DNA of 64,000 bases from Euhalothece natronophila Z-M001. GTDB lineage: Bacteria > Cyanobacteriota > Cyanobacteriia > Cyanobacteriales > Rubidibacteraceae. Of the stretch, positions 1 to 64,000 are shown piece after piece; within the stretch, counting starts at the first letter, position 1; each line of letters opens with the position of its first letter. Under the pieces are notes generated by a model that had not been told where the DNA came from, did not search any database, and worked only from the letters and a program-made list of their open reading frames with translations. The stretch spans positions 2,852,001 through 2,916,000 of the forward strand of contig NZ_CP042326.1 of NCBI RefSeq assembly GCF_007904085.1. The letters are read 5' to 3'. The position numbers and the translations under genes were made by a program.

Positions 1-65
1 AAAGCCAAGAAGAGGAATCCGAACAACAAGCCGTTGCCAGTGAAGCCAACGAGGCAAATGAATAA
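1..65 (+). CDS. tig: C-terminal tail of trigger factor (partial)
   Basis: Only the last 20 codons are present, in the frame that begins at base 3 and ends at a TAA. They encode a very acidic, Glu/Gln/Ala-rich tail. The residues alone identify nothing. The assignment rests on the tig-clpP-clpX order that is common in cyanobacteria, and on the acidic tail usual for this ribosome-associated chaperone. Another protein with an acidic tail cannot be excluded. Confidence 0.55.
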   Translation, partial: SQEEESEQQAVASEANEANE

Positions 66-122
66 GCCATAATAAAGAAAGAAGGAAATTAAAATTTTAC
101 CGCGAAAAAATCGAAGAAATTT

Positions 123-800
123 ATGATTTACTCCCAAATGCCCGATTCTGATGTAGTCAGTGGTGCGTCTCCCCAATACAAACCTCAAGATACCGTGGTT
201 CCCATGGTGGTAGAACAATCAGGCATGGGGGAACGTGCCTTTGATCTTTACTCGCGTCTTCTTCGTGAGCGGATTGTCTTTTTGGGAATGCCCGTAGATG
301 ACCAAATTGCTGATTCTGTGGTCGCTCAAATGCTCTTTTTAGAAGCTGAAGATCCCGAAAAAGACATTCAACTATATATCAATTCCCCCGGTGGTTCCGT
401 GTATGCTGGCATGGCTATTTATGACACCATGCAGCAAATTCAGCCCGATGTAGCGACCATTTGTTATGGACTGGCTGCCAGTATGGGGGCTTTTCTCCTC
501 GCTGGTGGCGCTGCTGGAAAACGGATGTCTCTGGGCAACTCGCGGATTATGATTCACCAGCCTCTAGGGGGCGCGCAAGGACAAGCGGCGGATATTGAAA
601 TTCAAGCGCGGGAGATCCTTTATCTTAAAAATACCCTTAATGAACTCCTCGCTCACCATACAGGACAACCGTTAGATCGCATTGCTGAAGACACCGATCG
701 CGATTTCTATATGTCCGCAACCGAAGCGGTAGAATATGGCTTAATTGACCAAGTGATTTCCTCGCAGACTCGTTCCCCTAGGGAAGTGGCTGCCAGTTAG
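123..800 (+). CDS. clpP: ATP-dependent Clp protease proteolytic subunit ClpP
   Basis: Serine peptidase of family S14 that forms the barrel-shaped proteolytic chamber fed by Clp ATPases in the cytoplasm. The catalytic triad is visible: Ser120 in [10 protein letters not shown], His145 in [10 protein letters not shown], and Asp194 in TDRDFY, with the spacing seen in ClpP. At 225 residues it is slightly long because of about 25 N-terminal residues that look like a processed leader. A second ATG five codons in is possible, and neither start has a strong ribosome binding site. It lies 34 bp upstream of clpX, so the two are probably cotranscribed. Confidence 0.97.
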
Positions 801-834
801 ACCCTCTAAAATCAAGCAGACTCAGGTATTAACT

Positions 835-2166
835 ATGTCTAAATTTGACTCCCACTTAAAATGCTCCTTTTGTGGCAAATCCCAAGAACAAGTTCGGAAA
901 TTAATCGCTGGCCCAGGGGTTTATATCTGCGATGAATGTGTAGAATTATGTAACGAGATTTTGGATGATGAGTTAATTGAACCCACTGGTCGTTCTAGGG
1001 GTGCAGTGGCTCCCACAGAAGAAGAAAAACAGCAGGAGTCAAGTCAAATCTCCTTTAACCAAATTCTGAAACCCAAAGAGATTAAACGCCATCTTGATGA
1101 CTATGTGATTGGTCAAGAAGAGGCAAAAAAAGTCCTTTCAGTGGCGGTTTATAATCACTACAAGCGTCTCAGTCTTTTAGAAGAAGGCTATTCTGACCAA
1201 GATACAGGGGTGCAATTACAAAAATCTAACATTCTATTAATTGGCCCCACTGGCTGTGGTAAAACCCTTTTAGCCCAAACCTTGGCTGAGATTCTAGATG
1301 TGCCATTTGCCGTTGCTGATGCCACTACACTCACTGAAGCGGGCTATGTGGGAGAGGATGTGGAAAATATCCTGTTGCGCTTATTACAAGTGGCTGACTC
1401 CGATATTCAAAAAGCCCAACGCGGCATCATCTACATTGATGAAATTGATAAAGTAGCTCGCAAAAGTGAAAATACTTCCATTACCCGTGATGTTTCGGGA
1501 GAAGGCGTACAACAAGCCCTCTTAAAAATGTTAGAGGGAACTGTTGCCAATGTGCCGCCACAGGGAGGACGTAAACATCCTTATCAAGACTGTATTCAGA
1601 TTGATACCAGTAACATCCTATTTATATGCGGTGGCGCATTTGTGGGACTGGATAAAGTGGTGGAACAGCGTATGGGTCGCAAGTCCATTGGCTTTATTCA
1701 CGGAGAAGAAGGAGAAACCATCACCAAAGAAAAACGCACCGCCAATATCTTGCAACATCTACAGCCAGATGATTTTATTAAGTTTGGCATGATTCCTGAG
1801 TTTGTAGGACGGATTCCTGTTTCTGCGGTAATTGAACCCTTAGACGAAGAAGCGTTAATTTCCATTTTGACTCAGCCACGGAATGCCCTTGTGAAACAGT
1901 ATCAGAAACTGTTGGGGATGGATGACATTGAGTTAGAATTTACCGAAGACGCTCTCCGCGCGATCGCGCAAGAAGCCAATCGCCGTAAAACAGGAGCAAG
2001 AGCCTTACGGGGGATCATTGAAGAAATCATGCTTGATGTCATGTATGATTTACCCTCTCGCCAAGATATCCAAAAGTGTGAAATTACGCGAGATATGGTA
2101 GAAAAACGCTCTACTGCTGAGTTATTACTTCATCCCTCTTCTTTACCGAAACCTGAGTCCGCTTAA
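835..2166 (+). CDS. clpX: ATP-dependent Clp protease ATP-binding subunit ClpX
   Basis: AAA+ unfoldase that recognises tagged substrates and threads them into ClpP. The N-terminal zinc-binding domain has Cys10, Cys13, Cys32 and Cys35. The Walker A box GPTGCGKT is at residues 137-144 and the Walker B box IIYIDEID at 198-205. The IGF-type loop ([10 protein letters not shown]) that docks on ClpP is present, and the C-terminal small domain ends near residue 440. At 443 residues it is slightly longer than the E. coli protein. It follows clpP closely, which supports a shared transcript and a working ClpXP pair. Confidence 0.98.
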
Positions 2167-2169
2167 GAG

Positions 2170-2211
2170 AAAAAACTCTCCTCTGTTGTCTGCAAAATCC
2201 CAACAGGGGAG
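2170..2211 (-). terminator. Intrinsic terminator for the minus-strand transporter gene
   Basis: An 11-bp stem (CTCCTCTGTTG with CAACAGGGGAG, one G-T pair) with a 12-base loop lies between two convergent genes. On the minus strand it is followed by AG and six T residues, so it suits the transporter transcript best. On the plus strand it may also stop clpX transcripts, although there is no T run on that side. Confidence 0.65.
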
Positions 2212-2266
2212 CACTTTGCCACATTAATGCTAAGGAAGAGCCTCTTGTTATTATCCCAAGATTGTA

Positions 2267-3628
2267 TTAAGAGAGACTTTGTTTACTACTTGTTTTTGGG
2301 TCTTCTGCCGGTAAAAGATTAATTAAAGGTAATGGCAGTAAAGTAGAAACATTAGTTAAAACCACTAATAACCAGAGCCGATCAAAATTATTTTCTGTAA
2401 CGCCTAAAAGGTAAGTTAATAACCCTCCTAATTCGTGAGACAAAAACCCTGCTAGATTAAAAATTGACATTAATAAAGCAAATAAAGTCGCTTCTATTCC
2501 AGGAGGGCATAATCGTGCTGATAAAACTAAAATGGGCATAAATGCAATTTCTCCCACAACACTTAGAATTAAGTTATCCCCTAAACTAAACCAATAATCA
2601 TCAATTCCTAATGCGCGATTAGCATGAGTCACTAATAACAAAACACTCATTCCTAATACAGCAGAAGTAATGGTACTCCAAACAAAAACTTGCCGAAAAG
2701 GAATTGTCTTTAAAAAGCGTTGAAATATCCAAACTCCAGCCAAAGAAGCGAAGCTACTCACAAGCCGCACTCGTCCTAAAAATTCTGCTTCAAATCCTAA
2801 TTCATTAGTCATAAAAAAGAATATTGCTGAATCTGAACCGGGAGTAGATTGCCAGAGAAAAATAAAAATTGTCGGGAGTAAAATTTGTTTTTGGGTGATT
2901 GCTTGCCAAAGTTGGGTAACTTGCCCCTTGACATTTTTCAACAATGCTAAGCTCTCTCGCTGTTCTTTTGGAATCGGGGTTTCTGTAATTAGCCACGCTA
3001 CTCCTGAGAAGACTAAGGGAAATACTGATGTAATCGCAAAAACAGTTTTTGGGGTAAATAATTCCAGTAACCAGCCACTAAAATAAGCAGTAATTAAACC
3101 GCCTAAAGCTGAAGCGCCCCAACTAAGAGATTGTAAGGATCCAGCATTAGCTAAAGACTCTTCTCGCGCCCGTTCCACCACTTGGGAATCAACAATAACA
3201 TCACTAATTGCAATAGACGCTGAACTCATTAAAATGGCAATGGTTGCCATGAAAGCATTATCCACAAAGGTTGCCAAGGCTAGCCAAGCAGCAGTTCCCA
3301 GAAAGCCTGAGAATACCAAATAAGGGCGACGACGATAGCCAAAAATGGGAAATCCATCCGAGAGAAAGCCAAATAAGGGTTTAATTACCCAAGGCAATAC
3401 TGCCACCCCTGTTAATGCTGAAACTTCGGCAGGACTTAAGCCTAAATCATCTTTAAGGAAAAAACTAACCGCTAATCGGGCAAGATTTAGGACACCTCGC
3501 ACCACGTAAACACTGACAATGGCGAGTAGTTCTGGGGTAGGATCATTCCCTAAAAAGAGCTTGTCTTTAAAGAAGTTTCTCAGTTGGGTTTTAATTCCCT
3601 TACTGGGAGAGGTGGTAGAAATGCCCAT
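2267..3628 (-). CDS. Folate-biopterin transporter family (BT1/FBT) MFS protein
   Basis: Integral membrane protein of 453 residues with about 12 hydrophobic segments, as in the major facilitator superfamily. The segment VRGVLNLARLAVSFFLKDD followed by WVIKPLFGFLSDG and GYRRRPYLVFSG is typical of the BT1/FBT branch, which carries folate or pterins in cyanobacteria, plants and trypanosomatids. Substrate is inferred from the family only. The ATG begins 2 bp after the stop codon of the upstream hydrolase gene, so the two form an operon. A minus-strand terminator follows the gene. Confidence 0.85.
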   Translation of the reverse strand: MGISTTSPSKGIKTQLRNFFKDKLFLGNDPTPELLAIVSVYVVRGVLNLARLAVSFFLKDDLGLSPAEVSALTGVAVLPWVIKPLFGFLSDGFPIFGYRRRPYLVFSGFLGTAAWLALATFVDNAFMATIAILMSSASIAISDVIVDSQVVERAREESLANAGSLQSLSWGASALGGLITAYFSGWLLELFTPKTVFAITSVFPLVFSGVAWLITETPIPKEQRESLALLKNVKGQVTQLWQAITQKQILLPTIFIFLWQSTPGSDSAIFFFMTNELGFEAEFLGRVRLVSSFASLAGVWIFQRFLKTIPFRQVFVWSTITSAVLGMSVLLLVTHANRALGIDDYWFSLGDNLILSVVGEIAFMPILVLSARLCPPGIEATLFALLMSIFNLAGFLSHELGGLLTYLLGVTENNFDRLWLLVVLTNVSTLLPLPLINLLPAEDPKTSSKQSLS

Positions 3629-3630
3629 AG

Positions 3631-4542
3631 CTAACGCTTAATAATGGCTTGATTAATCCAGTCTTTAATGAGGGTGTTTACCTGTTGGGGAACTTCATCA
3701 TGGGGACAATGTCCAGCATTAAGGAAATGTTCGGAAAGGATGTCGTAGTGTTGATGAAATTTGCGCGATCGCGCTTTGGTATCCATCCAAGGGTCTTTTT
3801 CTCCCCATAACAGTAACAGGGGAACTTCTAACCGTTGTAATAATTCATCTACCTTATCCCCTCTAGGACTCTTAAAGACAGAAGCAAACACCTTAGCCGC
3901 GCCGCGATCGCAAGAAGGACGATAAATATCCTCTACTAACTGATCCGTCACCGCACTAGAATCAAAATAAACCTTCTCCAAAGTTTTCCGAATCATGGAC
4001 TTACGACGGACATATTGAAATAATAGCCAACTACTCCAAGGCTGTAATAAGATAGAGCGAATTGCTTTCTGAAACTTTTGTTTTAAAGTTAAGGATTGAA
4101 GGGTTTGCTGATTAGTCTCTTGATCAGAAAAAGGGCCAGCACTATTGAGTAACACTACTCCCCTTGACCATTGAGGGCAATTTCCCCCCACACAAAGGGC
4201 TGCATATCCCCCAAGAGAATTTCCCACTAATACGGCAGGCTTGCCGATCACCTCTTGGATAAACTCACTGAGTTGTTCCTGCCACAACTGCCCACTATAA
4301 ACCCAATCTGGCTTACTAGAACGTCCAAACCCTAGTAAATCAATGGCAAACACCTTGAAATCAGCTTGTAGTTCTGCAATATTCTTGCGCCAATGATCGG
4401 TGGAAGCCCCAAAACCATGAATCAACAAAATCGGCGGATAATCAGAAGTCTCTTCCCCAGCTTCAACATAGTAAATATTTTGCCCTCGCCATTGCCAATA
4501 ATTCCCCAACTCTCTTGCTGACACTACTTGATTCACATCCAT
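3631..4542 (-). CDS. Alpha/beta-fold hydrolase
   Basis: Cytoplasmic alpha/beta hydrolase of 303 residues. The oxyanion segment LLIHGFGAS is near residue 39. The nucleophile elbow GNSLGG puts Ser109 in place, with Asp250 (GEKDPW) and His278 (AGHCPH) completing the triad. Such proteins are common in cyanobacteria and plastids, where some relatives act on chlorophyll derivatives or lipids, but the sequence does not show the substrate. It is first in a two-gene operon with the BT1-type transporter and is divergent from ylxR. Confidence 0.85.
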   Translation of the reverse strand: MDVNQVVSARELGNYWQWRGQNIYYVEAGEETSDYPPILLIHGFGASTDHWRKNIAELQADFKVFAIDLLGFGRSSKPDWVYSGQLWQEQLSEFIQEVIGKPAVLVGNSLGGYAALCVGGNCPQWSRGVVLLNSAGPFSDQETNQQTLQSLTLKQKFQKAIRSILLQPWSSWLLFQYVRRKSMIRKTLEKVYFDSSAVTDQLVEDIYRPSCDRGAAKVFASVFKSPRGDKVDELLQRLEVPLLLLWGEKDPWMDTKARSRKFHQHYDILSEHFLNAGHCPHDEVPQQVNTLIKDWINQAIIKR

Positions 4543-4629
4543 TTGCTTTAATGTTAAGTTTCATTAACAATCTATTTCCTAGCTTAAATAAAATCTGCAA
4601 ACAATTGCCACATTCTGGAAAGTAGAGCA

Positions 4630-4911
4630 ATGAAAAAAAATTATCGACGTTGCATTAGTTGTAGGCGTGTTGCGCCCAAAGAGGAATTTCTACGAGTTGT
4701 GAGAACCCATCCTTCACGAACTGTTAAACTCAATCAGGGGATGGGACGTTCCGCTTATATTTGCCCCTGTGAGAATTGTCTCAAAACTGCCCAACACAAA
4801 AACCGTCTCGGACGAGCCTTAAAAGCACAAATTCCTGAAGAAATTTATGAGCAACTCTGGGAAAAGGTAGCCCAAGTCTCAACCCCTCAACCTTCAACTT
4901 CCGCTAGGTAA
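4630..4911 (+). CDS. ylxR: YlxR family (DUF448) RNA-binding protein
   Basis: Small basic protein of 93 residues. It has the family hallmarks: a CISCRRVAPKEEFLRVVR start, the GMGRSAYICP turn, a second Cys pair (CPCENC) and the HKNRLGRALK basic stretch. YlxR proteins usually sit between nusA and infB and are thought to act in RNA processing or transcription linked to translation initiation. Here infB follows 209 bp downstream, but nusA is not upstream; a divergent hydrolase gene occupies that place. Confidence 0.92.
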   Translation: MKKNYRRCISCRRVAPKEEFLRVVRTHPSRTVKLNQGMGRSAYICPCENCLKTAQHKNRLGRALKAQIPEEIYEQLWEKVAQVSTPQPSTSAR

Positions 4912-5120
4912 CTTCCAATAACCTTTAAATTGTTGGTACAATAGAAAACTCAGGGTTAAATTAGAGGAGAAAGAACCTTCACTTTCATCAATCATCATAA
5001 ACCAAACTGAAGCCGATTAAACACCGAACTCAGGTGATACAACATAGAAGTAAACCACTTTATTAAAAATATTGGCTTATGCTCTAAAAAATAGTAAACA
5101 GTAACAACGGGGGCTAGTGG

Positions 5121-8100
5121 ATGACTAAGGTCAGAATTTACGATTTATCAAGAGAATTAGATCTCGATAACAAGCAAGTTTTAGAGATCTGCGAGAAACT
5201 GAATATTGGCGCAAAAAGTCATAGTAGTACCATCCCAGAAGAAGATGCCCAGCGAATTCGTGCTGATGTTCAACGAACGGGTGTGACTAGAAGATCAGAT
5301 TTTAGGAATGGTAAAGGCAAAAACAACGCCAAAAGTAATAAACCTAATAAAAAAGGTAAGCAACAAATTTTAGAAGTTCGACATAATAAACAAAGGGAGG
5401 AAAATTCTTCATCAGAACAAGACAGTCCTTCCCATCAACTAATGACTCCCCCACGTCGAAACACTAGCCAAGTAGAAGAGAAGAAAGATATCAAGCCTAA
5501 ACCACAAATGAAAAAAACCTCTGAGGAAACTTCCTCAACCGTTTCCCAAAAAGAGGAACCCTCTAAGCCCAACCTGCAACCAGTGTCATCAGCATCAACT
5601 CAAGAAAACTTGGAAGTGGAAAAATCTCAAAGCAGTGAAAAGCCTGAGGTAAAAACCGATGCTTCTGCTCCCCAAAGTAAAAAGCAACCTTCGGCTCAAG
5701 AAGAGAAACCAGAACTCATCGGTCCCCCGAGTAAACCTAAACCTCCAAAAGGAGCTAAATCTTCTGCTCAAGAAGAGAAAGCAGAGAGTAAAAAAGTAGA
5801 AAAGCCCAGAAAAGTAGAAAAACCTACTTTAAAGTCTTCTCCCAGTAAATCAAAGCCAAAGCCGGAGTCAGAAAAACCAGACGAGCCTAAACCAGAAAAA
5901 GTAGCCCAAGAGAAGAAAGAAGAAAAACCTGCTCCGAAAAAACCAGCAAAACCAAAAATGCTGGCAAAACCGAAACGAGTAAAAGATGAAAAAGAAGCTC
6001 CGCCAGAAGAGGTAGCAGCTAAAGCTGACGGGGAAGATACCTCTAGTGAAGAGGACACAAGTGATGAGAATGAAATTTTCTTAGACGTGCCAAAGCGCCC
6101 TCGTCCCAAACACGTAGAAGCCCCTACTCGTGGTGGCAAGAAAAAACGATGGGAAGAAGAGGAAGAGGACTCGGAAAAAGCAGAAGCTAAAGCCCAGAAA
6201 AAACGCCGTCCGAAACCAATTATTGAGGATGACGATGAGGAAGAACTAGCTCTGGAAAATGATGAAGAAAACTTAGACGACGCTTCTCAAGAACAGTTGA
6301 TCGCGCTGCGTTCTTTAGAACGTCCGCCGAAACCGCAAGCTCTCCAAAAAGAATCGTCACCCCCTCAAAAATCGAGTCCTAGTAAACCGAAGAAAAATAA
6401 AGATAAAGGAAGTAGCTCTCAACAACGGAGTCAACGCCAAGAAAAAGAAGAAACCAAACAGCGTCCAGAAAAAATTACCCTCCGTGATAACCTAGCGGTT
6501 TGGGAATTAGCCGAGATGTTAGTTGCCTCAGAGACAGAAATTATTAAAAATCTCTTCTTCAAGGGCATTGCTGCTAATATTACTCAAACCCTAGACATGG
6601 AAACCGCCCGCTTAGTTGCGGAGGATTTAGGGGTCGAAGTGGAGATCCCTGAAAAAAAATCAGGGGCAGAAAAAACAGAAATGCTGGACAACGAGGACTT
6701 GGAAAACCTCCAATCTCGTCCGCCAGTGGTAACAATTATGGGTCACGTGGATCACGGAAAAACCAGTCTTCTCGACTCCATTCGTCAAACCAAAGTTGCC
6801 GAAGGGGAAGCAGGTGGCATTACCCAGCATACGGGGGCTTACCATGTGGATGTGGAACATGAGGGAGAAACCAAGCAGGTGGTATTCCTCGACACCCCCG
6901 GTCACGAAGCCTTTACCGCCATGCGCGCGCGAGGGGCAAAAGTCACTGATATTGCAGTGTTAGTGGTCGCTGCTGATGATGGAGTACAACCACAGACACA
7001 AGAAGCGATTAGTCACGCTAAAGCCGCAGGTGTTCCCATTGTGGTTGCCATTAACAAGATTGATAAAGAAGGGTCAAACCCCGATCGCGTTAAACAAGAG
7101 TTGACCGAACATGGCTTAGTTCCCGAAGAATGGGGCGGTGAAACTCCCATGGTGGGCGTTAGTGCCATTACAGGAGAAAACTTAGATGAATTGTTAGAAA
7201 TGATTAGTCTGGTTGCAGAGTTAGAAGAACTCTCTGCAAACCCTGATCGCCTAGCAAGAGGCACTGTCATTGAAGCCAATCTCGATCGCGCTCGCGGACC
7301 AGTTGCTACCTTACTGGTACAAAATGGAACACTGCGACTTGGAGATGTGATTGTTGCGGGTCCTTGTTTTGGTAAAATTCGCGCCATGATTGATGACCGT
7401 GGTCAGCGAGTAGAAGCTGCCAGCCCCTCGTTTGCAGTAGAAATTTTAGGTTTAAGTGAAGTTCCCTCTGCTGGGGATGAGTTTGATGTTTATGCCGATG
7501 AAAGACAAGCCCGAGCTATTGCCGAAGAACGTAGCGAGCAAATGCGGACTTCCCGCTTACAACGGGCAGCTAACTCTCGTCGGGTTACCCTCAGTGGGGT
7601 TTCTGAACAAGCGCAAGAGGGAGAACTTAAAGAACTCAACCTCATCATTAAAGCAGATGTTCAAGGCTCAGTAGAAGCAATCCAAAGCTCTCTTGCCCAA
7701 CTGCCTCAAGATGAAGTGCAAATTCGGGTACTATTTGCAGCTCCTGGAGAAGTGACAGAAACGGACGTTGACTTAGCCGCTGCAAGTGGGGCAGTGATTA
7801 TTGGCTTTAATACTACCCTTGCTTCTAATGCCAAAACTGCCGCCGATCAAGAGGGAGTTGATGTTCGCGAATATGACATTATCTATAAACTCCTTGATGA
7901 AATTCAAGGGGCAATGGAAGGACTCCTTGATCCGGAAGAGGTAGAATCTCCCTTAGGAACTGCTGAGGTGCGAGCTGTCTTCCCAGTTGGACGTGGTAAT
8001 GCAGCTGGCTGTTATGTGCAGTCTGGGCGTTTAGTTCGTAACCGTCGGATGCGAGTTCGTCGCAATGGCGAAGTGGTTTATGACGGCAATATAGACTCCC

Positions 8101-8249
8101 TAAAACGGGTGAAGGATGATGTGAAAGAAGTTCAAACTGGCTTTGAATGCGGCGTTGGTTCTAACAAGTTCAATGGCTGGCAAGAAGGTGATATCATCGA
8201 AGCCTATGAGATGGTCATGAAACGTCGTTCCTTAAGCGGGAAGAAATAG
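5121..8249 (+). CDS. infB: Translation initiation factor IF-2
   Basis: GTPase that brings initiator tRNA to the 30S subunit. The first IF2_N domain covers residues 1-50. A Lys/Glu/Pro/Ser-rich low-complexity linker runs from about 55 to 450, and a second IF2_N domain from about 452 to 520. The G domain has GHVDHGKT at 541-548, DTPGH at 591-595 and NKID at 645-648, followed by the usual C-terminal beta-barrel domains. At 1042 residues it is longer than the E. coli protein because of the linker, as is common in cyanobacteria. It lies downstream of ylxR. Confidence 0.98.
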
Positions 8250-8278
8250 CCTTTAGCTACTATGTTTTTCCCTTATTG

Positions 8279-8318
8279 TTGGTCATTGGTCGGTTGTTCT
8301 TTGTAAACCAATGACCAA
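8279..8318 (+). terminator. Inverted repeat after infB (possible terminator)
   Basis: TTGGTCATTGGT and its exact complement ACCAATGACCAA are separated by 16 bases, 29 bases after the infB stop codon. The 12-bp stem could end infB transcripts, but no T run follows. The right arm is part of a heptamer array, so the structure may simply be two arrays in opposite orientation. Confidence 0.35.
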
Positions 8319-8370
8319 TGACTAATGACCAATGACTAATGACCAATAACCAATGACTAATGACTAAAAA
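8308..8370 (+). repeat. Heptanucleotide tandem array (STRR-like), unit CYAATGA
   Basis: Nine consecutive 7-base units are in register: CCAATGA, CCAATGA, CTAATGA, CCAATGA, CTAATGA, CCAATAA, CCAATGA, CTAATGA and a decayed CTAAAAA. Short tandem heptamer repeats of this kind are known in cyanobacteria as STRR sequences. The array ends two bases before the start codon of the next gene, leaving no recognisable ribosome binding site there. Confidence 0.85.
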
Positions 8371-8372
8371 CA

Positions 8373-8981
8373 ATGTATAAAAAAGAACCGTATTTGTGGA
8401 TTCATTTTGCAGGACTTGCTATTCTTCCCCTGTGGCTAGAATTAGTATGGTTGGGACTAGCCGCAGGAAAGCCGATTTTACCTGTGATAGTGGAGTTAGG
8501 AATTATTGCCTTAGTGGGAACCGTTCCGATTCTCCTCATGCAGTGGACTCGTCCTTTTGATATTTTTAGTATTCTTTTCTTGTCTTTGCAGCCTGATCAA
8601 CTCAGTGAACAACAACGACAACTCTTAAAAGTATTTAAAACCCCGAAGCATCGGGTATTAACAGGATTAGGCGCGATCGCGCTTTTAGTTGCCCTCTGGT
8701 TCATCGCCCGTTATAGCCCTTTAGTGGCTTCAGTAACGCCATTTCCAAATCATGCAGTGGGTTTACTCGTTGCCGCGATCGCGTTTTTAGCCAGTAATCT
8801 TTTCCTACAAGTTCCCTTGAGTGTTATGGCTGTGTTTTTGACCAGTAACACCCAGTTAGAGAACTTTACCCCAGATCCCCCAGAACAAATTACTAGTAAT
8901 TACTTTGTTCCAGGGTTACGGGTGAAAAAAATCTTACCCTCCTTGGTAGAGGATAAGAATCAGTTGTCCCAGAATAAGTGA
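8373..8981 (+). CDS. Low-complexity-tail type membrane protein
   Basis: Protein of 202 residues with about four or five hydrophobic segments: near residues 10-30, 38-55, 95-110, 128-145 and possibly 148-158. Its C-terminus is polar. It resembles the cyanobacterial low-complexity-tail membrane proteins that often follow infB, but the tail here is short. The function is unknown. The start codon lies directly after a heptamer array with no Shine-Dalgarno sequence, so translation may be weak or start without one. It is probably cotranscribed with infB if the inverted repeat between them does not terminate. Confidence 0.75.
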   Translation: MYKKEPYLWIHFAGLAILPLWLELVWLGLAAGKPILPVIVELGIIALVGTVPILLMQWTRPFDIFSILFLSLQPDQLSEQQRQLLKVFKTPKHRVLTGLGAIALLVALWFIARYSPLVASVTPFPNHAVGLLVAAIAFLASNLFLQVPLSVMAVFLTSNTQLENFTPDPPEQITSNYFVPGLRVKKILPSLVEDKNQLSQNK

Positions 8982-8985
8982 GCTA

Positions 8986-9250
8986 CTCCCGTTAAATCGA
9001 AGATTCTAACGGGAGCTTCCTACCCAATCGGTTGCTTTTCTAATCATAGGACAAGAGAAGTCTTACACCAAGGCGATAGGCGAACAGCCCGGCTCCCGAG
9101 CTTTATAGATAATTGGATGGAAGAGAATCAAAAATTCTTTTATATCTTGGCTTGGTTTTCGCCGAAAAAAGTTCCCCATCCGAAGATTTTTCGATTATAG
9201 CACGACTGTTCTCATTCATCTCACCGACAAATCAAAGATTCTGTCGGGAG
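8986..9250 (-). mobile_element. Probable IS200/IS605-like (tnpB 3'-end) remnant with two related hairpins
   Basis: Two hairpins, at 8986-9015 and 9220-9250, share the inner segment AATC(G/A)AAGATTC but have different outer stems that both still pair (CCGTTA/TAACGG and CCGACA/TGTCGG). Between them, on the minus strand, a frame interrupted by stops reads IKLGSRAVRLSPW, then KQPIG, stop, EAPV. This looks like the decayed end of a TnpB protein next to a right-end hairpin. The identification is by resemblance only. The remnant occupies most of the 287-bp gap between the neighbouring genes. Confidence 0.4.
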
Positions 9251-9268
9251 ACTTCTGAGAACGGCTAG

Positions 9269-10312
9269 TTAAGATTCTGGATTTTTATCGGTTGAGCTAG
9301 GATCGGTTTCTGAGCCTTCATTAGAGGTAGCGGGATCGCTCTCTGATGACTCTGGTTCTCCCGAAGCCGTTTCTTTCCCGGCAACAGCAGAAGAAGCGCG
9401 ATCAGTAAGTTGACGAAATTGATCACTCATCCCCTCTAAACGCTCTTTCCAATCAGGATTAGGTTCCACACCTTCAATAGAACGGTGATAAGCTAGAAGA
9501 GTGGCTGCCATGGCATAGGCATCAGAAACTGCTAACTTAAACATCCATGTTCCAACTAGAACCAATAGCCCTAAGAATACCCGAACTGGCTCAAAGGGAA
9601 TAATTGCTCCTAAAATAATGGCTGGAATCGCTAATATGACTAATACCACTGCCATTTCTAAATAGTTAATAATTGTCAAAGCCACCGCATTCGCCAGTAC
9701 AGGTTTCCAAGCCTGGGCGTATAAAATAATCCCATCTTGGGCAACTGCCCAGACATTTTTCTCTCGATACTGGTAAGCGCGACTTAAAATTGCTTCGTCA
9801 ATATAGGTGGTGGCAAACTTAGACACTTGGGCAATAATTTTATTAAGATTATCTAAGTTAGGGATTGGTAATAATCCTGTTATGCTAGCAACAGTCCGAT
9901 TGATGCGTTTAACAATGCCATCAATCATGAGATCCACTGCAAACATTAAACTAACGTCACGAAAGCGGTCCATCACTTGCCGACGACCATACTGGACTTG
10001 TGACCCTTCAGGGGCGCGACCATAGACAATATACTCAGTCATGACGGCAATATGCGCTGCTTGCAATAAATAGAAAAAATATCGTTTTGCCCAGCGTACT
10101 AATGCCCAAGCCCCGCCAAAGGCAGCTAAAAACACAATGACTCCTAAAATCCCTAAAACTTGCCCTAATAGCCAGGCTACCCCAGCAGCAACAGCAAAAT
10201 AAATGCTTAACCCTAACCCAAGCAAGGCATAAGTGCCAAGCCTGATCCAAATAAAGGGTAACGTTTTTAACAGAAGCCCTACAGCTTCCCCTAAGTAGAG
10301 TTTAACGCCCAT
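9269..10312 (-). CDS. Conserved membrane protein of unknown function
   Basis: Protein of 347 residues that I do not recognise. Residues 1-90 hold two or three hydrophobic segments rich in Leu, Gly and Ala. A polar central part (about 95-195) follows, then two more strongly hydrophobic segments near 205-260. The last 60 residues are soluble and rich in Ser, Glu, Asp and Pro (SESDPATSNEGSE), suggesting a flexible acidic tail. ATG is preceded by AAGGAGAAG on the minus strand, a good ribosome binding site. It appears to be a single-gene transcript. Confidence 0.75.
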   Translation of the reverse strand: MGVKLYLGEAVGLLLKTLPFIWIRLGTYALLGLGLSIYFAVAAGVAWLLGQVLGILGVIVFLAAFGGAWALVRWAKRYFFYLLQAAHIAVMTEYIVYGRAPEGSQVQYGRRQVMDRFRDVSLMFAVDLMIDGIVKRINRTVASITGLLPIPNLDNLNKIIAQVSKFATTYIDEAILSRAYQYREKNVWAVAQDGIILYAQAWKPVLANAVALTIINYLEMAVVLVILAIPAIILGAIIPFEPVRVFLGLLVLVGTWMFKLAVSDAYAMAATLLAYHRSIEGVEPNPDWKERLEGMSDQFRQLTDRASSAVAGKETASGEPESSESDPATSNEGSETDPSSTDKNPES

Positions 10313-10445
10313 TTTAACTTCTCCTTATCATCTTGGGATAACATTAAATCTTCTAATAGTAATATCCTTATAATGTATCGCAAACAGCAGAAACCACAAA
10401 CATCTGTGAGGTATGCTAGAAAGTAAAGTTCACTAATTAAGGGTT

Positions 10446-10640
10446 ATGACTAACGCAACTCTCAAACAACAAGAATTTTCCAAAGACCAACCCAATTGGG
10501 AAAACTTACGAATCGCGATCGCTGCTAGTTCCGGCTTTAAAAGCTGGCAACTTGAAAAAGGGCTTCAATCTTCTCCCGATGAATTAGATGAGCAAGTTCG
10601 GGCTTACTTACGGGAAACCTTAGAAACCCTTGCTTATTAG
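10446..10640 (+). CDS. Small conserved hypothetical protein
   Basis: Sixty-four codons, soluble and helical in character, with a segment FKSWQLEKG and a C-terminal ELDEQVRAYLRETLETLAY. I do not recognise a named family, but similar short proteins occur in cyanobacteria. The frame contains a HIP1 site, as the surrounding genes do, and its codon use matches theirs. It lies 69 bp upstream of pspA on the same strand. Confidence 0.65.
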   Translation: MTNATLKQQEFSKDQPNWENLRIAIAASSGFKSWQLEKGLQSSPDELDEQVRAYLRETLETLAY

Positions 10641-10709
10641 ATTTCTCCATCCGTCATTGGTAAAACGTTATCATCATAAGAAGACTCAATTATAGTAGCA
10701 GTAAAGAGA

Positions 10710-11441
10710 ATGAGTGTTTTACAACGAATCTGGCGAGTGATTCGGGCAAATCTCAATAGCTTATTAAACAAAGCAGAAGATCCCGAAAAAATCCTAGAAC
10801 AAGCAGTGGCGGATATGCAGCAAGACTTGGTCAAGCTGAGACAAGCGGTGGCTCAAGCCATTGCCTCTCAGAAACGCACCGAGCGCCAAGCCTCTCAAGC
10901 GCGTAGTACCGCCGAAGAATGGAAAAAACGGGCTCAACTAGCTTTAGAAAAAGGGAATGAAGAGTTAGCCCGAGAAGCCCTGACCCGTCGCCAAAATCAT
11001 CAGCAAACTGCAGAAAGTTTGGAAGCACAGCTTTCACAACAAAATCAGGTGATTGATAAATTAAAATCTGATATGCGGAAGCTGGAAAATAAAATTTCTG
11101 AGGCAAAAACCAAGAAAGATATGTATATTGCCAGAGCGCGCTCGGCTGAAACCACCCAACGCCTCAATGATATGATGCAGGGGGTAAATGCTGGTAGCTC
11201 TCTCAGTGCCTTTGAGCAAATGGAAGAAAAGGTGATGGAGATGGAAGCCTCCGCCGAAGCCAGCCAAGAACTTGGGCAAGACGATATAGAAAAGCAATTT
11301 GCAGCCCTAGAACAAGGAAGTAATGTCGATTCAGAACTGCAACAGATGAAATCTCAATCGGCGCAGAAAAATCTACCAGAAGGTCAACAAGCAAAAGTTG
11401 ATCAAGAATTGGAACAACTACGCTCAGAATTAAAACAATAA
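10710..11441 (+). CDS. pspA: PspA/IM30 family membrane-protecting protein
   Basis: Protein of 243 residues made almost wholly of coiled coil. It starts with the amphipathic helix MSVLQRIWRVIRANLNSLL and the family signature KAEDPEKILEQAV at about 21-33. PspA/IM30 proteins assemble into large ESCRT-III-like rods on membranes and protect or shape the cytoplasmic or thylakoid membrane. The clear C-terminal helix that marks Vipp1 is not obvious, so PspA is the better label. The next gene follows after 3 bp and is surely cotranscribed. Confidence 0.9.
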   Translation: MSVLQRIWRVIRANLNSLLNKAEDPEKILEQAVADMQQDLVKLRQAVAQAIASQKRTERQASQARSTAEEWKKRAQLALEKGNEELAREALTRRQNHQQTAESLEAQLSQQNQVIDKLKSDMRKLENKISEAKTKKDMYIARARSAETTQRLNDMMQGVNAGSSLSAFEQMEEKVMEMEASAEASQELGQDDIEKQFAALEQGSNVDSELQQMKSQSAQKNLPEGQQAKVDQELEQLRSELKQ

Positions 11442-11444
11442 TTC

Positions 11445-11858
11445 ATGGAACGGGGATTAATCTGGCTTCCGTTATTGGGAATTTTCATTGGCTTGGCTTG
11501 GGCAGGATGGCATGAGTATCAGAAAGTGGAAGCATATCGTTTGTGGGCCGAACAATTCGATCGCGCGAAGTATGATATTAAAGCGGTTTTAGGGCAAAAA
11601 GACGACACCATCACTTGGGGAAAACCTGCCCATCCTTTTCCCCAGGCTCTAGAAAGTTTTTCCTTAAAAGAAGTAAGCAAGATTGATCTCTTGGTCAATG
11701 GAGAATCCATTTCTCTTGATGATCCTCCTCGCCGTGGTAAGCCTAGTATTGCCTTTACCTTTAAGCAAGGGGAAACTGTGATGATTCCCTTTACAGAAGT
11801 CTCGCTCGCGGCTCAATGGACACAAAAACTGCAAGAACTCAAAGCTGAGGAAGTTTAA
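11445..11858 (+). CDS. Membrane-anchored hypothetical protein in the pspA operon
   Basis: Protein of 137 residues with one N-terminal membrane segment (about residues 4-21, LIWLPLLGIFIGLAWAGW) followed by a soluble domain of about 115 residues. The soluble part has a beta-rich pattern (IDLLVNGESISLDD, SIAFTFKQGETVMIPF) and I do not recognise it. It starts 3 bp after pspA, so it is probably a membrane partner or accessory of the PspA assembly; that role is inferred from context. It ends 16 bp from the end of the convergent cph2 gene, with a palindromic GCGCGATCGCGC site in the gap. Confidence 0.8.
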   Translation: MERGLIWLPLLGIFIGLAWAGWHEYQKVEAYRLWAEQFDRAKYDIKAVLGQKDDTITWGKPAHPFPQALESFSLKEVSKIDLLVNGESISLDDPPRRGKPSIAFTFKQGETVMIPFTEVSLAAQWTQKLQELKAEEV

Positions 11859-11874
11859 CAAGCGCGATCGCGCT

Positions 11875-14800
11875 TTAGGCTGCCGAATCACAGATTCGAT
11901 CGCGCCCCTGTAACTTTGCCTCATAAAGGGCTTGATCTGCATCTCGAATTAACTCTTTACGACTATGGTTCTCACTAGGAATTACACAACCGATTCCTAA
12001 ACTGAGAGTCACATAGGATTTAACCGAGGATTTTTCATGAGAAAGATTGAGATCCGCCACCGCTTTCCGCGCTCTTTCTGCAACAACAAAGGCTTTTTCC
12101 TTAGGAGTGCCGGGAAGAATAATCGCAAACTCTTCCCCCCCATAACGAGCAACGCAATCATCTACTCGATAAGCAACACTTCGCAACGCCTGAGCCACCT
12201 GTCTGAGACAATCATCTCCCCACTGATGCCCATAATGATCATTAAACACCTTAAACTCATCAATATCGCACAAAATTAGAGATAATGGTTTCTGCTCCCG
12301 TTGTAACCGTTGCCAGTGGTGATCTAACATTTCATCAAACCAGCGTCGATTATAAAGTTGGGTTAAACCATCTTTAATCGCAAGTTCTTCTAACTTCTTA
12401 TTCGCCTGTTGTAGTTGTTGGTAAAGTTCTGCCTGATGAATAGCGACACCCACTTGAGTTGCCAATTGAGTTAAGAGAGTGATTTCATTGGGATGCCAAA
12501 GGCGCACATCTCGACAATGATGGGCAATGAGTAACCCCCACAACTGTTCTTGATGTAAAATTGGAATCACTAAATTAGCCCGTACTTGCAATGAGCGTAA
12601 CATCTCTTTATAACAAAGAGTCATCTGGCTCGCTTCAATATCCTCAATCGCTAAAACCCGTCCATTTTTATATAACGGCGCAGATTTAGTTTCAAAACAA
12701 GGATCCTCAATAGTTTGGTCTAATAGGGAATCCCAAGGCTCAATCACCGATTCAGTGACAATTGTTCCACTCCAGTCTTCTTGAAATTGATAAAGGATAA
12801 CCCGATCAGTTTCTAAAAATTCCTGAATTTCTTTTACAGTTACTTGGAAAATTTCCTCTAAATCTAACGAAGCATGAACTTGTTGGCTAATCTCAGCAAT
12901 CAGCTGTTCCCGTCGCGTTTGAGTAAACAGTTGTTGCAGGGAGGAAGAAGGAGCTTTAGAATCACCACTAGGGAGTTGAGGGCTATTTTCCATATTTTCA
13001 GAGTTGCTAATTTGACCAATTTGTAGATCAAAGATGGAATTTTCGATCGCGCTATTAAAGAGAAACTCGGTCATCTCATCAGCAGAAAGAGGGTGACTAA
13101 TGAAATAGCCTTGCACCTCTTGAGAAGATTTAGCACCATCGGTATTAATACACATCGAACGTAGAGCATCTAATTGGTGTAGATTTTCCATCCCTTCAGC
13201 AACTAAACGCAGGTTTAAGCCTTGTGCCAAAGCTATCACACTATTGACAATTGCAGTGTCAATCACACTGGTTTTAATCTCTTTAATAAATGTGCGATCA
13301 ATTTTGAGGGTATTTAGGGGAAAAGATTTAATGGCATTGAGGGAAGAATACCCCATGCCAAAATCATCAAGGGCAACACTCACTCCCATTTCTTGCAACT
13401 TTTGTAATGTCCAATAAGTGAGATCAACATTTTGGGCTACAGTGGTTTCAGTGATTTCAATTTCTAACCCTGCTGCAGGAACATTTGTTTCTTCTAAAAC
13501 TTGTTGAATTACATTAACAAAATGAGTTTGTTGAAATTGACGAGCAGAAATATTAATAGCAACTCGCAACTCTGTAAGTCCGTTTTCTCGCCATTGGGCT
13601 AATTGCTGACAGGCTTTTTTTAGTACCCAATGCCCAATTTCACAAATGAGATCGCTTTCTTCCACAAAGGGAATAAAATGTTGAGGGGATAACAACCCTT
13701 GTTCAGGATGTTGCCAACGAATGAGGGCTTCCACCGCAGTAACTTTGCCAGTTTCTAAATCCACCTGTGGCTGGTAATAAAGGCAAAAATCTTCATTTTG
13801 CAGAGAATTGCGAATCTCGGTTTCCAGGGTGAGAGGGTTAAGCGGCGATCGCAACGAGGGGCTATAAACCTGATAACAGTTTCTCCCTTGTTCTTTCGCG
13901 CTATACATGGCGGTTTCTGCATTCATTAAAAGGGTTTCGGCATCTGTGCCATCATAGGGACTAATGGCAACCCCCCAACTCCCCTTGACATAAATTTCAT
14001 GTCCTAATAGAGAGAACGGTTCTTGGAAGCTCATCCCGATTTCTCTAACCAGATTTTCAATTTCGGCACTATTGAGATGGTTTAAATTTTGCAAGAGAAT
14101 AACGAATTTATCCCCATGCCAATGGGCTAATAAGCCTTCTATTTCCGATAAGTGGTTTTGCAGGCGTTTTGACACTAATTTTAAGAGTTCATCTCCAGCG
14201 TTATGCCCAAGGGTATTATTCACCTGCTGAAAGCGATCTAAATCCAAAAAGATCACCGCAAATAAATCTTGTTTCTCAGTTGCTTCTGTGGTCAAGGATT
14301 TTAATTTCTCTGTAAAGTCTTGACGATTCGGTAACTCTATCAAAGAACGGTTATGAGTTTTCCAGATTATGTCCTGATTTAAATTTTGTTGTTGAAACCC
14401 CTCTTGCCAAGTTTGCGCGATCGCGCTACCTAACTTCATTTCCTCAGTTGTCCAACTCTCAATCGCGGCTTTTTTCTTAATTTCTTGCCAAGGAGAGAAA
14501 GAGGGCCGAAGTTGTCGCATTTCTAAAGTAGATTTCGGTGGACGACCAGCCCACCAGATAGTTTCTGGTTCATTTTCTCGAAAAATGGTTAAATATCCCT
14601 CTCGATAAGACGTTGCCATCAGGGGAATAATTAGAGCCGAATAGGGAGGGGAGGCTTTAGCATCCAGTTCATAAGCCAACACTGACATCCCCACATCGGG
14701 AAAAGACATTTGATCTGCTTCTAACAAACATTTTTGCCACTCTTGGCTTTCCTCTAATATGTCTCCTGCTTGACTCGGAATTACCTTTTCACTCCGCCTT

Positions 14801-15510
14801 AAAGGGACTTGCTTTCCAAACTGATAAACCTCACTTTTTCCTCTCAATCCCTGTAGATAAATTCTGCCGCCGCAACCACCGAGACTTTTCACTGCCACTT
14901 CTAAAAGCTTGTTTAGAGGAGGATTTGCTGTATTTTGCAATAAACTCCGAATCTTTTTTAGCGTTTGTTCACGGTGTAGCAACGCCTGTTGATAATGGGA
15001 TAAGATCTCTGTTGTCAGTAATAATGTTAAACGCTCTCCTAGCAGTTCTAACATAGTCAACTCACCTTTTTGCCAACAATGAGAGCGACTGTCATGAATC
15101 AACAGTAAACCCCACAATTCCTCTTGGATAATAATGGGATAAGTCAAACTAGCTTCTATTCCCAACTGTTTTAAATATTTCAAATGACAATGAGATGAAC
15201 TAACATAAGCATTTGCAGTGGGTTGATTGGGGCGTCGCTGAATTTGTTGCTGAGAAGGTACATCCACTAAAACCCGCACCTGTTCCTCTAAAAAGCGTTT
15301 CCGAGCTACCTCAGGAATATCTGATGCTGGAAAGCGCAATCCTAATAGCGAGACTAAATTGGCGTTCTGAGCAAGGCTTTCTACGATTACTTCTCCGCTC
15401 TTATCCTCTAAAAATTGATAAACTGCCACTCGATCAACTTCCAAAAACTCACTAATTTCCTGGACGGTTTCTTGAATGCGTTGTGATACAGATTGAATCA
15501 ATTTCTTCAT
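11875..15510 (-). CDS. cph2: Cph2-type phytochrome / cyclic-di-GMP enzyme (GAF-PHY-GGDEF-EAL-GAF-GGDEF)
   Basis: Photoreceptor of 1211 residues with the Cph2 domain order. GAF1 (about 1-165) has the phytochrome PASDIP motif at 61-66 and bilin-binding Cys108-His109 in SSHCHLKYL. The PHY-like domain (about 170-370) has WWAG at 319-322 and RPSFSPW at 335-341. There is no N-terminal PAS domain, so it is a knotless phytochrome. GGDEF1 is degenerate (HGDKF, 465-469). The EAL domain keeps EALIRW (594), DDFG and AEGME and looks active as a c-di-GMP phosphodiesterase. GAF3 is a DXCF cyanobacteriochrome (DPCF, Cys938; second Cys966 followed by Tyr). GGDEF2 has GGEEF at 1124-1128 and should be an active cyclase. 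Light-dependent c-di-GMP control of motility is the known role of the family. Confidence 0.9.
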   Translation of the reverse strand: MKKLIQSVSQRIQETVQEISEFLEVDRVAVYQFLEDKSGEVIVESLAQNANLVSLLGLRFPASDIPEVARKRFLEEQVRVLVDVPSQQQIQRRPNQPTANAYVSSSHCHLKYLKQLGIEASLTYPIIIQEELWGLLLIHDSRSHCWQKGELTMLELLGERLTLLLTTEILSHYQQALLHREQTLKKIRSLLQNTANPPLNKLLEVAVKSLGGCGGRIYLQGLRGKSEVYQFGKQVPLRRSEKVIPSQAGDILEESQEWQKCLLEADQMSFPDVGMSVLAYELDAKASPPYSALIIPLMATSYREGYLTIFRENEPETIWWAGRPPKSTLEMRQLRPSFSPWQEIKKKAAIESWTTEEMKLGSAIAQTWQEGFQQQNLNQDIIWKTHNRSLIELPNRQDFTEKLKSLTTEATEKQDLFAVIFLDLDRFQQVNNTLGHNAGDELLKLVSKRLQNHLSEIEGLLAHWHGDKFVILLQNLNHLNSAEIENLVREIGMSFQEPFSLLGHEIYVKGSWGVAISPYDGTDAETLLMNAETAMYSAKEQGRNCYQVYSPSLRSPLNPLTLETEIRNSLQNEDFCLYYQPQVDLETGKVTAVEALIRWQHPEQGLLSPQHFIPFVEESDLICEIGHWVLKKACQQLAQWRENGLTELRVAINISARQFQQTHFVNVIQQVLEETNVPAAGLEIEITETTVAQNVDLTYWTLQKLQEMGVSVALDDFGMGYSSLNAIKSFPLNTLKIDRTFIKEIKTSVIDTAIVNSVIALAQGLNLRLVAEGMENLHQLDALRSMCINTDGAKSSQEVQGYFISHPLSADEMTEFLFNSAIENSIFDLQIGQISNSENMENSPQLPSGDSKAPSSSLQQLFTQTRREQLIAEISQQVHASLDLEEIFQVTVKEIQEFLETDRVILYQFQEDWSGTIVTESVIEPWDSLLDQTIEDPCFETKSAPLYKNGRVLAIEDIEASQMTLCYKEMLRSLQVRANLVIPILHQEQLWGLLIAHHCRDVRLWHPNEITLLTQLATQVGVAIHQAELYQQLQQANKKLEELAIKDGLTQLYNRRWFDEMLDHHWQRLQREQKPLSLILCDIDEFKVFNDHYGHQWGDDCLRQVAQALRSVAYRVDDCVARYGGEEFAIILPGTPKEKAFVVAERARKAVADLNLSHEKSSVKSYVTLSLGIGCVIPSENHSRKELIRDADQALYEAKLQGRDRICDSAA

Positions 15511-15685
15511 GAAAGTTACTAAAATGGGGCGGACTTGATCTTAAAATAATGATTTCTTATGTTTCTATCGTAACAATTACCAGATTTAATGATTATCCGT
15601 TTGAGGTACAATGGGCTAGTTAAGGAACTGTCATATCGAGAATACACCTTCCTCATCATTGCACAGTAGCATAACCTCAATAGTG

Positions 15686-16165
15686 ATGAATATCACCCTT
15701 GCCAATGCAGAAGCAACTCAAGCACTGGGAAATAAGTTAGGAGAAATCCTTGTTCCTAATAGTGTAATTTTATTATTTGGGGAACTTGGGGCGGGAAAAA
15801 CCACCTTTGTGCAAGGTTTAGGAGAAGGTTTAGGCATAACAATCCCCATTGTTAGCCCTACTTTTACTTTAGTTAATGAATATCAACAAGGACGGCTTCC
15901 CCTTTACCATTTAGACTTATACCGCTTAGAAAGTCCTGAAGCCATTGCAGGCTTATTTCCGGAAACTTACTGGGAAGGAAAAGAAGTTCGCCCTGGGATT
16001 ACTGCTATTGAATGGGCAAACCGACTTCCTTATTTGCCAGAGAGTTATCTAGAAGTGAGTCTCTTCCAAACAGAGGTTGCTCGTCAAGCTAAAATAGAAT
16101 TTTATCCTCACAATTCTGAAGCAAGGTTATCTATTTTTAAAATTATTAAAGATATAGCAATATGA
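15686..16165 (+). CDS. tsaE: tRNA threonylcarbamoyladenosine biosynthesis ATPase TsaE
   Basis: P-loop ATPase of the TsaB-TsaD-TsaE machine that makes t6A at position 37 of ANN-reading tRNAs. The Walker A box GELGAGKTT lies near residues 33-41, followed by SPTFTLVNEY and the HLDLYRLE motif. The ATG at 15686 (159 codons) is preferred over an in-frame TTG nine codons earlier, because the family starts near NITLANAEAT. The gene's last four codons and stop lie inside the terminal repeat of a MITE, so the native C-terminus (ending IKDIAI) was rewritten by insertion. The core motifs are untouched. Confidence 0.9.
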   Translation: MNITLANAEATQALGNKLGEILVPNSVILLFGELGAGKTTFVQGLGEGLGITIPIVSPTFTLVNEYQQGRLPLYHLDLYRLESPEAIAGLFPETYWEGKEVRPGITAIEWANRLPYLPESYLEVSLFQTEVARQAKIEFYPHNSEARLSIFKIIKDIAI

Positions 16166-16266
16166 TCTCATTGGTAAACACTCCCTTAACTTGTGATCCC
16201 CCCTAACCCCCCTTATTAAAGGGGGGAACTAAGGTGGCAGTTTACAACTAAATTAAAATTGCTATA
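16153..16266 (+). mobile_element. MITE copy 1 (TATAGCAAT ends), 114 bp
   Basis: The element starts with TATAGCAAT and ends with the complement ATTGCTATA. Its core is a G/C-rich hairpin (CCCCCCTT, ATTA, AAGGGGGG). It carries the stop codon of tsaE at its left end and shares four bases (TATA) with the next copy. It encodes nothing. TA-ended short elements like this are usually mobilised by IS630/Tc1-type transposases; the IS630 in this window has different ends. Confidence 0.75.
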
Positions 16267-16412
16267 GCAATATGATCTCATTTGTAAAAACTAGCTCAAC
16301 ATTACGTAGGCTGAAAGCCGTGCCGAAGGCTTCCCCCCCACCCCCCTTAGTAAGGGGGGAATTAAAGGGGGGATCAAATGCAGGAATTTACAACTGATTT
16401 AGGATTGCTATA
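16263..16412 (+). mobile_element. MITE copy 2 (TATAGCAAT ends), 150 bp, in tandem with copy 1
   Basis: Same terminal bases and same flanking subterminal sequence as copies 3 and 4 (GATCTCATTTGTAAAAACTA on the left, TTACAACTGATTTAGG on the right). It has about 24 extra bases (GTAGGCTGAAAGCCG and following) before the central CCCCCCTTAGTAAGGGGGG hairpin. It lies in the same orientation as copy 1 and overlaps it by TATA. Together the pair fills the gap between tsaE and the next gene. Confidence 0.8.
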
Positions 16413-16438
16413 CCTCAGTTAAATAAAAAGTATTTTCC

Positions 16439-16825
16439 ATGTTTAAAATTACTCAATTAATGGTTGGCTTCCTTCTTGCCTTTTTACTTCTATTTCCTGA
16501 TCTTGCTTATGCTGCCACAATTGGTAAATCAGAGAGACGAGAATTACGAGAATATGCTTGCCTTCGTTATGATGCTAATGAAGAAAAAGAAGAAACAATT
16601 AGAAAGATAACCGATAAAATTTCCTCTCAGTATTATGAAGATTTTCAGAAGAAGTTTTATATAAATGGGTTTACAGATAAAGCTAAAGATTATGCTCAAG
16701 ACTTACTCAAAGATTTAAAGCCTAAATTTCAGAAAATGGCAGCAGATCTTTATGATATAGGAACCTTGAAAGAATACTGCACTGACGAAAAAATTAAACA
16801 ACTGAAACGGGAAGAGAAAACCTAG
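16439..16825 (+). CDS. Small secreted hypothetical protein
   Basis: Protein of 128 residues with a clear Sec signal peptide: a basic start, a hydrophobic core (LMVGFLLAFLLLFPDLAYA) and a likely cleavage after AYA near residue 25. The mature part is charged and helical, rich in Lys and Glu, with two cysteines (CLRYD and EYCTDE) that could form a disulphide bond in the periplasm. I do not recognise a family. The next gene starts 12 bp downstream with its own ribosome binding site, so the two may be cotranscribed. Confidence 0.7.
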   Translation: MFKITQLMVGFLLAFLLLFPDLAYAATIGKSERRELREYACLRYDANEEKEETIRKITDKISSQYYEDFQKKFYINGFTDKAKDYAQDLLKDLKPKFQKMAADLYDIGTLKEYCTDEKIKQLKREEKT

Positions 16826-16837
16826 GGAGAAAATCAG

Positions 16838-17308
16838 ATGGTAGCTCAATCATCACAAGCCTTAAAAGATCTTTATGAGAAAGACTTTGTTTTATGGATT
16901 GACCAAACAGCAGAACAAATTCGGCAAGGAAACATTAATAATTTAGACTGGGAAAATCTTTTAGCGGAGATAGAGGCGTTGGGGAGAGAACAGAGAAATA
17001 AAGTAGAAAGCTATCTAATTCAAACGATTAAAAATTTATTAATGTATCAATATTGGCAGTCAGAAAAGGTTTATTGTGAGCGCGGATGGATAGAGGAAAT
17101 TGATAATTTTCGGATTGAATTAGAAATTTTACTAAGATCGAAGACACTTTATAACTATGGAATCTCTATTTTGGAAAACTGTTATCAAAAAGCAAAACGT
17201 TCGGTCATCAAAAAAACAGAATTTTCGGCTAGGGTGTTTCCTGAAAAATGTCCTTATACTTGGGAAGAGGTAATAGACTTTGATTTTTTGCCTGAGTCCA
17301 ATTCCTAA
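16838..17308 (+). CDS. DUF29 domain-containing protein
   Basis: Protein of 156 residues with the DUF29 pattern: LYEKDFVLWIDQTAEQIR near the start, NLDWENLLAEIEALGREQRNKVESYL in the middle, and a run leading to YCERGWIEEIDNFR. DUF29 proteins are numerous in cyanobacteria, helical and of unknown function. The start is supported by AGGGAG upstream. It follows the small secreted protein by 12 bp. Confidence 0.88.
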   Translation: MVAQSSQALKDLYEKDFVLWIDQTAEQIRQGNINNLDWENLLAEIEALGREQRNKVESYLIQTIKNLLMYQYWQSEKVYCERGWIEEIDNFRIELEILLRSKTLYNYGISILENCYQKAKRSVIKKTEFSARVFPEKCPYTWEEVIDFDFLPESNS

Positions 17309-17376
17309 CCTTGTATCAAATTTATCAAAATGTACGATAAAATAGGGAAGCTCGGAGTTTAGTGATATGAATCTCG

Positions 17377-18684
17377 ATGGTTGCCCTAGAAACAACGCCT
17401 AATTCCTTATCAAGTCTCGCTCAACAAACCCAAAACGCCGCAAAACAGTTAGCTATCTTATCGACACAGCAACGAAACGAAGCATTAAGCGCGATCGCGC
17501 AGGCGCTATCTACCTATCAAGACGACATTATTACTGCCAACGCCAAAGACTGTGAACAAGCCAAAATCGACGGCATTCCAGAAGCGCTACAAGCCAGATT
17601 AAAGTTAGATCAAAATAAATTACAAAGCGCGATCGCTGGTATTGAAGATGTTGCTAAACTCCCTGATCCCATTGGAACCACTCAAATTAACCGCGAACTT
17701 GACAAAGGATTAATCTTAAAACGCCTTACTTGCCCCTTAGGAGTCTTAGGAGTCATTTTTGAAGCCCGTCCCGATGCCCTCATTCAGATTACTAGTTTAG
17801 CGATTAAATCGGGGAATGGCGTAATTTTAAAGGGAGGCAAAGAAGCCCTTAATTCTTGTCAAACTTTAACCCAAGTTATTCATAATGCTTTAGCAGAAAC
17901 GGATGTTCCTCCAGAAGCAGTGCAACTTCTTACCACTCGCGCTGAAATTCAAGAGTTATTAGCCTTAGATCAATATGTTGATTTAATTATTCCCAGAGGT
18001 TCTAATTCTTTTGTCCGCTATATTCAGGAAAACACGAATATTCCTGTTTTAGGACACGCCGATGGCATTTGTCATATTTATATTGATCAAGAAGCTGATC
18101 TCAACAAAGCGGTTACCCTGACTGTTGATTCTAAAACCCAATATCCGGCAGCCTGTAATGCAGTAGAAACCCTGTTAGTTCACCAGGCTATTGCTAAGGA
18201 CGTTTTACCGTTACTGGAAAAAGCAATGACCGAAAAAGGGGTTACTTTACGCGGTGATCAAGCAACTCGTCAAATTTTACCGCAAATTGAAGAAGCCACA
18301 GCAACAGATTGGGAAACTGAATATGGAGGCTTAATATTAGCCGTTAAAGTTGTGGAAAGTGCCGCAAGCGCGATCGCGCATATTCAAACTTATAGCTCAA
18401 AACATACCGAAGCTATTATCACTGAAAATAGTAATCTTGCTCAAACATTTCTCCATCAGGTTGATGCCGCCGGAGTCTTCCATAACTGTTCCACTCGTTT
18501 CTCCGATGGCTTTCGTTATGGCTTTGGCGCAGAAGTCGGTATTAGCACTCAAAAAATGCCTCCAAGAGGGCCAGTGGGGTTAGAAGGATTGGTAACTTAT
18601 AAATATCAACTTACGGGAGATGGACATATTGCGGCTACCTATAGTGGGGAGAATGCAAAACCTTTTACCCACAAAGATTTGTAA
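17377..18684 (+). CDS. proA: Glutamate-5-semialdehyde dehydrogenase (gamma-glutamyl phosphate reductase)
   Basis: NADPH-dependent enzyme of proline synthesis that reduces gamma-glutamyl phosphate to glutamate-5-semialdehyde in the cytoplasm. The aldehyde dehydrogenase-superfamily fold is shown by [10 protein letters not shown] (about 125-134), KGGKEA near 152-157, IPRGSNSFV near 205-213, and the catalytic Cys260 in [12 protein letters not shown]. At 435 residues it has the usual family length. It stands alone, with no proB next to it, and ends 21 bp from a convergent gene. Confidence 0.96.
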
Positions 18685-18705
18685 AGCAACTCCTGAAATC
18701 TCTTT

Positions 18706-20538
18706 TTACTTTTCTTGGGCAATATCGCTGAATTTTTCTTGACGGCGATAGTGAATTTCTTCTGCACTAAACTGGTTAAGTAAGCCTAATATTTGATTTT
18801 CAATCTCTTCTGGATTAAAAATTAATAGTTCTAAATTAGTTAGGGGATGACCAAAGCGAAACCTTCCTTGTTTTTCTACATGATTGACTTGTTCTAAATT
18901 TTTTATAGGAGGAAAAATGTTTTTTCCAATGGTGTAAGGGGTATGAAATTGAAAACAGTCATCAGCATGAGATGAGTTGGGAACGATAATTTCGGTGGAA
19001 AACAAAGCATAATAGTCTTTAACTTGGACAATAAACTGATCTTCGTAATGATCATAGTAACCGTAGTCTGGATATTGGGGACGATAAAAACTTAATTTGG
19101 CTAAGGGGCAAGTATTTAAAATCGCGATCGCGCGGTTTTTCAACTGATAAAACTTATTAGCACTTTCAGATAAATTATGTTCCTGTAAACTTTTTGCCCC
19201 TCGTGATACCCAGCGAGTTAATTCTGCTAATTCAAAATAACGAGATAATTGGGGAAAATGGGTTAACCAATAATGTTTTCGCTGTTGTAAGCGTTGCTGA
19301 AACTGCTTCCGAAATAAAGTAGCGGTGTAACGTTGTTCCTCCAAAATTTCGGCACGGTTATCTTTAGCAATTTGAGCTAAGTGAGCAAATTTCTGTTCTC
19401 GATTGGCTTCTAATTTTGCTAAATCTTGAGTAGCTAAACAGCGATTAATGGCTTCTTTCACTTGCTTGGGAGTAAAGAATTTACCATCTTCAATAGGAGT
19501 GTCTTCTCGCCAAAATGTATAACTTGCTTGTGGGTTATCTATTTCTTTGGGTACTAAGTTTTCAGGGAAAGGAAGCCCATAATGTTCCTGCTTATGACTG
19601 GGGATTAAAAATAAAGCTCTCTCAGAAATGGTTGGCACTTTTAACTCACAAATATAAAACCCTTTGAGATTATTTTTTCCTGTCTCCGCTTCAAAATAAG
19701 CAGTCCAACCTTGTTGATGCCACACAATATCGGGGGGATAATCACCAGAAAAATGAAAATTTAGGGTGGTATAATTAGAGCAAGCAAGAAGCGCGATCGC
19801 GCTCCCCTTAAACGTTTCTAATTCCTGTGCCGTTTGACAATATTTTTGCCCCTTAGTTTTAGCGCGTTTTGCCTTATCGCGATAAAGTTCACTCAGTTGA
19901 TGCCCCACAACTACCCAATAAGCTAACTCAAAAAGTTCCGCAAAATTCCCCCAATATTTTTTATCTAACTCTAACTTTAATAATTTCTCTTCCCGTTGCT
20001 TGTTAGATTGCTGGCGACTGGTTTTAGCAACTTTAGCAGCTTCCTTCCTGCGTTGAGACTTTTTTTGTTCATATTCTTGTCGCCATTGAGAAACCTGATC
20101 TCGGAGGGCAACCGTCCCCACTAAATCATAAACTGGATAAACGCCATACTTAAACTCATCATAGTATAAAATCGGTAAGCGTTCCTCCTCTGTCCACCGC
20201 CTGCGTTCGGTTTTGGAACACGCTAAAATTGCTTCTAGCTGAGTCGGATGTAACGCAAAAGAATCAGTATTTTCGCTAAAAAACTCTTTTAAGCTTTGAT
20301 AATCAGCCGTTTTAATCACTAAATTAATGATTTCATCTTTTTTAGTCTTCTTAGGAATTTTTGCTATCTCTAATTGTTCCGTAGCAAAATTGATTAAAAC
20401 CTCTTTATTAATAAAATTGAGAAAATACTTAAGAGACGCTTCAACATTTTGAGCAATTAACTCCTTAGTTTGAGAGGGGGATTGTAAAAGATATTCACCG
20501 AGAATAACGGCATATTGAGTGAAATTTGTTTCCGTCAT
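18706..20538 (-). CDS. Unknown 610-residue protein with an internal duplication
   Basis: I do not recognise this protein. It is soluble, with a helical N-terminal part, a Lys/Arg/Gln-rich coiled segment near 150-190, and two related units. Unit one (about 195-275) reads FAELFELAYW, then a stretch ending FKGSAIALLACSNYTTLNF and a Tyr-Pro. Unit two (about 435-510) reads SRYFELAELTRW, then LKNRAIAILNTCPLAKLSF and a Tyr-Pro. Both are followed by a Tyr- and Phe-rich stretch. The repeat suggests duplication of a helical domain with a sandwiched beta segment. It appears monocistronic. Confidence 0.75.
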   Translation of the reverse strand: MTETNFTQYAVILGEYLLQSPSQTKELIAQNVEASLKYFLNFINKEVLINFATEQLEIAKIPKKTKKDEIINLVIKTADYQSLKEFFSENTDSFALHPTQLEAILACSKTERRRWTEEERLPILYYDEFKYGVYPVYDLVGTVALRDQVSQWRQEYEQKKSQRRKEAAKVAKTSRQQSNKQREEKLLKLELDKKYWGNFAELFELAYWVVVGHQLSELYRDKAKRAKTKGQKYCQTAQELETFKGSAIALLACSNYTTLNFHFSGDYPPDIVWHQQGWTAYFEAETGKNNLKGFYICELKVPTISERALFLIPSHKQEHYGLPFPENLVPKEIDNPQASYTFWREDTPIEDGKFFTPKQVKEAINRCLATQDLAKLEANREQKFAHLAQIAKDNRAEILEEQRYTATLFRKQFQQRLQQRKHYWLTHFPQLSRYFELAELTRWVSRGAKSLQEHNLSESANKFYQLKNRAIAILNTCPLAKLSFYRPQYPDYGYYDHYEDQFIVQVKDYYALFSTEIIVPNSSHADDCFQFHTPYTIGKNIFPPIKNLEQVNHVEKQGRFRFGHPLTNLELLIFNPEEIENQILGLLNQFSAEEIHYRRQEKFSDIAQEK

Positions 20539-20593
20539 AGTTGCTAATTCGCTCGCGATACATTACTTTGGCTTCCCAGTCTGCTATAGTTAA

Positions 20594-21844
20594 ATGGGTT
20601 TGGGTTCGACTCAGGTTCAAATAAAAATGCTACGAACGATCGCGCAGATCAAAGAAAAACTCGAAGATAAAAAAGCCGTTGTCTGGACAGTAGAAGAACT
20701 AAAAGTCCAAGTGGCGGAGAAAGGAGTTAGCCAAGTTGCCAAAGAAGTAGATGTGGTGACAACTGGCACGTTTGAACCCATGGAATCCTCTGGGGCAATG
20801 ATTAACCTCGGGCATACAGATCCCCCCATTAATATCCGACAATGCTGGTTAGATGGTGTTCCCGCTTACACGGGATTAGGGGCGGTTGATCTTTATCTGG
20901 GAGCAACTGCCATTCCAGATTATCGTAGTTCTGGGGAAGCCAATGAGTTAGAAGCTCGTCTTGGAATGAATCACAAGGAACGGAGCGGCGGTCATATTAT
21001 CCAAGATTTAATTGCTGGAAAACAGATTCAACTCAAAGCCATGGGACAAGTTAGTGACTGTTATCCCCGTGCTTCCTTTCAAACCACGCTTACTCGCGAT
21101 ACTATTAATCAATTTTATCTTTATAATCCTCGCAACGTCTATCAAAATTTTATCGTGGGAGTAAATGCGGGAGAGCGTATTCTTTACACTTATTTGGGGC
21201 CACTACACCCTAGATTAGGAAATGCCGTCTATTCTTGTCCTGGGGCAATTTCTCCTCTGTTTAATGATCCCCTGCTAGAGTTAATTGGTATTGGTACTCC
21301 TGTCTTTTTAGGTGGGGGAATTGGTTATATTGCCGCAGAAGGAACGCAACATTTTCCTAAACAAAGACGACTCGCAAATCAAACCCCCATTGGTCCCGCT
21401 GCTACTTTAACCCTGGTTGGTGATGCGAAAACGATGGATCCGCGTTGGGTAAGGGGCTGTTATTTTAAAAATTATGGTCCTTCTCTAATGATGGGAGTGG
21501 GAATCCCGTTACCCATGTTAAGCGAAGAAGCGGTTGCCTATTGTGCCATTAAAGATGAAGATATTGTTGCCCCCATTGTTGATTTTTCCATTCCTAGACG
21601 AGTGCGACCAACTTTTGGCTTAGTGAATTATGCTCAACTCAAAAGTGGCAAAATAAAAATCGAAGGGGAAACTGTACGAACTGCTCCTTTAGCAAGTATT
21701 CCGCGATCGCGCGAAATTGCCACCCTTCTCAAAGAGCAAATTCTTGCAGGAACTTTTCCCATAGCAGAACCCATTGCCCCCTTACCGAAAGATCGTGCCT
21801 TTCTCCCTCAAGATCGTTGGGGATCGCAGTTTGCCCTAGATTGA
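20594..21844 (+). CDS. DUF39/HcyBio family homocysteine biosynthesis protein
   Basis: Protein of 416 residues matching the DUF39 family, whose archaeal members take part in making homocysteine from aspartate semialdehyde. Motifs include GTFEPMESSGAMINLGH, SGGHIIQDLIAG, DCYPRASF and FLGGGIGYIAAEGTQH, plus conserved cysteines (SCPGAI, GCYFKN). The iron-sulphur domain found in some archaeal relatives is not present. An internal ATG at codon 13 (MLRTIAQIKEK) is an alternative start. Its 3' end overlaps the truncated permease gene by 9 bp in the convergent direction. Confidence 0.85.
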   Translation: MGLGSTQVQIKMLRTIAQIKEKLEDKKAVVWTVEELKVQVAEKGVSQVAKEVDVVTTGTFEPMESSGAMINLGHTDPPINIRQCWLDGVPAYTGLGAVDLYLGATAIPDYRSSGEANELEARLGMNHKERSGGHIIQDLIAGKQIQLKAMGQVSDCYPRASFQTTLTRDTINQFYLYNPRNVYQNFIVGVNAGERILYTYLGPLHPRLGNAVYSCPGAISPLFNDPLLELIGIGTPVFLGGGIGYIAAEGTQHFPKQRRLANQTPIGPAATLTLVGDAKTMDPRWVRGCYFKNYGPSLMMGVGIPLPMLSEEAVAYCAIKDEDIVAPIVDFSIPRRVRPTFGLVNYAQLKSGKIKIEGETVRTAPLASIPRSREIATLLKEQILAGTFPIAEPIAPLPKDRAFLPQDRWGSQFALD

Positions 21845-22693
21845 TCCTCTACCATTAAATAATCCCATAGGCAAAATGATCGTAAAAAAGCTAAAGAGGA
21901 TCTCCCGTTGTTCCCACAATTCTCCTATCCAAATTTGTGGCACATAAAACCCAAGCACTTCTACATTACTAGCAAATACTTCACTCTCCCAACTTGCTAA
22001 CCCTGTTAACCAAGCCAGTGCCACCCCTAGTAAAACCGCTAGTAAGCCCCCAGGAATGATATAGCGACTTCCCGGAATCCGAAACTGCACTTTACCAAAG
22101 TAGGTCAAAAGAACAATTGCTAAAGGTACCATGGCAACAATCGGATGGGCATAGGTTTGTAATAGGTAATCCATGCCTAAGAAAGTTAGAGCAAGTCCCC
22201 CCAACGTTCCTAAAAGAGCCGCCCGAGGGGTTAAACGGCGCACGTGATGACCTATTCCAGCCCCGAGTAATTCAATAATCCCTGAGCCCAAACACGCGAC
22301 CATTCCAGCTTGCCAGGCTAACTCGGCTGCTTCCTGAGATGAAGCACCATTTGCCATCGCCTGAGATCGCACTGGCACCATAACCAGAAAAATATAAACA
22401 AATAAGCTAATTGTATTGATTCCATAGGGCAAGGCGGTTAAGTCATCCCGCTCTTCTTGTTTCCCTTGCTGATAGGCGAGCCAACTGTAATAAAAGTTGC
22501 CAACAATTAAACTCAAAGCAAGACTTGGCAACAGTCGTCCATAGACAATTTCAGGAGGAAAATTTAAAACCCCCTGCGTTAAACTAACAACCGCCAAAAT
22601 TTGAATTAAGTTGTTTAATCCCAAACCAAAAAAGCCATCAATATCCTGAGGCACGAACCAACGGGGAAGGCGAGTTACTCCTTGATCTTGCAT
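21836..22693 (-). pseudogene. Truncated NCS2-type (xanthine/uracil/AzgA-like) permease
   Basis: The first 276 or so residues look like a purine/pyrimidine permease: FVPQDIDGFFGLGLNNLIQILAV, LPYGINTISLFVYIF, and repeated hydrophobic segments up to FTIILPMGLFN. Family members normally continue for another 150-200 residues with further membrane helices. Here the frame leaves the family pattern right after GLFN and stops six codons later, inside the end of the DUF39 gene. A deletion or rearrangement has removed the 3' half, so the product is unlikely to transport. Confidence 0.7.
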
Positions 22694-22838
22694 AAGAATT
22701 CGTTAGATATTTGCCAGTTTCTTTATTAATTAGATATGGTACTATTTCTATCAGAGTAACTTTAATATGGCAATACTTTATAGACTTTTCTATTAAGGGA
22801 ATCATTGCCAGTCAGATAAACTGTGCTATAGAGAAAAA

Positions 22839-23075
22839 ATGAACCTGATCCATGAAATTTTAGAGAGTCTTCCGAAAGATGATCCAGAAGAACGTCAATT
22901 AATTAGTGGGGTTTCTTGGGAAGGATATCAAAGTCTTTTAGATACCTTGGGAGAATCGGGAAGATATCGCATTACTTATGATCAGGGGTTTCTAAATGTT
23001 ATTAGAAAACTTACTATTTTTTCTAATTACCACAATAATTTTATCTCTGATGGCTTACTATTGGCGTATAGCTAA
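22839..23075 (+). pseudogene. 5' fragment of a Uma2-family (DUF820) gene
   Basis: The first 52 or so codons resemble the N-terminus of Uma2-family restriction-fold proteins, which are very common in cyanobacteria: LISGVSWEGYQSLLDTLGES followed by RYRITYDQGFLNV. After this point the frame reads unrelated sequence and stops, while a membrane protein gene begins in another frame. The catalytic core is therefore missing. Confidence 0.5.
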
Positions 23076-23526
23076 ACCCTTTTCTATCCCACAAACTCCG
23101 AACTGGTTTCGACCTTGGTTTATTCTAGTACAAGTATTAGGAGTTTTATTCCCCCTAATTGCCTTAATTCTCTGGGGAATTTGGTGGAGAAATACAATTG
23201 TTTTATTTATTTTTGCCTCATACTTTCTGATCTTAGGATTACAAATCCTAACTGAAACAATAATGTTAAGACAATTTCAAACAGTAGCTTGGGTGGCGAT
23301 CCCCTATTTTTATGTTCCCTATCGAGTGTGGCAACTGTATCAAGGTTTAATAACGATTGGAGATATAGTGATTCCAAATAAAAAACAGCAACCTAAAAGT
23401 AGTGGGAGCATCTTGCTCCCTAGTAGCAGCCAAGATGGCTGCACTACGGAACTGAATTGGAACGACTATAATTATTGCCTGAATTTATTGCAATTGCCCT
23501 TACTTTTCCGTTGGGAAAAAGAATAA
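22996..23526 (+). CDS. Membrane protein of unknown function with repeat-derived C-terminus
   Basis: Protein of 176 residues with about four hydrophobic segments (near 5-22, 42-64, 68-85 and 95-112) and an aromatic motif (IPYFYVPYRVWQLYQG). I do not recognise a family. The ATG lies inside the Uma2 fragment, so its own upstream region was probably lost at the junction. From about residue 134 the reading frame passes through a 49-bp double palindrome (encoding SSGSILLPSSSQDGCTT), and the tail after it is unlikely to be native. It may be a decaying gene. Confidence 0.55.
   Translation: MLLENLLFFLITTIILSLMAYYWRIAKPFSIPQTPNWFRPWFILVQVLGVLFPLIALILWGIWWRNTIVLFIFASYFLILGLQILTETIMLRQFQTVAWVAIPYFYVPYRVWQLYQGLITIGDIVIPNKKQQPKSSGSILLPSSSQDGCTTELNWNDYNYCLNLLQLPLLFRWEKE
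23399..23447. repeat. 49-bp double-palindrome repeat
   Basis: The outer ends GTAGTG and CACTAC are complementary. Inside are two perfect 7-bp hairpins: GGGAGCA-TCT-TGCTCCC and GCAGCCA-AGA-TGGCTGC. The loops TCT and AGA are also complementary to each other. This layout is that of a small mobile palindromic repeat. It lies in frame inside a coding region. Confidence 0.75.
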
Positions 23527-23547
23527 AAAATCCCCCAGAAAGGGGGA
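23525..23547 (-). terminator. Intrinsic terminator for gcvP
   Basis: A 6-bp G/C-rich stem (TCCCCC with GGGGGA) with an AGAAA loop is followed on the minus strand by six T residues. It lies 27 bp beyond the gcvP stop codon. It may also act on the convergent membrane protein gene. Confidence 0.7.
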
Positions 23548-23573
23548 GGCTAAAAGAATTAACAATTAATCAA

Positions 23574-26507
23574 CTATTCCTTGTAGGCTTCCATTCCCAC
23601 ACAGGAACAGACTAAATTGCGATCGCCGTAAGCGTTATCAATTCGACTTACTGCCGGCCAGAACTTGTATTCTCGTAGCCAGTCAGCAGGATACGCCGCT
23701 TTTTCCCGAGAGTAGGAATATTGCCAATCATCAGCAATCAGCATTTCATGGGTATGCGGTGCTTTTTTCAAGGGATTATCTTCCGCATCTACCTCTCCAG
23801 CTTCAATGGCAGCAATTTCTTGGCGAATCGCAATCATCGCATCACAGAAACGGTCTAACTCTTCTTTTGACTCACTTTCTGTGGGCTCAACCATAATTGT
23901 GCCAGCAACGGGCCAAGACACTGTAGGCGCGTGGAAGCCAAAATCCATTAACCGCTTGGCAATGTCATCGACACCAATGTTGGCACTTTTCTTCACAGGA
24001 CGGAGATCAATGATACATTCGTGAGCCACTAATCCAGCGTTACCTTTATACAACACTGGGTAATGGTCATCCAAACGATGAGCAATATAATTAGCGTTGA
24101 GAATGGCAACCTTACTGGCGTGAGTTAACCCTTTGCCACCCATCATGGCAATAAACATCCAAGAAATGGGCAAAATACTGGGACTTCCCCAAGGCGCAGC
24201 AGCTACTGCACCAATTGCTTTTTCGCCACCCGTTTCAATCACAGGATGACTGGGCAAGAAGGGGGCTAAATGGCTTTGTACGCCAATGGGACCCATACCA
24301 GGACCACCGCCACCATGGGGGATACAGAAGGTTTTATGTAAGTTCAGGTGACAGACATCAGCGCCATAATCCCCAGGACGGCATAATCCCATTTGGGCGT
24401 TCATGTTTGCCCCATCCAGATAAACTTGTCCGCCGTGTTCGTGGACAATATCGCAGATGGTTTGAATTTCCGTTTCAAATACCCCATGAGTGGAGGGGTA
24501 GGTAATCATCAGCGCCCCTAAATTATCGCTGTATTTTTCTGCTTTTGCCCGTAATTCTTCAAGATCAATATCGCCCCGTTCGTTACAGCTAATGGGAACG
24601 ACTTTCATCCCACACATCACCGCACTAGCAGGGTTAGTACCGTGTGCCGATTCAGGGATTAAACAAATATTGCGATGACCTTCGCCTCGGGTTTCGTGGT
24701 ACTGACGAATCACTAGGAGTCCTGTGTATTCTCCTTGCGCTCCTGCGTTGGGCTGCAGGGAGATATCAGCAAAGCCCGTGATTTCTGCTAGCCATTCTCG
24801 CAACTGTTGAAAGAGGGTTTGATAGCCCTGAGTTTGTGATTTTGGCGCAAAGGGATGAATTTTCCCAAACTCTGGCCAAGTAACAGGATACATCTCTGCT
24901 GCGGCGTTGAGCTTCATGGTACATGATCCTAAGGGAATCATGGAGGTAGTCAGGGATAAGTCTTTGCTTTGGAGATGGTTGAGATATCGCAACAGTTTCG
25001 TTTCCGAGTGATATTGATTGAAAACGGGTTCTGTGAGATACTCGCTCGTCCGTTGAAATGGTTCAGGAAATTCAAAGGTGAGTTCGGGAACCAGTTCTTC
25101 TAAACGCAAGGGCAATGTTTCTTGACCTGCGAAAATTTGCAAGAGCGTGGTTACTTCTTCTACGGTGCTAGTTTCGTCTAAACTCACACCAATCGCGCCA
25201 TCATCATAAGCCCGTAAGTTGATTTTCTCGGCTTGCGCTGCGTTGAGAATCTCTTGTTGTTCACGTGGCCCATTGCTGGTTTCGATTTTTAAGGTATCGA
25301 AATACGGCTCAGAGCTAATGGTGTAACCAATGCGTTTTAAGCCTTCTGCAAGGGTAACTGTCAACCGATGGACTTTTTCGGCAATGCGTTTGATGCCACC
25401 AGGTCCATGATAAACGGCGTAAGTTGATGCAATCACGGCTAGTAATACTTGGGCAGTGCAAATATTACTGGTTGCGCGATCGCGCCGGATATGCTGCTCT
25501 CGTGTCTGTAACGCGAGGCGGAGCGCCGGCTTTCCTTGTGTATCTTTAGAAACTCCCACTAATCTGCCGGGAATTTGACGTTTATATTTTTCTTTGGTTG
25601 CAAAATAGGCGGCGTGTGGTCCACCATACCCTAACGGTACCCCAAACCGTTGGGTAGAGCCAACCGCAATGTCTGCGCCCCATTCTCCAGGTGGCGTTAA
25701 AAGTGCCAAACTCAGAGGATCAGCCGCAACCGTTACCAATGCTTTTTGTTCATGGACTTTTTCCACAAATTCCCGATAGTCACAGACTTTGCCGTCGGTA
25801 GTGGGATATTGCAGGATTGCTCCAAAAATGGGCGTACTACAGTCAAAGGTTTGCTCATCCCCAACAATGATTTCTACACCAAGGGGTTTCGCTCTTGTGT
25901 GTAACAGTTCAATGGTTTGCGGATGACAATTTTTGGAGACAAAAAAGGCATTGGCTTTATTTTTACACACCCCTAAGCTCATGCTCATGGCTTCAGCGGC
26001 TGCTGTGGCTTCGTCTAATAGGGAAGCATTGGCAATTTCCAAGCCCGTTAAATCACTGACCATGGTTTGGAAGTTGAGCAGGGCTTCTAACCGTCCCTGA
26101 GCAATTTCTGGCTGATAGGGCGTATATGCGGTGTACCAGCCTGGGTTTTCTAAAATGTTTCGCTGAATCGCAGCAGGGGTAATACAGTCAGAGTAGCCCA
26201 TGCCAATTAGGGAGCGAAAGACTTGATTTTGAGACGCGATCGCGCGTAACTGCTTTAACGCCTCATCTTCACTTTTTTCGGTAGGCAGGTTTAAGTCTTG
26301 CTTTAAGCGAATGGAACTAGGAACGGTCTTATCAATGAGATCATCAAGAGACGAGAACCCTAATTCCGTTAGCATCTGTTCAATTTCGGTGGGAGTCGGA
26401 TCAACGTGCCGTTGCACAAACTGATCCTCCAACCCTAAAACTTCCGCCACAGGGGATCGGGGTTGAGTGTTATTGAGTTGTCTGGTTCTTGAATCTAAAT
26501 TAACCAT
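23574..26507 (-). CDS. gcvP: Glycine dehydrogenase (decarboxylating), P-protein of glycine cleavage system
   Basis: PLP enzyme that decarboxylates glycine and passes the aminomethyl group to the lipoyl arm of GcvH; in cyanobacteria it serves photorespiration. The family's two homologous halves are visible. The PLP lysine lies in [16 protein letters not shown], before the glycine-rich loop. The ATG giving [12 protein letters not shown] (977 codons, the usual length) is preferred over one 22 codons upstream, whose extra residues are not family-like. gcvH lies 90 bp upstream on the same strand. A 13-bp palindrome (ATTTGT-A-ACAAAT) sits between them. Confidence 0.96.
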
Positions 26508-26597
26508 AGAAAATGGATAGATGTGTACTACACAAAAGAACTGATTGTGTTCTCCTGTATTAATTTGTAACAAATTTGGAAGGTAAGACGGCTTTTC

Positions 26598-26987
26598 CTA
26601 TTCTCCTTCGACTTTGGCTCGATATTCATCTGCCGAAAGAGCGTCATTTGCTTCCTCAGGGTTACTTAATTGAACTTTTAACAGCCAACCTTCCCCATAG
26701 GGATCTTCAGCAATGGTTTCAGGATTATCCACTGCTGCGCTATTCTGTTCAATAACTTTCCCTGATACAGGGGCATACATATCTTCTACGGCTTTCACCG
26801 ATTCCACCGTGCCAAAGGTTTCTCCCTTCTCAACGGTGTCATCCACATCAGGAAGTTCCACAAAGACAATATCTCCGAGTTGATCCACGGCAAAGGCGCT
26901 AATCCCAATGGTGGCGGTTTCTCCCTCGACGCGCACATATTCATGAGAATCCATATATTTTAAGTCGCTCGGATATTCAAGAGCCAT
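26598..26987 (-). CDS. gcvH: Glycine cleavage system H protein
   Basis: Lipoyl carrier of the glycine cleavage complex, 129 residues. The lipoylation lysine is in [15 protein letters not shown], the classic H-protein motif. The ATG giving [11 protein letters not shown] is chosen because AAAGGAG stands 6 bases upstream on the minus strand; an ATG six codons earlier would include that ribosome binding site in the coding part. It is upstream of gcvP and probably in the same transcript. gcvT is not nearby. Confidence 0.96.
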
Positions 26988-27136
26988 ATTTTCTCCTTTT
27001 AACAATTGATATGATTTTCCTAAGGGGGGTTGTACCCTACCCTGCTTAGTTTACAACGTCTTGGGATTCAGTCATAGAATCGTAACTGGTTACAAATTCC
27101 TAACAACCAATCAATCAGCAATTAGAAAAGAGTAAT

Positions 27137-27898
27137 ATGGCAGGACATAGTAAGTGGGCAAATATCAAACATCAAAAAGCACGGATGGATGCTAAAAAGG
27201 GCAAAACCTTTACGCAACTGTCTCGTGCCATTATTGTTGCGGCTCGTAATGGGGGGCCAGATCCTGAAACGAATTTTCAGTTAAGAACTGCAATTGAAAA
27301 AGCCAAAGCCGCGAGTTTGCCTAATGAGAATATTGAACGCGCGATCGCGAAAGGAGCAGGCACCTATGATAGTGATGAAGGACAATTAGAGGCCATTCGC
27401 TATGAAGGCTATGGTCCCGGGGGAGTTGCTATTTTAATTGAAGCCCTCACCGATAATCGCAATCGGACAGCGGCAGATTTACGGTCGGCGTTTTCCAAAA
27501 ATGGGGGAAATTTAGGAGAAACAGGCTGTGTTAGCTGGATGTTTGACCAAAAAGGGGTTGTCCGTTTAGAAGGGGAAATTGATGAAGATGCTTTATTAGA
27601 AGCCTCAGTCGAAGGAGGCGCAGACACTTATGAAATGACTGATGATCCTGTTGGGGCAGAAGTATTTACAGAGCCGACAAATTTAGAACCCTTAAACCGC
27701 ACTCTAACCGAGCAAGGATTTCCCGTGAAAGAAGCAGAATTTCGCTGGATTGCCAATAATTATGTAGCGGTAACTGATCCTGATCAAGCGCGATCGCTGT
27801 TGAAATTAATGGATACGTTAGAAGGTTTAGATGATGTCCAAAATGTGACTGCTAACTTTGAAATGGCAAATGAATTAGTATTACAAGATACGCGATAA
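27137..27898 (+). CDS. YebC/PmpR family regulator or translation factor
   Basis: Protein of 253 residues starting with the family signature [25 protein letters not shown] (residues 1-25), then [13 protein letters not shown] and [17 protein letters not shown]. YebC proteins were long described as DNA-binding regulators; some members act on ribosomes stalled at proline runs. Which role applies here cannot be told from sequence. It is divergent from gcvH and ends 12 bp from the convergent kinase gene. Confidence 0.95.
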
Positions 27899-27910
27899 GT
27901 GGCAAACTAC

Positions 27911-29644
27911 TTAACTGATTAATTGCGGTTGTCCATTCTCATAAAACGGACGAATCGATTGAATAATTGCCCCGACGGTTTGGGTTAATCCTTCTTTTTC
28001 TTCAAAATGTCTGGCTGTGGCATACAGCCGATTTTCTAACTCACTTAAGGTAGGAAACGCTTTAATCGCTTGGTTGAGTAAACTGTCTAACTGATGATTA
28101 ATTAGGAGTGACCAGTCTTGCTCATTAAAGTCAATTTTATAATAAAGCATCGAAAATAGAAGAATTTTAATCCGCAGTGGCGTTGTATAACGAGTTACCT
28201 CGTAACGTAAATCAAAAATATTGCAATTGGTTTTATCAGTTGCTGGCTCTGACTCCTTAAATTGATAATTAGTAGAGGTAGCTTTTGCTGAATTGAAATT
28301 AACTTGTGTTTTCTTTTCTTTTACATTAGTTAAGTTATCGTCTGGGTTTTGGGAGAGAGCTGATTGACGTTTTAAGTGGGTAGTATTTCCCGTTCTTTCA
28401 GGATTCGGAAGAGTTTCTGATTTTAGTGCTGTAAACTGTGAAGGAATCCCATCACTATTTTCTGAATCATCAACAGCCAATACATTGGAAGAATCGTAAA
28501 GTAACTTAACTTGCTCTAAAATAATGTTAGCAATAACTTGATATTTATCTTTTTTATTTAATGTACTAACAATTCCATTAATATTTTTTTCAAATGCAGA
28601 AAAATTAGGCTCTCTTTGATATAATTCTTGTAAAAGGGATTTAGTTCGATATTTAATTAAGACCTGAGAACTATTTTCCCAACGATGTTTACAAGCGCAA
28701 AAGAGCATTTTTTTGATGCGAGTAATTTCTGGGTGCTGCTTTAACTGGTGGACAATGTGGTTAAGAGTCACAGGATTACTGGGTTTTGTAGAAGTTGAGT
28801 GAGACTGAGCATTATTGTTTAAGCAACGAAGATTTAAATCATCAATAATTTCGTTAACATTTTGATATCGTTCTCGGGGACTCACCTTAACCATACCCGT
28901 TAAGACGTTGGCAAAAGCATCATCAATCTCCACTAAATGTTGCCATAATAATTCTCCTGTGGTGGGATCTTCTGCTAATCGTTTCGGAGAGAGTCCAGTT
29001 AGTCCCTGAATAACAATTTTGCCTAAGGCATAAATGTCACTATTATAAGAAGGTTGTCCCCCTTGCTGTTCGATGGGCATATAGGAAGGAGTGCCAATCG
29101 CCACCGTAAAGCCTGTATGCTCTTGCTCTTCTTCCTCTTGTAGTTTGGTAATTTTTTTAACAGAGCCGAAATCAATTAAGACTAACTTATTATCACTCTG
29201 GCGGCGAATAATATTTTCTGGTTTCAAATCACGATGGATTACCTGATTATCATGAATAAACTTTAAAACAGGAAGAATATCTGCTAAAAACGCGATCGCG
29301 CTTTTTTGAGACCACTTTCGCTTTCCTTTGATCTCTTTTGAAAGTAACGTTCCTTCAATAAACTCTTGTACCAGGTAAAATTGTTGATCCTCCTCAAAAT
29401 GGGCTTTAAGTTGTGGAATCTGGGGATGGCTACCAATATGAGCTAAAACCGAAGCCTCTAAATCAAATAATCGCCTTGCAGTCTGTAGCATCCACGCTTC
29501 ATTAACTTGAGGCTTTAACTGTTTGACAACACACCAAGGTTTTCCCGGGAAATCACAATCCTTAGCCAAAAAAGTTTGGCCGAATCCCCCAACTCCCAAC
29601 TCTTTAATAATATAGTAGCGATCGCGCAACTTGACTCCCAACAT
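27911..29644 (-). CDS. Serine/threonine protein kinase
   Basis: Eukaryotic-type kinase. Counting from an upstream in-frame GTG, it has GVGGFG at 22-27, the ATP-binding Lys46 in VVKQLKP, the catalytic loop HRDLKPEN at 142-149 and DFG at 163-165, followed by IGTPSYMPIEQ. All active-site residues are present, so it should be active. The kinase domain ends near residue 275. The remaining 300 residues are polar, without membrane segments or recognised domains, and may be regulatory. The ATG at 29644 is five codons inside the GTG at 29659, and both are possible starts. It resembles the many Spk-type kinases of cyanobacteria. Confidence 0.92.
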   Translation of the reverse strand: MLGVKLRDRYYIIKELGVGGFGQTFLAKDCDFPGKPWCVVKQLKPQVNEAWMLQTARRLFDLEASVLAHIGSHPQIPQLKAHFEEDQQFYLVQEFIEGTLLSKEIKGKRKWSQKSAIAFLADILPVLKFIHDNQVIHRDLKPENIIRRQSDNKLVLIDFGSVKKITKLQEEEEQEHTGFTVAIGTPSYMPIEQQGGQPSYNSDIYALGKIVIQGLTGLSPKRLAEDPTTGELLWQHLVEIDDAFANVLTGMVKVSPRERYQNVNEIIDDLNLRCLNNNAQSHSTSTKPSNPVTLNHIVHQLKQHPEITRIKKMLFCACKHRWENSSQVLIKYRTKSLLQELYQREPNFSAFEKNINGIVSTLNKKDKYQVIANIILEQVKLLYDSSNVLAVDDSENSDGIPSQFTALKSETLPNPERTGNTTHLKRQSALSQNPDDNLTNVKEKKTQVNFNSAKATSTNYQFKESEPATDKTNCNIFDLRYEVTRYTTPLRIKILLFSMLYYKIDFNEQDWSLLINHQLDSLLNQAIKAFPTLSELENRLYATARHFEEKEGLTQTVGAIIQSIRPFYENGQPQLIS

Positions 29645-29815
29645 AAGTTCTTGTCTCACCTTTTTCTAAATCCTTCATTAATAGTTAGTGATTTACCATC
29701 ATGGAAAACCTTTGCTCTATTATGGTTTTGATCTCAATAAATCTATGATAACTATCTCAAGATAAAATGTGACTAGATTTTTTGCTCTCAACAAGTTATC
29801 TTTTCCTAGGATAGT

Positions 29816-29834
29816 CACTCTTAGATTAAGAGTG
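29816..29834. promoter_or_regulatory. Perfect 8-bp palindrome upstream of trmL
   Basis: CACTCTTA-GAT-TAAGAGTG lies 30 bases before the trmL start codon, in the gap between the divergent kinase and trmL genes. A further inverted pair, GTGACTA and TAGTCAC, partly overlaps it. It could be an operator or a leader hairpin. There is no T run, so a terminator is unlikely. Confidence 0.35.
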
Positions 29835-29864
29835 CTGATACCAAAATGATTAACATTCACAATC

Positions 29865-30344
29865 ATGGTAAAAGTTGTTTTATATCAGCCAGAAATTCCA
29901 CCTAATACAGGAAACATTGCTCGTACTTGTGCGGCGACAAACACAGAACTTCATTTGGTGGGAGAGTTGGGGTTTGATATCAGCGATCGCGCTGTAAAGC
30001 GTGCAGGGCTCGATTATTGGCCCTATGTTGACTTACATCAGCATCAAGACTGGGATACATTCACTCAATATCGCCAACGCATTGGGGGAAATCTGATTGC
30101 TTTTAGCGTCAAAGGAAAAAAGCCCTATACCAACTATTTCTTTCAGAACGAAGACTGGCTATTATTTGGACAAGAAAGTAGTGGCTTACCCCCAGAAATT
30201 ATGGCAAGTTCAGACGAACTTTTAAGAATCCCCATCCCTAGTCCTCATGTTCGTAGCCTCAACCTATCAGTAAGCGTAGCAATTGTTTTGTACGAAGCTA
30301 AAGGACAACTTAAACAGCTTTGTGATCCTGCTTTTTCCCAATAA
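29865..30344 (+). CDS. trmL: tRNA (cytidine/uridine-34 2'-O)-methyltransferase TrmL
   Basis: SPOUT-fold methyltransferase of 159 residues that methylates the wobble ribose of some tRNA-Leu. The family start VVLYQPEIPPNTGNIARTCA, the middle FGQESSGLPPE and the C-terminal knot segment IPIPSPHVRSLNLSVSVAIVLYEA are all present, and the length is standard. It is preceded by a palindromic region and followed by a 205-bp gap before a peptidase gene. Confidence 0.95.
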   Translation: MVKVVLYQPEIPPNTGNIARTCAATNTELHLVGELGFDISDRAVKRAGLDYWPYVDLHQHQDWDTFTQYRQRIGGNLIAFSVKGKKPYTNYFFQNEDWLLFGQESSGLPPEIMASSDELLRIPIPSPHVRSLNLSVSVAIVLYEAKGQLKQLCDPAFSQ

Positions 30345-30537
30345 TTCTGAAAAAAGGGAACAATTTGCGATGAAATCCGTTAAACTAACCACAATAAACT
30401 TAACAAAAAGTTTATGATAGTCCTGTGCTAGTAAAGCAACAATCAACTCACTGGTGTTTCCAGTTGGTAGTCTAAACTACAAAAATCAATTTAACTGCTG
30501 GTAAATTTTGATTCTGAAAGATAATAAGGTTCAACAT

Positions 30538-30544
30538 AAGGAGG
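30538..30544 (+). promoter_or_regulatory. Strong ribosome binding site deciding a TTG start
   Basis: AAGGAGG is followed by five bases and then TTG AAA GAT CCA. It is the only good Shine-Dalgarno match in the region upstream of the LysM/M23 gene. It therefore sets the start at the TTG of 30550 instead of an in-frame TTG 14 codons upstream that has no such site. Confidence 0.75.
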
Positions 30545-30549
30545 TTTTC

Positions 30550-31878
30550 TTGAAAGATCCATTAAATAGTGTCCCCCCACTCTCTAACTCTCGCTCTACT
30601 CAAGTACCTTTAGCTACGACATTATTACATCAAGGAATTTTCCTGACCAAACGCTCAACCCTCGCAGCTCTCCCCATGTTGACTTTCTTATTCATGCTGC
30701 AACCAGCTCAGGCTTGGGAAAAAAATGCCACCCTAGAAAAATCTGACCAGTCTGTTCAAAGTCCCACAAAGTTAAGCATTGATCCCAAAACCATCCACAA
30801 AATCCAAAAAGGGGATACTCTCTGGGAATTATCTCGACAGTATGATATTTCACCCCAAGAAATTGCTAAGCATAATGACCTTAACCCGGAAAGCGTTTTA
30901 CAAGTGGGGGAAATATTAACCATTCCAAAAGGTGATCATCTCAAGGCAACGCAACCTCAACTAGTGGAATTATCTGCAGGAGGAATTGGTGGTGCAGCAC
31001 CACAAGAAAACTCAATTATCGTTGAACCGCTTAGTGAAACGGATCCTGTTACTGCTGTTCCCAATCTCATTGCTCAAAATTTTACCTCCTCTCAAAATTC
31101 TGAGAAAGAGTTAACTTCCGAATTGCCAGTTCAGGACTTTCTTGCTGATATTAAGGAATTACGAACCCAGTATCAACAAAAACGCTCAGAAAATGAAGAG
31201 CCAGAATCTCTAAACTTTGATCAGGAAAATCAAAATTTAGACAAAATGGTTTTTTCCTCTACAGAATCTAGTGAGGACAAGCAAGAGATTGATGCTGACT
31301 CTTTGGCTTCTGCTCCGATTAAAATTGAATTTTATAATCACTTCTTAAATCTTCCCATCGGAGAAACTGTTAGCCCAGAATTGCCTGCTTTATCTTCCCC
31401 GGATCAGTATCTTCCAGAACCCGGAGAAGAGTTTGATGGCTATATTTGGCCAGCAGAAGGGGTTTTTACTTCAGGATATGGTCAGCGCTGGGGAAGGATG
31501 CACCGTGGAATTGATATTGCTGGCCCCATTGGCACCCCGATTTTAGCCGCTGCTCCCGGGGAAGTCATCTTTGCTGGCTGGAATAATGGAGGCTTTGGTA
31601 AACTGGTTAAACTTAAGCATCCTGATGAAACTGTCACCCTTTATGCCCATAACAACCGTATTTTAGTCCAGAAAGGGCAAGAGGTTGATCAAGGAGAGCA
31701 AATTGCTGAAATGGGAACCACTGGGCGTAGTACAGGCCCTCATCTCCACTTTGAAATTCATCCCCATGAACAGGGGGCTGTTGATCCTCTAGCTCATCTT
31801 CCCTCCGGAGAACAAGTACAGAGAGGGCAAAAAATTACAGACGAAAAAATGAATAGTAATTACACGAGTCGCCGTTAG
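30550..31878 (+). CDS. LysM and M23 metallopeptidase domain protein (murein hydrolase or activator)
   Basis: Exported protein of 442 residues from the TTG start. A hydrophobic stretch (LAALPMLTFLFMLQPAQA) about 50 residues in acts as a late signal sequence or anchor. A LysM domain follows (HKIQKGDTLWELSRQYDIS to ILTIPK) for binding peptidoglycan, then a polar linker. The C-terminal M23 (LytM) domain has HRGIDIAGP, TLYAHNN and GPHLHFEIHPH, which hold the zinc-binding His and Asp residues, so it should cut peptide cross-links. It stands alone and a clear terminator follows. Confidence 0.9.
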   Translation: MKDPLNSVPPLSNSRSTQVPLATTLLHQGIFLTKRSTLAALPMLTFLFMLQPAQAWEKNATLEKSDQSVQSPTKLSIDPKTIHKIQKGDTLWELSRQYDISPQEIAKHNDLNPESVLQVGEILTIPKGDHLKATQPQLVELSAGGIGGAAPQENSIIVEPLSETDPVTAVPNLIAQNFTSSQNSEKELTSELPVQDFLADIKELRTQYQQKRSENEEPESLNFDQENQNLDKMVFSSTESSEDKQEIDADSLASAPIKIEFYNHFLNLPIGETVSPELPALSSPDQYLPEPGEEFDGYIWPAEGVFTSGYGQRWGRMHRGIDIAGPIGTPILAAAPGEVIFAGWNNGGFGKLVKLKHPDETVTLYAHNNRILVQKGQEVDQGEQIAEMGTTGRSTGPHLHFEIHPHEQGAVDPLAHLPSGEQVQRGQKITDEKMNSNYTSRR

Positions 31879-31901
31879 GGACTTGCAAAAAATCGTTAGC
31901 C

Positions 31902-31923
31902 AAGGGGGAGTAACCCCCTTTTT
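31902..31923 (+). terminator. Intrinsic terminator after the LysM/M23 gene
   Basis: A 7-bp stem (AAGGGGG with CCCCCTT) and an AGTAA loop, extended by TTT at the 3' end to give five T residues. It lies 24 bp after the stop codon and 8 bp before the rnhA start. Confidence 0.75.
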
Positions 31924-31931
31924 CTATACCG

Positions 31932-32783
31932 ATGTCCTCATTACCATTAATTACATCAATTTACACCGATGGTGCTTGTACAGGGAATCCCGGACCAGGA
32001 GGTTGGGGAGCAGTTCTTTATTTTGAAGATCGCTCTGTTTACGAAATTGGCGGTGCAGAAGCCGAAACCACTAATAATCGCATGGAAATGCAAGCCGCGA
32101 TCGCTGCTTTAAGATTATTTCACAGTAGTGGGCAATCTCAGCCGATTACACTCTATACGGATAGCCAATATCTGATTAAAGGGATCACTGAGTGGTTAAA
32201 AGGTTGGAAAAAGAAAGGCTGGAAAACTGCTTCAGGGAAAAAGGTACTAAATCAGGACCTATGGGAAGTTTTAGACGAACTTAATCATTCTCTGGTTAAG
32301 TGGCATCATGTTAGAGGTCATACAGGAAATGTGGGTAATGAACGTTGTGACGCGATCGCGCGTTCTTTTGCCAATGGAGATCAAATTAATCTCAAAAAAA
32401 CCGTAGAATTTTCTTTCTTAGATAACTCCGATACCGTAATTGAAGTTAACCAAACGATACAATCAGAAACGCCCAAATCAAAAGCCACTGAGGATACATC
32501 AAATATGGAAGAACTTGAGGAGCGTTTACAAGAGGATTCTCGCCTTGGTCAAGGAAATCGCATAGAAGGATTAAGGCATCTCATTGAATCTCTACGAATT
32601 GCCGACGAAATTGCCGAAAAAGGCTATTTAATTAGTAGTTCTGAACTCGCCGATTTAATGAATGTTAACGCCAGTGCTGTTACTAGTCGAGGTAATCACT
32701 GGTCTTGGCGCAATTGGGTTGTTTCCAGAGTTAGACGGGAAGGCAATCAAATTCTCTGGCAACTCGAACGAGCAGAAGGTTAG
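31932..32783 (+). CDS. rnhA: Ribonuclease HI with C-terminal extra domain
   Basis: Residues 1-150 are a complete type 1 RNase H, which cuts RNA in RNA-DNA hybrids: the catalytic Asp in [15 protein letters not shown], Glu in NNRMEMQAA, Asp in LYTDSQYL and the final Asp in GNERCDAIA. After a linker, residues 210-283 form an extra domain with a helix-turn-helix look ([20 protein letters not shown]) and an aromatic ending [20 protein letters not shown]. This tail is absent from standard 155-residue RNase HI and may aid nucleic acid binding. It ends 1 bp from the convergent cruG gene. Confidence 0.92.
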
Positions 32784-32784
32784 C

Positions 32785-33972
32785 CTAGTAAACTCGTCCC
32801 CGCCATTGTTTGGGACGTTTACTAGCTGATAACAAAATTCGTAACACTGCTAATCCGTCAGCCAAAGGAGATAACCAAAATAACCAAGAATGCTTAGTGT
32901 TTTGACGATCATAAGATGGGGAAACCGCTAATAGTAATCCGAAGCGGGTTAATAATAACCCACCATTGAGACTCCCTAACAAAATAAAAACTCTACTACT
33001 TTCTCCCGCTAAAATAGCTAGGAAATTCCCAATAAAAAGGGGAAGAGGGAGTGCTTGTAGGAACAGCAACAACCATAGTTCCAAGAGCAATAGGCTAGGA
33101 GTGGAGGCATCTTTTAAATCAAGAGAGCGTCCCCATTCCTGCCAGGTTTCTTTCATGCCCTCGTACATTCTTACTTTAATTACTTTCGCCCCATCTAAAA
33201 AACCTACAGAATACCCCTGCTTGGCTGCATAGCGAGCTAATGTTACATCATCACAAAAAGAGTCTTTGGCTGCGCTATAACCGCCAATTGAGGCTAAAAC
33301 CTCGCGACGAGCTAAGAAACATTGTCCATTTGCCATCACTCGCTGTGGTGGATCAGCTTTTACGCCTGCTACATCAAACCGATAGAGCAATGTCATTAAG
33401 AGAGCTGGTTGCAACCACCATTCCCCTGCTGATTTCAACATAAATTGTGGTGATAGAGAGAGGAGATCATAGCCTTGTAATTGAGCAGCATTAATCATTG
33501 CTGGTACTAGCCCTGGTTGAGGTTGAGTATCAGCATCAATCCCTAAAACCCATTCACTTTTCGGGGAACTCGCGCTTAAGCCATTGTGTAAAGCCCAAGG
33601 GCGACCTACCCATGCTGGCGGTAAGGGATCATCTGTGAGGAGATGAAATCGTGGATCATTTTGCTGTGCCTTTTTAATCAGTTCAGGAGTGCCATCACTG
33701 GAGTCACTATCCACGATCAGGATTTCCCTAACTTCGTAAGTTTGTTGGGCTAGCCCCTTTAAGCAAGGAGAAATGCGCTCAGCTTCATTAAGGGTGGGAA
33801 CAATAATACTCACTGTTCCTAATTGTTCTGGCGTTGCTACTTGTGGGCAGAGAGGAGGAAACCGTTTTGCCCCCTTCAGAATACGGGACAAGAAAATTAA
33901 AGTAGCAGGAACTTGTAGCAGTAGTAGTAAGAAGGCAAGGGTTACTAGGGTGAATTCTAGATTATGGGTCAT
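32785..33972 (-). CDS. cruG: Carotenoid 2'-O-glycosyltransferase CruG (GT2)
   Basis: Membrane-bound family 2 glycosyltransferase. A hydrophobic N-terminal helix is followed by VSIIVPTLNEAERI, LIVDSDSSDGTPEL and GIDADTQPQP (the sugar-nucleotide and metal site). Three or so hydrophobic segments close the protein. CruG adds the sugar to the 2'-hydroxyl of myxol-type carotenoids. That function is assigned because cruF lies directly upstream, as in other cyanobacteria. The ATG giving MTHNLEF is preferred since GGAGGAGGA precedes it; an upstream start 13 codons earlier is weaker. Confidence 0.85.
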   Translation of the reverse strand: MTHNLEFTLVTLAFLLLLLQVPATLIFLSRILKGAKRFPPLCPQVATPEQLGTVSIIVPTLNEAERISPCLKGLAQQTYEVREILIVDSDSSDGTPELIKKAQQNDPRFHLLTDDPLPPAWVGRPWALHNGLSASSPKSEWVLGIDADTQPQPGLVPAMINAAQLQGYDLLSLSPQFMLKSAGEWWLQPALLMTLLYRFDVAGVKADPPQRVMANGQCFLARREVLASIGGYSAAKDSFCDDVTLARYAAKQGYSVGFLDGAKVIKVRMYEGMKETWQEWGRSLDLKDASTPSLLLLELWLLLFLQALPLPLFIGNFLAILAGESSRVFILLGSLNGGLLLTRFGLLLAVSPSYDRQNTKHSWLFWLSPLADGLAVLRILLSASKRPKQWRGRVY

Positions 33973-34040
33973 TCCTCCTCCAAGACTTAAAGGATACTGT
34001 AGCAACGACACAGATTAACATTTTAGCTATCAAACCTGCG

Positions 34041-34955
34041 TTAACCTACAGAAACCGATTGTTTATCGCTAAGGCTTTGGCTATCTGTATTACTGGTGAT
34101 TGCTACAGTAGGCGTAACCCAATAAAGCACAGAACAGGGAATAATGGCAAACACAATTCCGAGAACTACGGGAATCCAAATTCCAGCCGCTAAACTGAGA
34201 ATAACGCCAAATAGAATGTTAGAGAAGTAAATTGCAAAGGGAAAGGTTAGATCACGACGGGCTAATCCCAGGGGTTCATTGCTCCAAAATAAGTGAGCGA
34301 CTCCCATAAAAATCATGCCCGTGATAAACCACCCGATGAAGTTTTGATAAGGCATTCCGAAAAATGCGCCTGGTTGTTCCCATACCCAAAAAGGGACATC
34401 AGCTTGACTCATCGCTGGATCAAGAACAAAATCCCAGAAAGTAAGGAGAAGAGAACCGAGCGCGATCGCGCTAAGAGAGCGAATCCAACTGGGTAAGGCA
34501 ATCTGTTCTAATCCCACTCGGGCAATTAAATAAGTACAAAATCCCACATAAAACCAAGATAAAGGAATCGTAAATGGCACTAAGTCCGCAATTTTATAAC
34601 CTAAGCCACTTAAATAATGATAGTGCCCAAAAGGGAAGCCAGTGCTAGTTCCTAATAGTTCACTAGCTAAAGATAAACTTAAAGCTGGAACCATGAACGT
34701 TAACCAGCGTTTTCCCCCAAGATTTTGATAAGCATAAAACGCCACTGCTCCAAATCCGAGCAACATATAAACAACACCTCCCCCAGCCATTGAGTATTCA
34801 AAGGCTTTCATGCCAATGGGAGGAAGACTAGCAACAAAGTCTGGATTGGGAAGCACTAATACTAACCCTGCCACCCCAAACAGCATGGCAAAAAGATGGC
34901 TGATTAATAAGATAGTTGCTGGAGAGAGGTTTTTCGCCTCTTGTTTGATATTCAT
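34041..34955 (-). CDS. cruF: Carotenoid 1'-hydroxylase CruF
   Basis: Integral membrane enzyme of 304 residues with seven or eight hydrophobic segments. It hydrates the psi end of gamma-carotene at C-1', a step to myxol glycosides. Family features include the polar motif ELLGTSTGFPFGHYHY, VPFTIPLSWFYVGFCTYL, and WDFVLDPAMSQ later on. AAAGGAG upstream of the ATG is a good ribosome binding site. It lies 68 bp upstream of cruG on the same strand, so hydroxylation and glycosylation are probably coexpressed. Confidence 0.92.
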   Translation of the reverse strand: MNIKQEAKNLSPATILLISHLFAMLFGVAGLVLVLPNPDFVASLPPIGMKAFEYSMAGGGVVYMLLGFGAVAFYAYQNLGGKRWLTFMVPALSLSLASELLGTSTGFPFGHYHYLSGLGYKIADLVPFTIPLSWFYVGFCTYLIARVGLEQIALPSWIRSLSAIALGSLLLTFWDFVLDPAMSQADVPFWVWEQPGAFFGMPYQNFIGWFITGMIFMGVAHLFWSNEPLGLARRDLTFPFAIYFSNILFGVILSLAAGIWIPVVLGIVFAIIPCSVLYWVTPTVAITSNTDSQSLSDKQSVSVG

Positions 34956-35346
34956 GTAAGTTTCTCCTTTTAGTACAATTGATTCATGGTAAAAGCATGG
35001 CTTGGGTTGATCGCGCTCCGATAAAAAACAGGAGAGATCAATAAAGATTAATTAATAGTTTACAAAAATTTACAATAAATGTTGCAAATTTGAGAAAAAT
35101 GTTTTCCTTGCTACCTTAACTCACATGGCTAGCCTGCTGGATGTCCCGATCACCTTATTAATTACTGAAGGGGTTGTTCGTTTTTGTCTTCTAGTTTTCA
35201 AGTTAAACATACACTTTAAGTAGAATCACTGTTTCCTTTTACGCTAAAATCTCAGGAATCTTCATAAAACCGTTAAGATCTAAACAACGTTCCTAAATAC
35301 TGATAACAAACTTACTCGAATAGCAGATTATCATCGGAAATTCACA
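34956..35346. other. Intergenic region between divergent cruF and a GNAT gene
   Basis: This 391-bp A/T-rich region should hold the promoters of both divergent genes. I see no coding frame, no repeat and no strong hairpin in it. An AAAGGAG ribosome binding site for cruF is at its left end. Confidence 0.6.
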
Positions 35347-36543
35347 ATGAACTTATTTCTCCCTGAAGAAAACAACTTAACGATTCGCTCAATTCAAAAT
35401 CGAGATTTACCAGCGATTGAATCTTTACTGAGTAAATCCCATGAACTCCATCATAGTGGTTCTGCCATCGCTTTGGCGAAAGAAATTGAGAATTTTCGCG
35501 CTTTTTATAGCGCAATTAAGCTATTAAGCTTCTTTCCTAACCCTGCTCAACATCGCTTTTGCATCTATGTTGCGGAACAGGAAGAAAAAGTAGTAGGAGC
35601 GATTAAAGTTGCCCCGGCTAATAGTAGCCGTAGTACCTGGCAGGTGGAGCATATTTTAGTTGATCCTAACTATCCTGTTTCAGGGAAACGAATTGGTTCA
35701 CAACTATTGCGATACTGTTTTGAAACCATCTGGGAAGCAAGAACTTGGATTTTAGAAGTTAATATTCATCACAAAAATATTTTAAGCCTTTATCGACGTA
35801 ATGGCTTCCAGCCCTTAGCCCAATTTACCTATTGGTCGATTCCCTGTGAGAAGCTGAAAGAATTAGGAGAGCGAGAACCCAAACTCCCTAATTTACTTCC
35901 CATTAATAATGCTGATGCTCAATTACTTTACCAGCTAGATACAGTTTCTATGCCCCCCTTATTGCGTCAAGTGTTTGATCGTCATGTTAAAGATTTTCAA
36001 CGTAATATTTTTGACATGGTAATTAATCGCATTCAGCAGTGGTTAGGAAATGGAGGGCAAAGCCAAGGTTATGTCTTTGAACCGCAACGTAAAGCCGCGA
36101 TCGCGTATTACCAGTTAACTCAATCTCCTGACAGCTCCCTTCCCAACGCAGGTAAATTAACGGTTCATCCTGCTTACACCTGGCTCTATCCAGAACTCCT
36201 CAGCAAAATGGCACAATTAGTGTCAAAACGCGAAAATAAATCCCTACTCCTTGCTTCTGCCGACTATCAACCAGAAAGAGAAGAATATCTCGAAGAAATT
36301 GGCGCAGAAAGAGTTGAACATACCCTTCTTCTTTCTCGCTCTGTATGGCATAAATTGCGAGAAGCTCCCTCCTCTTCCTTGGAAAAGCTACAACTATCTG
36401 GAGTTTTACAAGGATTACGCCCCGGTCGCACTCCTATTCCTAGCCGTTTACCTTGGCTTAATTCTTGTGGTAATGACTTTTATCCTGAAAATGGCAATCA
36501 AGATCCTCTTACCCCAGACACTGGAGAAGGAGAAGAAGATTGA
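35347..36543 (+). CDS. GNAT family N-acetyltransferase
   Basis: Protein of 398 residues. The N-terminal GNAT domain (about 10-175) has the acetyl-CoA region VEHILVDPNYPVSGKRIGSQLLRYCFE, where G-K-R-I-G takes the place of the usual Q/R-x-x-G-x-G/A, and a later NILSLYRRNGFQPLAQFTYW that marks motif B. The C-terminal 200 residues may be a second, degenerate GNAT-like domain (PAYTWLYPELLSKMAQL). The substrate is unknown. The stop codon overlaps the start of ruvX, indicating translational coupling. Confidence 0.82.
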   Translation: MNLFLPEENNLTIRSIQNRDLPAIESLLSKSHELHHSGSAIALAKEIENFRAFYSAIKLLSFFPNPAQHRFCIYVAEQEEKVVGAIKVAPANSSRSTWQVEHILVDPNYPVSGKRIGSQLLRYCFETIWEARTWILEVNIHHKNILSLYRRNGFQPLAQFTYWSIPCEKLKELGEREPKLPNLLPINNADAQLLYQLDTVSMPPLLRQVFDRHVKDFQRNIFDMVINRIQQWLGNGGQSQGYVFEPQRKAAIAYYQLTQSPDSSLPNAGKLTVHPAYTWLYPELLSKMAQLVSKRENKSLLLASADYQPEREEYLEEIGAERVEHTLLLSRSVWHKLREAPSSSLEKLQLSGVLQGLRPGRTPIPSRLPWLNSCGNDFYPENGNQDPLTPDTGEGEED

Positions 36544-36986
36544 AAACAAAGTTATCGGTATTAGGGCTAGACATTGGAAAAAAACGGATTGGAGTTGCTG
36601 GTTGTGATGGCACAGGCTTAATTGCCACTCCAATTACGACCTTTGAAAGGACACACTTTAAAAATGATATAAATTACCTAAATGATCTAATTAATAAACG
36701 TCAAGTAACGATGTTGGTCATTGGTTTACCCTATACCCTTGATGGAACATTAGGAAAACAGGCGCAACGTATTCAAAGTTATGCAAAAAAGTTAGAGACA
36801 GCTTTGAAACTTCCTATTGAATATGTAGATGAGCGCCTAACTTCCATTGAAGCAGAAACATTATTGAAAACCAAAAAAGGATTTTCCCCGCGACGGGACA
36901 AAGCCCAAATTGATGCTCATGCTGCTGCCATTCTTCTGCAACAATGGCTTAACCAGCATCGAGAAAGTTTTAGCCAGAGATTGTGA
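36540..36986 (+). CDS. ruvX: Putative pre-16S rRNA nuclease / Holliday junction resolvase-like YqgF
   Basis: RNase H-fold nuclease of 148 residues. Motifs are LGLDIGKKRIGVAG with the first catalytic Asp, VIGLPYTLDGTLG, YVDERLTSIEAE with the catalytic Glu, and DAHAAAILLQ with the last Asp. YqgF proteins trim 16S rRNA ends and are also linked to recombination. The start codon is TTG at 36540, sharing bases with the TGA stop of the acetyltransferase gene (TTGA), so it relies on coupled translation. A MITE lies 10 bp after the stop. Confidence 0.93.
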   Translation: MKTKLSVLGLDIGKKRIGVAGCDGTGLIATPITTFERTHFKNDINYLNDLINKRQVTMLVIGLPYTLDGTLGKQAQRIQSYAKKLETALKLPIEYVDERLTSIEAETLLKTKKGFSPRRDKAQIDAHAAAILLQQWLNQHRESFSQRL

Positions 36987-36995
36987 GAATTTTAC

Positions 36996-37121
36996 TATAG
37001 CAATATGATCTCATTTGTAAAAACTAGTTCAACATTACGATCCCCCCTACCCCCCTTACTAAGGGGGGAATTAAAGGGGGGATCCCAACTAAAAAATTAC
37101 AACTGATTTAGGATTGCTATA
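36996..37121 (+). mobile_element. MITE copy 3, 126 bp
   Basis: TATAGCAAT to ATTGCTATA, with the same subterminal sequence as copy 2 and a central CCCCCCTTACTAAGGGGGG hairpin. It sits between ruvX and the 3' end of zorC. It is in inverted orientation relative to copy 4 on the other side of zorC. Its hairpin could stop transcripts from either side. Confidence 0.85.
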
Positions 37122-37133
37122 TTAATTTCTGAT

Positions 37134-38642
37134 TTACTCAGACTCAGTTTTTCCTCTTCTCTTTTGCCAATATTGTTTTGCTTCTGCTTCTAATTTCTCA
37201 ATATCTCTGCGCCATCTTACTAAATTTTTCTCTCGTTTTTCCTGTTTTTCTGCATTAGGAACAGGAAGCCCTTTATTAGGATCATAACGATCTAAAAATG
37301 GTTTATTGGGATTATTGGGATTCCTTCTTTTAAAGTGAGTTGTTCCATCATTCGGTAAAATGTTTCTTTGCCATAGCCATCTTTCACAGAAAAATTGCCA
37401 CAGATACTTATGATCATGAACTTCTCCCCCTAAAAAACGTAACCGTTTGATAGATAATTGAGAAGATGCAAATAATTCTTGTTCAATGTTGGGATATTGA
37501 TGACGATTAAAAAGACGAGTTTCGCTACCAGTTCCCCGAAAGAACTCAACAACAAACCAATCCCCAAAATCAAAAATACAAACTTCTGTTTTCTCACTTC
37601 CATCTTCTTGTAAAATATCTATATCTTGGTTTTCGACTACGTTCACTGAAGACTGAGGCAATAAAATCCGAATCCGCTCAAATTGATCTGAATATTGCTC
37701 CCAAAAATACTTTCTACTATCTAGTTGATTAGCCTCCCAATGAGGTAGGTTGAGTCTTTTTAAGATTAAATCTACGATTGTTTGAAAGTCTTGATAATTC
37801 GCTGCTCCAAACCACTTTCTTAAAGCCTTTTTCCCTTCAGAAGAAAGCCATTGCCATTTAGAATCTGCAATCCGTGAGCTATAATTATTTTGTAACCACT
37901 CCACTAAATTAGGAAACTGATTTCCAGAGTCTGGACTTACGTTTTTAAGTAAAGTTTCAACATTACTAACTTGCTGTGCCGTTTTCATTTCCTGAAAACA
38001 ATTGACTAACCATTCTCCTCCTGCTTCTAATTCCTGAAAAAATGCAGTCACAACATACTCCAAGCTATCTTCAACGACACTTAATTGAGTGGGTAATTGA
38101 GCCGTTGCAAATAACTCTTTGGGGGTTAATGCTTCTTCTTTCGCCAGTGTTACTAAGAATAAAAGCGGATCGCGTTGTTTAAGAATAATTAAAATATTAA
38201 TAGTGAGATCATCTTGAAGAATCTCTGATAAAGTAGAAAAGGTCTCAACAAAAGAGGGTGCGATCTGATTAAGATAGCCATCATAATAATAAGCTAGTCG
38301 CCAACATAAACGCCGTTTAATCCCATCATTATCTATAGCACACTGCCAAATTAGTCGTGATGTTGCTAATTGTTTTTCTCTAGAAGTGTAACTATCCCAG
38401 CTTGCTTTTTGATGAATACAATAAACCCATTCCAGCAAGCTAATATTATCAGCTTTTCCTTGTTCTAAATCTTGCATAATTTCATCTAAACTGCGAGGAG
38501 AGCGCAGAGCAAGGTTTGTAATATTTAATGGGATTTGTGATGATGAAACTTGCTCCTCATTATTAAAATTATGAGCTAATTTTGTTAAAGCCGTTGGTTT
38601 AAGTTGTAAAGGGGGAATAGAAACAATCGTTTTAAAGTCCAT
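37134..38642 (-). CDS. zorC: EH-signature domain protein, ZorC of a Zorya system
   Basis: Soluble protein of 502 residues. The N-terminal 300 residues are helical and unrecognised. The C-terminal region has the pattern of the EH_Signature domain: FGDWFVVEFFRG with the Glu, a stretch with RLFNRHQYPNI, then GEVHDHKYLWQFFCERWLW with the His. ZorC proteins of type I Zorya have this domain and are thought to bind DNA during the anti-phage response. Order and orientation (after zorA and zorB) fit. It is bracketed by inverted MITEs, and no zorD helicase gene follows. The assignment is by motif pattern and context. Confidence 0.75.
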   Translation of the reverse strand: MDFKTIVSIPPLQLKPTALTKLAHNFNNEEQVSSSQIPLNITNLALRSPRSLDEIMQDLEQGKADNISLLEWVYCIHQKASWDSYTSREKQLATSRLIWQCAIDNDGIKRRLCWRLAYYYDGYLNQIAPSFVETFSTLSEILQDDLTINILIILKQRDPLLFLVTLAKEEALTPKELFATAQLPTQLSVVEDSLEYVVTAFFQELEAGGEWLVNCFQEMKTAQQVSNVETLLKNVSPDSGNQFPNLVEWLQNNYSSRIADSKWQWLSSEGKKALRKWFGAANYQDFQTIVDLILKRLNLPHWEANQLDSRKYFWEQYSDQFERIRILLPQSSVNVVENQDIDILQEDGSEKTEVCIFDFGDWFVVEFFRGTGSETRLFNRHQYPNIEQELFASSQLSIKRLRFLGGEVHDHKYLWQFFCERWLWQRNILPNDGTTHFKRRNPNNPNKPFLDRYDPNKGLPVPNAEKQEKREKNLVRWRRDIEKLEAEAKQYWQKRRGKTESE

Positions 38643-38683
38643 TAGTATTTGTTTATCGCATTTTCAAAAAGTAAGTTACACTC

Positions 38684-38810
38684 TATAGCAATCCTAAATC
38701 AGTTGTAAATTTTTAGTTGGGATCCCCCCTTTAATTCCCCCCTTACTAAGGGGGGTGGGGGGGGATCGTAAGGTTGAACTAGTTTTTACAAATGAGATCA
38801 TATTGCTATA
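38684..38810 (-). mobile_element. MITE copy 4, 127 bp, inverted relative to copy 3
   Basis: TATAGCAAT ends enclose a reversed version of copy 3 with very few differences. It lies in the 205-bp gap between zorB and zorC. This is the only place in the operon where the genes are not tightly spaced, so the insertion probably separates two genes that were once adjacent. It may reduce zorC transcription. Confidence 0.85.
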
Positions 38811-38847
38811 TAACGCCTCTTAATAAAATCTGGATTGGGAATGGTGT

Positions 38848-39516
38848 TTATTCATCGAGAAAATTTTCTCGACGCATTTGAAAACGAAAGGTAACTTTTC
38901 GATCTGTCGGATCATCTATTTCTGGGTTAGCATCCATTTCTCCCCGTCCACTAATTAAAATTTTTTGTTCAAACTTATCTGCATTCGGAAACTTCAATTC
39001 ATCAGAAAAAATATAATTAGCAACAGATAAAGCCCGTTGTAAACTTAAAGCGCGATTATATGCTTCATCGCCAGCAGAACTGGTGTGTCCTTCAATCACC
39101 ACCCGTGCAATTTGTTCTTCAAATTCAGCTTGAGAAAAAATCACTTCACTATAAATAGGAATAAATTTGTCTAAAAATTCTTTTCCTTCTGCTCTTAATT
39201 CTGACTCATTTTCCTCAAATAGAATTTGGTCATCTAAACTGACATCACCCGTTTCTGGATCAACTTCAACTGCATCTCCACCTAATCCATCTTCAATCGC
39301 TGTCATAACAATTAATGGGAGATTCTTTAAGGCTTCTTCATATTGAGTTAATTCCTCAATTTTTCTTTGTAACTGCACTTGAGTGGTAATAAAAAGCAAA
39401 GCAAAAAATAGAAGCAAGCCTGACATTAAATCACTAATTGAAAGCCAAATTCCCGATTCTTGATCTTGCTCATCTTCTAACTCTAGTTCAGACTCAAACT
39501 CTTTAAAATTAACCAT
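38848..39516 (-). CDS. zorB: OmpA/MotB-like domain protein, ZorB of a Zorya system
   Basis: Inner-membrane protein of 222 residues. A single membrane helix (about 25-46) contains Asp29 in WLSISDLMSGLLLFF, matching the proton-channel Asp of MotB/ZorB stators. The C-terminal periplasmic OmpA-like domain has GHTSSAGDEAYNRALSLQRA and DPTDRKVTFRF, the peptidoglycan-binding pattern. It should pair with ZorA to form a proton-driven motor. The ATG giving MVNFKEF starts 13 bp after the zorA stop; an upstream in-frame ATG would overlap zorA and adds unrelated residues. Confidence 0.85.
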   Translation of the reverse strand: MVNFKEFESELELEDEQDQESGIWLSISDLMSGLLLFFALLFITTQVQLQRKIEELTQYEEALKNLPLIVMTAIEDGLGGDAVEVDPETGDVSLDDQILFEENESELRAEGKEFLDKFIPIYSEVIFSQAEFEEQIARVVIEGHTSSAGDEAYNRALSLQRALSVANYIFSDELKFPNADKFEQKILISGRGEMDANPEIDDPTDRKVTFRFQMRRENFLDE

Positions 39517-39529
39517 TGTTTTTCTCTCA

Positions 39530-40138
39530 TTATCTACGTTCTTGAGTATTCTGTAAATCATTGGCTGCGGTCACTAAGTATTCAGCAACGCCCATTAAAT
39601 TGTGAGAAGTAGCATTCAGTTGATTACAAACTTCTGCGGCTGCTTGTTCTGACTGTTCTCGCCCTTGTTGATAAGTGTCATTGGCTTGTTCAAAGTATTG
39701 GGTAAGATGCTGATTCCAAGTGTCTAAACCTTGATTAAAGTTTTGAATTAGCTTTTCATAGGCTTGATTGATTTTTTGTGATTCGCTGCCTAAGGTTCGA
39801 GAAATTTCTTGAATTTGTCCCAGTCTTTCGGCGGAAGTTAAACCAGTTGTATTAGCTAAATGAGCCACTGTTTCGGTAGTCTTTTGAATTTTATCCATGC
39901 TAGTGATAATTTCTTCTGACATTTGTTTAGCATCTTCTTGGAAAACAGTTTGTAGTTCTTTGATGACTTCTTCTAATCCTTCTCGCTGTTTTCCTAAAGT
40001 TTGTTCTAGTAAAGTATTTTGTTCGCTAAAAAATTGGTTCAAAGAGTCTTGGTAATTAGTACGGAATTTTTCTAATTCTTCCTCTACAGTTTGGCGAGTA
40101 TTTTGTAAGCTAGAATCAACATTAGTCAGTGTTCTATT
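39530..40138 (-). pseudogene. zorA: 3' part of zorA, cut off by an IS630 element
   Basis: These 202 codons, from NRTLTNVDSSLQ onward, are a continuous coiled-coil tail (QTVEEELEKFRTNYQ, QNFNQGLDTWNQHLTQYFEQ) with no start of their own. The readable frame continues upstream only into the insertion element. Joining base 40138 to 41258 (element and one TA removed) places this part in frame after codon 448 of the 5' part and gives a 650-residue ZorA. Long helical tails are typical of ZorA and are needed for function in studied systems. Confidence 0.8.
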
Positions 40139-40140
40139 TA

Positions 40141-41257
40141 TTAATCCGTGCAGGAAATAGTTAACACCTAAAGGCCAGCATATTGAACTGGCTGAGCCCA
40201 AAAATAACGACTAATACGTTCGGGACATTTCTGAAGACTGTATAAATAAGAGCGAACCCTTTTCATGAGTTCATTACGATTACGGGGTCTTTGTCGTCTC
40301 ATAGCATTGCTTTTAATGTCCTGATTGAGAAATTCATCGGGATTTCGTTCTGGGCTGTAGGGGGGAAGATAAAACAGTTCCAATTCATCCTGATGTTGAG
40401 CTACCCATTGTTGAACTTTACGGGAGCGATGTACTGGGTGGCGATCTACAATCAAAAAAACTTTGTTTTCCCTGGAGCGAATTAATCGGCGTAAAAATTC
40501 CAAAAAGACATCGCTATTAAATCCCCCTTGAAATACTTGAAAGCGTAGGGTTCCTCGATTGGTCAGGGCGGAAATTAAGTTGCAACTGAAACGTTGCCCA
40601 GTTCCTTCTACAATTGGCGTTTTCCCTACCTCAGACCAACAAGTCCCTGCTTGATGGTCCGAACGCAATCCCATTTCATCACCCCAATGAATCTCAGCTC
40701 CTTCCTGCTGTGCTCGCTTGTGAATCGCTGGATATTCATGAGTTAACCAATGCTGAAGCTGGTGAGGACATTGCTCACGAGCGCATTTGGCAGGCTTTTG
40801 TGGAGACAGTCCCCAACGACGCAGATAACGACCAATCGTCGTTTGAGAAAGAGTAATTCCCCAACATTGTTCAATGAGCTGAGATACGGCTTGTCGAGTC
40901 CAGAGAGTAAATGGCAGTTGTAGTTGTTCTGGGCTGTAATCCCGAATGAGACGAGTAATTGTCGTTACCTGCGATCGCGCCAAGGTAGGATGCTCACGAC
41001 GACCTTGTTTACAAGCTTTGAGAGCTGTCTCACCCCCACGACGGTAACGTTGCACCCACTGATTAACTGCTGTACGAGTAACTCCAAACTCTTGGGCCAC
41101 TTCTCCTTGAGAACGTTTGTTCTCAATCACTGCCATGACCGCCCTTTTACGGATTGCTTGTTGAGCTTGAGGGGGTAAACTCCGAGCGTCTTTTAATTGC
41201 ATATAGAAAACTGCCGTACTTCACTTTCCCATGTTAACTATTTAGCGCACGGATTAA
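40141..41257 (-). mobile_element. IS630-family insertion sequence in zorA, 1117 bp
   Basis: The element begins with TTAATCCGTGC and ends with its complement. The terminal inverted repeats are 26 bp with three central mismatches (40141-40166 and 41232-41257). It is flanked by TA on both sides (40139-40140 and 41258-41259), the target duplication expected for IS630/Tc1-mariner elements. It holds one complete transposase gene in the same direction as zorA. The sharp ends and intact transposase suggest a recent insertion. Confidence 0.9.
40168..41202 (-). CDS. IS630-family DDE transposase
   Basis: Protein of 344 residues. The N-terminal helix-turn-helix part (SQGEVAQEFGVTRTAVNQWVQRYRRGG) binds the terminal repeats. 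The DDE core has Asp in EIHWGDEMGLRSDH, Asp in VFLIVDRHPVHRS and Glu or Asp in YLPPYSPERNPDEFLNQDIK, the IS630 signature. The frame is uninterrupted, so the enzyme should be functional. It lies inside the 26-bp terminal repeats of the element that splits zorA. Confidence 0.93.
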   Translation of the reverse strand: MQLKDARSLPPQAQQAIRKRAVMAVIENKRSQGEVAQEFGVTRTAVNQWVQRYRRGGETALKACKQGRREHPTLARSQVTTITRLIRDYSPEQLQLPFTLWTRQAVSQLIEQCWGITLSQTTIGRYLRRWGLSPQKPAKCAREQCPHQLQHWLTHEYPAIHKRAQQEGAEIHWGDEMGLRSDHQAGTCWSEVGKTPIVEGTGQRFSCNLISALTNRGTLRFQVFQGGFNSDVFLEFLRRLIRSRENKVFLIVDRHPVHRSRKVQQWVAQHQDELELFYLPPYSPERNPDEFLNQDIKSNAMRRQRPRNRNELMKRVRSYLYSLQKCPERISRYFWAQPVQYAGL

Positions 41258-42601
41258 TAAGTTTTCACTCGCCTGAGTCATTATCTCTGAGGCTTCACTT
41301 CCGACACGAGTAAGAGTATTAGACTGTTCAGCAAAAGCATTATTGGCTTCTTGTAAGATATGTTCGGTGGAATGTTGGACATTTTCTAACATCGTTTGCT
41401 GTTGTTGCGCTTGGGTGGTGAGGGAGGCTTGTAAATCTTCTCGTATTCCTCGGAAGGTGTGAGAGGCTTGTTCAGCGCTTTCTGCAAAAGCTGTGCGTTG
41501 GGCTTCCATTCCTGAAATGCTTTCATTAACAGCGTAGTTAATATCTGTCGCCACTTTTTCCATCACTCCTTGAGTATCCGTTTTAAATTGATCTAAAATT
41601 TGTTTTAAGTTTTGGGCAAAATCTTCTAATTCTCCAAGGGTTTGTTCTTGGAATTGTTGGATGGTTTGAATTGAGGTGGCTAAACTGTCAGAAATCCCCC
41701 CTAATTCTTGTTTTAATTCTTGAACTGCGTTGGAGGCTTCTTTAGTGGTTTCTGCACTCGCGTCAAGACGATTAGCTATTGGTTCAATTACCTCGGTTCG
41801 TAATTCTCCTACGACAGTTTTTATGACTTCTTGACGTTGAGTTTCAATGGTTTGACGTTGCTGGTTTAAATCAGTTTTAATTTCATCAAATGTAGGTGTT
41901 AAAGCAGTAGCTACTTCTGCGCCAATGGTTTCTGGTTGAAGTGTTTTTAAAGTTTGTAAGGTTTGGTATTGTGCGTTGAGATCATTTCTCACTTCCTGTA
42001 AGCTAGGTTGTAAGGAATTAGCTATTTCTTTTCCCATCGTTTTCGGATTTAAATTGGCTAATCCTTCCATTTTTTCCGCTAGCTTTCCTAATTGAACAAT
42101 TAACGCCTCTTCTGTATTGTTATTACTACGTCTGTCTCTGTCTCGAATTTGTTTAATTAGATGATTTCGACGACGGCGTTTGCTCATTTCACTAACAGCA
42201 AGGATAACAATGAAGAAACTGGCACTTCCTAACCCCCAAAGAGAAGTTTGGAAAGCGGTTTGCATTCCTGTTAAAATTTCTGTACTGTTTCTAATTAGCG
42301 CATCACTATCGTTAATTGCTTCTAGGTTAATGCCTTGAAAGCCAAAATAAATCCCTGTAAATGTTCCTAAAATTCCCAGTGCTGTTAGGAGTGTAGGAAT
42401 AAAATGGAGGGGGCTACGAGTATTTCCTTTCTGGAAAATTGAAAGGTCAGATTGATTGCCTTTTTTGTTTTCTTGCAAGGTAGTTTTGGTTTGTTGCCAA
42501 TAGTTTAGGCTGAGGAGAATTTCAATAATGATTCCTGTAATAAAAACTAAACAAATGGCAGTAATAAAAACGAAGTTAACTGAATTGTCTAGATGCAGCA
42601 T
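41234..42601 (-). pseudogene. zorA: 5' part of zorA (MotA-like stator subunit), interrupted by IS630
   Basis: The N-terminal region has a membrane helix (about 8-31), then FIPTLLTALGILGTFTGIYFGF and LLTGMQTAFQTSLWGLGSASFF-like helices (about 67-90 and 118-145) that match the MotA/TolQ/ExbB fold used by ZorA. A long helical, Gln- and Glu-rich tail follows from about 175. The native frame runs to codon 448; the last seven codons (LIRALNS) come from the IS end. Upstream of zorB as in Zorya operons. The truncated product keeps the membrane part but loses about a third of the tail. Confidence 0.82.
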
Positions 42602-42714
42602 AATTCCTGAGTATTTACAGTTAATTAATAGATGCTAGGTTTTGTTATCTCTACGCAACCTACGTTGATAAGTGTGATTAAATAATATTTTCACTTTAGC
42701 TTAAACTACGCCTT

Positions 42715-43056
42715 TTATGTGTCTTTGACTACAATCAACTGCTCTAATTCCTCAGGAGTTAATATTTTTGTAGCCACACGAGCAGGAATATGGGCTGCAT
42801 TCCAATATTCGTCAATGGGGTGATGTAAGCGAATACTATAAACGGCTTCTTTGCTTTCGGTTTCGTCATCAAGGATGAGATAAACTTGTTGGGGATAGTT
42901 TCGTAGGAGGCGAATTTGCAAGCTTGTTTTTAAGTCTCTGAGGGAGGTAGCCAGAGGAGCGTTTGGGGCTAATAATTGCTCTGAGGCTTCTTTCCAAGCG
43001 TGATTAATGGCATTAACTTCAGTAATTAAAGTTTTCACCTGAGGAGATAGTTCCAT
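42715..43056 (-). CDS. Small hypothetical protein upstream of zorA
   Basis: Soluble protein of 113 residues that I do not recognise. It has an N-terminal helical half (ALATSLRDLKTSLQIRLLR-like) and a beta-rich half (QVYLILDDETESKEAVYSIRLHHPIDEYWNAAHIPARV). It is on the same strand as the Zorya operon and 113 bp upstream of zorA. It could be an operon member, a regulator or an unrelated gene at the island edge. Only its position links it to Zorya. Confidence 0.6.
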   Translation of the reverse strand: MELSPQVKTLITEVNAINHAWKEASEQLLAPNAPLATSLRDLKTSLQIRLLRNYPQQVYLILDDETESKEAVYSIRLHHPIDEYWNAAHIPARVATKILTPEELEQLIVVKDT

Positions 43057-43146
43057 GAGTTTAATATTGTGTTTCTAATCAAGAAACGATTAACTCCCCC
43101 AAAGTGTGTACTCAGAACAGAAACTTTTTTAAATTGTTGGGAAAAA

Positions 43147-43227
43147 TGCGGACGGAGAGACTCGAACTCTCACGTCAGAGACACTAGAACCTAAATCTAG
43201 CGCGTCTACCAATTCCGCCACGTCCGC
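43147..43227 (-). tRNA. tRNA-Leu (anticodon UAG)
   Basis: The minus strand folds as a class II tRNA. The acceptor arms GCGGACG and CGTCCGC pair perfectly, the D region has GGCGGAATTGGTAGACGCG, the anticodon stem CTAGA/TCTAG encloses TTTAGGT (anticodon TAG), a variable arm follows, and the T loop is GTTCGAGTC. CCA is not encoded. It borders the Zorya region, a common place for integration of foreign DNA. Confidence 0.95.
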
Positions 43228-43288
43228 ATAAGCATCGCGAGGTAAAATATACCATATTTATGGGGAATCGACAAGTCCTAAACAAATT

Positions 43289-44185
43289 ATGAACCTGCAA
43301 AAGTATTTCCTTATTACCGTGTTGATGGGAAGTTTTACGATCGCGCTGCCGAAATTGGCGCAAGGACAATCATTACCAGAGTTAACGCCAACAACGCCAC
43401 AAGCGGTACAATATCTAAAGCAAGGGTTACAAGAGGCGCAGGCGGGAAACACTGATAGCGCGATCGCGCTTTTTGAAGAGGCTGTAAGTTTAGATAGAAC
43501 TCTTGCCCCTGCCCATTATAATTTGGGATTAGCTTTGCGAGAAAAAGGAGACTTACAAGCGGCTGCGGATGCGTTTTATCAAGCTGTCTCCATTAATCCC
43601 AATCTTGCTATTGCTCATGCTAATTTAGGGGCAGCTCTACTAGAAGGGAATAACCCCGAACAAGCTAAAGCCTACCTAGAAGAAGCCCTTGAACTTTCTC
43701 CAGATTTGGGAATTGCTCACTATAATCTCGGCTTAGTGGCAAGGGAACAGGAAAATTTCTCCGCTGCGATTAGTCATTTCCAGAATGCCCAAAAATATCG
43801 CTCAGAAGCCCCCGAAGTTCACTATCATTTAGGATTAGCCCAACTGGAAACAGGAAACTTAGACGGTGCAAAAACGGCAATTGAGGAAGCAATTAACATT
43901 AATCCTCAATTTGAAAAAGCCCATTATGCCCTAGGCAAAGTGTGGGCAGGTGAAGAAAGATGGAATCGGGCTTTAAATGCTTTTGAAGAAGCGGTTAATA
44001 TTAATCCAGACTTAGCAAGTGGCTATTACGCGATCGCGCTCATGTTATTACAACAAGAACAATGGGAACCAGCCCAAGAAAACCTACAACAAGCAAAAAC
44101 CCTTTATCAACAACAGGAAAACAGGGAAATGGCACTGTATGCCCAACAACTCATAGAAAGAATTGCAGCTCAAATTGAAAATTAG
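43289..44185 (+). CDS. Exported TPR-repeat protein
   Basis: Protein of 298 residues. An N-terminal signal peptide (YFLITVLMGSFTIALPKLAQG) is followed by about seven tetratricopeptide repeats, each with the A-x-x-x-x-G-x-A pattern, for example APAHYNLGLALREKGDLQAA and IAHYNLGLVAREQENFSAAI. TPR arrays mediate protein contacts; here the protein probably works in the periplasm or at a membrane. No partner is shown by context. It is divergent from the tRNA-Leu gene, and prlC follows 101 bp downstream. Confidence 0.85.
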   Translation: MNLQKYFLITVLMGSFTIALPKLAQGQSLPELTPTTPQAVQYLKQGLQEAQAGNTDSAIALFEEAVSLDRTLAPAHYNLGLALREKGDLQAAADAFYQAVSINPNLAIAHANLGAALLEGNNPEQAKAYLEEALELSPDLGIAHYNLGLVAREQENFSAAISHFQNAQKYRSEAPEVHYHLGLAQLETGNLDGAKTAIEEAININPQFEKAHYALGKVWAGEERWNRALNAFEEAVNINPDLASGYYAIALMLLQQEQWEPAQENLQQAKTLYQQQENREMALYAQQLIERIAAQIEN

Positions 44186-44286
44186 AAGCAGGCTAGATCA
44201 ATCTCTTAATTAATCTAATCGCTACCTTTTTTTTAATCGCGCTATCGTAAAGAAAGATGAAGTTATTAACACTGAAATAAACCTCC

Positions 44287-46380
44287 ATGACTACCACCAC
44301 CACAAAACCCAATCCGCTGCTAATTGGCGAAGGATTACCGCCTTTTCCTGACATTGAACCGCATCATGTTGTCAGTGGAATAAAAGAATTATTAACAGAA
44401 CTCAATGAAGAATTAACCCAGCTTGAAGCAACGGTTACCCCAACTTGGGAAGGGGTAGCCGAACCCTTAACTGCTATTGAAGAACGCCTCAATTGGAGTT
44501 GGGGGATTGTTAGCCATTTAATGGGGGTAAAAAATAGTGAGGAATTACGAGAGGCTTACGAAACTGTCCAACCAGAGGTAGTTAAGTTTATTAATAAATT
44601 GAGTCAAAGCAAGCCCCTCTATGAAGCATTTAAGTTGTTGCGTAATAGTGCAGAATGGGATCATCTTGAGGTTGCCCAAAAACGCATTGTTGAGTCTTCT
44701 ATCCAAGATGCAGAACTATCAGGGGTGGGTTTAGAAGGAGAAGCAAAAGAACGGTTTAATGCTATTCAATTGGAGTTAGCTGAACTCTCTACCCAATTCT
44801 CGAATCATGTTCTTGATGCCACCAAAGCCTTTACCCTGAGATTAACCACTCCAGAAGAAGTTGCCGGATTACCCCAAAGTGCGCTGAGTTTGGCTGCTCA
44901 AATGGCTCGTCAAAAGGGAGACGAAGAGGCAACTGCTGATAACGGTCCTTGGGTGATTACCCTCGATATGCCTAGTTTGATTCCTTTTCTGAAACATAGT
45001 CAACGGCGGGATTTAAGGGAGAAGGTTTATCGGGCATTTATTACTCGCGCTTCTAGTGGGGAGTTAGATAATAACCCAATTATTGAGCGGATTTTGAAGT
45101 TACGGAAAGAAAAAGCCCATTTATTAGGGTTTGAGAACTATGCTCAATTGAGTTTAGCCCGAAAAATGGCGCCTGATGTGGAAGCAGTGGAAAAATTATT
45201 AGAAGAGTTACGTCAGGCAAGTTATGAAGCGGCAGTATCAGAACATGAAGAGTTAAAAGCCTTTGTTAAAGCCAAAGGTGCGCCAGAAGCTGATGATCTC
45301 CAGCCTTGGGATATTAATTATTGGGCAGAACGACAACGGGAAGAAAAATTTGCTTTTAATGCGGAAGAGTTACGCCCTTATTTCCCTCTCAATCAAGTGT
45401 TAGAGGGATTATTTAGTATTACTGAGCATCTCTTTGGCGTGACGATTACTCCTGCTGATGGGGAAGCCCCGGTATGGCATTCTCAGGTGCGCTTTTTTCG
45501 GATTAAAGACCAGGAGGGAAACCCCGTAGCTCATTTTTATCTTGATGCTTATTCTCGCCCTGAAGAAAAACGTGGTGGTGCGTGGATGGGTGAATGTCTC
45601 AATCGCGGGAAAATTAAGGATGCTAAGGGCAATCTTAGAACGCGGTTACCTGTTGCTTATCTTACCTGTAATCAAACTCCGCCTGTGGATGGTCAGCCCA
45701 GTTTAATGACTTTTGATGAAGTGGAAACCCTGTTCCATGAATTTGGTCATGGGTTACAACATATGCTGACCAAGGTGGATTATCCTGGGGCGGCTGGTAT
45801 TAATAATGTGGAATGGGATGCGGTGGAATTGCCTAGCCAGTTTATGGAAAATTGGTGCTATCATCGCCCCACTTTATTCAAAATGGCAAAACATTATCAA
45901 ACCGGAGAACCCTTACCAGAGGAGTATTATCAGAAGTTACTACAGGTACGGAATTATCGCAGTGGTTCAGGGATGTTGCGACAACTGCATTTTAGTTTCT
46001 TGGATTTAGAGTTACACGCCCATTACGATCCTGATAGTGGGGAAAGTCCGAAACAAGTGCGCGATCGCGTTGTTCCCACAACCACTGTTATTCCTCCACT
46101 TCCTGAAGATTCTTTTCTCTGTGCTTTTGGACATATTTTTGCTGGTGGCTATGCCGCTGGTTATTATAGCTATAAATGGGCAGAAGTCCTGAGTGCAGAT
46201 GCCTTTGCGACATTTGAAGAAGCAGGTTTGGAAGATGAGACGGCTTTAGCCCAAGTGGGACAAAAATTCCGTGATACTGTCTTGGCTTTAGGGGGTTCAG
46301 TGCATCCGATGGAAGTATTTAAGTATTTTCGAGGACGCGAACCCAAAACTGAACCGTTATTGAGACAAAGTGGACTCTGA
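44287..46380 (+). CDS. prlC: Oligopeptidase A (M3 family zinc metallopeptidase)
   Basis: Cytoplasmic peptidase of 697 residues that degrades oligopeptides, including cleaved signal peptides. The zinc motif HEFGH is at residues 484-488 in TLFHEFGHGLQHML, with the third ligand Glu in the following NNVEWDAVELPSQFMENW. FDEVE before it and SGMLRQLHFSFLDLELH near residue 560 are also typical. Length matches the family. It ends at a two-way terminator shared with the convergent porin gene. Confidence 0.95.
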   Translation: MTTTTTKPNPLLIGEGLPPFPDIEPHHVVSGIKELLTELNEELTQLEATVTPTWEGVAEPLTAIEERLNWSWGIVSHLMGVKNSEELREAYETVQPEVVKFINKLSQSKPLYEAFKLLRNSAEWDHLEVAQKRIVESSIQDAELSGVGLEGEAKERFNAIQLELAELSTQFSNHVLDATKAFTLRLTTPEEVAGLPQSALSLAAQMARQKGDEEATADNGPWVITLDMPSLIPFLKHSQRRDLREKVYRAFITRASSGELDNNPIIERILKLRKEKAHLLGFENYAQLSLARKMAPDVEAVEKLLEELRQASYEAAVSEHEELKAFVKAKGAPEADDLQPWDINYWAERQREEKFAFNAEELRPYFPLNQVLEGLFSITEHLFGVTITPADGEAPVWHSQVRFFRIKDQEGNPVAHFYLDAYSRPEEKRGGAWMGECLNRGKIKDAKGNLRTRLPVAYLTCNQTPPVDGQPSLMTFDEVETLFHEFGHGLQHMLTKVDYPGAAGINNVEWDAVELPSQFMENWCYHRPTLFKMAKHYQTGEPLPEEYYQKLLQVRNYRSGSGMLRQLHFSFLDLELHAHYDPDSGESPKQVRDRVVPTTTVIPPLPEDSFLCAFGHIFAGGYAAGYYSYKWAEVLSADAFATFEEAGLEDETALAQVGQKFRDTVLALGGSVHPMEVFKYFRGREPKTEPLLRQSGL

Positions 46381-46400
46381 TTTACTACCTCAATAAAAAA

Positions 46401-46426
46401 CCCTCCCAATTATAGGGAGGGAATTT
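46401..46426. terminator. Bidirectional terminator between prlC and a porin gene
   Basis: A perfect 7-bp stem, CCCTCCC-AATTATA-GGGAGGG, is followed by AATTTTT on the plus strand and, read the other way, by GTTTTTT on the minus strand. It fits both convergent genes. Confidence 0.8.
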
Positions 46427-46449
46427 TTGTAGTGTAGTCTAACTAAGCC

Positions 46450-48177
46450 TTAGAAAGAGAAGCTAGTTTGGAGAACACCAACGTAAACCGTATCATTATC
46501 AGAGTTGTTTTCAGGATTGAACACAGCCATAAAGCCTGGAATTACAGAAATATTATCGTTGACTGGGAAGTCATAGGAAATTTCAGCTATGTAAGCGCGA
46601 TCTAATTCAATAGTATTGGTCTGTCCGGTTCCGCGATCGCGAAACTCAAAGTCACTGGCTTGAGCAGGGCTTGCAAAACCAAGTGATAACTTACTTCCTT
46701 CTTTACCAACGTCAAAGAAGGCAACATTAGCACCAAAGCCCCAGTCATCTTGGCTACCCCGATCAAAATCAAAGTTGCGGTCAACATAGCTTACCCAGCC
46801 ACCGACCTCAGTGCGACGACCGAGACGAGCTGCGCCACGGAGACCTACTGCATCTTGGGTAAAGGTCTCAACGGGAATCCCTGCTACGGCTCCTGCTATT
46901 CCAAATTCACCTCCACCAATAGCTGTGCGACCATAGCCAAGACCAATGTCAAAGCGATCACCCGCATAGTTGAGGTTAGCTGCTGCGCTATAGTCTTGGA
47001 ATAAACCAGTTCGGGGGTCTCGGGCATCACCACCACTAGCCGTATAACCAGCCCCGACAGAGATTCTGTCAGTTAAATTAATGCTAGTGCTAATACCAGC
47101 ATCGCTGCGACCACCCGGGAAGATACCAAGGTTATCACCTTCAAGAGTATAAATATCGCCACCATCGATGAAGTCATTAAGAATGAAGCCACTACCAAAG
47201 TTATATTCAAAGGCTTCATCAGGGTCAATATCGTTAGCTCCTACGACAACAGTGACTCTGTCACCAAGAGGGAAGCGATAGGTTAGGGTATCCAGTTCAA
47301 AATCACCACTAGTATCTCGAATATCAGCAAGACGGGTTAAGTCCTCCGTAAAGCTATTTGGATCCGATTGACGAAATGCACCTGATTCATGAGTTGCACG
47401 TTGAGTGAAGCCATCACCATCAGCGGCACGTAACCGAACCCGCAGCTGATCGCGCCCTGTGAAGCTGGCATCAAAGTTTAAGTCGGCTTTGTAGAGTAAA
47501 CCAATATTGCTATCAGTATCAGATGTATCGTCTGGACTGATTATATTGCCAGCGCCATCACGAGATAAATTACGCCCTTGAGTTCGTACAGCTTGACTGC
47601 TACCAAAGCCAGAAGTCAGAGCAAAATCAACGCCACCACTTAACTTAGTAGTTGTAGAGAATTGGGTGTCTTCTAGTTGACCAACACGCCCTTCTAAGTC
47701 ATCAACACGGGTTCCGAGCGTTGTTAATTCTGCTTCAAATTCTTGTACTAGACGCTCTAGGGCTGCTAAATCCTCTTCAGTCACTTGGTCATCCGCTGCA
47801 ATTAACTGCTCGATTTGTTGCAAACAAGCATTCAAACCAGCAGCAAACTCATAACGAGTCATCGGCTCATTGCCTCGGAATGTGCCATCAGGATAACCTG
47901 CAATACAGCCGTAGCGTTCTACTAGGTTACGAAGTGCTTCAAATGCCCAGTCATCTGGAGATACATCTTCTAGTTGGAAAACGCTATTCACTTGGTTGAT
48001 TTCACCGAGGGAGTCGCCACCTTCGTTATTGTAACTGTCAATCTGTTGTAATAAATCTTGTTCGGATGTACCAGCACTTTGAGCTAAAACGGGTTCAGCT
48101 TGTGCCACTATGAACGAGGCTCCTAAGAGAACGGGAGCAACTTTGAATAAACTAATGAATTTAAAGCTAGCCATCAT
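46450..48177 (-). CDS. Iron-uptake-type SLH porin (outer membrane), copy 1
   Basis: Protein of 575 residues. A signal peptide ends near AQAEPVLAQS. An SLH domain (about 72-125: DVSPDDWAFEALRNLVERYG, IAGYPDGTFRGNEPMTRYEFAAGL) ties the protein to cell-wall polymers. A short coiled coil follows (LERLVQEFEAELTTLGTRVDDLEGRV). The rest is a beta-barrel with alternating aromatic residues and a C-terminal Phe (TSFSF). Cyanobacterial porins of this build carry iron and other inorganic ions. It is highly similar to its upstream neighbour. Confidence 0.9.
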   Translation of the reverse strand: MMASFKFISLFKVAPVLLGASFIVAQAEPVLAQSAGTSEQDLLQQIDSYNNEGGDSLGEINQVNSVFQLEDVSPDDWAFEALRNLVERYGCIAGYPDGTFRGNEPMTRYEFAAGLNACLQQIEQLIAADDQVTEEDLAALERLVQEFEAELTTLGTRVDDLEGRVGQLEDTQFSTTTKLSGGVDFALTSGFGSSQAVRTQGRNLSRDGAGNIISPDDTSDTDSNIGLLYKADLNFDASFTGRDQLRVRLRAADGDGFTQRATHESGAFRQSDPNSFTEDLTRLADIRDTSGDFELDTLTYRFPLGDRVTVVVGANDIDPDEAFEYNFGSGFILNDFIDGGDIYTLEGDNLGIFPGGRSDAGISTSINLTDRISVGAGYTASGGDARDPRTGLFQDYSAAANLNYAGDRFDIGLGYGRTAIGGGEFGIAGAVAGIPVETFTQDAVGLRGAARLGRRTEVGGWVSYVDRNFDFDRGSQDDWGFGANVAFFDVGKEGSKLSLGFASPAQASDFEFRDRGTGQTNTIELDRAYIAEISYDFPVNDNISVIPGFMAVFNPENNSDNDTVYVGVLQTSFSF

Positions 48178-48497
48178 TTACCTCACACCACAATTAATCT
48201 AGATAGAATCTTCTTACATTTTTCATATTACGGGATCGGAGCTGAAACGGCAACTACTAGCAATTAGCATGAAGCTGAGGCTACAATTACTTTAAGTGCT
48301 CGCTATGCAAGGCTTATGGTTAATTTATCTTCCGTTTTCCTAATCCACTTATTTGAGTGTCACAGCATTCTTACGGAAAAATCTAGATGAACTAAATCTC
48401 CTTAGAAAGAAAATTCCTAAATTAATTTTGTTGTGAGGTAGAAGTCTCCACCGAAGAGAGTAGCTTGCAGTGGAAACTTCTTTTACTTAAAAAGGGC
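48178..48497. other. Intergenic region between the two porin genes
   Basis: The 320 bp contain no credible gene. Near the upstream porin gene is an 11-bp imperfect hairpin (see 48441-48480). The rest probably holds the promoter of the downstream porin gene, so the two porins may be separately controlled. Confidence 0.6.
48441..48480 (-). terminator. Possible terminator after porin copy 2
   Basis: GAAGTCTCCAC and GTGGAAACTTC pair with one mismatch around an 18-base loop, 18 bp past the porin stop codon on the minus strand. No T run follows on the minus strand, so termination is uncertain. Confidence 0.4.
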
Positions 48498-50111
48498 TTA
48501 GAAGGAGAAGTTGGTTTGGACAACGCCAGTATAAACGGTATCGTTATCCGAGTCACGTCCAGGATTAAACACAGCCATTAAACCAGGGGCTACGGAAACG
48601 TTATCGTTAACTGGGAAATCATAGGATAGTTCCGCCACATAAGCGCGATCGTCTTCACTCACAAAGTCAGTGGTGAGTGTTTCATCAACATCGCCAAAGA
48701 ATGCAGGGCTTGCTAAACCAAGAGCTAGTTTACTTCCCTCTCGCCCGATATCGAATAAGGCTAAATTTGCCCCAAATCCCACGCCATCACGATCTTCTTG
48801 ATTTGAGGTTTGGTCAACATAAGTCACCCAACCCCCAAGTTCACTGCGAGGACTTAAACGAAGTCCACCGCTCAAACCTACGGCATCATGACGAAGATCA
48901 TCAAAGGCTAGGGCAGAATCACCGGCGCGAGTGCGACCATAATTTAAGCCAATGTCAAAATTATCCCCAGCGTAGTTCAGGTTAGCTGCCACTGAATACT
49001 CTTGGAAAAGACCAACGGTTTCATCCCGAGCACTATTTTCGGCAACGGTATAACCAGCGCCAAAGGAGATGCGGTCCGTTAAATCAAAGCGGGTGCTAAT
49101 ACCAGCCCCAAGTTGACCAGGAGAGCCAATATCTTGGGTGCGTCCACCACCTTGACGGGTATCTAAGTCCCCTTGCAGGATTAAGTCATTAAGGTTGCCA
49201 CCACTGCCAAAATTGGATTCAAAGACTTTATCGGGTGGAAAGGCACTTCCTCCAGAGGCACCGAGGGCAACTTCGATACGATCACCTAAAGGAAACTGAT
49301 AACTGAGTTCGTTAAGTTCGATACTTCCTTGAGTATCATCAAAAATATCAAATAATTCGGTTAAGGGTTCGCCAGTCGCTGTTTGTTGGAAACCTGCACC
49401 ACCTGCTCCAATTTCAGCAGCGCGTAACTGCACTCGCAAACGATCACGCCCTGTGAAGCTAGAGTCAAAGTTAATGTCCCCCTGGTAAATTAAACCAACG
49501 TTATCGTCAACGCTATCACCAGAACCATCGGCTTTTTCATCCCCAAATGGAAATACTAGAGCTGCACTAACGCCACCTGTTAACTGGGTCGTTGTAGAGA
49601 ATTGGGTGTCTTCTAGTTGACCAACACGCCCTTCTAAGTCATCAACCCGGGTTCCGAGAGTGGTTAATTCTGCTTCAAATTCTTGTACTAAACGCTCTAG
49701 GGTTGCTAAATCCTCTTCAGTCACTTGGTCATCCGCTGCAATTAACTGCTCGATTTGTTGCAAGCAAGCATTCAAACCAGCTGCAAACTCATAACGAGTC
49801 ATGGCTTGATTCCCGCGGAATGTGCCATCAGGATAACCTGCAATACAGCCGTAGCGTTCTACTAAGTTACGCAGTGCTTCAAACGCCCAGTCATCTGGGG
49901 AAACGTCTTCTAACTGGTTAACATTGTTAACCTGATCAATTTCTTCAATTGAGTCAGCATCCTCATTGTAATTTTCAATTTGCTGTAATACGTCTTGCTC
50001 AGAGTCACCAGAACTTTGCGCTAAAACTGGTCCAGCTTGAGCCACCATGAAAGACGCTCCCATTAACACAGGAGCAACCTTAAAGAAGTTAACTAACTTT
50101 AGATTCACCAT
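48498..50111 (-). CDS. Iron-uptake-type SLH porin (outer membrane), copy 2
   Basis: Paralogue of the downstream porin, 537 residues. Signal peptide (MGASFMVAQAGPVLAQ), SLH domain and coiled coil are nearly identical to copy 1. The barrel part differs more and is shorter by about 40 residues, in loop-like stretches rich in Asp and Gly. It ends with the outer-membrane signature QTNFSF. The pair looks like a tandem duplication with the barrels diverging, perhaps for different substrates or phage avoidance. Confidence 0.9.
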   Translation of the reverse strand: MVNLKLVNFFKVAPVLMGASFMVAQAGPVLAQSSGDSEQDVLQQIENYNEDADSIEEIDQVNNVNQLEDVSPDDWAFEALRNLVERYGCIAGYPDGTFRGNQAMTRYEFAAGLNACLQQIEQLIAADDQVTEEDLATLERLVQEFEAELTTLGTRVDDLEGRVGQLEDTQFSTTTQLTGGVSAALVFPFGDEKADGSGDSVDDNVGLIYQGDINFDSSFTGRDRLRVQLRAAEIGAGGAGFQQTATGEPLTELFDIFDDTQGSIELNELSYQFPLGDRIEVALGASGGSAFPPDKVFESNFGSGGNLNDLILQGDLDTRQGGGRTQDIGSPGQLGAGISTRFDLTDRISFGAGYTVAENSARDETVGLFQEYSVAANLNYAGDNFDIGLNYGRTRAGDSALAFDDLRHDAVGLSGGLRLSPRSELGGWVTYVDQTSNQEDRDGVGFGANLALFDIGREGSKLALGLASPAFFGDVDETLTTDFVSEDDRAYVAELSYDFPVNDNVSVAPGLMAVFNPGRDSDNDTVYTGVVQTNFSF

Positions 50112-50437
50112 ATTTCCTCACACCAGCCTTTTTCATTGGCTAACTATACTTGACACCCCTTATTGTATGAAAGACATGTAAAGACATCAACGATAAATGG
50201 AACCAATTTCTATCTGTTTATCACCCTTCAACCCCTTATTCCCTGTAGGTTTCCCTTGATTAGATTGTTTTTTCTTGACATTCACTTTTTTAACCGTCAC
50301 ACTTATTTATTTACCCATTTTGCTCAAAGATTAGCTTGTTTACAAGTTTGAAGTGAGGCGATGAAAAGGAGTTTCTTGAGGGCAATTAGAGAAACTCCTA
50401 ACGCTATAACTGATTTCACTAAATTTAAGTAAATGAT
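50112..50437. other. Intergenic region upstream of porin copy 2
   Basis: The 326 bp between the porin start and the end of moaB hold A/T-rich sequence and only a low-quality 62-codon frame that looks random. It should include the porin promoter. I see no repeat or clear hairpin. Confidence 0.5.
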
Positions 50438-50896
50438 TTATCTCACTAATTTGAGGAGATGGCTAATTTCTGGTGTAATTAATTGATTCATCCCCAACTT
50501 CACTGCATTGGTTGAACCAGGTAGAGAGAAAATTAGAGTTTGTCTATAAAGTCCTGCGATTGCTCGTGACGCGATCGCGCGTGAACCAATTTCTTGATAG
50601 CTTAAATACCGAAATAGTTCCCCAAATCCAGGTAAGGTTTTCTCTAAAATCTTCTCTAGGGCTTCATAAGTAGTATCTCGGGGCGCAATTCCGGTTCCCC
50701 CATTACAAATGATGACCTGTACTTGGGAAGACAGTTGCTTAATTTGGTCAACAATTAATTCTGGTTCATCTTTAAGGATTAAATATTGAACTAGGTGATG
50801 TCCTTTTTGTTCTAGTGCTTCCTTGATAAATTTTCCACTGGTGTCGGTTTCAGTCGTGCGAGTATCGCTAATGGTTAGAACAGCACAATTGGTCAT
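50438..50896 (-). CDS. moaB: Molybdenum cofactor biosynthesis protein B (MoaB/MogA family)
   Basis: Protein of 152 residues with the molybdopterin-binding fold: LTISDTRTTETDTSG near the start, ICNGGTGIAPRDTT at about 64-76 and LPGSTNAVKLGM near the end. MoaB and MogA prepare molybdopterin for metal insertion; the family here is the short MoaB type. The start codon and next two codons lie inside a heptanucleotide array, so the leader has no Shine-Dalgarno sequence and consists of repeats. Confidence 0.9.
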   Translation of the reverse strand: MTNCAVLTISDTRTTETDTSGKFIKEALEQKGHHLVQYLILKDEPELIVDQIKQLSSQVQVIICNGGTGIAPRDTTYEALEKILEKTLPGFGELFRYLSYQEIGSRAIASRAIAGLYRQTLIFSLPGSTNAVKLGMNQLITPEISHLLKLVR

Positions 50897-50937
50897 TTGT
50901 TATTAGTCATTTGTTATTAGTCATTAGTCATTGGTAA
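50889..50937 (-). repeat. Heptanucleotide array (STRR-like) at the moaB start
   Basis: Seven units in strict register on the plus strand: TTGGTCA, TTTGTTA, TTAGTCA, TTTGTTA, TTAGTCA, TTAGTCA, TTGGTAA. The units are the reverse complement of the type found after infB. The first unit overlaps the moaB start codon. Confidence 0.8.
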
Positions 50938-50982
50938 ACCTGAGAATCCTACAACTACAATTTTCATTTAGTCGCTAGAGTT

Positions 50983-51028
50983 AATCAGCCACTTAACGCG
51001 CGGAAAAAGAAAGGCGTAGTGACTGATT
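50983..51028 (-). terminator. Imperfect hairpin after secA
   Basis: AATCAG and CTGATT form the base of a stem that continues through CACT/AGTG and ACGC/GCGT with one mismatch and a bulge. It lies 18 bp past the secA stop codon. No T run follows on the minus strand, so its strength is uncertain. Confidence 0.4.
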
Positions 51029-51045
51029 ATTAACTTTTCCCAAAC

Positions 51046-53853
51046 TTAAACTGTTTGCGCTTGTTGCACTTGGGGTTGGAATTGGAAGAGAGAATAGACT
51101 ACATTGCGACGCATATCAATCATCATCTCTAGGAACATTTCATATCCCTCTTGTTTATACTCGACTAAGGGATCGCGCTGTCCATAGCCTCGTAAGCCCA
51201 CTGATTCGCGCAGGGAGTCCATGGCTTGTAAGTGTTCCCGCCAGAGATTATCAATTTGCTGTAGCATGAAAAAGCGTTCTGCTTGACGCATTAATCCCGG
51301 TTGCAGTTTTTCTACTTCTGCTTCTTTGATGTCATAGGCTTTATGAATTTCCTCATGCAGGAAGTTTTTCATTTCCCCAAACGTCATATCTTCTAGTTGT
51401 GAGGGTTCTAAATCATCAAGAAGATATACAAACTCTTTCACTTTTGCCACCATGGATTCTAAATCCCATTCCTCAGGAGGTAACTCAGGATTGACATAAG
51501 CATTGACAATATCGTCCATGGTGCGCCGTGCATATTCTAAAACTTGGTCTTTCAAGTCTTTTCCTTCTAATACCCGTCGCCGTTCGGCATAAATAGCACG
51601 ACGTTGGTTATTCATTACCTCGTCATATTCAAAAATTTGTTTACGGGTGTCATAGTAGAACGTTTCCACTTTACGCTGGGCATTTTCCAAAGAACGGGTT
51701 AATACGCCAGATTCAATGGGCATATCTTCTTCTACCCGAAAGGCGTTCATCATTCCTGAAACGCGATTACCGCCAAAGATACGCAAGAGATTATCTTCTA
51801 GACTAAGGAAAAAGCGAGTTGAACCAGGGTCACCTTGTCGTCCAGCGCGTCCTCGTAACTGGTTATCAATACGACGAGATTCGTGGCGTTCAGTTCCAAT
51901 GACGTGCAAGCCACCGAGTTCTACCACTTCGTCATGTTCACGGCTGGTATAGTCTTCATAAATTTGATAAATTTCTCGATAGACTTCCCGCAACTTTTGT
52001 AAAACAGGGTCATCGGTGGGGGCTTTTTCCGCAGCAACCGCCACTTTTTCTTCTGCGTCTAGTTCCGGTAAACTTTGTAAGCCGTATTCTTGGACAGCAT
52101 AATCCACGGCTTCTTTTAATCGCTGTTCTGTTTCTTTCGGTAATTCTGTCGGGAAAATTTGTGGGGAAGCCCGCCAGGTTTTAACTTTCTTTTTCTCTTG
52201 TTGGTCTTTGCCAAAGCCTTGTCCGCGATTGCGCTTTTTATTTCCGGGGACACTTACACTTAAGTCATCATCATCTTCAGGAATAACAATTTTGGGCATA
52301 AAGTATTCCCGAACTTTTAAGCGCGCCATGTAGTCGGGGTTTCCCCCTAGGATGATGTCAGTTCCTCGCCCTGCCATGTTGGTGGCAATGGTAATTGCGC
52401 CTTTGCGTCCTGCTTGGGCAATAATTTCTGATTCCCGTTCTACGTTTTCAGGACGAGCATTAAGGACATTATAGGGTAATCCTCGCTCGTCTAATAAGTT
52501 GGAGAGGAGTTCTGATTTTTCGACACTGGTTGTTCCCACTAACACAGGGCGACCTTTTTCGTGCATCTCTTGACATTCATCAGCGACGCATTTCCATTTC
52601 CCTCGTTCATTTTTGTAAACCAGATCTGACAGATCCTTACGGGCGAGGGGTAAGTTAGTGGGAATAATGGTGACACTGAGGCTATAGATTTTTTCAAATT
52701 CCGCTTCTTCAGTTTTTGCCGTGCCTGTCATCCCTGAAAGTTTGGGATAGAGGAGGAAGAAGTTTTGATAGGTGATGCTGGCGAGGGTTTGGGTTTCTTT
52801 TTGAATATCTACTCCTTCTTTAGCTTCAATGGCTTGGTGTAAGCCATCACTCCAGCGTCGTCCGGGCATGACTCGTCCCGTAAATTCGTCAACAATGACC
52901 ACTTCCCCGTTACGGACAATGTAGTTAACGTCTTTGGTAAATAATTCTTTGGCTTTAATGGCGTTAAAGACATAATGCGCCCAAGGATCTTCGGGATTAT
53001 ATAAATCTTCTACGCCTAACAGTTCTTCGGCTTTCGCAAACCCTTCGTCGGTGAGGAGAACACTACGCGCTTTTTCATCAACTTCGTAATGTTCCTCGTT
53101 TTCTAGTTCTTTTGCGATTTGGGAGGCGCGAATATATTTTTCGGTGGGACGTTCCACTTGACCCGAAATAATGAGAGGAGTACGGGCTTCATCAATGAGA
53201 ACGGAATCAACTTCGTCAATGATGCAATAGTTAAAGGGGCGTTGTACTACTTCTTCGAGGGAAGTTGCCATATTATCCCGAAGATAGTCGAAGCCTAGCT
53301 CGCTGTTAGTGGTATAAGTAATGTCACAGGCATAGTTTTTTTGCCGTTCTTTGGGAGACATTCCTTGTTGAATTAAGCCCACACTTAACCCGAGAAAACG
53401 GTGAACTTGTCCCATCCATTCCGAGTCACGACGGGCGAGGTAGTCATTAACCGTAACCACATGAACCCCTTTTCCAGAAAGGGCATTGAGATAACAGGGA
53501 AGGGTTGCTACGAGGGTTTTTCCTTCCCCTGTTTTCATTTCTGCAATTTCGCCATTGTGGAGAACAATTCCCCCTAAAATCTGCACATCGTAATGCCGTA
53601 AGCCCAAAACTCGGTTTGCTGCTTCTCTAACCACGGCAAAGGCTTCGGGTAATATTTCTTCTATGATTTCCTTTTCTTCGTTTTCGTTTTTGGCTTGGGC
53701 TAGTTTTTCTTGAAATTCTTGGGTTTTTCCTCTCAGTTCGTCGTCGGAGAGTTTTTGAATATCTTCTTCGTAAAGATTAACTTCGGTGACAATGGGTTGC
53801 AGTTTTTTAAGTTTACGCTCGTTGGGATCGCCAAGTAATTTTTTCAGGAACAT
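51046..53853 (-). CDS. secA: Preprotein translocase ATPase SecA
   Basis: Motor of the Sec pathway, 935 residues. Walker A is in [14 protein letters not shown] (about 106-119) and the DEAD-type Walker B in [19 protein letters not shown]. The preprotein cross-linking domain follows, then NBD2 with [16 protein letters not shown] and [17 protein letters not shown]. The C-terminal zinc-binding tail of E. coli SecA is absent, as is usual in cyanobacteria. An insertion near 540-560 ([16 protein letters not shown]) is charged and probably a loop. It is a stand-alone gene. Confidence 0.97.
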
Positions 53854-53980
53854 AGTTGGGTGAGGGTTAATTTATAAGTGAGTTTATTATTTTATTTCTG
53901 ATATTTATGTTATCATTGCCATTTCTTTATTGTTAGGTGGTAATACGCTCAGGTTAAGTGTTTTGGCGAAGTTGTGCTTG

Positions 53981-55393
53981 TTAAGTCTCGCAATGTTGTT
54001 CCTCTTGTCCTTGATGAGTAGTTTTTACCCAATTTAGTTTTTTCGGTCGAACGGCAACGCGAGCGGTCATACTGGGAATAATTAGTAACCAATGCAGCAT
54101 ATAAATAGTGCCACGGAGGGTTTGTCGGATGGCGGTATTGATACTAGGGGTATCGCTGGTGGTTTGTACTCCTCGCAACATTCCCCAAATTGAGAGAGTA
54201 AACATCATCGCAGTAGCGGGAAAATAAAGGGGGGGATTTTGCCTAACTATGACCATGAGAAAGTCGGGAATAGCAGCGGTGGGAAGAATGTATTGGAAGA
54301 GAAGAAAGGCACTTAAATCGAGGGTTTTTTTAAAGCCCATGGGGTTACGAATGATCCAACGCCAATAGTCGAGGTAGCGTTGATAGCCTCCTTCTGCCCA
54401 ACGGTTTCTTTGATGCCAAAGCGCGATCGCGCTAGTGACTCCTTCTTCTTGCACACTGGGATGAGAGAGAAACCCAATCTCCCATTGATCTAAGTGTAGG
54501 CGAATGGTTAAGTCTAAGTCATCAGTAATGGTTTGTTCATTCCATTTCCCACAACTGGCAAGGGCGCGACGGCGGACAAATTGACCGTTTCCTCGCAGTT
54601 CGCCAATTCCCCCTAAACTAACGCGATGTTGCTGGAAATAACTATCTAATGCCATTTCCGCAGCTTGTCCTTTTGTCCAGAAGTTTAATCCTGCATTGGC
54701 AATACTTTTTCGTACTTGTACTGCCCCCATACTAGCTTGTTGGAAAAAGGGAACAACGTGGCGCAAAAGATCTTCTGGAATTTGAGCATCAGCATCAAAG
54801 ACAGCTATAATTTCCCCTTGACTGAGGCTAAGGGCTTGGTTTAATGCCCCTGATTTTCCTCCTGTGGCGTTGGCGGGTCGATGTAAAATTCTTAATTGTT
54901 TATAGGACTGGGCAAGTTGATCTAATAAAGCAGGGGTTTGATCAGTGCTGTGGTCGTCAATAATCCAAATTTCATATTTATCTTGGGGATAGTCCAAATG
55001 ACATAGGCTTTCCACTAATTCGGTAATGACTGCTTCTTCATTTTTGGCGGCGACTAATATGGAAACAGTAGGAGCATTGCCTAGATCTTGTTGTGGTAAG
55101 GGCTGAGGCGAAGGAGTGGGAGAACTCCAGATAATACGAGCAACTTGTATACTAAATAGTATGGTTACTCCTAAAACTAACCATGATCCCCAAGCTAGCA
55201 AGTGCAGGGCAATAGTTGTCCCCCAAACCATCATTAGGGTTACTGCGGCTTTCCAGCGTCTGCCACCAATTCCTTGCAGATATAAACTCCAGTCTTCTTC
55301 GTCGTTATCTACGTCAGACCAGTCTGATAATAGGGTTTCAATTGGGTTTAACTCTTCGTAAGAATTGTTGTCTGTCCAAGGATTTTGTGGCAT
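53981..55393 (-). CDS. mgdA: Monoglucosyldiacylglycerol synthase-type glycosyltransferase (GT2)
   Basis: Membrane-bound family 2 glycosyltransferase of 470 residues. It transfers glucose to diacylglycerol, the first step of galactolipid synthesis for thylakoids in cyanobacteria. The N-terminal MPQNPWTDNNSYEELNPIE resembles the cyanobacterial enzyme. Two helices lie near 55-85, then VSILVAAKNEEAVI, IDDHSTDQTP, AVFDADAQIP, TDDLDLTIRL and the QRNRWAEGG (QxxRW) motif, then C-terminal helices. The identity rests on close recall of the family; other GT2 roles are less likely. Confidence 0.87.
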   Translation of the reverse strand: MPQNPWTDNNSYEELNPIETLLSDWSDVDNDEEDWSLYLQGIGGRRWKAAVTLMMVWGTTIALHLLAWGSWLVLGVTILFSIQVARIIWSSPTPSPQPLPQQDLGNAPTVSILVAAKNEEAVITELVESLCHLDYPQDKYEIWIIDDHSTDQTPALLDQLAQSYKQLRILHRPANATGGKSGALNQALSLSQGEIIAVFDADAQIPEDLLRHVVPFFQQASMGAVQVRKSIANAGLNFWTKGQAAEMALDSYFQQHRVSLGGIGELRGNGQFVRRRALASCGKWNEQTITDDLDLTIRLHLDQWEIGFLSHPSVQEEGVTSAIALWHQRNRWAEGGYQRYLDYWRWIIRNPMGFKKTLDLSAFLLFQYILPTAAIPDFLMVIVRQNPPLYFPATAMMFTLSIWGMLRGVQTTSDTPSINTAIRQTLRGTIYMLHWLLIIPSMTARVAVRPKKLNWVKTTHQGQEEQHCET

Positions 55394-55553
55394 ATAGGTT
55401 TAGGGAGATGATTGACAGGGTAGTTACTCTACCTCTATCTTAACTTTAGATAATAAAACTTAAATTTTAGTAAATTTAGGGTTATATCATAGTTTTTTGC
55501 GAGTATAGCTTGTTTTTTTAGGATTAACATCTTGTAAGGTTGGTTAGGAGAAA

Positions 55554-56744
55554 ATGCTAATAGAATGGCAATGGGGCGCGATCGCGCTGTTTAGTGTAGT
55601 TTGGGTGGAGTTAGTTCGAGATAGTTATCATTTATTATCTCACTTTTGGAAACCCCTTTATCGCTTGCACAATATTCACCATCGTGTGTTTCGTCCCGAC
55701 CTCACTGTGATTGATCCAGCGTTGTACCGTCGCTCTCAGTGGCAAAATGATGTCCCTGAACATAGCGTTATGTTGGCGGCAAGTTTGTTACCCTTTTTCC
55801 TCACGTCTCACTGGATTGGTCTCACAGGGACGGTTTATACGTTCTTCTTTTTAATTAGCGCGATCGGGCGAGGACTAGGCTGGAGTTATGTTGATGAATT
55901 AACCGATATTACCCATCGTCCGGGGGCTTTTACTAAGTTGCCAGGTCGTTGGTTTGTGAATCGTCCTTATCATTGGCGACATCATTTTGATGACCAAAGG
56001 GCTTATTATTGTAGTACGTTCACGATTTTAGATAAATTGCTAGGTAATTCAATTTCACTGAAAGGAAAACGAGTGGCGGTAACGGGTGCTTCAGGAACGT
56101 TAGGGAAGGGGTTGTTAGAAGCATTGCGCGATCGCGGTGCTAAGGTCACTGCTTTGACTTCCAAATCGGAATCAGTAGTTCTAAAAGATCACAGCGAAGT
56201 CAACACCATTACTTGGAAACTGGGTCACGAAGAGGAAATTATCTCTGAGTTAGAAAAGATTGATATTTTAATTCTCAATCATGGGGTGAATGTTTATGGG
56301 GAGCGAACTCCAAGCGCGATCGAATGTTCTTATGAGGTTAATGCCTTTTCTAGCTGGCGATTATTAGAGTCGTTTCTAACCACAATTAGAACCAATGAGG
56401 ATAAAGCCTGTAAGGAAGTTTGGGTAAACACCTCTGAAGCAGAAGTTAGCCCTGCTCTTAGTCCCCTTTATGAGCTTTCTAAACGGACATTGGGAGATTT
56501 AGTCACGTTGCGTCGGTTAGATTCTCCTTGTGTAATTCGGAAAATTATTTTGGGGCCATTTAAAAGTAAACTGAATCCTTTTGGCGTGATGTCAGGGTCT
56601 TGGGTAGCAAAACAAATTGTTAATTTGGCGGTGCGTGACTTTCGCAATATTGTTGTCACGATTAATCCGTTCACTTATTTAATTTTTCCGTTAAAAGAGT
56701 TTTTTGTTTCTCTGTATTTTCGGTTGTTTTCGTCTAAAACATAA
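55554..56744 (+). CDS. Fusion of a sterol-desaturase-like hydroxylase and a short-chain dehydrogenase
   Basis: Protein of 396 residues. Residues 1-165 hold membrane helices and the His boxes of the fatty acid hydroxylase superfamily, RLHNIHHRVFRPD and HWRHHFDDQRAYY, which bind two iron atoms. Residues 170-390 are an SDR domain with KRVAVTGASGTLGKG for NAD(P) binding, ILNHGVN near 248 and YELSKR as the catalytic Tyr-x-x-x-Lys-like motif. Such fusions occur in cyanobacteria, with unknown lipid or sterol-like substrates. It is divergent from mgdA, hinting at a lipid role. Confidence 0.87.
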   Translation: MLIEWQWGAIALFSVVWVELVRDSYHLLSHFWKPLYRLHNIHHRVFRPDLTVIDPALYRRSQWQNDVPEHSVMLAASLLPFFLTSHWIGLTGTVYTFFFLISAIGRGLGWSYVDELTDITHRPGAFTKLPGRWFVNRPYHWRHHFDDQRAYYCSTFTILDKLLGNSISLKGKRVAVTGASGTLGKGLLEALRDRGAKVTALTSKSESVVLKDHSEVNTITWKLGHEEEIISELEKIDILILNHGVNVYGERTPSAIECSYEVNAFSSWRLLESFLTTIRTNEDKACKEVWVNTSEAEVSPALSPLYELSKRTLGDLVTLRRLDSPCVIRKIILGPFKSKLNPFGVMSGSWVAKQIVNLAVRDFRNIVVTINPFTYLIFPLKEFFVSLYFRLFSSKT

Positions 56745-56874
56745 CGGAAAATCGAAGAAGGAACAGGGAACAAGGAATAGTAGGATAGTGGTTGGTTTTA
56801 AGACTTTGTAATATTCACAATGAGGTAACTTCACTTTTATCGCAAATGTGGATATTTTATAGAAATGAAATAGA

Positions 56875-57060
56875 ATGGTTACTAACGAACAAGCCCTCAC
56901 CAGTGTAGCGATTTCTCAAAACCTTACCACTACCCTTTGTTCAATTGAACTATTTAGGTTTGATGAAACAAGAAAAATAATTTATATTTTGGCAGTAACC
57001 AGTTTAGATGAAGAATTGGAAATCATAATTGACGAATTTGGAGAATTAGATCGACCATGA
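56875..57060 (+). CDS. DUF6888-like small protein
   Basis: Sixty-one codons starting MVTNEQALTSVAISQNL and ending in an Asp/Glu-rich tail, with the pattern LFRFDETRKIIYILA. It matches the small cyanobacterial DUF6888 family as I recall it. Its last bases overlap the next start codon (ATGA). The two genes are always-paired small proteins that look like a toxin-antitoxin-style module, but that role is an inference. Confidence 0.65.
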   Translation: MVTNEQALTSVAISQNLTTTLCSIELFRFDETRKIIYILAVTSLDEELEIIIDEFGELDRP

Positions 57061-57248
57061 CTGACCAACTAGAGCAAATGAGTCGCAAAGAAGTTAGAGA
57101 CTATCTTCGCCGTAACCCCAATGATGACAATGCTTGGGAGATTTTCTTCCAAAAATTAGATCACTCTCCAAAGCAGAAAATCTCATCATTAGACGAATTT
57201 AAACAACTCCTTAAACAGAAGACTAATCCTAATCAAACCAATAATTAA
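57057..57248 (+). CDS. DUF6887-like small protein
   Basis: Sixty-three codons with MTDQLEQMSRKEVRDYLRRN followed by DDNAWEIFFQKLD, the pattern of DUF6887 proteins that pair with DUF6888. The start overlaps the stop of the preceding gene by 4 bp, showing translational coupling. It is charged and helical, with no catalytic motif visible. Confidence 0.68.
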   Translation: MTDQLEQMSRKEVRDYLRRNPNDDNAWEIFFQKLDHSPKQKISSLDEFKQLLKQKTNPNQTNN

Positions 57249-57581
57249 TGCGATGAAATTCGTGGCGTGTTAAGTGATGTTAGGGAATTAAATATAAGAA
57301 ATTCTGATTTCTATTGACTTTAAGTTTAGTCTTTCTAATTAATTAAAATATTTCGAGGCAGGGTAGATGTTTGCGGTAAGGCTTCTTTGTGAAACCACAG
57401 CTTAACATCTATTACTTATAATTTTACCACAAAATTCACCTTTTCCGAAAAAAAAGGATAGAAAATAATCTATGGGAACAATCTAGGAATTTGCTAGAGA
57501 ATGATTGGTCAGTGTTGCCCCAGAAAACTGTAAGATCGACATAACTATCGTGCTGAAAAGAGTAAAAAGGAAGCAAACCGA
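57249..57581. other. Intergenic region upstream of the phosphoketolase-like gene
   Basis: The 333 bp are A/T-rich and contain no credible reading frame or repeat. They should hold the promoter of the following gene, whose ribosome binding site AAAAGGAAG is at the right end. Confidence 0.5.
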
Positions 57582-59780
57582 ATGACAGTTGCCAGTACTA
57601 TTCCTGCCTTTTGCCAAGGGATTCAACATTTTGCAGAGAGTATTCCCGAATTTGAGACTTATGGACAAGAAAGCGCGATCGCGCAAGGAGAGACCAAAAT
57701 CAGTTCTCCCAGCGATCCCAAAGCCGTTTATCAAACCCTCTTAGGAGCAGAAGCCCTGCGTTACCTCACGCTACAAATCACCGCTTCCAAACAATCAGGA
57801 CACCCCGGTGGCTTTGCCAGTATTGCTGAAGGAATTGCCGCCTTGATGATGCTAGGGTACAAAAACATTATTACCGAAGTGGGACACCATGCCCCAGGCT
57901 TTTATAGTAATGTCTTTTTAGACCGTTCCTTAGAAGACATGGGAATTGAAACCGTGCAACAATTGCGCGATCGATTTCGGGAAACTCATGGACTCTTAGG
58001 ACACCTTTCAGGACAAATTCCAGGCTTACTGAACCCAGCAGGGCCTCTCGGACAAGGGCAACATTTCGCCATGGCAGCGGCAAGACTCCATCCTGATACT
58101 CTCTTTCCTGTAACAATTGGTGATGGGGGAATTGGTGAACCTTATGTCATGTCGAGTATTGCTCATTTCCATACCGCTTACCCCAATGTGACAAACTTCC
58201 TTCCTATCCTGGTTTGGAATGGCTACTCCCAAGAACATCACAGCATGGTTTCTACTAAAACCAATGACGAGATGAAACGCTACTTTACAGGAAATGATTT
58301 CCAAGAAGTCATCTTAGTAGATGCCAAAGACTATGATGATGCCAACCAAACAGGAGACTATGTAGATAGCAGTCTCTTTTCCTTTAAGCAACGGCTTGCC
58401 TTTACCCAAGCTATTTTAGAAAACACCGCTAAAGCTGCTCAATCAGCATTAGATGGTAAATTAACTGTCTTAATTATCAAACAACTCAAAGGAACAGGTG
58501 TCCATAAACGTGGCGCAAAATCTCATAACCTTTATCCTGGAGATACTGTCGAAAAAGATTATATTGTTAACGCCTTAAAAGAACGTGCTTTAACCCCTGA
58601 GGCTTGGGAATTAGTTCGTAATAACTTTACCCGTGCTGGCGGTGGTTCAGCCTCTAAAACGGTTGTTACAGAAAAAGAAATTCCCCTTCCTGATGTCGGA
58701 ACTTTGCCTAAAGAAGAATACTCTGTGGGTGGTGAGAAGAAAGTAGCTACTACCGCGATGGGCGCATTAGTGGCTCATGTGGGAAAACAAGACCCTAACT
58801 TTATTGTTTCTAACGCCGATGGTAATGCTGCCTCTGGTATTAATAATATCAATCAAGCCCTAAAAATTATCCATCCCACTGCTGATGAGGACTATTTCCA
58901 ACAACCGCAAGGACAAGTTTATGAACCTCTCAGTGAAGATGCTTGTGCTGGTTTAGCCGCTTCTACTGCTTTAATGGGAGCAAGAAGTTTATGGTGTTCT
59001 TATGAATCATTTGCAATTAATGGACTACCAATATGGCAAACCGTTACCCAAGCCATGGCAGAATTACGACGGGCAACCCCTTCTACTATTACCCTATTTA
59101 CGGCTGGGGCATTAGAACAAGGGCGCAATGGTTGGACACACCAACGCCCAGAAGTGGAAAACTATTTTGCAGGGATGATGCGAAATGGCAATATTTTTCC
59201 TCTCTTCCCCTGTGATGCCAATAGTATCCAAGTTTGTTATGAATGGGCTTTAAACACCAAAAATAAAGGGATTACCATTACCGCTTCTAAATCAGGTTTA
59301 CCGGTTCGCAGTACCTTCCAACAAACGCAAGAAGGATTAGAAAAAGGTGCGTTTATCCTTCAAGAAACCCCCGGTAATCAAATGGTGGTTTTAGCCGTAA
59401 TTGGTGATATGACATTAATGCCAGCTTTAGAAGCAGCCAACCAGTTAGAAGCCCAAGGCCTTGGTTCAAAAGTGGTTTCTGTCATTAGCCCCCGTCGTCT
59501 TTATCGTCCTAGCGATGTGGCAACAGAAAACTGTGCTGAAGCTGATACACAGTTTATTAGTGATGCTGACTTTAATACCCTTTTTCAAGGAGATGCGTTA
59601 ATTGGGATTACAGGCGGTTCTAGTGCCATGTTAGAGCCGATTATGTTACGTAGCACCTGTCCCCGAGATACCTTAGCTTGGAAGCGAGGAGAAACCGCAG
59701 CCAGTGCGAATGATGTGATGGCAATTAATGGCTTAACAGCAGAAAACTTTGTGAAGCGAGCAGTTAGTTTATTAAGCTAA
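57582..59780 (+). CDS. Thiamine-diphosphate enzyme of the transketolase/phosphoketolase family
   Basis: Protein of 732 residues. The thiamine-binding half has ASKQSGHPGGFASIAEG, LNPAGPLGQGQHFAMAAA and the GDGGIGEPYV motif (GDG...N-like). A pyrimidine-type half with SNADGNAASGIN and the loop around RSLWCSYESFAING follows, then a C-terminal transketolase domain. It differs from both canonical transketolase and the 800-residue Xfp phosphoketolases. It resembles a second putative phosphoketolase type of cyanobacteria (Sll0529-like). Substrate is uncertain; sugar phosphate cleavage or transfer is likely. Confidence 0.8.
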   Translation: MTVASTIPAFCQGIQHFAESIPEFETYGQESAIAQGETKISSPSDPKAVYQTLLGAEALRYLTLQITASKQSGHPGGFASIAEGIAALMMLGYKNIITEVGHHAPGFYSNVFLDRSLEDMGIETVQQLRDRFRETHGLLGHLSGQIPGLLNPAGPLGQGQHFAMAAARLHPDTLFPVTIGDGGIGEPYVMSSIAHFHTAYPNVTNFLPILVWNGYSQEHHSMVSTKTNDEMKRYFTGNDFQEVILVDAKDYDDANQTGDYVDSSLFSFKQRLAFTQAILENTAKAAQSALDGKLTVLIIKQLKGTGVHKRGAKSHNLYPGDTVEKDYIVNALKERALTPEAWELVRNNFTRAGGGSASKTVVTEKEIPLPDVGTLPKEEYSVGGEKKVATTAMGALVAHVGKQDPNFIVSNADGNAASGINNINQALKIIHPTADEDYFQQPQGQVYEPLSEDACAGLAASTALMGARSLWCSYESFAINGLPIWQTVTQAMAELRRATPSTITLFTAGALEQGRNGWTHQRPEVENYFAGMMRNGNIFPLFPCDANSIQVCYEWALNTKNKGITITASKSGLPVRSTFQQTQEGLEKGAFILQETPGNQMVVLAVIGDMTLMPALEAANQLEAQGLGSKVVSVISPRRLYRPSDVATENCAEADTQFISDADFNTLFQGDALIGITGGSSAMLEPIMLRSTCPRDTLAWKRGETAASANDVMAINGLTAENFVKRAVSLLS

Positions 59781-59790
59781 TTTCTCAATG

Positions 59791-59807
59791 GGTGGGCAAG
59801 GCCCACC
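59791..59807. terminator. Hairpin between convergent genes
   Basis: GGTGGGC-AAG-GCCCACC is a perfect 7-bp stem, 10 bp after the stop of the transketolase-family gene and 9 bp before that of its convergent neighbour. No T run follows, so it may be a repeat or a weak two-way terminator. Confidence 0.4.
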
Positions 59808-59816
59808 GACAAAAGA

Positions 59817-60260
59817 TTAATCAATGTAACCCATTAATAAACCGGGATCATCAATTTGATTAGAAGCAACTGGACGATTCCCAAAGTTAGAGTATCTTTC
59901 TGTAATTTTGAGGGTACTGACCCCAATGGGACGACTTCCAGAAGAGTAGAAATTTCCCACTGTCGGTAATTGGGTAGCAAAAACGGGACGTTCTCCTCCC
60001 ATCGTACGGAAACTCTCAACAACTTGGAGGTCACTCGCCAAAATTGGACGGTCACCCCCCATAGTACGGTAAGTTCCAAAGACTTTTAACCCTTCAGTAC
60101 CAACTGGACGATTCCCAATGGTTTTCAGAGCAAGGGATTGTTGGTTACCCGTGGCAGGTTTAGTTTCCTCTTGGGTTTGAGTCGTTTGTGAGGCTTCCTG
60201 AGTTGATTGTTCCTCCTCTGCTTCTAGGGTGGCAAATTCTTGGGCTTCTTGTTCACTCAT
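59817..60260 (-). CDS. Small protein with four to five 20-residue NRP repeats
   Basis: Protein of 147 residues. The first 45 are Glu/Gln/Thr-rich and disordered in appearance. Then come four repeats and a partial fifth: GNRPVGTEGLKVFGTYRTMG, GDRPILASDLQVVESFRTMG, GERPVFATQLPTVGNFYSSG, a similar SRPIGVSTLKITERYSNFG, and NRPVASNQ. Each has (N/D/E/S)RP at its start and a hydrophobic-aromatic middle. I do not recognise a named family. The repeats suggest a small beta-type scaffold. Confidence 0.75.
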   Translation of the reverse strand: MSEQEAQEFATLEAEEEQSTQEASQTTQTQEETKPATGNQQSLALKTIGNRPVGTEGLKVFGTYRTMGGDRPILASDLQVVESFRTMGGERPVFATQLPTVGNFYSSGSRPIGVSTLKITERYSNFGNRPVASNQIDDPGLLMGYID

Positions 60261-60378
60261 AAATAATTTCCTTAATGGTGTATTCCCTACTTAAACAGTT
60301 TTTCAATACTGAGTTTAAACCTTTATGTTTTTTTTGGGTTTGCCTCTATTATAGGAAATTATGGGCATGGCGTACAAA

Positions 60379-60420
60379 TTTGTCCTTTGTCCTTCGTTGT
60401 TTGTCCTTCGTTGTTTGCTA
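60379..60420 (+). repeat. Heptanucleotide array (STRR-like), TTTGTCC/TTCGTTG type
   Basis: Six units in register: TTTGTCC, TTTGTCC, TTCGTTG, TTTGTCC, TTCGTTG, TTTGCTA. It differs in unit from the CYAATGA arrays but has the same period. It ends 31 bp before the four-helix-bundle gene. Confidence 0.75.
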
Positions 60421-60451
60421 GATTACATTTTACATGATTAATTAATTCAAA

Positions 60452-60820
60452 ATGGTAAGTCAACGATTTCAGGATTTGAAGGTTTATCGACTAGCGGAAG
60501 ACTTGTCAGAAGAAATTTGGAAGATTGTTAGACAGTGGCAACCCTTAGAAAAAGATACTGTCGGAAAACAAATAATTCGCTCTGCCGATAGCATTGGGGC
60601 AAATATTGCTGAAGGATTGGGAAGAGGTAGCTTTCAAGACAATAAGCGATTTGTCAAAATAGCAAGAGGGTCGTTATATGAAACTCAACATTGGTTAAGA
60701 AGAGCTTACTATCGTCAACTCTTAACTCAAGAACAATTAAATAGATTAAAGCAGCTTGTTGATGAATTAGCCCCAAAATTAAACGCATATCTAAACTCCA
60801 TTGGTAAATCTAATAACTAA
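60452..60820 (+). CDS. Four-helix bundle protein (23S rRNA-intervening-sequence type)
   Basis: Protein of 122 residues with the family pattern: FQDLKVYRLAEDLSEEIW, IIRSADSIGANIAEGLGRGS, FVKIARGSLYETQHWLRRAY, and a final helix. Members were first seen encoded in intervening sequences of 23S rRNA genes, but many are free-standing, as here. Function is unknown. The stop codon lies in a heptamer array, and another array precedes the gene, so it is bracketed by repeats. Confidence 0.9.
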   Translation: MVSQRFQDLKVYRLAEDLSEEIWKIVRQWQPLEKDTVGKQIIRSADSIGANIAEGLGRGSFQDNKRFVKIARGSLYETQHWLRRAYYRQLLTQEQLNRLKQLVDELAPKLNAYLNSIGKSNN

Positions 60821-60858
60821 TGACCAATGACTAATGACTAATGACTAATGACTAATAG
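60810..60858 (+). repeat. Heptanucleotide array (STRR-like), unit CTAATGA
   Basis: Seven units in register: CTAATAA, CTAATGA, CCAATGA, CTAATGA, CTAATGA, CTAATGA, CTAATAG. Stop codons of both neighbouring convergent genes fall within it. The unit matches the array after infB. Confidence 0.85.
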
Positions 60859-61343
60859 CAAAAGAGACTTTCCCAGTTTTTAACTTGCTTTTGCGCCTCA
60901 CTGCTTCCTTCATGGGGAAACTGAGGAAGGAAGTCTTTATCACTGGTGGGAATATAGGGCCCTTCTTTCAGTTCAAACATTACCGTATTGGGAGCTAACG
61001 CAACAAGCGTATGAAATGTTCCTTCAGCAATCTCAATTCCGTAATTCTCTGATTCCTCGCCTAGTTGTTCTTGATGAGTAATATTTCCTTGATCATCAAA
61101 TAATAATACTCCTATTTTTCCCTGAAGCATGAGGAAAAATTCAAAGCCATTTTTATTTTCAGGACGGGTGTGGCGGTGTGGTCGAACATAGGTTCCAGGT
61201 TGCATAATATTCACAAACCGTTGCACTGTATCGGGCAGTTCATGGAAGTTATAATTCTTTCGCAGGCGTTCACTGTTTATCGCCTCTTTAGCCACAGTAT
61301 TAATTAGCGATTGATTAAGGAGTTTGATGGCTGATTGGTTCAT
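60852..61343 (-). CDS. WbuC family cupin-fold protein
   Basis: Protein of 163 residues with a cupin domain: His56 and His58 in RPHRHTRPE, Glu68 in GFEFFLMLQG, and His111 in EGTFHTLVAL as likely metal ligands, then MFELKEGPY. WbuC proteins are found in O-antigen clusters and in isolation; their reaction is not known. Here it stands alone, with its stop codon in a heptamer array. The length is usual. Confidence 0.85.
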   Translation of the reverse strand: MNQSAIKLLNQSLINTVAKEAINSERLRKNYNFHELPDTVQRFVNIMQPGTYVRPHRHTRPENKNGFEFFLMLQGKIGVLLFDDQGNITHQEQLGEESENYGIEIAEGTFHTLVALAPNTVMFELKEGPYIPTSDKDFLPQFPHEGSSEAQKQVKNWESLFCY

Positions 61344-61423
61344 AGAATTTTCTTAATATTAAATACCTAATTTTTTCAAGTTGATTCTACCAATGTTATT
61401 AGTTATTGAGAATTGATTATAAA

Positions 61424-61451
61424 GGACGAAGGATAAACAACAAAGGAAAAA
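61424..61451 (-). repeat. Short heptanucleotide array (STRR-like) before uvrB
   Basis: Four units on the plus strand, GGACGAA, GGATAAA, CAACAAA and GGAAAAA, the reverse-complement type of the array at 60379. It lies directly upstream of the uvrB start and supplies its leader sequence. Confidence 0.55.
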
Positions 61452-61457
61452 CTTTTT

Positions 61458-63455
61458 ATGTCAACATTTAATCTACAATCTTCTTACAAACCCACGGGAG
61501 ATCAACCGATCGCGATCGCGCAATTAACCGAATCTTTACAAAAAAATAACCGCTTTCAAACTTTACTCGGTGCAACGGGAACGGGAAAAACATTTACCAT
61601 TGCTCATGTTATTGAAAAACTGGGAAAACCAACTTTAGTGTTAGCCCATAATAAAACCCTAGCGGCGCAATTATGTAATGAGTTACGAGAATTTTTTCCT
61701 AATAATGCTGTAGAGTATTTTATCAGTTATTACGACTATTATCAACCCGAAGCCTATATTCCCGTCTCTGATACTTATATTGAAAAATCGGCTTCTATTA
61801 ATGATGAAATTGATATGTTGCGACATTCAGCAACGCGATCGCTGTTTGAACGCAAAGATGTCATTGTCGTAGCTTCCATTAGTTGTATTTATGGCTTAGG
61901 AATGCCGAAAGAATACTTAAACGCAGCGATTCCACTTCAATTAGGAGAAGAGATCAATCAGCGTCAGTTATTAAGAGATTTAGTCTCTGTTCAATATACT
62001 CGCAATGATACCGAATTGGGACGAGGAAAATTTCGTCTCAAAGGAGATGTATTAGAAATTGTTCCTGCTTATGAAGATCGCATTGTTCGCGTAGAATTTT
62101 TTGGCGATGAAATTGATAGTTTACGTTATGTTGATCCAACAACGGGAGAAGTTTTACAAAGTTTAGGGGGACTGAATATTTATCCGGCCCGTCACTTTGT
62201 TACTCCTGATGATCAATTAGAAATTGCCTGTCAAAATATAGAAGCAGAATTAAAGCAACGATTAGAAGAACTGGAAACAGAAGGAAAACTATTAGAAGCA
62301 CAACGATTAGAACAAAGAACCAAATATGATTTAGAATTACTGAGAGAAGTGGGATATTGTAACGGAGTTGAAAACTACTCCCGTCATTTAGCAGGAAGAG
62401 AAGCAGGTGATCCCCCAGAGTGTTTAGTGGATTATTTTCCTGATGATTGGTTATTAGTTGTTGATGAATCTCATGTAACCGTTCCCCAGTTAAGAGGAAT
62501 GTATAATGGCGATCAATCGCGGAAAAAAGTTTTAGTTGATCATGGTTTTCGGCTTCCCAGTGCAGCCGATAACCGTCCTTTGAAAGCAGAAGAATTTTGG
62601 CAAAAGGTGAATCAATGTATTTTTGTTTCAGCAACTCCTGGGGATTGGGAAATGGAGGAATCAAATGGCAATATTATAGAACAAGTGATTCGTCCAACTG
62701 GAGTTTTAGATCCAAAAGTGTTTGTACGTCCCACAGAAGGACAAATTGATGATTTATTAGGAGAAATTCAGCAACGGGCGGAAAAAGAAGAGCGAGTTTT
62801 AGTAACTACTTTAACTAAAAAAATGGCTGAAGATTTAACTGAATATTGCCAAGAAAGAGAAATAAGAGTGCGCTACTTACACTCAGAAATTCATTCCATT
62901 GAACGTATAGAGATATTACAAGATTTAAGAAAAGGAACGTTTGATGTTTTAATTGGTGTTAATCTTTTAAGAGAAGGGTTAGACTTGCCCGAAGTGTCTT
63001 TAGTTGCCATTTTAGATGCAGATAAAGAAGGCTTTTTACGATCAGAACGGTCTTTAATTCAAACCATGGGACGAGCGGCGCGTCATGTGGATGGACAGGT
63101 AATTTTGTATGCTGATACCTTAACTGAGAGCATGGAAAGAGCCATTCAGGAAACAGAAAGACGGCGCAAGATTCAAATGGAGTATAATGAGCAAAATGGA
63201 ATTACCCCACAATCGATTGTAAAAGCCCAAAGTAATTCTATCTTATCCTTTTTGGATATTTCTCGCCGTTTGAATGCCCAACAGCTAGAAATGGTCTATG
63301 AGCAAGCGGATGATCTACCATTGGATAAAATTCCGCAATTAGTCGAACAATTGGAAGCCGAGATGAAAGAAGCAGCCCAGAATCTAGAGTTTGAAAAAGC
63401 AGCTAATTTGCGCGATCGCGTTAAGAAATTAAGGGAGAAACTTTTAAGAAAGTAA
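61458..63455 (+). CDS. uvrB: Excinuclease ABC subunit B
   Basis: Damage-verifying helicase-like subunit of nucleotide excision repair, 665 residues. Walker A GATGTGKT is at 38-45. The beta-hairpin region [12 protein letters not shown] (about 93-104) inserts between DNA strands. [23 protein letters not shown] and [15 protein letters not shown] are later helicase motifs. The C-terminal UVR domain ([21 protein letters not shown]) binds UvrC or UvrA. Length is normal. It is preceded by a short heptamer array. Confidence 0.98.
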
Positions 63456-63631
63456 CATCTAGCATTTTTGATTTGTTATTCGTTAAATTTCGGAACATAA
63501 AGAAACAAACAACGTCAACTTCTACTACAATTAATCGAAGATAACAAGAAAACTGTAATTTAGAAGTGGGCTTTGATAGTCTCCATGATATCAGCCCCTC
63601 TAAACATAGCCTTTCATCTTGTCGTTTACAG

Positions 63632-63638
63632 AAGGAGG
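63632..63638 (+). promoter_or_regulatory. Strong ribosome binding site for a TTG start
   Basis: AAGGAGG is followed by five bases and TTG. No ATG is available in the long frame that follows until 43 codons later, so this site decides the start. Confidence 0.7.
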
Positions 63639-63643
63639 TCGAA

Positions 63644-64000
63644 TTGGGGAGAAGGTGTGACCGAAATCGGAAACGTTCCAAGCGACGAGCTATTTATTGT
63701 CCGCATCATGGTTGCTACCTAGACAGTGTGAGTCAAAAGTACCCCATTTACGCAGATCGCCCAGAACATTTACAAGAACAAGGGATGACAAAGAAAACAG
63801 CAACCCTCGTCCTTGCAACTCGGACGGCGGTTCGGACAAATGTGTGGATAGAAGCCTTTTGGTGTCCTGAGTGTGAAGCGGTAACATGGTATTTAGTAGA
63901 AAGAAACAGCGATCGCAGCTTTAAAGTTTCTCCAGTTCCCCGTGGATTATGGGAAAGAATGGAGGGAGCAATTGATCCATTTGGTAATCCCACTGTCAGT
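63644..64000 (+). CDS. Conserved Cys-rich protein (partial, runs off the window)
   Basis: The first 119 codons of an open frame that continues beyond the window. It starts at TTG with a good ribosome binding site and reads MGRRCDRNRKRSKRRAIYCP. It has paired cysteines and histidines (CPHHGC near 20-25, CPEC near 74-77) that could bind zinc, a basic N-terminus and an aromatic centre (TNVWIEAFW). It resembles a conserved cyanobacterial protein of unknown function. The coding character is clear: no stops and a HIP1-bearing, conserved-looking pattern. Confidence 0.7.
   Translation, partial: MGRRCDRNRKRSKRRAIYCPHHGCYLDSVSQKYPIYADRPEHLQEQGMTKKTATLVLATRTAVRTNVWIEAFWCPECEAVTWYLVERNSDRSFKVSPVPRGLWERMEGAIDPFGNPTVS

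What the first reader, a model, noticed from the sequence alone, without database searches (positions are those of the whole stretch)
37134..42601. A Zorya anti-phage operon whose zorA is split by a clean insertion, and which lacks zorD
Seen: a MotA-like membrane protein with a long coiled-coil tail, an OmpA/MotB-like protein with an Asp in its single helix, and an EH-signature-like protein follow each other on one strand. Known: this is the zorA-zorB-zorC order of type I Zorya. Removing the IS630 element plus one TA joins codon 448 to the downstream part exactly in frame, giving 650 codons with no other defect. The operon ends at zorC without the SNF2-type helicase zorD. Inference: the system was active until recently and is now switched off, or is reversibly silenced if the element excises. 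It may also be a D-less variant.
Basis: partly seen in the sequence, partly recalled or inferred. Interest (0 to 1): 0.82.

Follow-up and report, generated by a model that had tools for sequence, protein, structure and literature searches.

The report
D-less cyanobacterial Zorya, interrupted by IS630
This cyanobacterium carries an anti-phage motor operon of the Zorya kind, recently cut by a jumping gene; relatives show that the whole cyanobacterial branch lacks the usual DNA-cutting helicase gene and instead keeps a small, so far unnamed fourth gene beside the motor.

Summary
zorA, zorB and zorC are real (PADLOC E 7e-155/4e-79, 1e-78, 4e-202; the ZorC fold hits only E. coli-type ZorC, PDB 8R68, below 1e-3). 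zorA is cut by a 1117-bp IS630 element with a TA duplication. Seven identical copies lie in the genome, and the two halves meet in frame at codon 448 (650 codons). No zorD lies nearby; the genome's best ZorD-profile hit is a housekeeping SNF2 helicase found in 349 of 373 cyanobacterial genomes.

The reading changes in two ways. First, lacking zorD is not damage in this strain: none of 47 fetched loci has a zorD, including intact loci in this genus. X occurs in 23 of 386 genomes, 22 of which have zorC (Fisher p about 2e-29); it stays linked even where the order is ABC-X, is under purifying selection, and matches no known family or fold.

So this is an interrupted member of a cyanobacterial D-less Zorya variant, X-zorA-zorB-zorC. 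Since deleting zorD abolishes canonical type I defence (PMC11890865), the effector of this branch is an open, testable question.

The parts
42715..43056 (-). Gene X: 113-aa soluble protein, conserved fourth member of the operon, no known family
   Evidence: Found in 23 of 386 cyanobacterial genomes, 22 of them with zorC; X found in 29 fetched loci, beside zor genes; dN/dS 0.13-0.45; AlphaFold2 pLDDT 92; no useful Pfam/PADLOC/NCBIfam/PHROG/PDB/BFVD match
41258..42601 (-). zorA, 5' part (codons 1-448): MotA/ExbB domain and first part of the cytoplasmic tail; the ORF now runs 7 codons into the element and stops at 41234
   Evidence: PADLOC PDLC00597 ZorA1 6.9e-155; junction
40141..41257 (-). IS630-family element, 1117 bp, transposase 40168-41202 (344 aa), TA target duplication at 40139-40140 and 41258-41259
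   Evidence: NCBIfam transpos_IS630 8.4e-65, Pfam DDE_3 3.7e-37; six further identical copies in the genome
39530..40138 (-). zorA, 3' part (codons 449-650 and stop): conserved distal end of the tail
   Evidence: PADLOC PDLC00597 positions 479-681, 4.3e-79; kept even in G001, whose ZorA has a shortened tail
38848..39516 (-). zorB, 222 aa, one transmembrane helix with the conserved Asp, OmpA/MotB peptidoglycan-binding domain
   Evidence: PADLOC PDLC00609 ZorB1 1.2e-78; profile aligns with solved ZorB 8qyd, 8vvi and 8vvn; start and helix
38684..38811 (.). MITE-like repeat between zorB and zorC
   Evidence: 48 matches in the genome, roughly 17 near full length; inverted, 96%-complementary arms with the copy at 36996-37121
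37134..38642 (-). zorC, 502 aa, helical N-terminal part and C-terminal EH-signature domain (E366, H409, D410)
   Evidence: PADLOC PDLC00618 ZorC1 4.2e-202; Pfam EH_Signature 7.5e-21; fold match 8R68 ZorC 3.1e-5
36996..37121 (.). Second, inverted copy of the MITE-like repeat, directly after zorC

Best explanation
This is a member of a cyanobacterial Zorya variant made of X, ZorA, ZorB and ZorC, without ZorD, whose zorA has recently been interrupted by an IS630 insertion. Shown by sequence: gene content, the clade-wide absence of zorD, the conserved fourth gene, and the break in zorA. Inferred from solved Zorya systems: five ZorA and two ZorB form a peptidoglycan-anchored ion-driven motor that senses the envelope being breached, and the ZorA tail passes the signal to cytosolic partners. 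Inferred here: in this branch the receiver is ZorC acting together with X, so the attack on phage DNA is done by ZorC/X or by a nuclease borrowed from the cell, not by ZorD. In this strain the insertion removes the last 202 residues of ZorA, so the motor core could still be made but its tail end, and with it signalling, should be lost.
For: ZorA/B/C profiles and ZorC fold. ZorB Asp invariant in 33 relatives; ZorC E366 and D410 invariant and H409 in 30 of 32. No zorD in 47 loci; the only SNF2 proteins there are DpdE- and DruE-type ones on a Nostoc plasmid (L121), PbeA near L018 and a helicase at the far edge of L008. Every EH_Signature protein found in 373 cyanobacterial genomes belongs to this ZorC set. 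X linkage: 22 of 23 X genomes have zorC, p about 2e-29; X changed sides (ABC-X is one supported clade in the ZorC tree) yet stayed adjacent. X is under purifying selection like B and C. IS insertion: TA duplication, seven identical copies, in-frame junction. The ZorA tail is required for defence in types I and II (PMC11890865).
Against: No functional data for any XABC system. Deleting any one component of canonical type I, zorD included, abolishes defence (PMC11890865), so an ABC set without ZorD is not expected to work by the canonical route. X is absent from one ABC locus of this genus (G001/L018) and from three genomes of another genus where zorC lies apart from zorAB, so X is not universal. 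ZorAB-like pairs without ZorC exist elsewhere in the phylum and may not be defence. Many copies are decayed (L012, L014, L100-L104), which fits defence turnover but also plain loss of function.
Confidence: 0.72

Rival explanations
1. Split system with ZorD in trans: ZorABC works with a helicase encoded elsewhere, most likely the conserved cyanobacterial SNF2 helicase that resembles the helicase part of ZorD.
For: The own-genome SNF2 helicase hits ZorD1 model PDLC00633 with 420 bits and is present in 349 of 373 genomes. Genomes of one genus keep zorAB and zorC at separate loci, so linkage is not strictly needed.
Against: It matches only the helicase part (profile about 334-885 of 908), not the N-terminal third; it occurs in nearly all cyanobacteria whether or not zorC is present; it hits a DpdE model almost as well; no locus has it beside zorC.
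Confidence: 0.12
2. The XABC motor is not an anti-phage system but an envelope or DNA-related motor of another function, sharing ancestry with Zorya.
For: ZorAB-like pairs without ZorC sit beside housekeeping genes (coproporphyrinogen oxidase, phosphofructokinase, DUF711) in other members of the phylum.
Against: XABC is patchy (28 of 386 genomes by zorC), sits at different places even within one genus, decays often, is also carried by a mobilizable plasmid next to a DpdE-type defence gene, and keeps the EH-signature protein otherwise known from Zorya.
Confidence: 0.12
3. This strain's operon is simply a degenerate type I Zorya that lost zorD, then zorA.
For: Other decayed copies exist (L014, L100-L104), and this one has an IS and two MITE-like repeats in or beside its genes.
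Against: No relative found in the phylum has zorD either, including intact loci in the same genus and in about ten other families; zorB, zorC and X are full length with conserved key residues.
Confidence: 0.04

Closest known systems
Zorya type I (zorA-zorB-zorC-zorD; E. coli, Serratia, Shewanella systems)
   Same: ZorA with MotA-like core and long tail, ZorB with transmembrane Asp and OmpA domain, EH-signature ZorC, order A-B-C; best PADLOC models all carry type I labels; ZorC fold matches 8R68
   Different: No zorD; extra conserved small gene X; ZorC matches only one PADLOC ZorC model (PDLC00618) and its sequence profile does not find the solved ZorC, so it is a deep branch
Zorya type II (zorA-zorB-zorE)
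   Same: ZorAB motor; like here, fewer large cytosolic partners than type I
   Different: No ZorE HNH nuclease; has ZorC instead
Zorya type III (motor genes with zorF and zorG)
   Same: ZorAB-type motor with two other partner genes
   Different: X and ZorC do not match DUF3348 or DUF2894
PADLOC relaxed 'other' class (two co-localised defence genes; PMC8565338)
   Same: PADLOC-DB 2.0.0 already holds models for this branch's ZorA, ZorB and ZorC, so a scan would probably flag the locus
   Different: The class does not describe a defined D-less system and the library has no model for X

Membership tests
Zorya (any type) | ZorA: MotA/ExbB-like membrane protein with long cytoplasmic tail | tested here: met
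   PDLC00597 6.9e-155 and 4.3e-79 on the two parts; in this strain cut by IS630, intact in G002 and G004
Zorya (any type) | ZorB: single helix with conserved Asp and OmpA-type peptidoglycan-binding domain | tested here: met
   PDLC00609 1.2e-78, Pfam OmpA 1.8e-13; Asp aligned with solved ZorB and invariant in 33
Zorya type I | ZorC with EH-signature domain | tested here: met
   PF15611 7.5e-21, PDLC00618 4.2e-202, fold hit 8R68 3.1e-5
Zorya type I | ZorD, SNF2 helicase with Mrr-like nuclease, in the operon | tested here: not met
   None in the window or in 47 related loci; genome-wide best hit is a housekeeping SNF2 helicase
Zorya type I | Anti-phage activity | not testable with these tools
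   Needs infection assays
Zorya type II | ZorE HNH endonuclease | tested here: not met
   No HNH-type match in the proteins of the operon; only A, B, C and X are conserved neighbours
Zorya type III | ZorF (DUF3348) and ZorG (DUF2894) | tested here: not met
   Pfam scans of X and ZorC show neither
Flagellar MotAB / TolQR / ExbBD | Better match to those families than to ZorAB | tested here: not met
   ZorA: MotA_ExbB only 22.0 bits, below the Pfam cut-off, against 515 bits for ZorA1; ZorB: best NCBIfam is ZorB1 at 52 bits (below its cut-off), PADLOC ZorB1 262 bits

The most novel reading that the evidence does not exclude
X-zorA-zorB-zorC is a separate Zorya type in Cyanobacteria in which a new small protein of unmatched fold, with ZorC, has replaced the ZorD nuclease as the effector or effector adaptor, so the motor is coupled to a new way of stopping phage DNA.
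Probability: 0.4. Interest if true: 0.78.

Novelty: new variant of a known kind. Interest (0 to 1): 0.62.

Why it matters
In canonical type I Zorya every component, ZorD included, is needed for defence, and ZorD is taken as the part that attacks DNA. A branch that keeps the motor and ZorC across about ten cyanobacterial families without ZorD shows either that ZorC can act with another partner or that the output of the motor differs. X is a ready candidate for that partner, and intact loci exist in sequenced relatives, so the question of what the Zorya motor switches on becomes directly testable. It would also correct annotation: on the Nostoc HK-01 plasmid three of the four genes are 'hypothetical protein'.

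Tried and rejected
Looked for ZorD elsewhere in the genome: nine SNF2-type matches; the seven scanned were other defence helicases (DrmD, DpdE twice, PbeA, PLD-helicase, DruE-like) or the housekeeping helicase. Looked for other conserved neighbours of zorC in 38 loci: none beyond A, B, C and X except shared housekeeping synteny. Tried to identify X by Pfam, PADLOC, NCBIfam, PHROGs, PDB sequence, PDB fold and viral fold: nothing useful. Suspected that a 113-aa protein beside ZorAB-like genes in distant members of the phylum (L139) was an X relative: hhalign says no (probability 0.1%). Could not fetch a canonical zorABCD locus as a positive control for the neighbourhood scan: plasmid hits by tblastn were type II or plain OmpA. 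The main structural paper on type I (Hu et al. 2025) is not held.
Full report
What is there. On the minus strand from 43056 down to 37134 lie four genes in the order X (42715-43056), zorA (42601 to 39530, interrupted), zorB (39516-38848) and zorC (38642-37134). A tRNA-Leu gene lies just upstream of X (43146-43228), and a GNAT-like gene and ruvX-like gene, conserved in the genus (35347-36986), lie on the other side.

The interruption. The element is 40141-41257, 1117 bp, with imperfect terminal inverted repeats and TA on both sides, and carries one 344-aa IS630-family transposase. Six other copies in the genome are identical over all 1117 bp, each at a TA. Reading the two flanks of zorA across the empty site gives codon 448 (Leu) followed directly by Asn449 and a single stop after 650 codons. 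The insertion therefore looks recent and is the only coding defect found in the four genes. It cuts off the last 202 residues of the ZorA tail. In the relative G001 the ZorA tail is shortened internally, but the same last ~200 residues are kept at 73% identity, which suggests that this end matters; in tested type I and II systems the cytoplasmic extension is required for defence (PMC11890865). MITE-like repeats have also landed between zorB and zorC and directly after zorC, in opposite orientations.

Absence of zorD is the normal state here. Same-genus relatives G001, G002 and G004 have intact zorABC with no helicase next to it. A survey of 386 cyanobacterial genomes with a ZorC profile found 28 with zorC. 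I fetched the surroundings of these and of the genome contigs relatives and scanned 47 loci and the window with the SNF2 helicases of this genome as queries: the only hits were DpdE- and DruE-type helicases on the Nostoc HK-01 plasmid, a PbeA-type protein near L018 and a helicase at the far edge of L008. Some loci are cut by contig ends, so a distant gene could be missed there. A separate search with the Pfam EH_Signature family in 373 genomes found 24 genomes, all of them already in the ZorC set, so no canonical ZorABCD locus turned up in the phylum sample. In the own genome the best ZorD-profile hit is a probably intein-bearing SNF2 helicase at C1:2563928-2566192; 349 of 373 genomes have a hit to the same model, most of them proteins of about 1000-1080 aa matching only its helicase part, so it is not a ZorD.

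The fourth gene. A profile search finds it in 23 of 386 genomes, 22 of which have zorC, each close to the zor genes or, in G211, on a contig that ends inside zorA; Fisher's exact test gives p about 2e-29 (related genomes inflate this, but 16 genera are involved). In one supported clade of the ZorC tree X sits after zorC instead of before zorA (L096-L099), so it has moved but stayed linked. X has no transmembrane segment, a confident model (pLDDT 92: two helices, a three-stranded sheet, two short helices), 14 invariant residues in 29 sequences, among them W21, K22, K43, Q47, D63, E70, H89, P91 and R93, and dN/dS of 0.13-0.45 between close relatives. It matches no Pfam, PADLOC, NCBIfam, PHROG, PDB or BFVD entry at a useful level. 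It is missing from the ABC locus of G001 and from three genomes of one genus where zorC lies apart from zorAB.

ZorC. The model (pLDDT 87) has a helical N-terminal part and an alpha/beta C-terminal part holding the EH signature (E366 and D410 invariant, H409 in 30 of 32). Its only PDB fold hit below 1e-3 is 8R68, ZorC (3.1e-5), although a sequence profile does not find that structure. The six cyanobacterial ZorC proteins scanned match only one PADLOC ZorC model. It is ZorC, but a deep branch. No extra nuclease domain was detected.

Mechanism. Shown: the parts, their linkage and their conservation. From published Zorya work: ZorA5B2 forms a peptidoglycan-binding ion-driven motor whose ZorA tail is proposed to signal to cytosolic nuclease partners, and in canonical type I the removal of any component, ZorD included, abolishes defence (PMC11890865). 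Inferred: the cyanobacterial branch uses the same sensor and ZorC, with X in the place of ZorD as partner or adaptor; less likely, a cellular helicase is borrowed. In the present strain the system should be off because the ZorA tail is truncated; zorB and zorC may still be transcribed from or through the IS, whose transposase lies on the same strand.

Status as defence. Patchy occurrence, different insertion places within one genus (the ruvX neighbourhood of the window holds other genes in G001-G004), presence on a mobilizable plasmid beside another defence gene and frequent decay (L012, L014, L100-L104) fit a defence system. ZorAB-like pairs without ZorC beside housekeeping genes elsewhere in the phylum are a warning that not every such motor need be defence.

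Novelty. No paper found in the held library describes a D-less Zorya or gene X; the founding 2018 paper was not consulted and the 2025 Nature paper is not held, so an earlier listing of such loci in a supplement cannot be excluded. PADLOC already models the ZorA, ZorB and ZorC of this branch. I therefore call it a new variant of a known kind.

Noticed in passing
36996-37121 and 38684-38811: Two inverted copies of a MITE-like repeat (48 matches genome-wide) flank zorC closely, so recombination between them could flip zorC.
   Followed up: partly
L106 / G000:C1:2563928-2566192: Core SNF2 helicase with a homing-endonuclease-type insertion (probable intein; 1496-aa frame) splitting the helicase domain.
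   Followed up: partly
L022, L023, L025 / G000:C2:11820-12329, 79395-79850, 69198-69638: The 82-kb contig C2 carries two DpdE-like helicases and a DruE-like protein; probably a defence-rich plasmid.
   Followed up: no
L130-L132 with L093-L095: In three genomes of one genus zorAB and zorC lie at separate loci and X is absent: a dispersed Zorya.
   Followed up: partly
L133, L135, L136, L137: ZorAB pairs of the same subfamily without zorC, some beside housekeeping genes such as coproporphyrinogen oxidase or phosphofructokinase.
   Followed up: partly
L139:8045-11426: In over 100 small genomes of one distant family of the phylum a ZorB-like protein is widespread; in the one locus read it sits with a ZorA-like gene, a DUF711 gene and a 113-aa ORF unrelated to X.
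   Followed up: partly
L104:9515-11464: ZorA and the end of ZorC read as one 649-aa frame, apparently a deletion fusion that removed zorB.
   Followed up: no
L102: G050 keeps the Nostoc neighbourhood of the operon but only a fragment of zorC: in-place decay.
   Followed up: no
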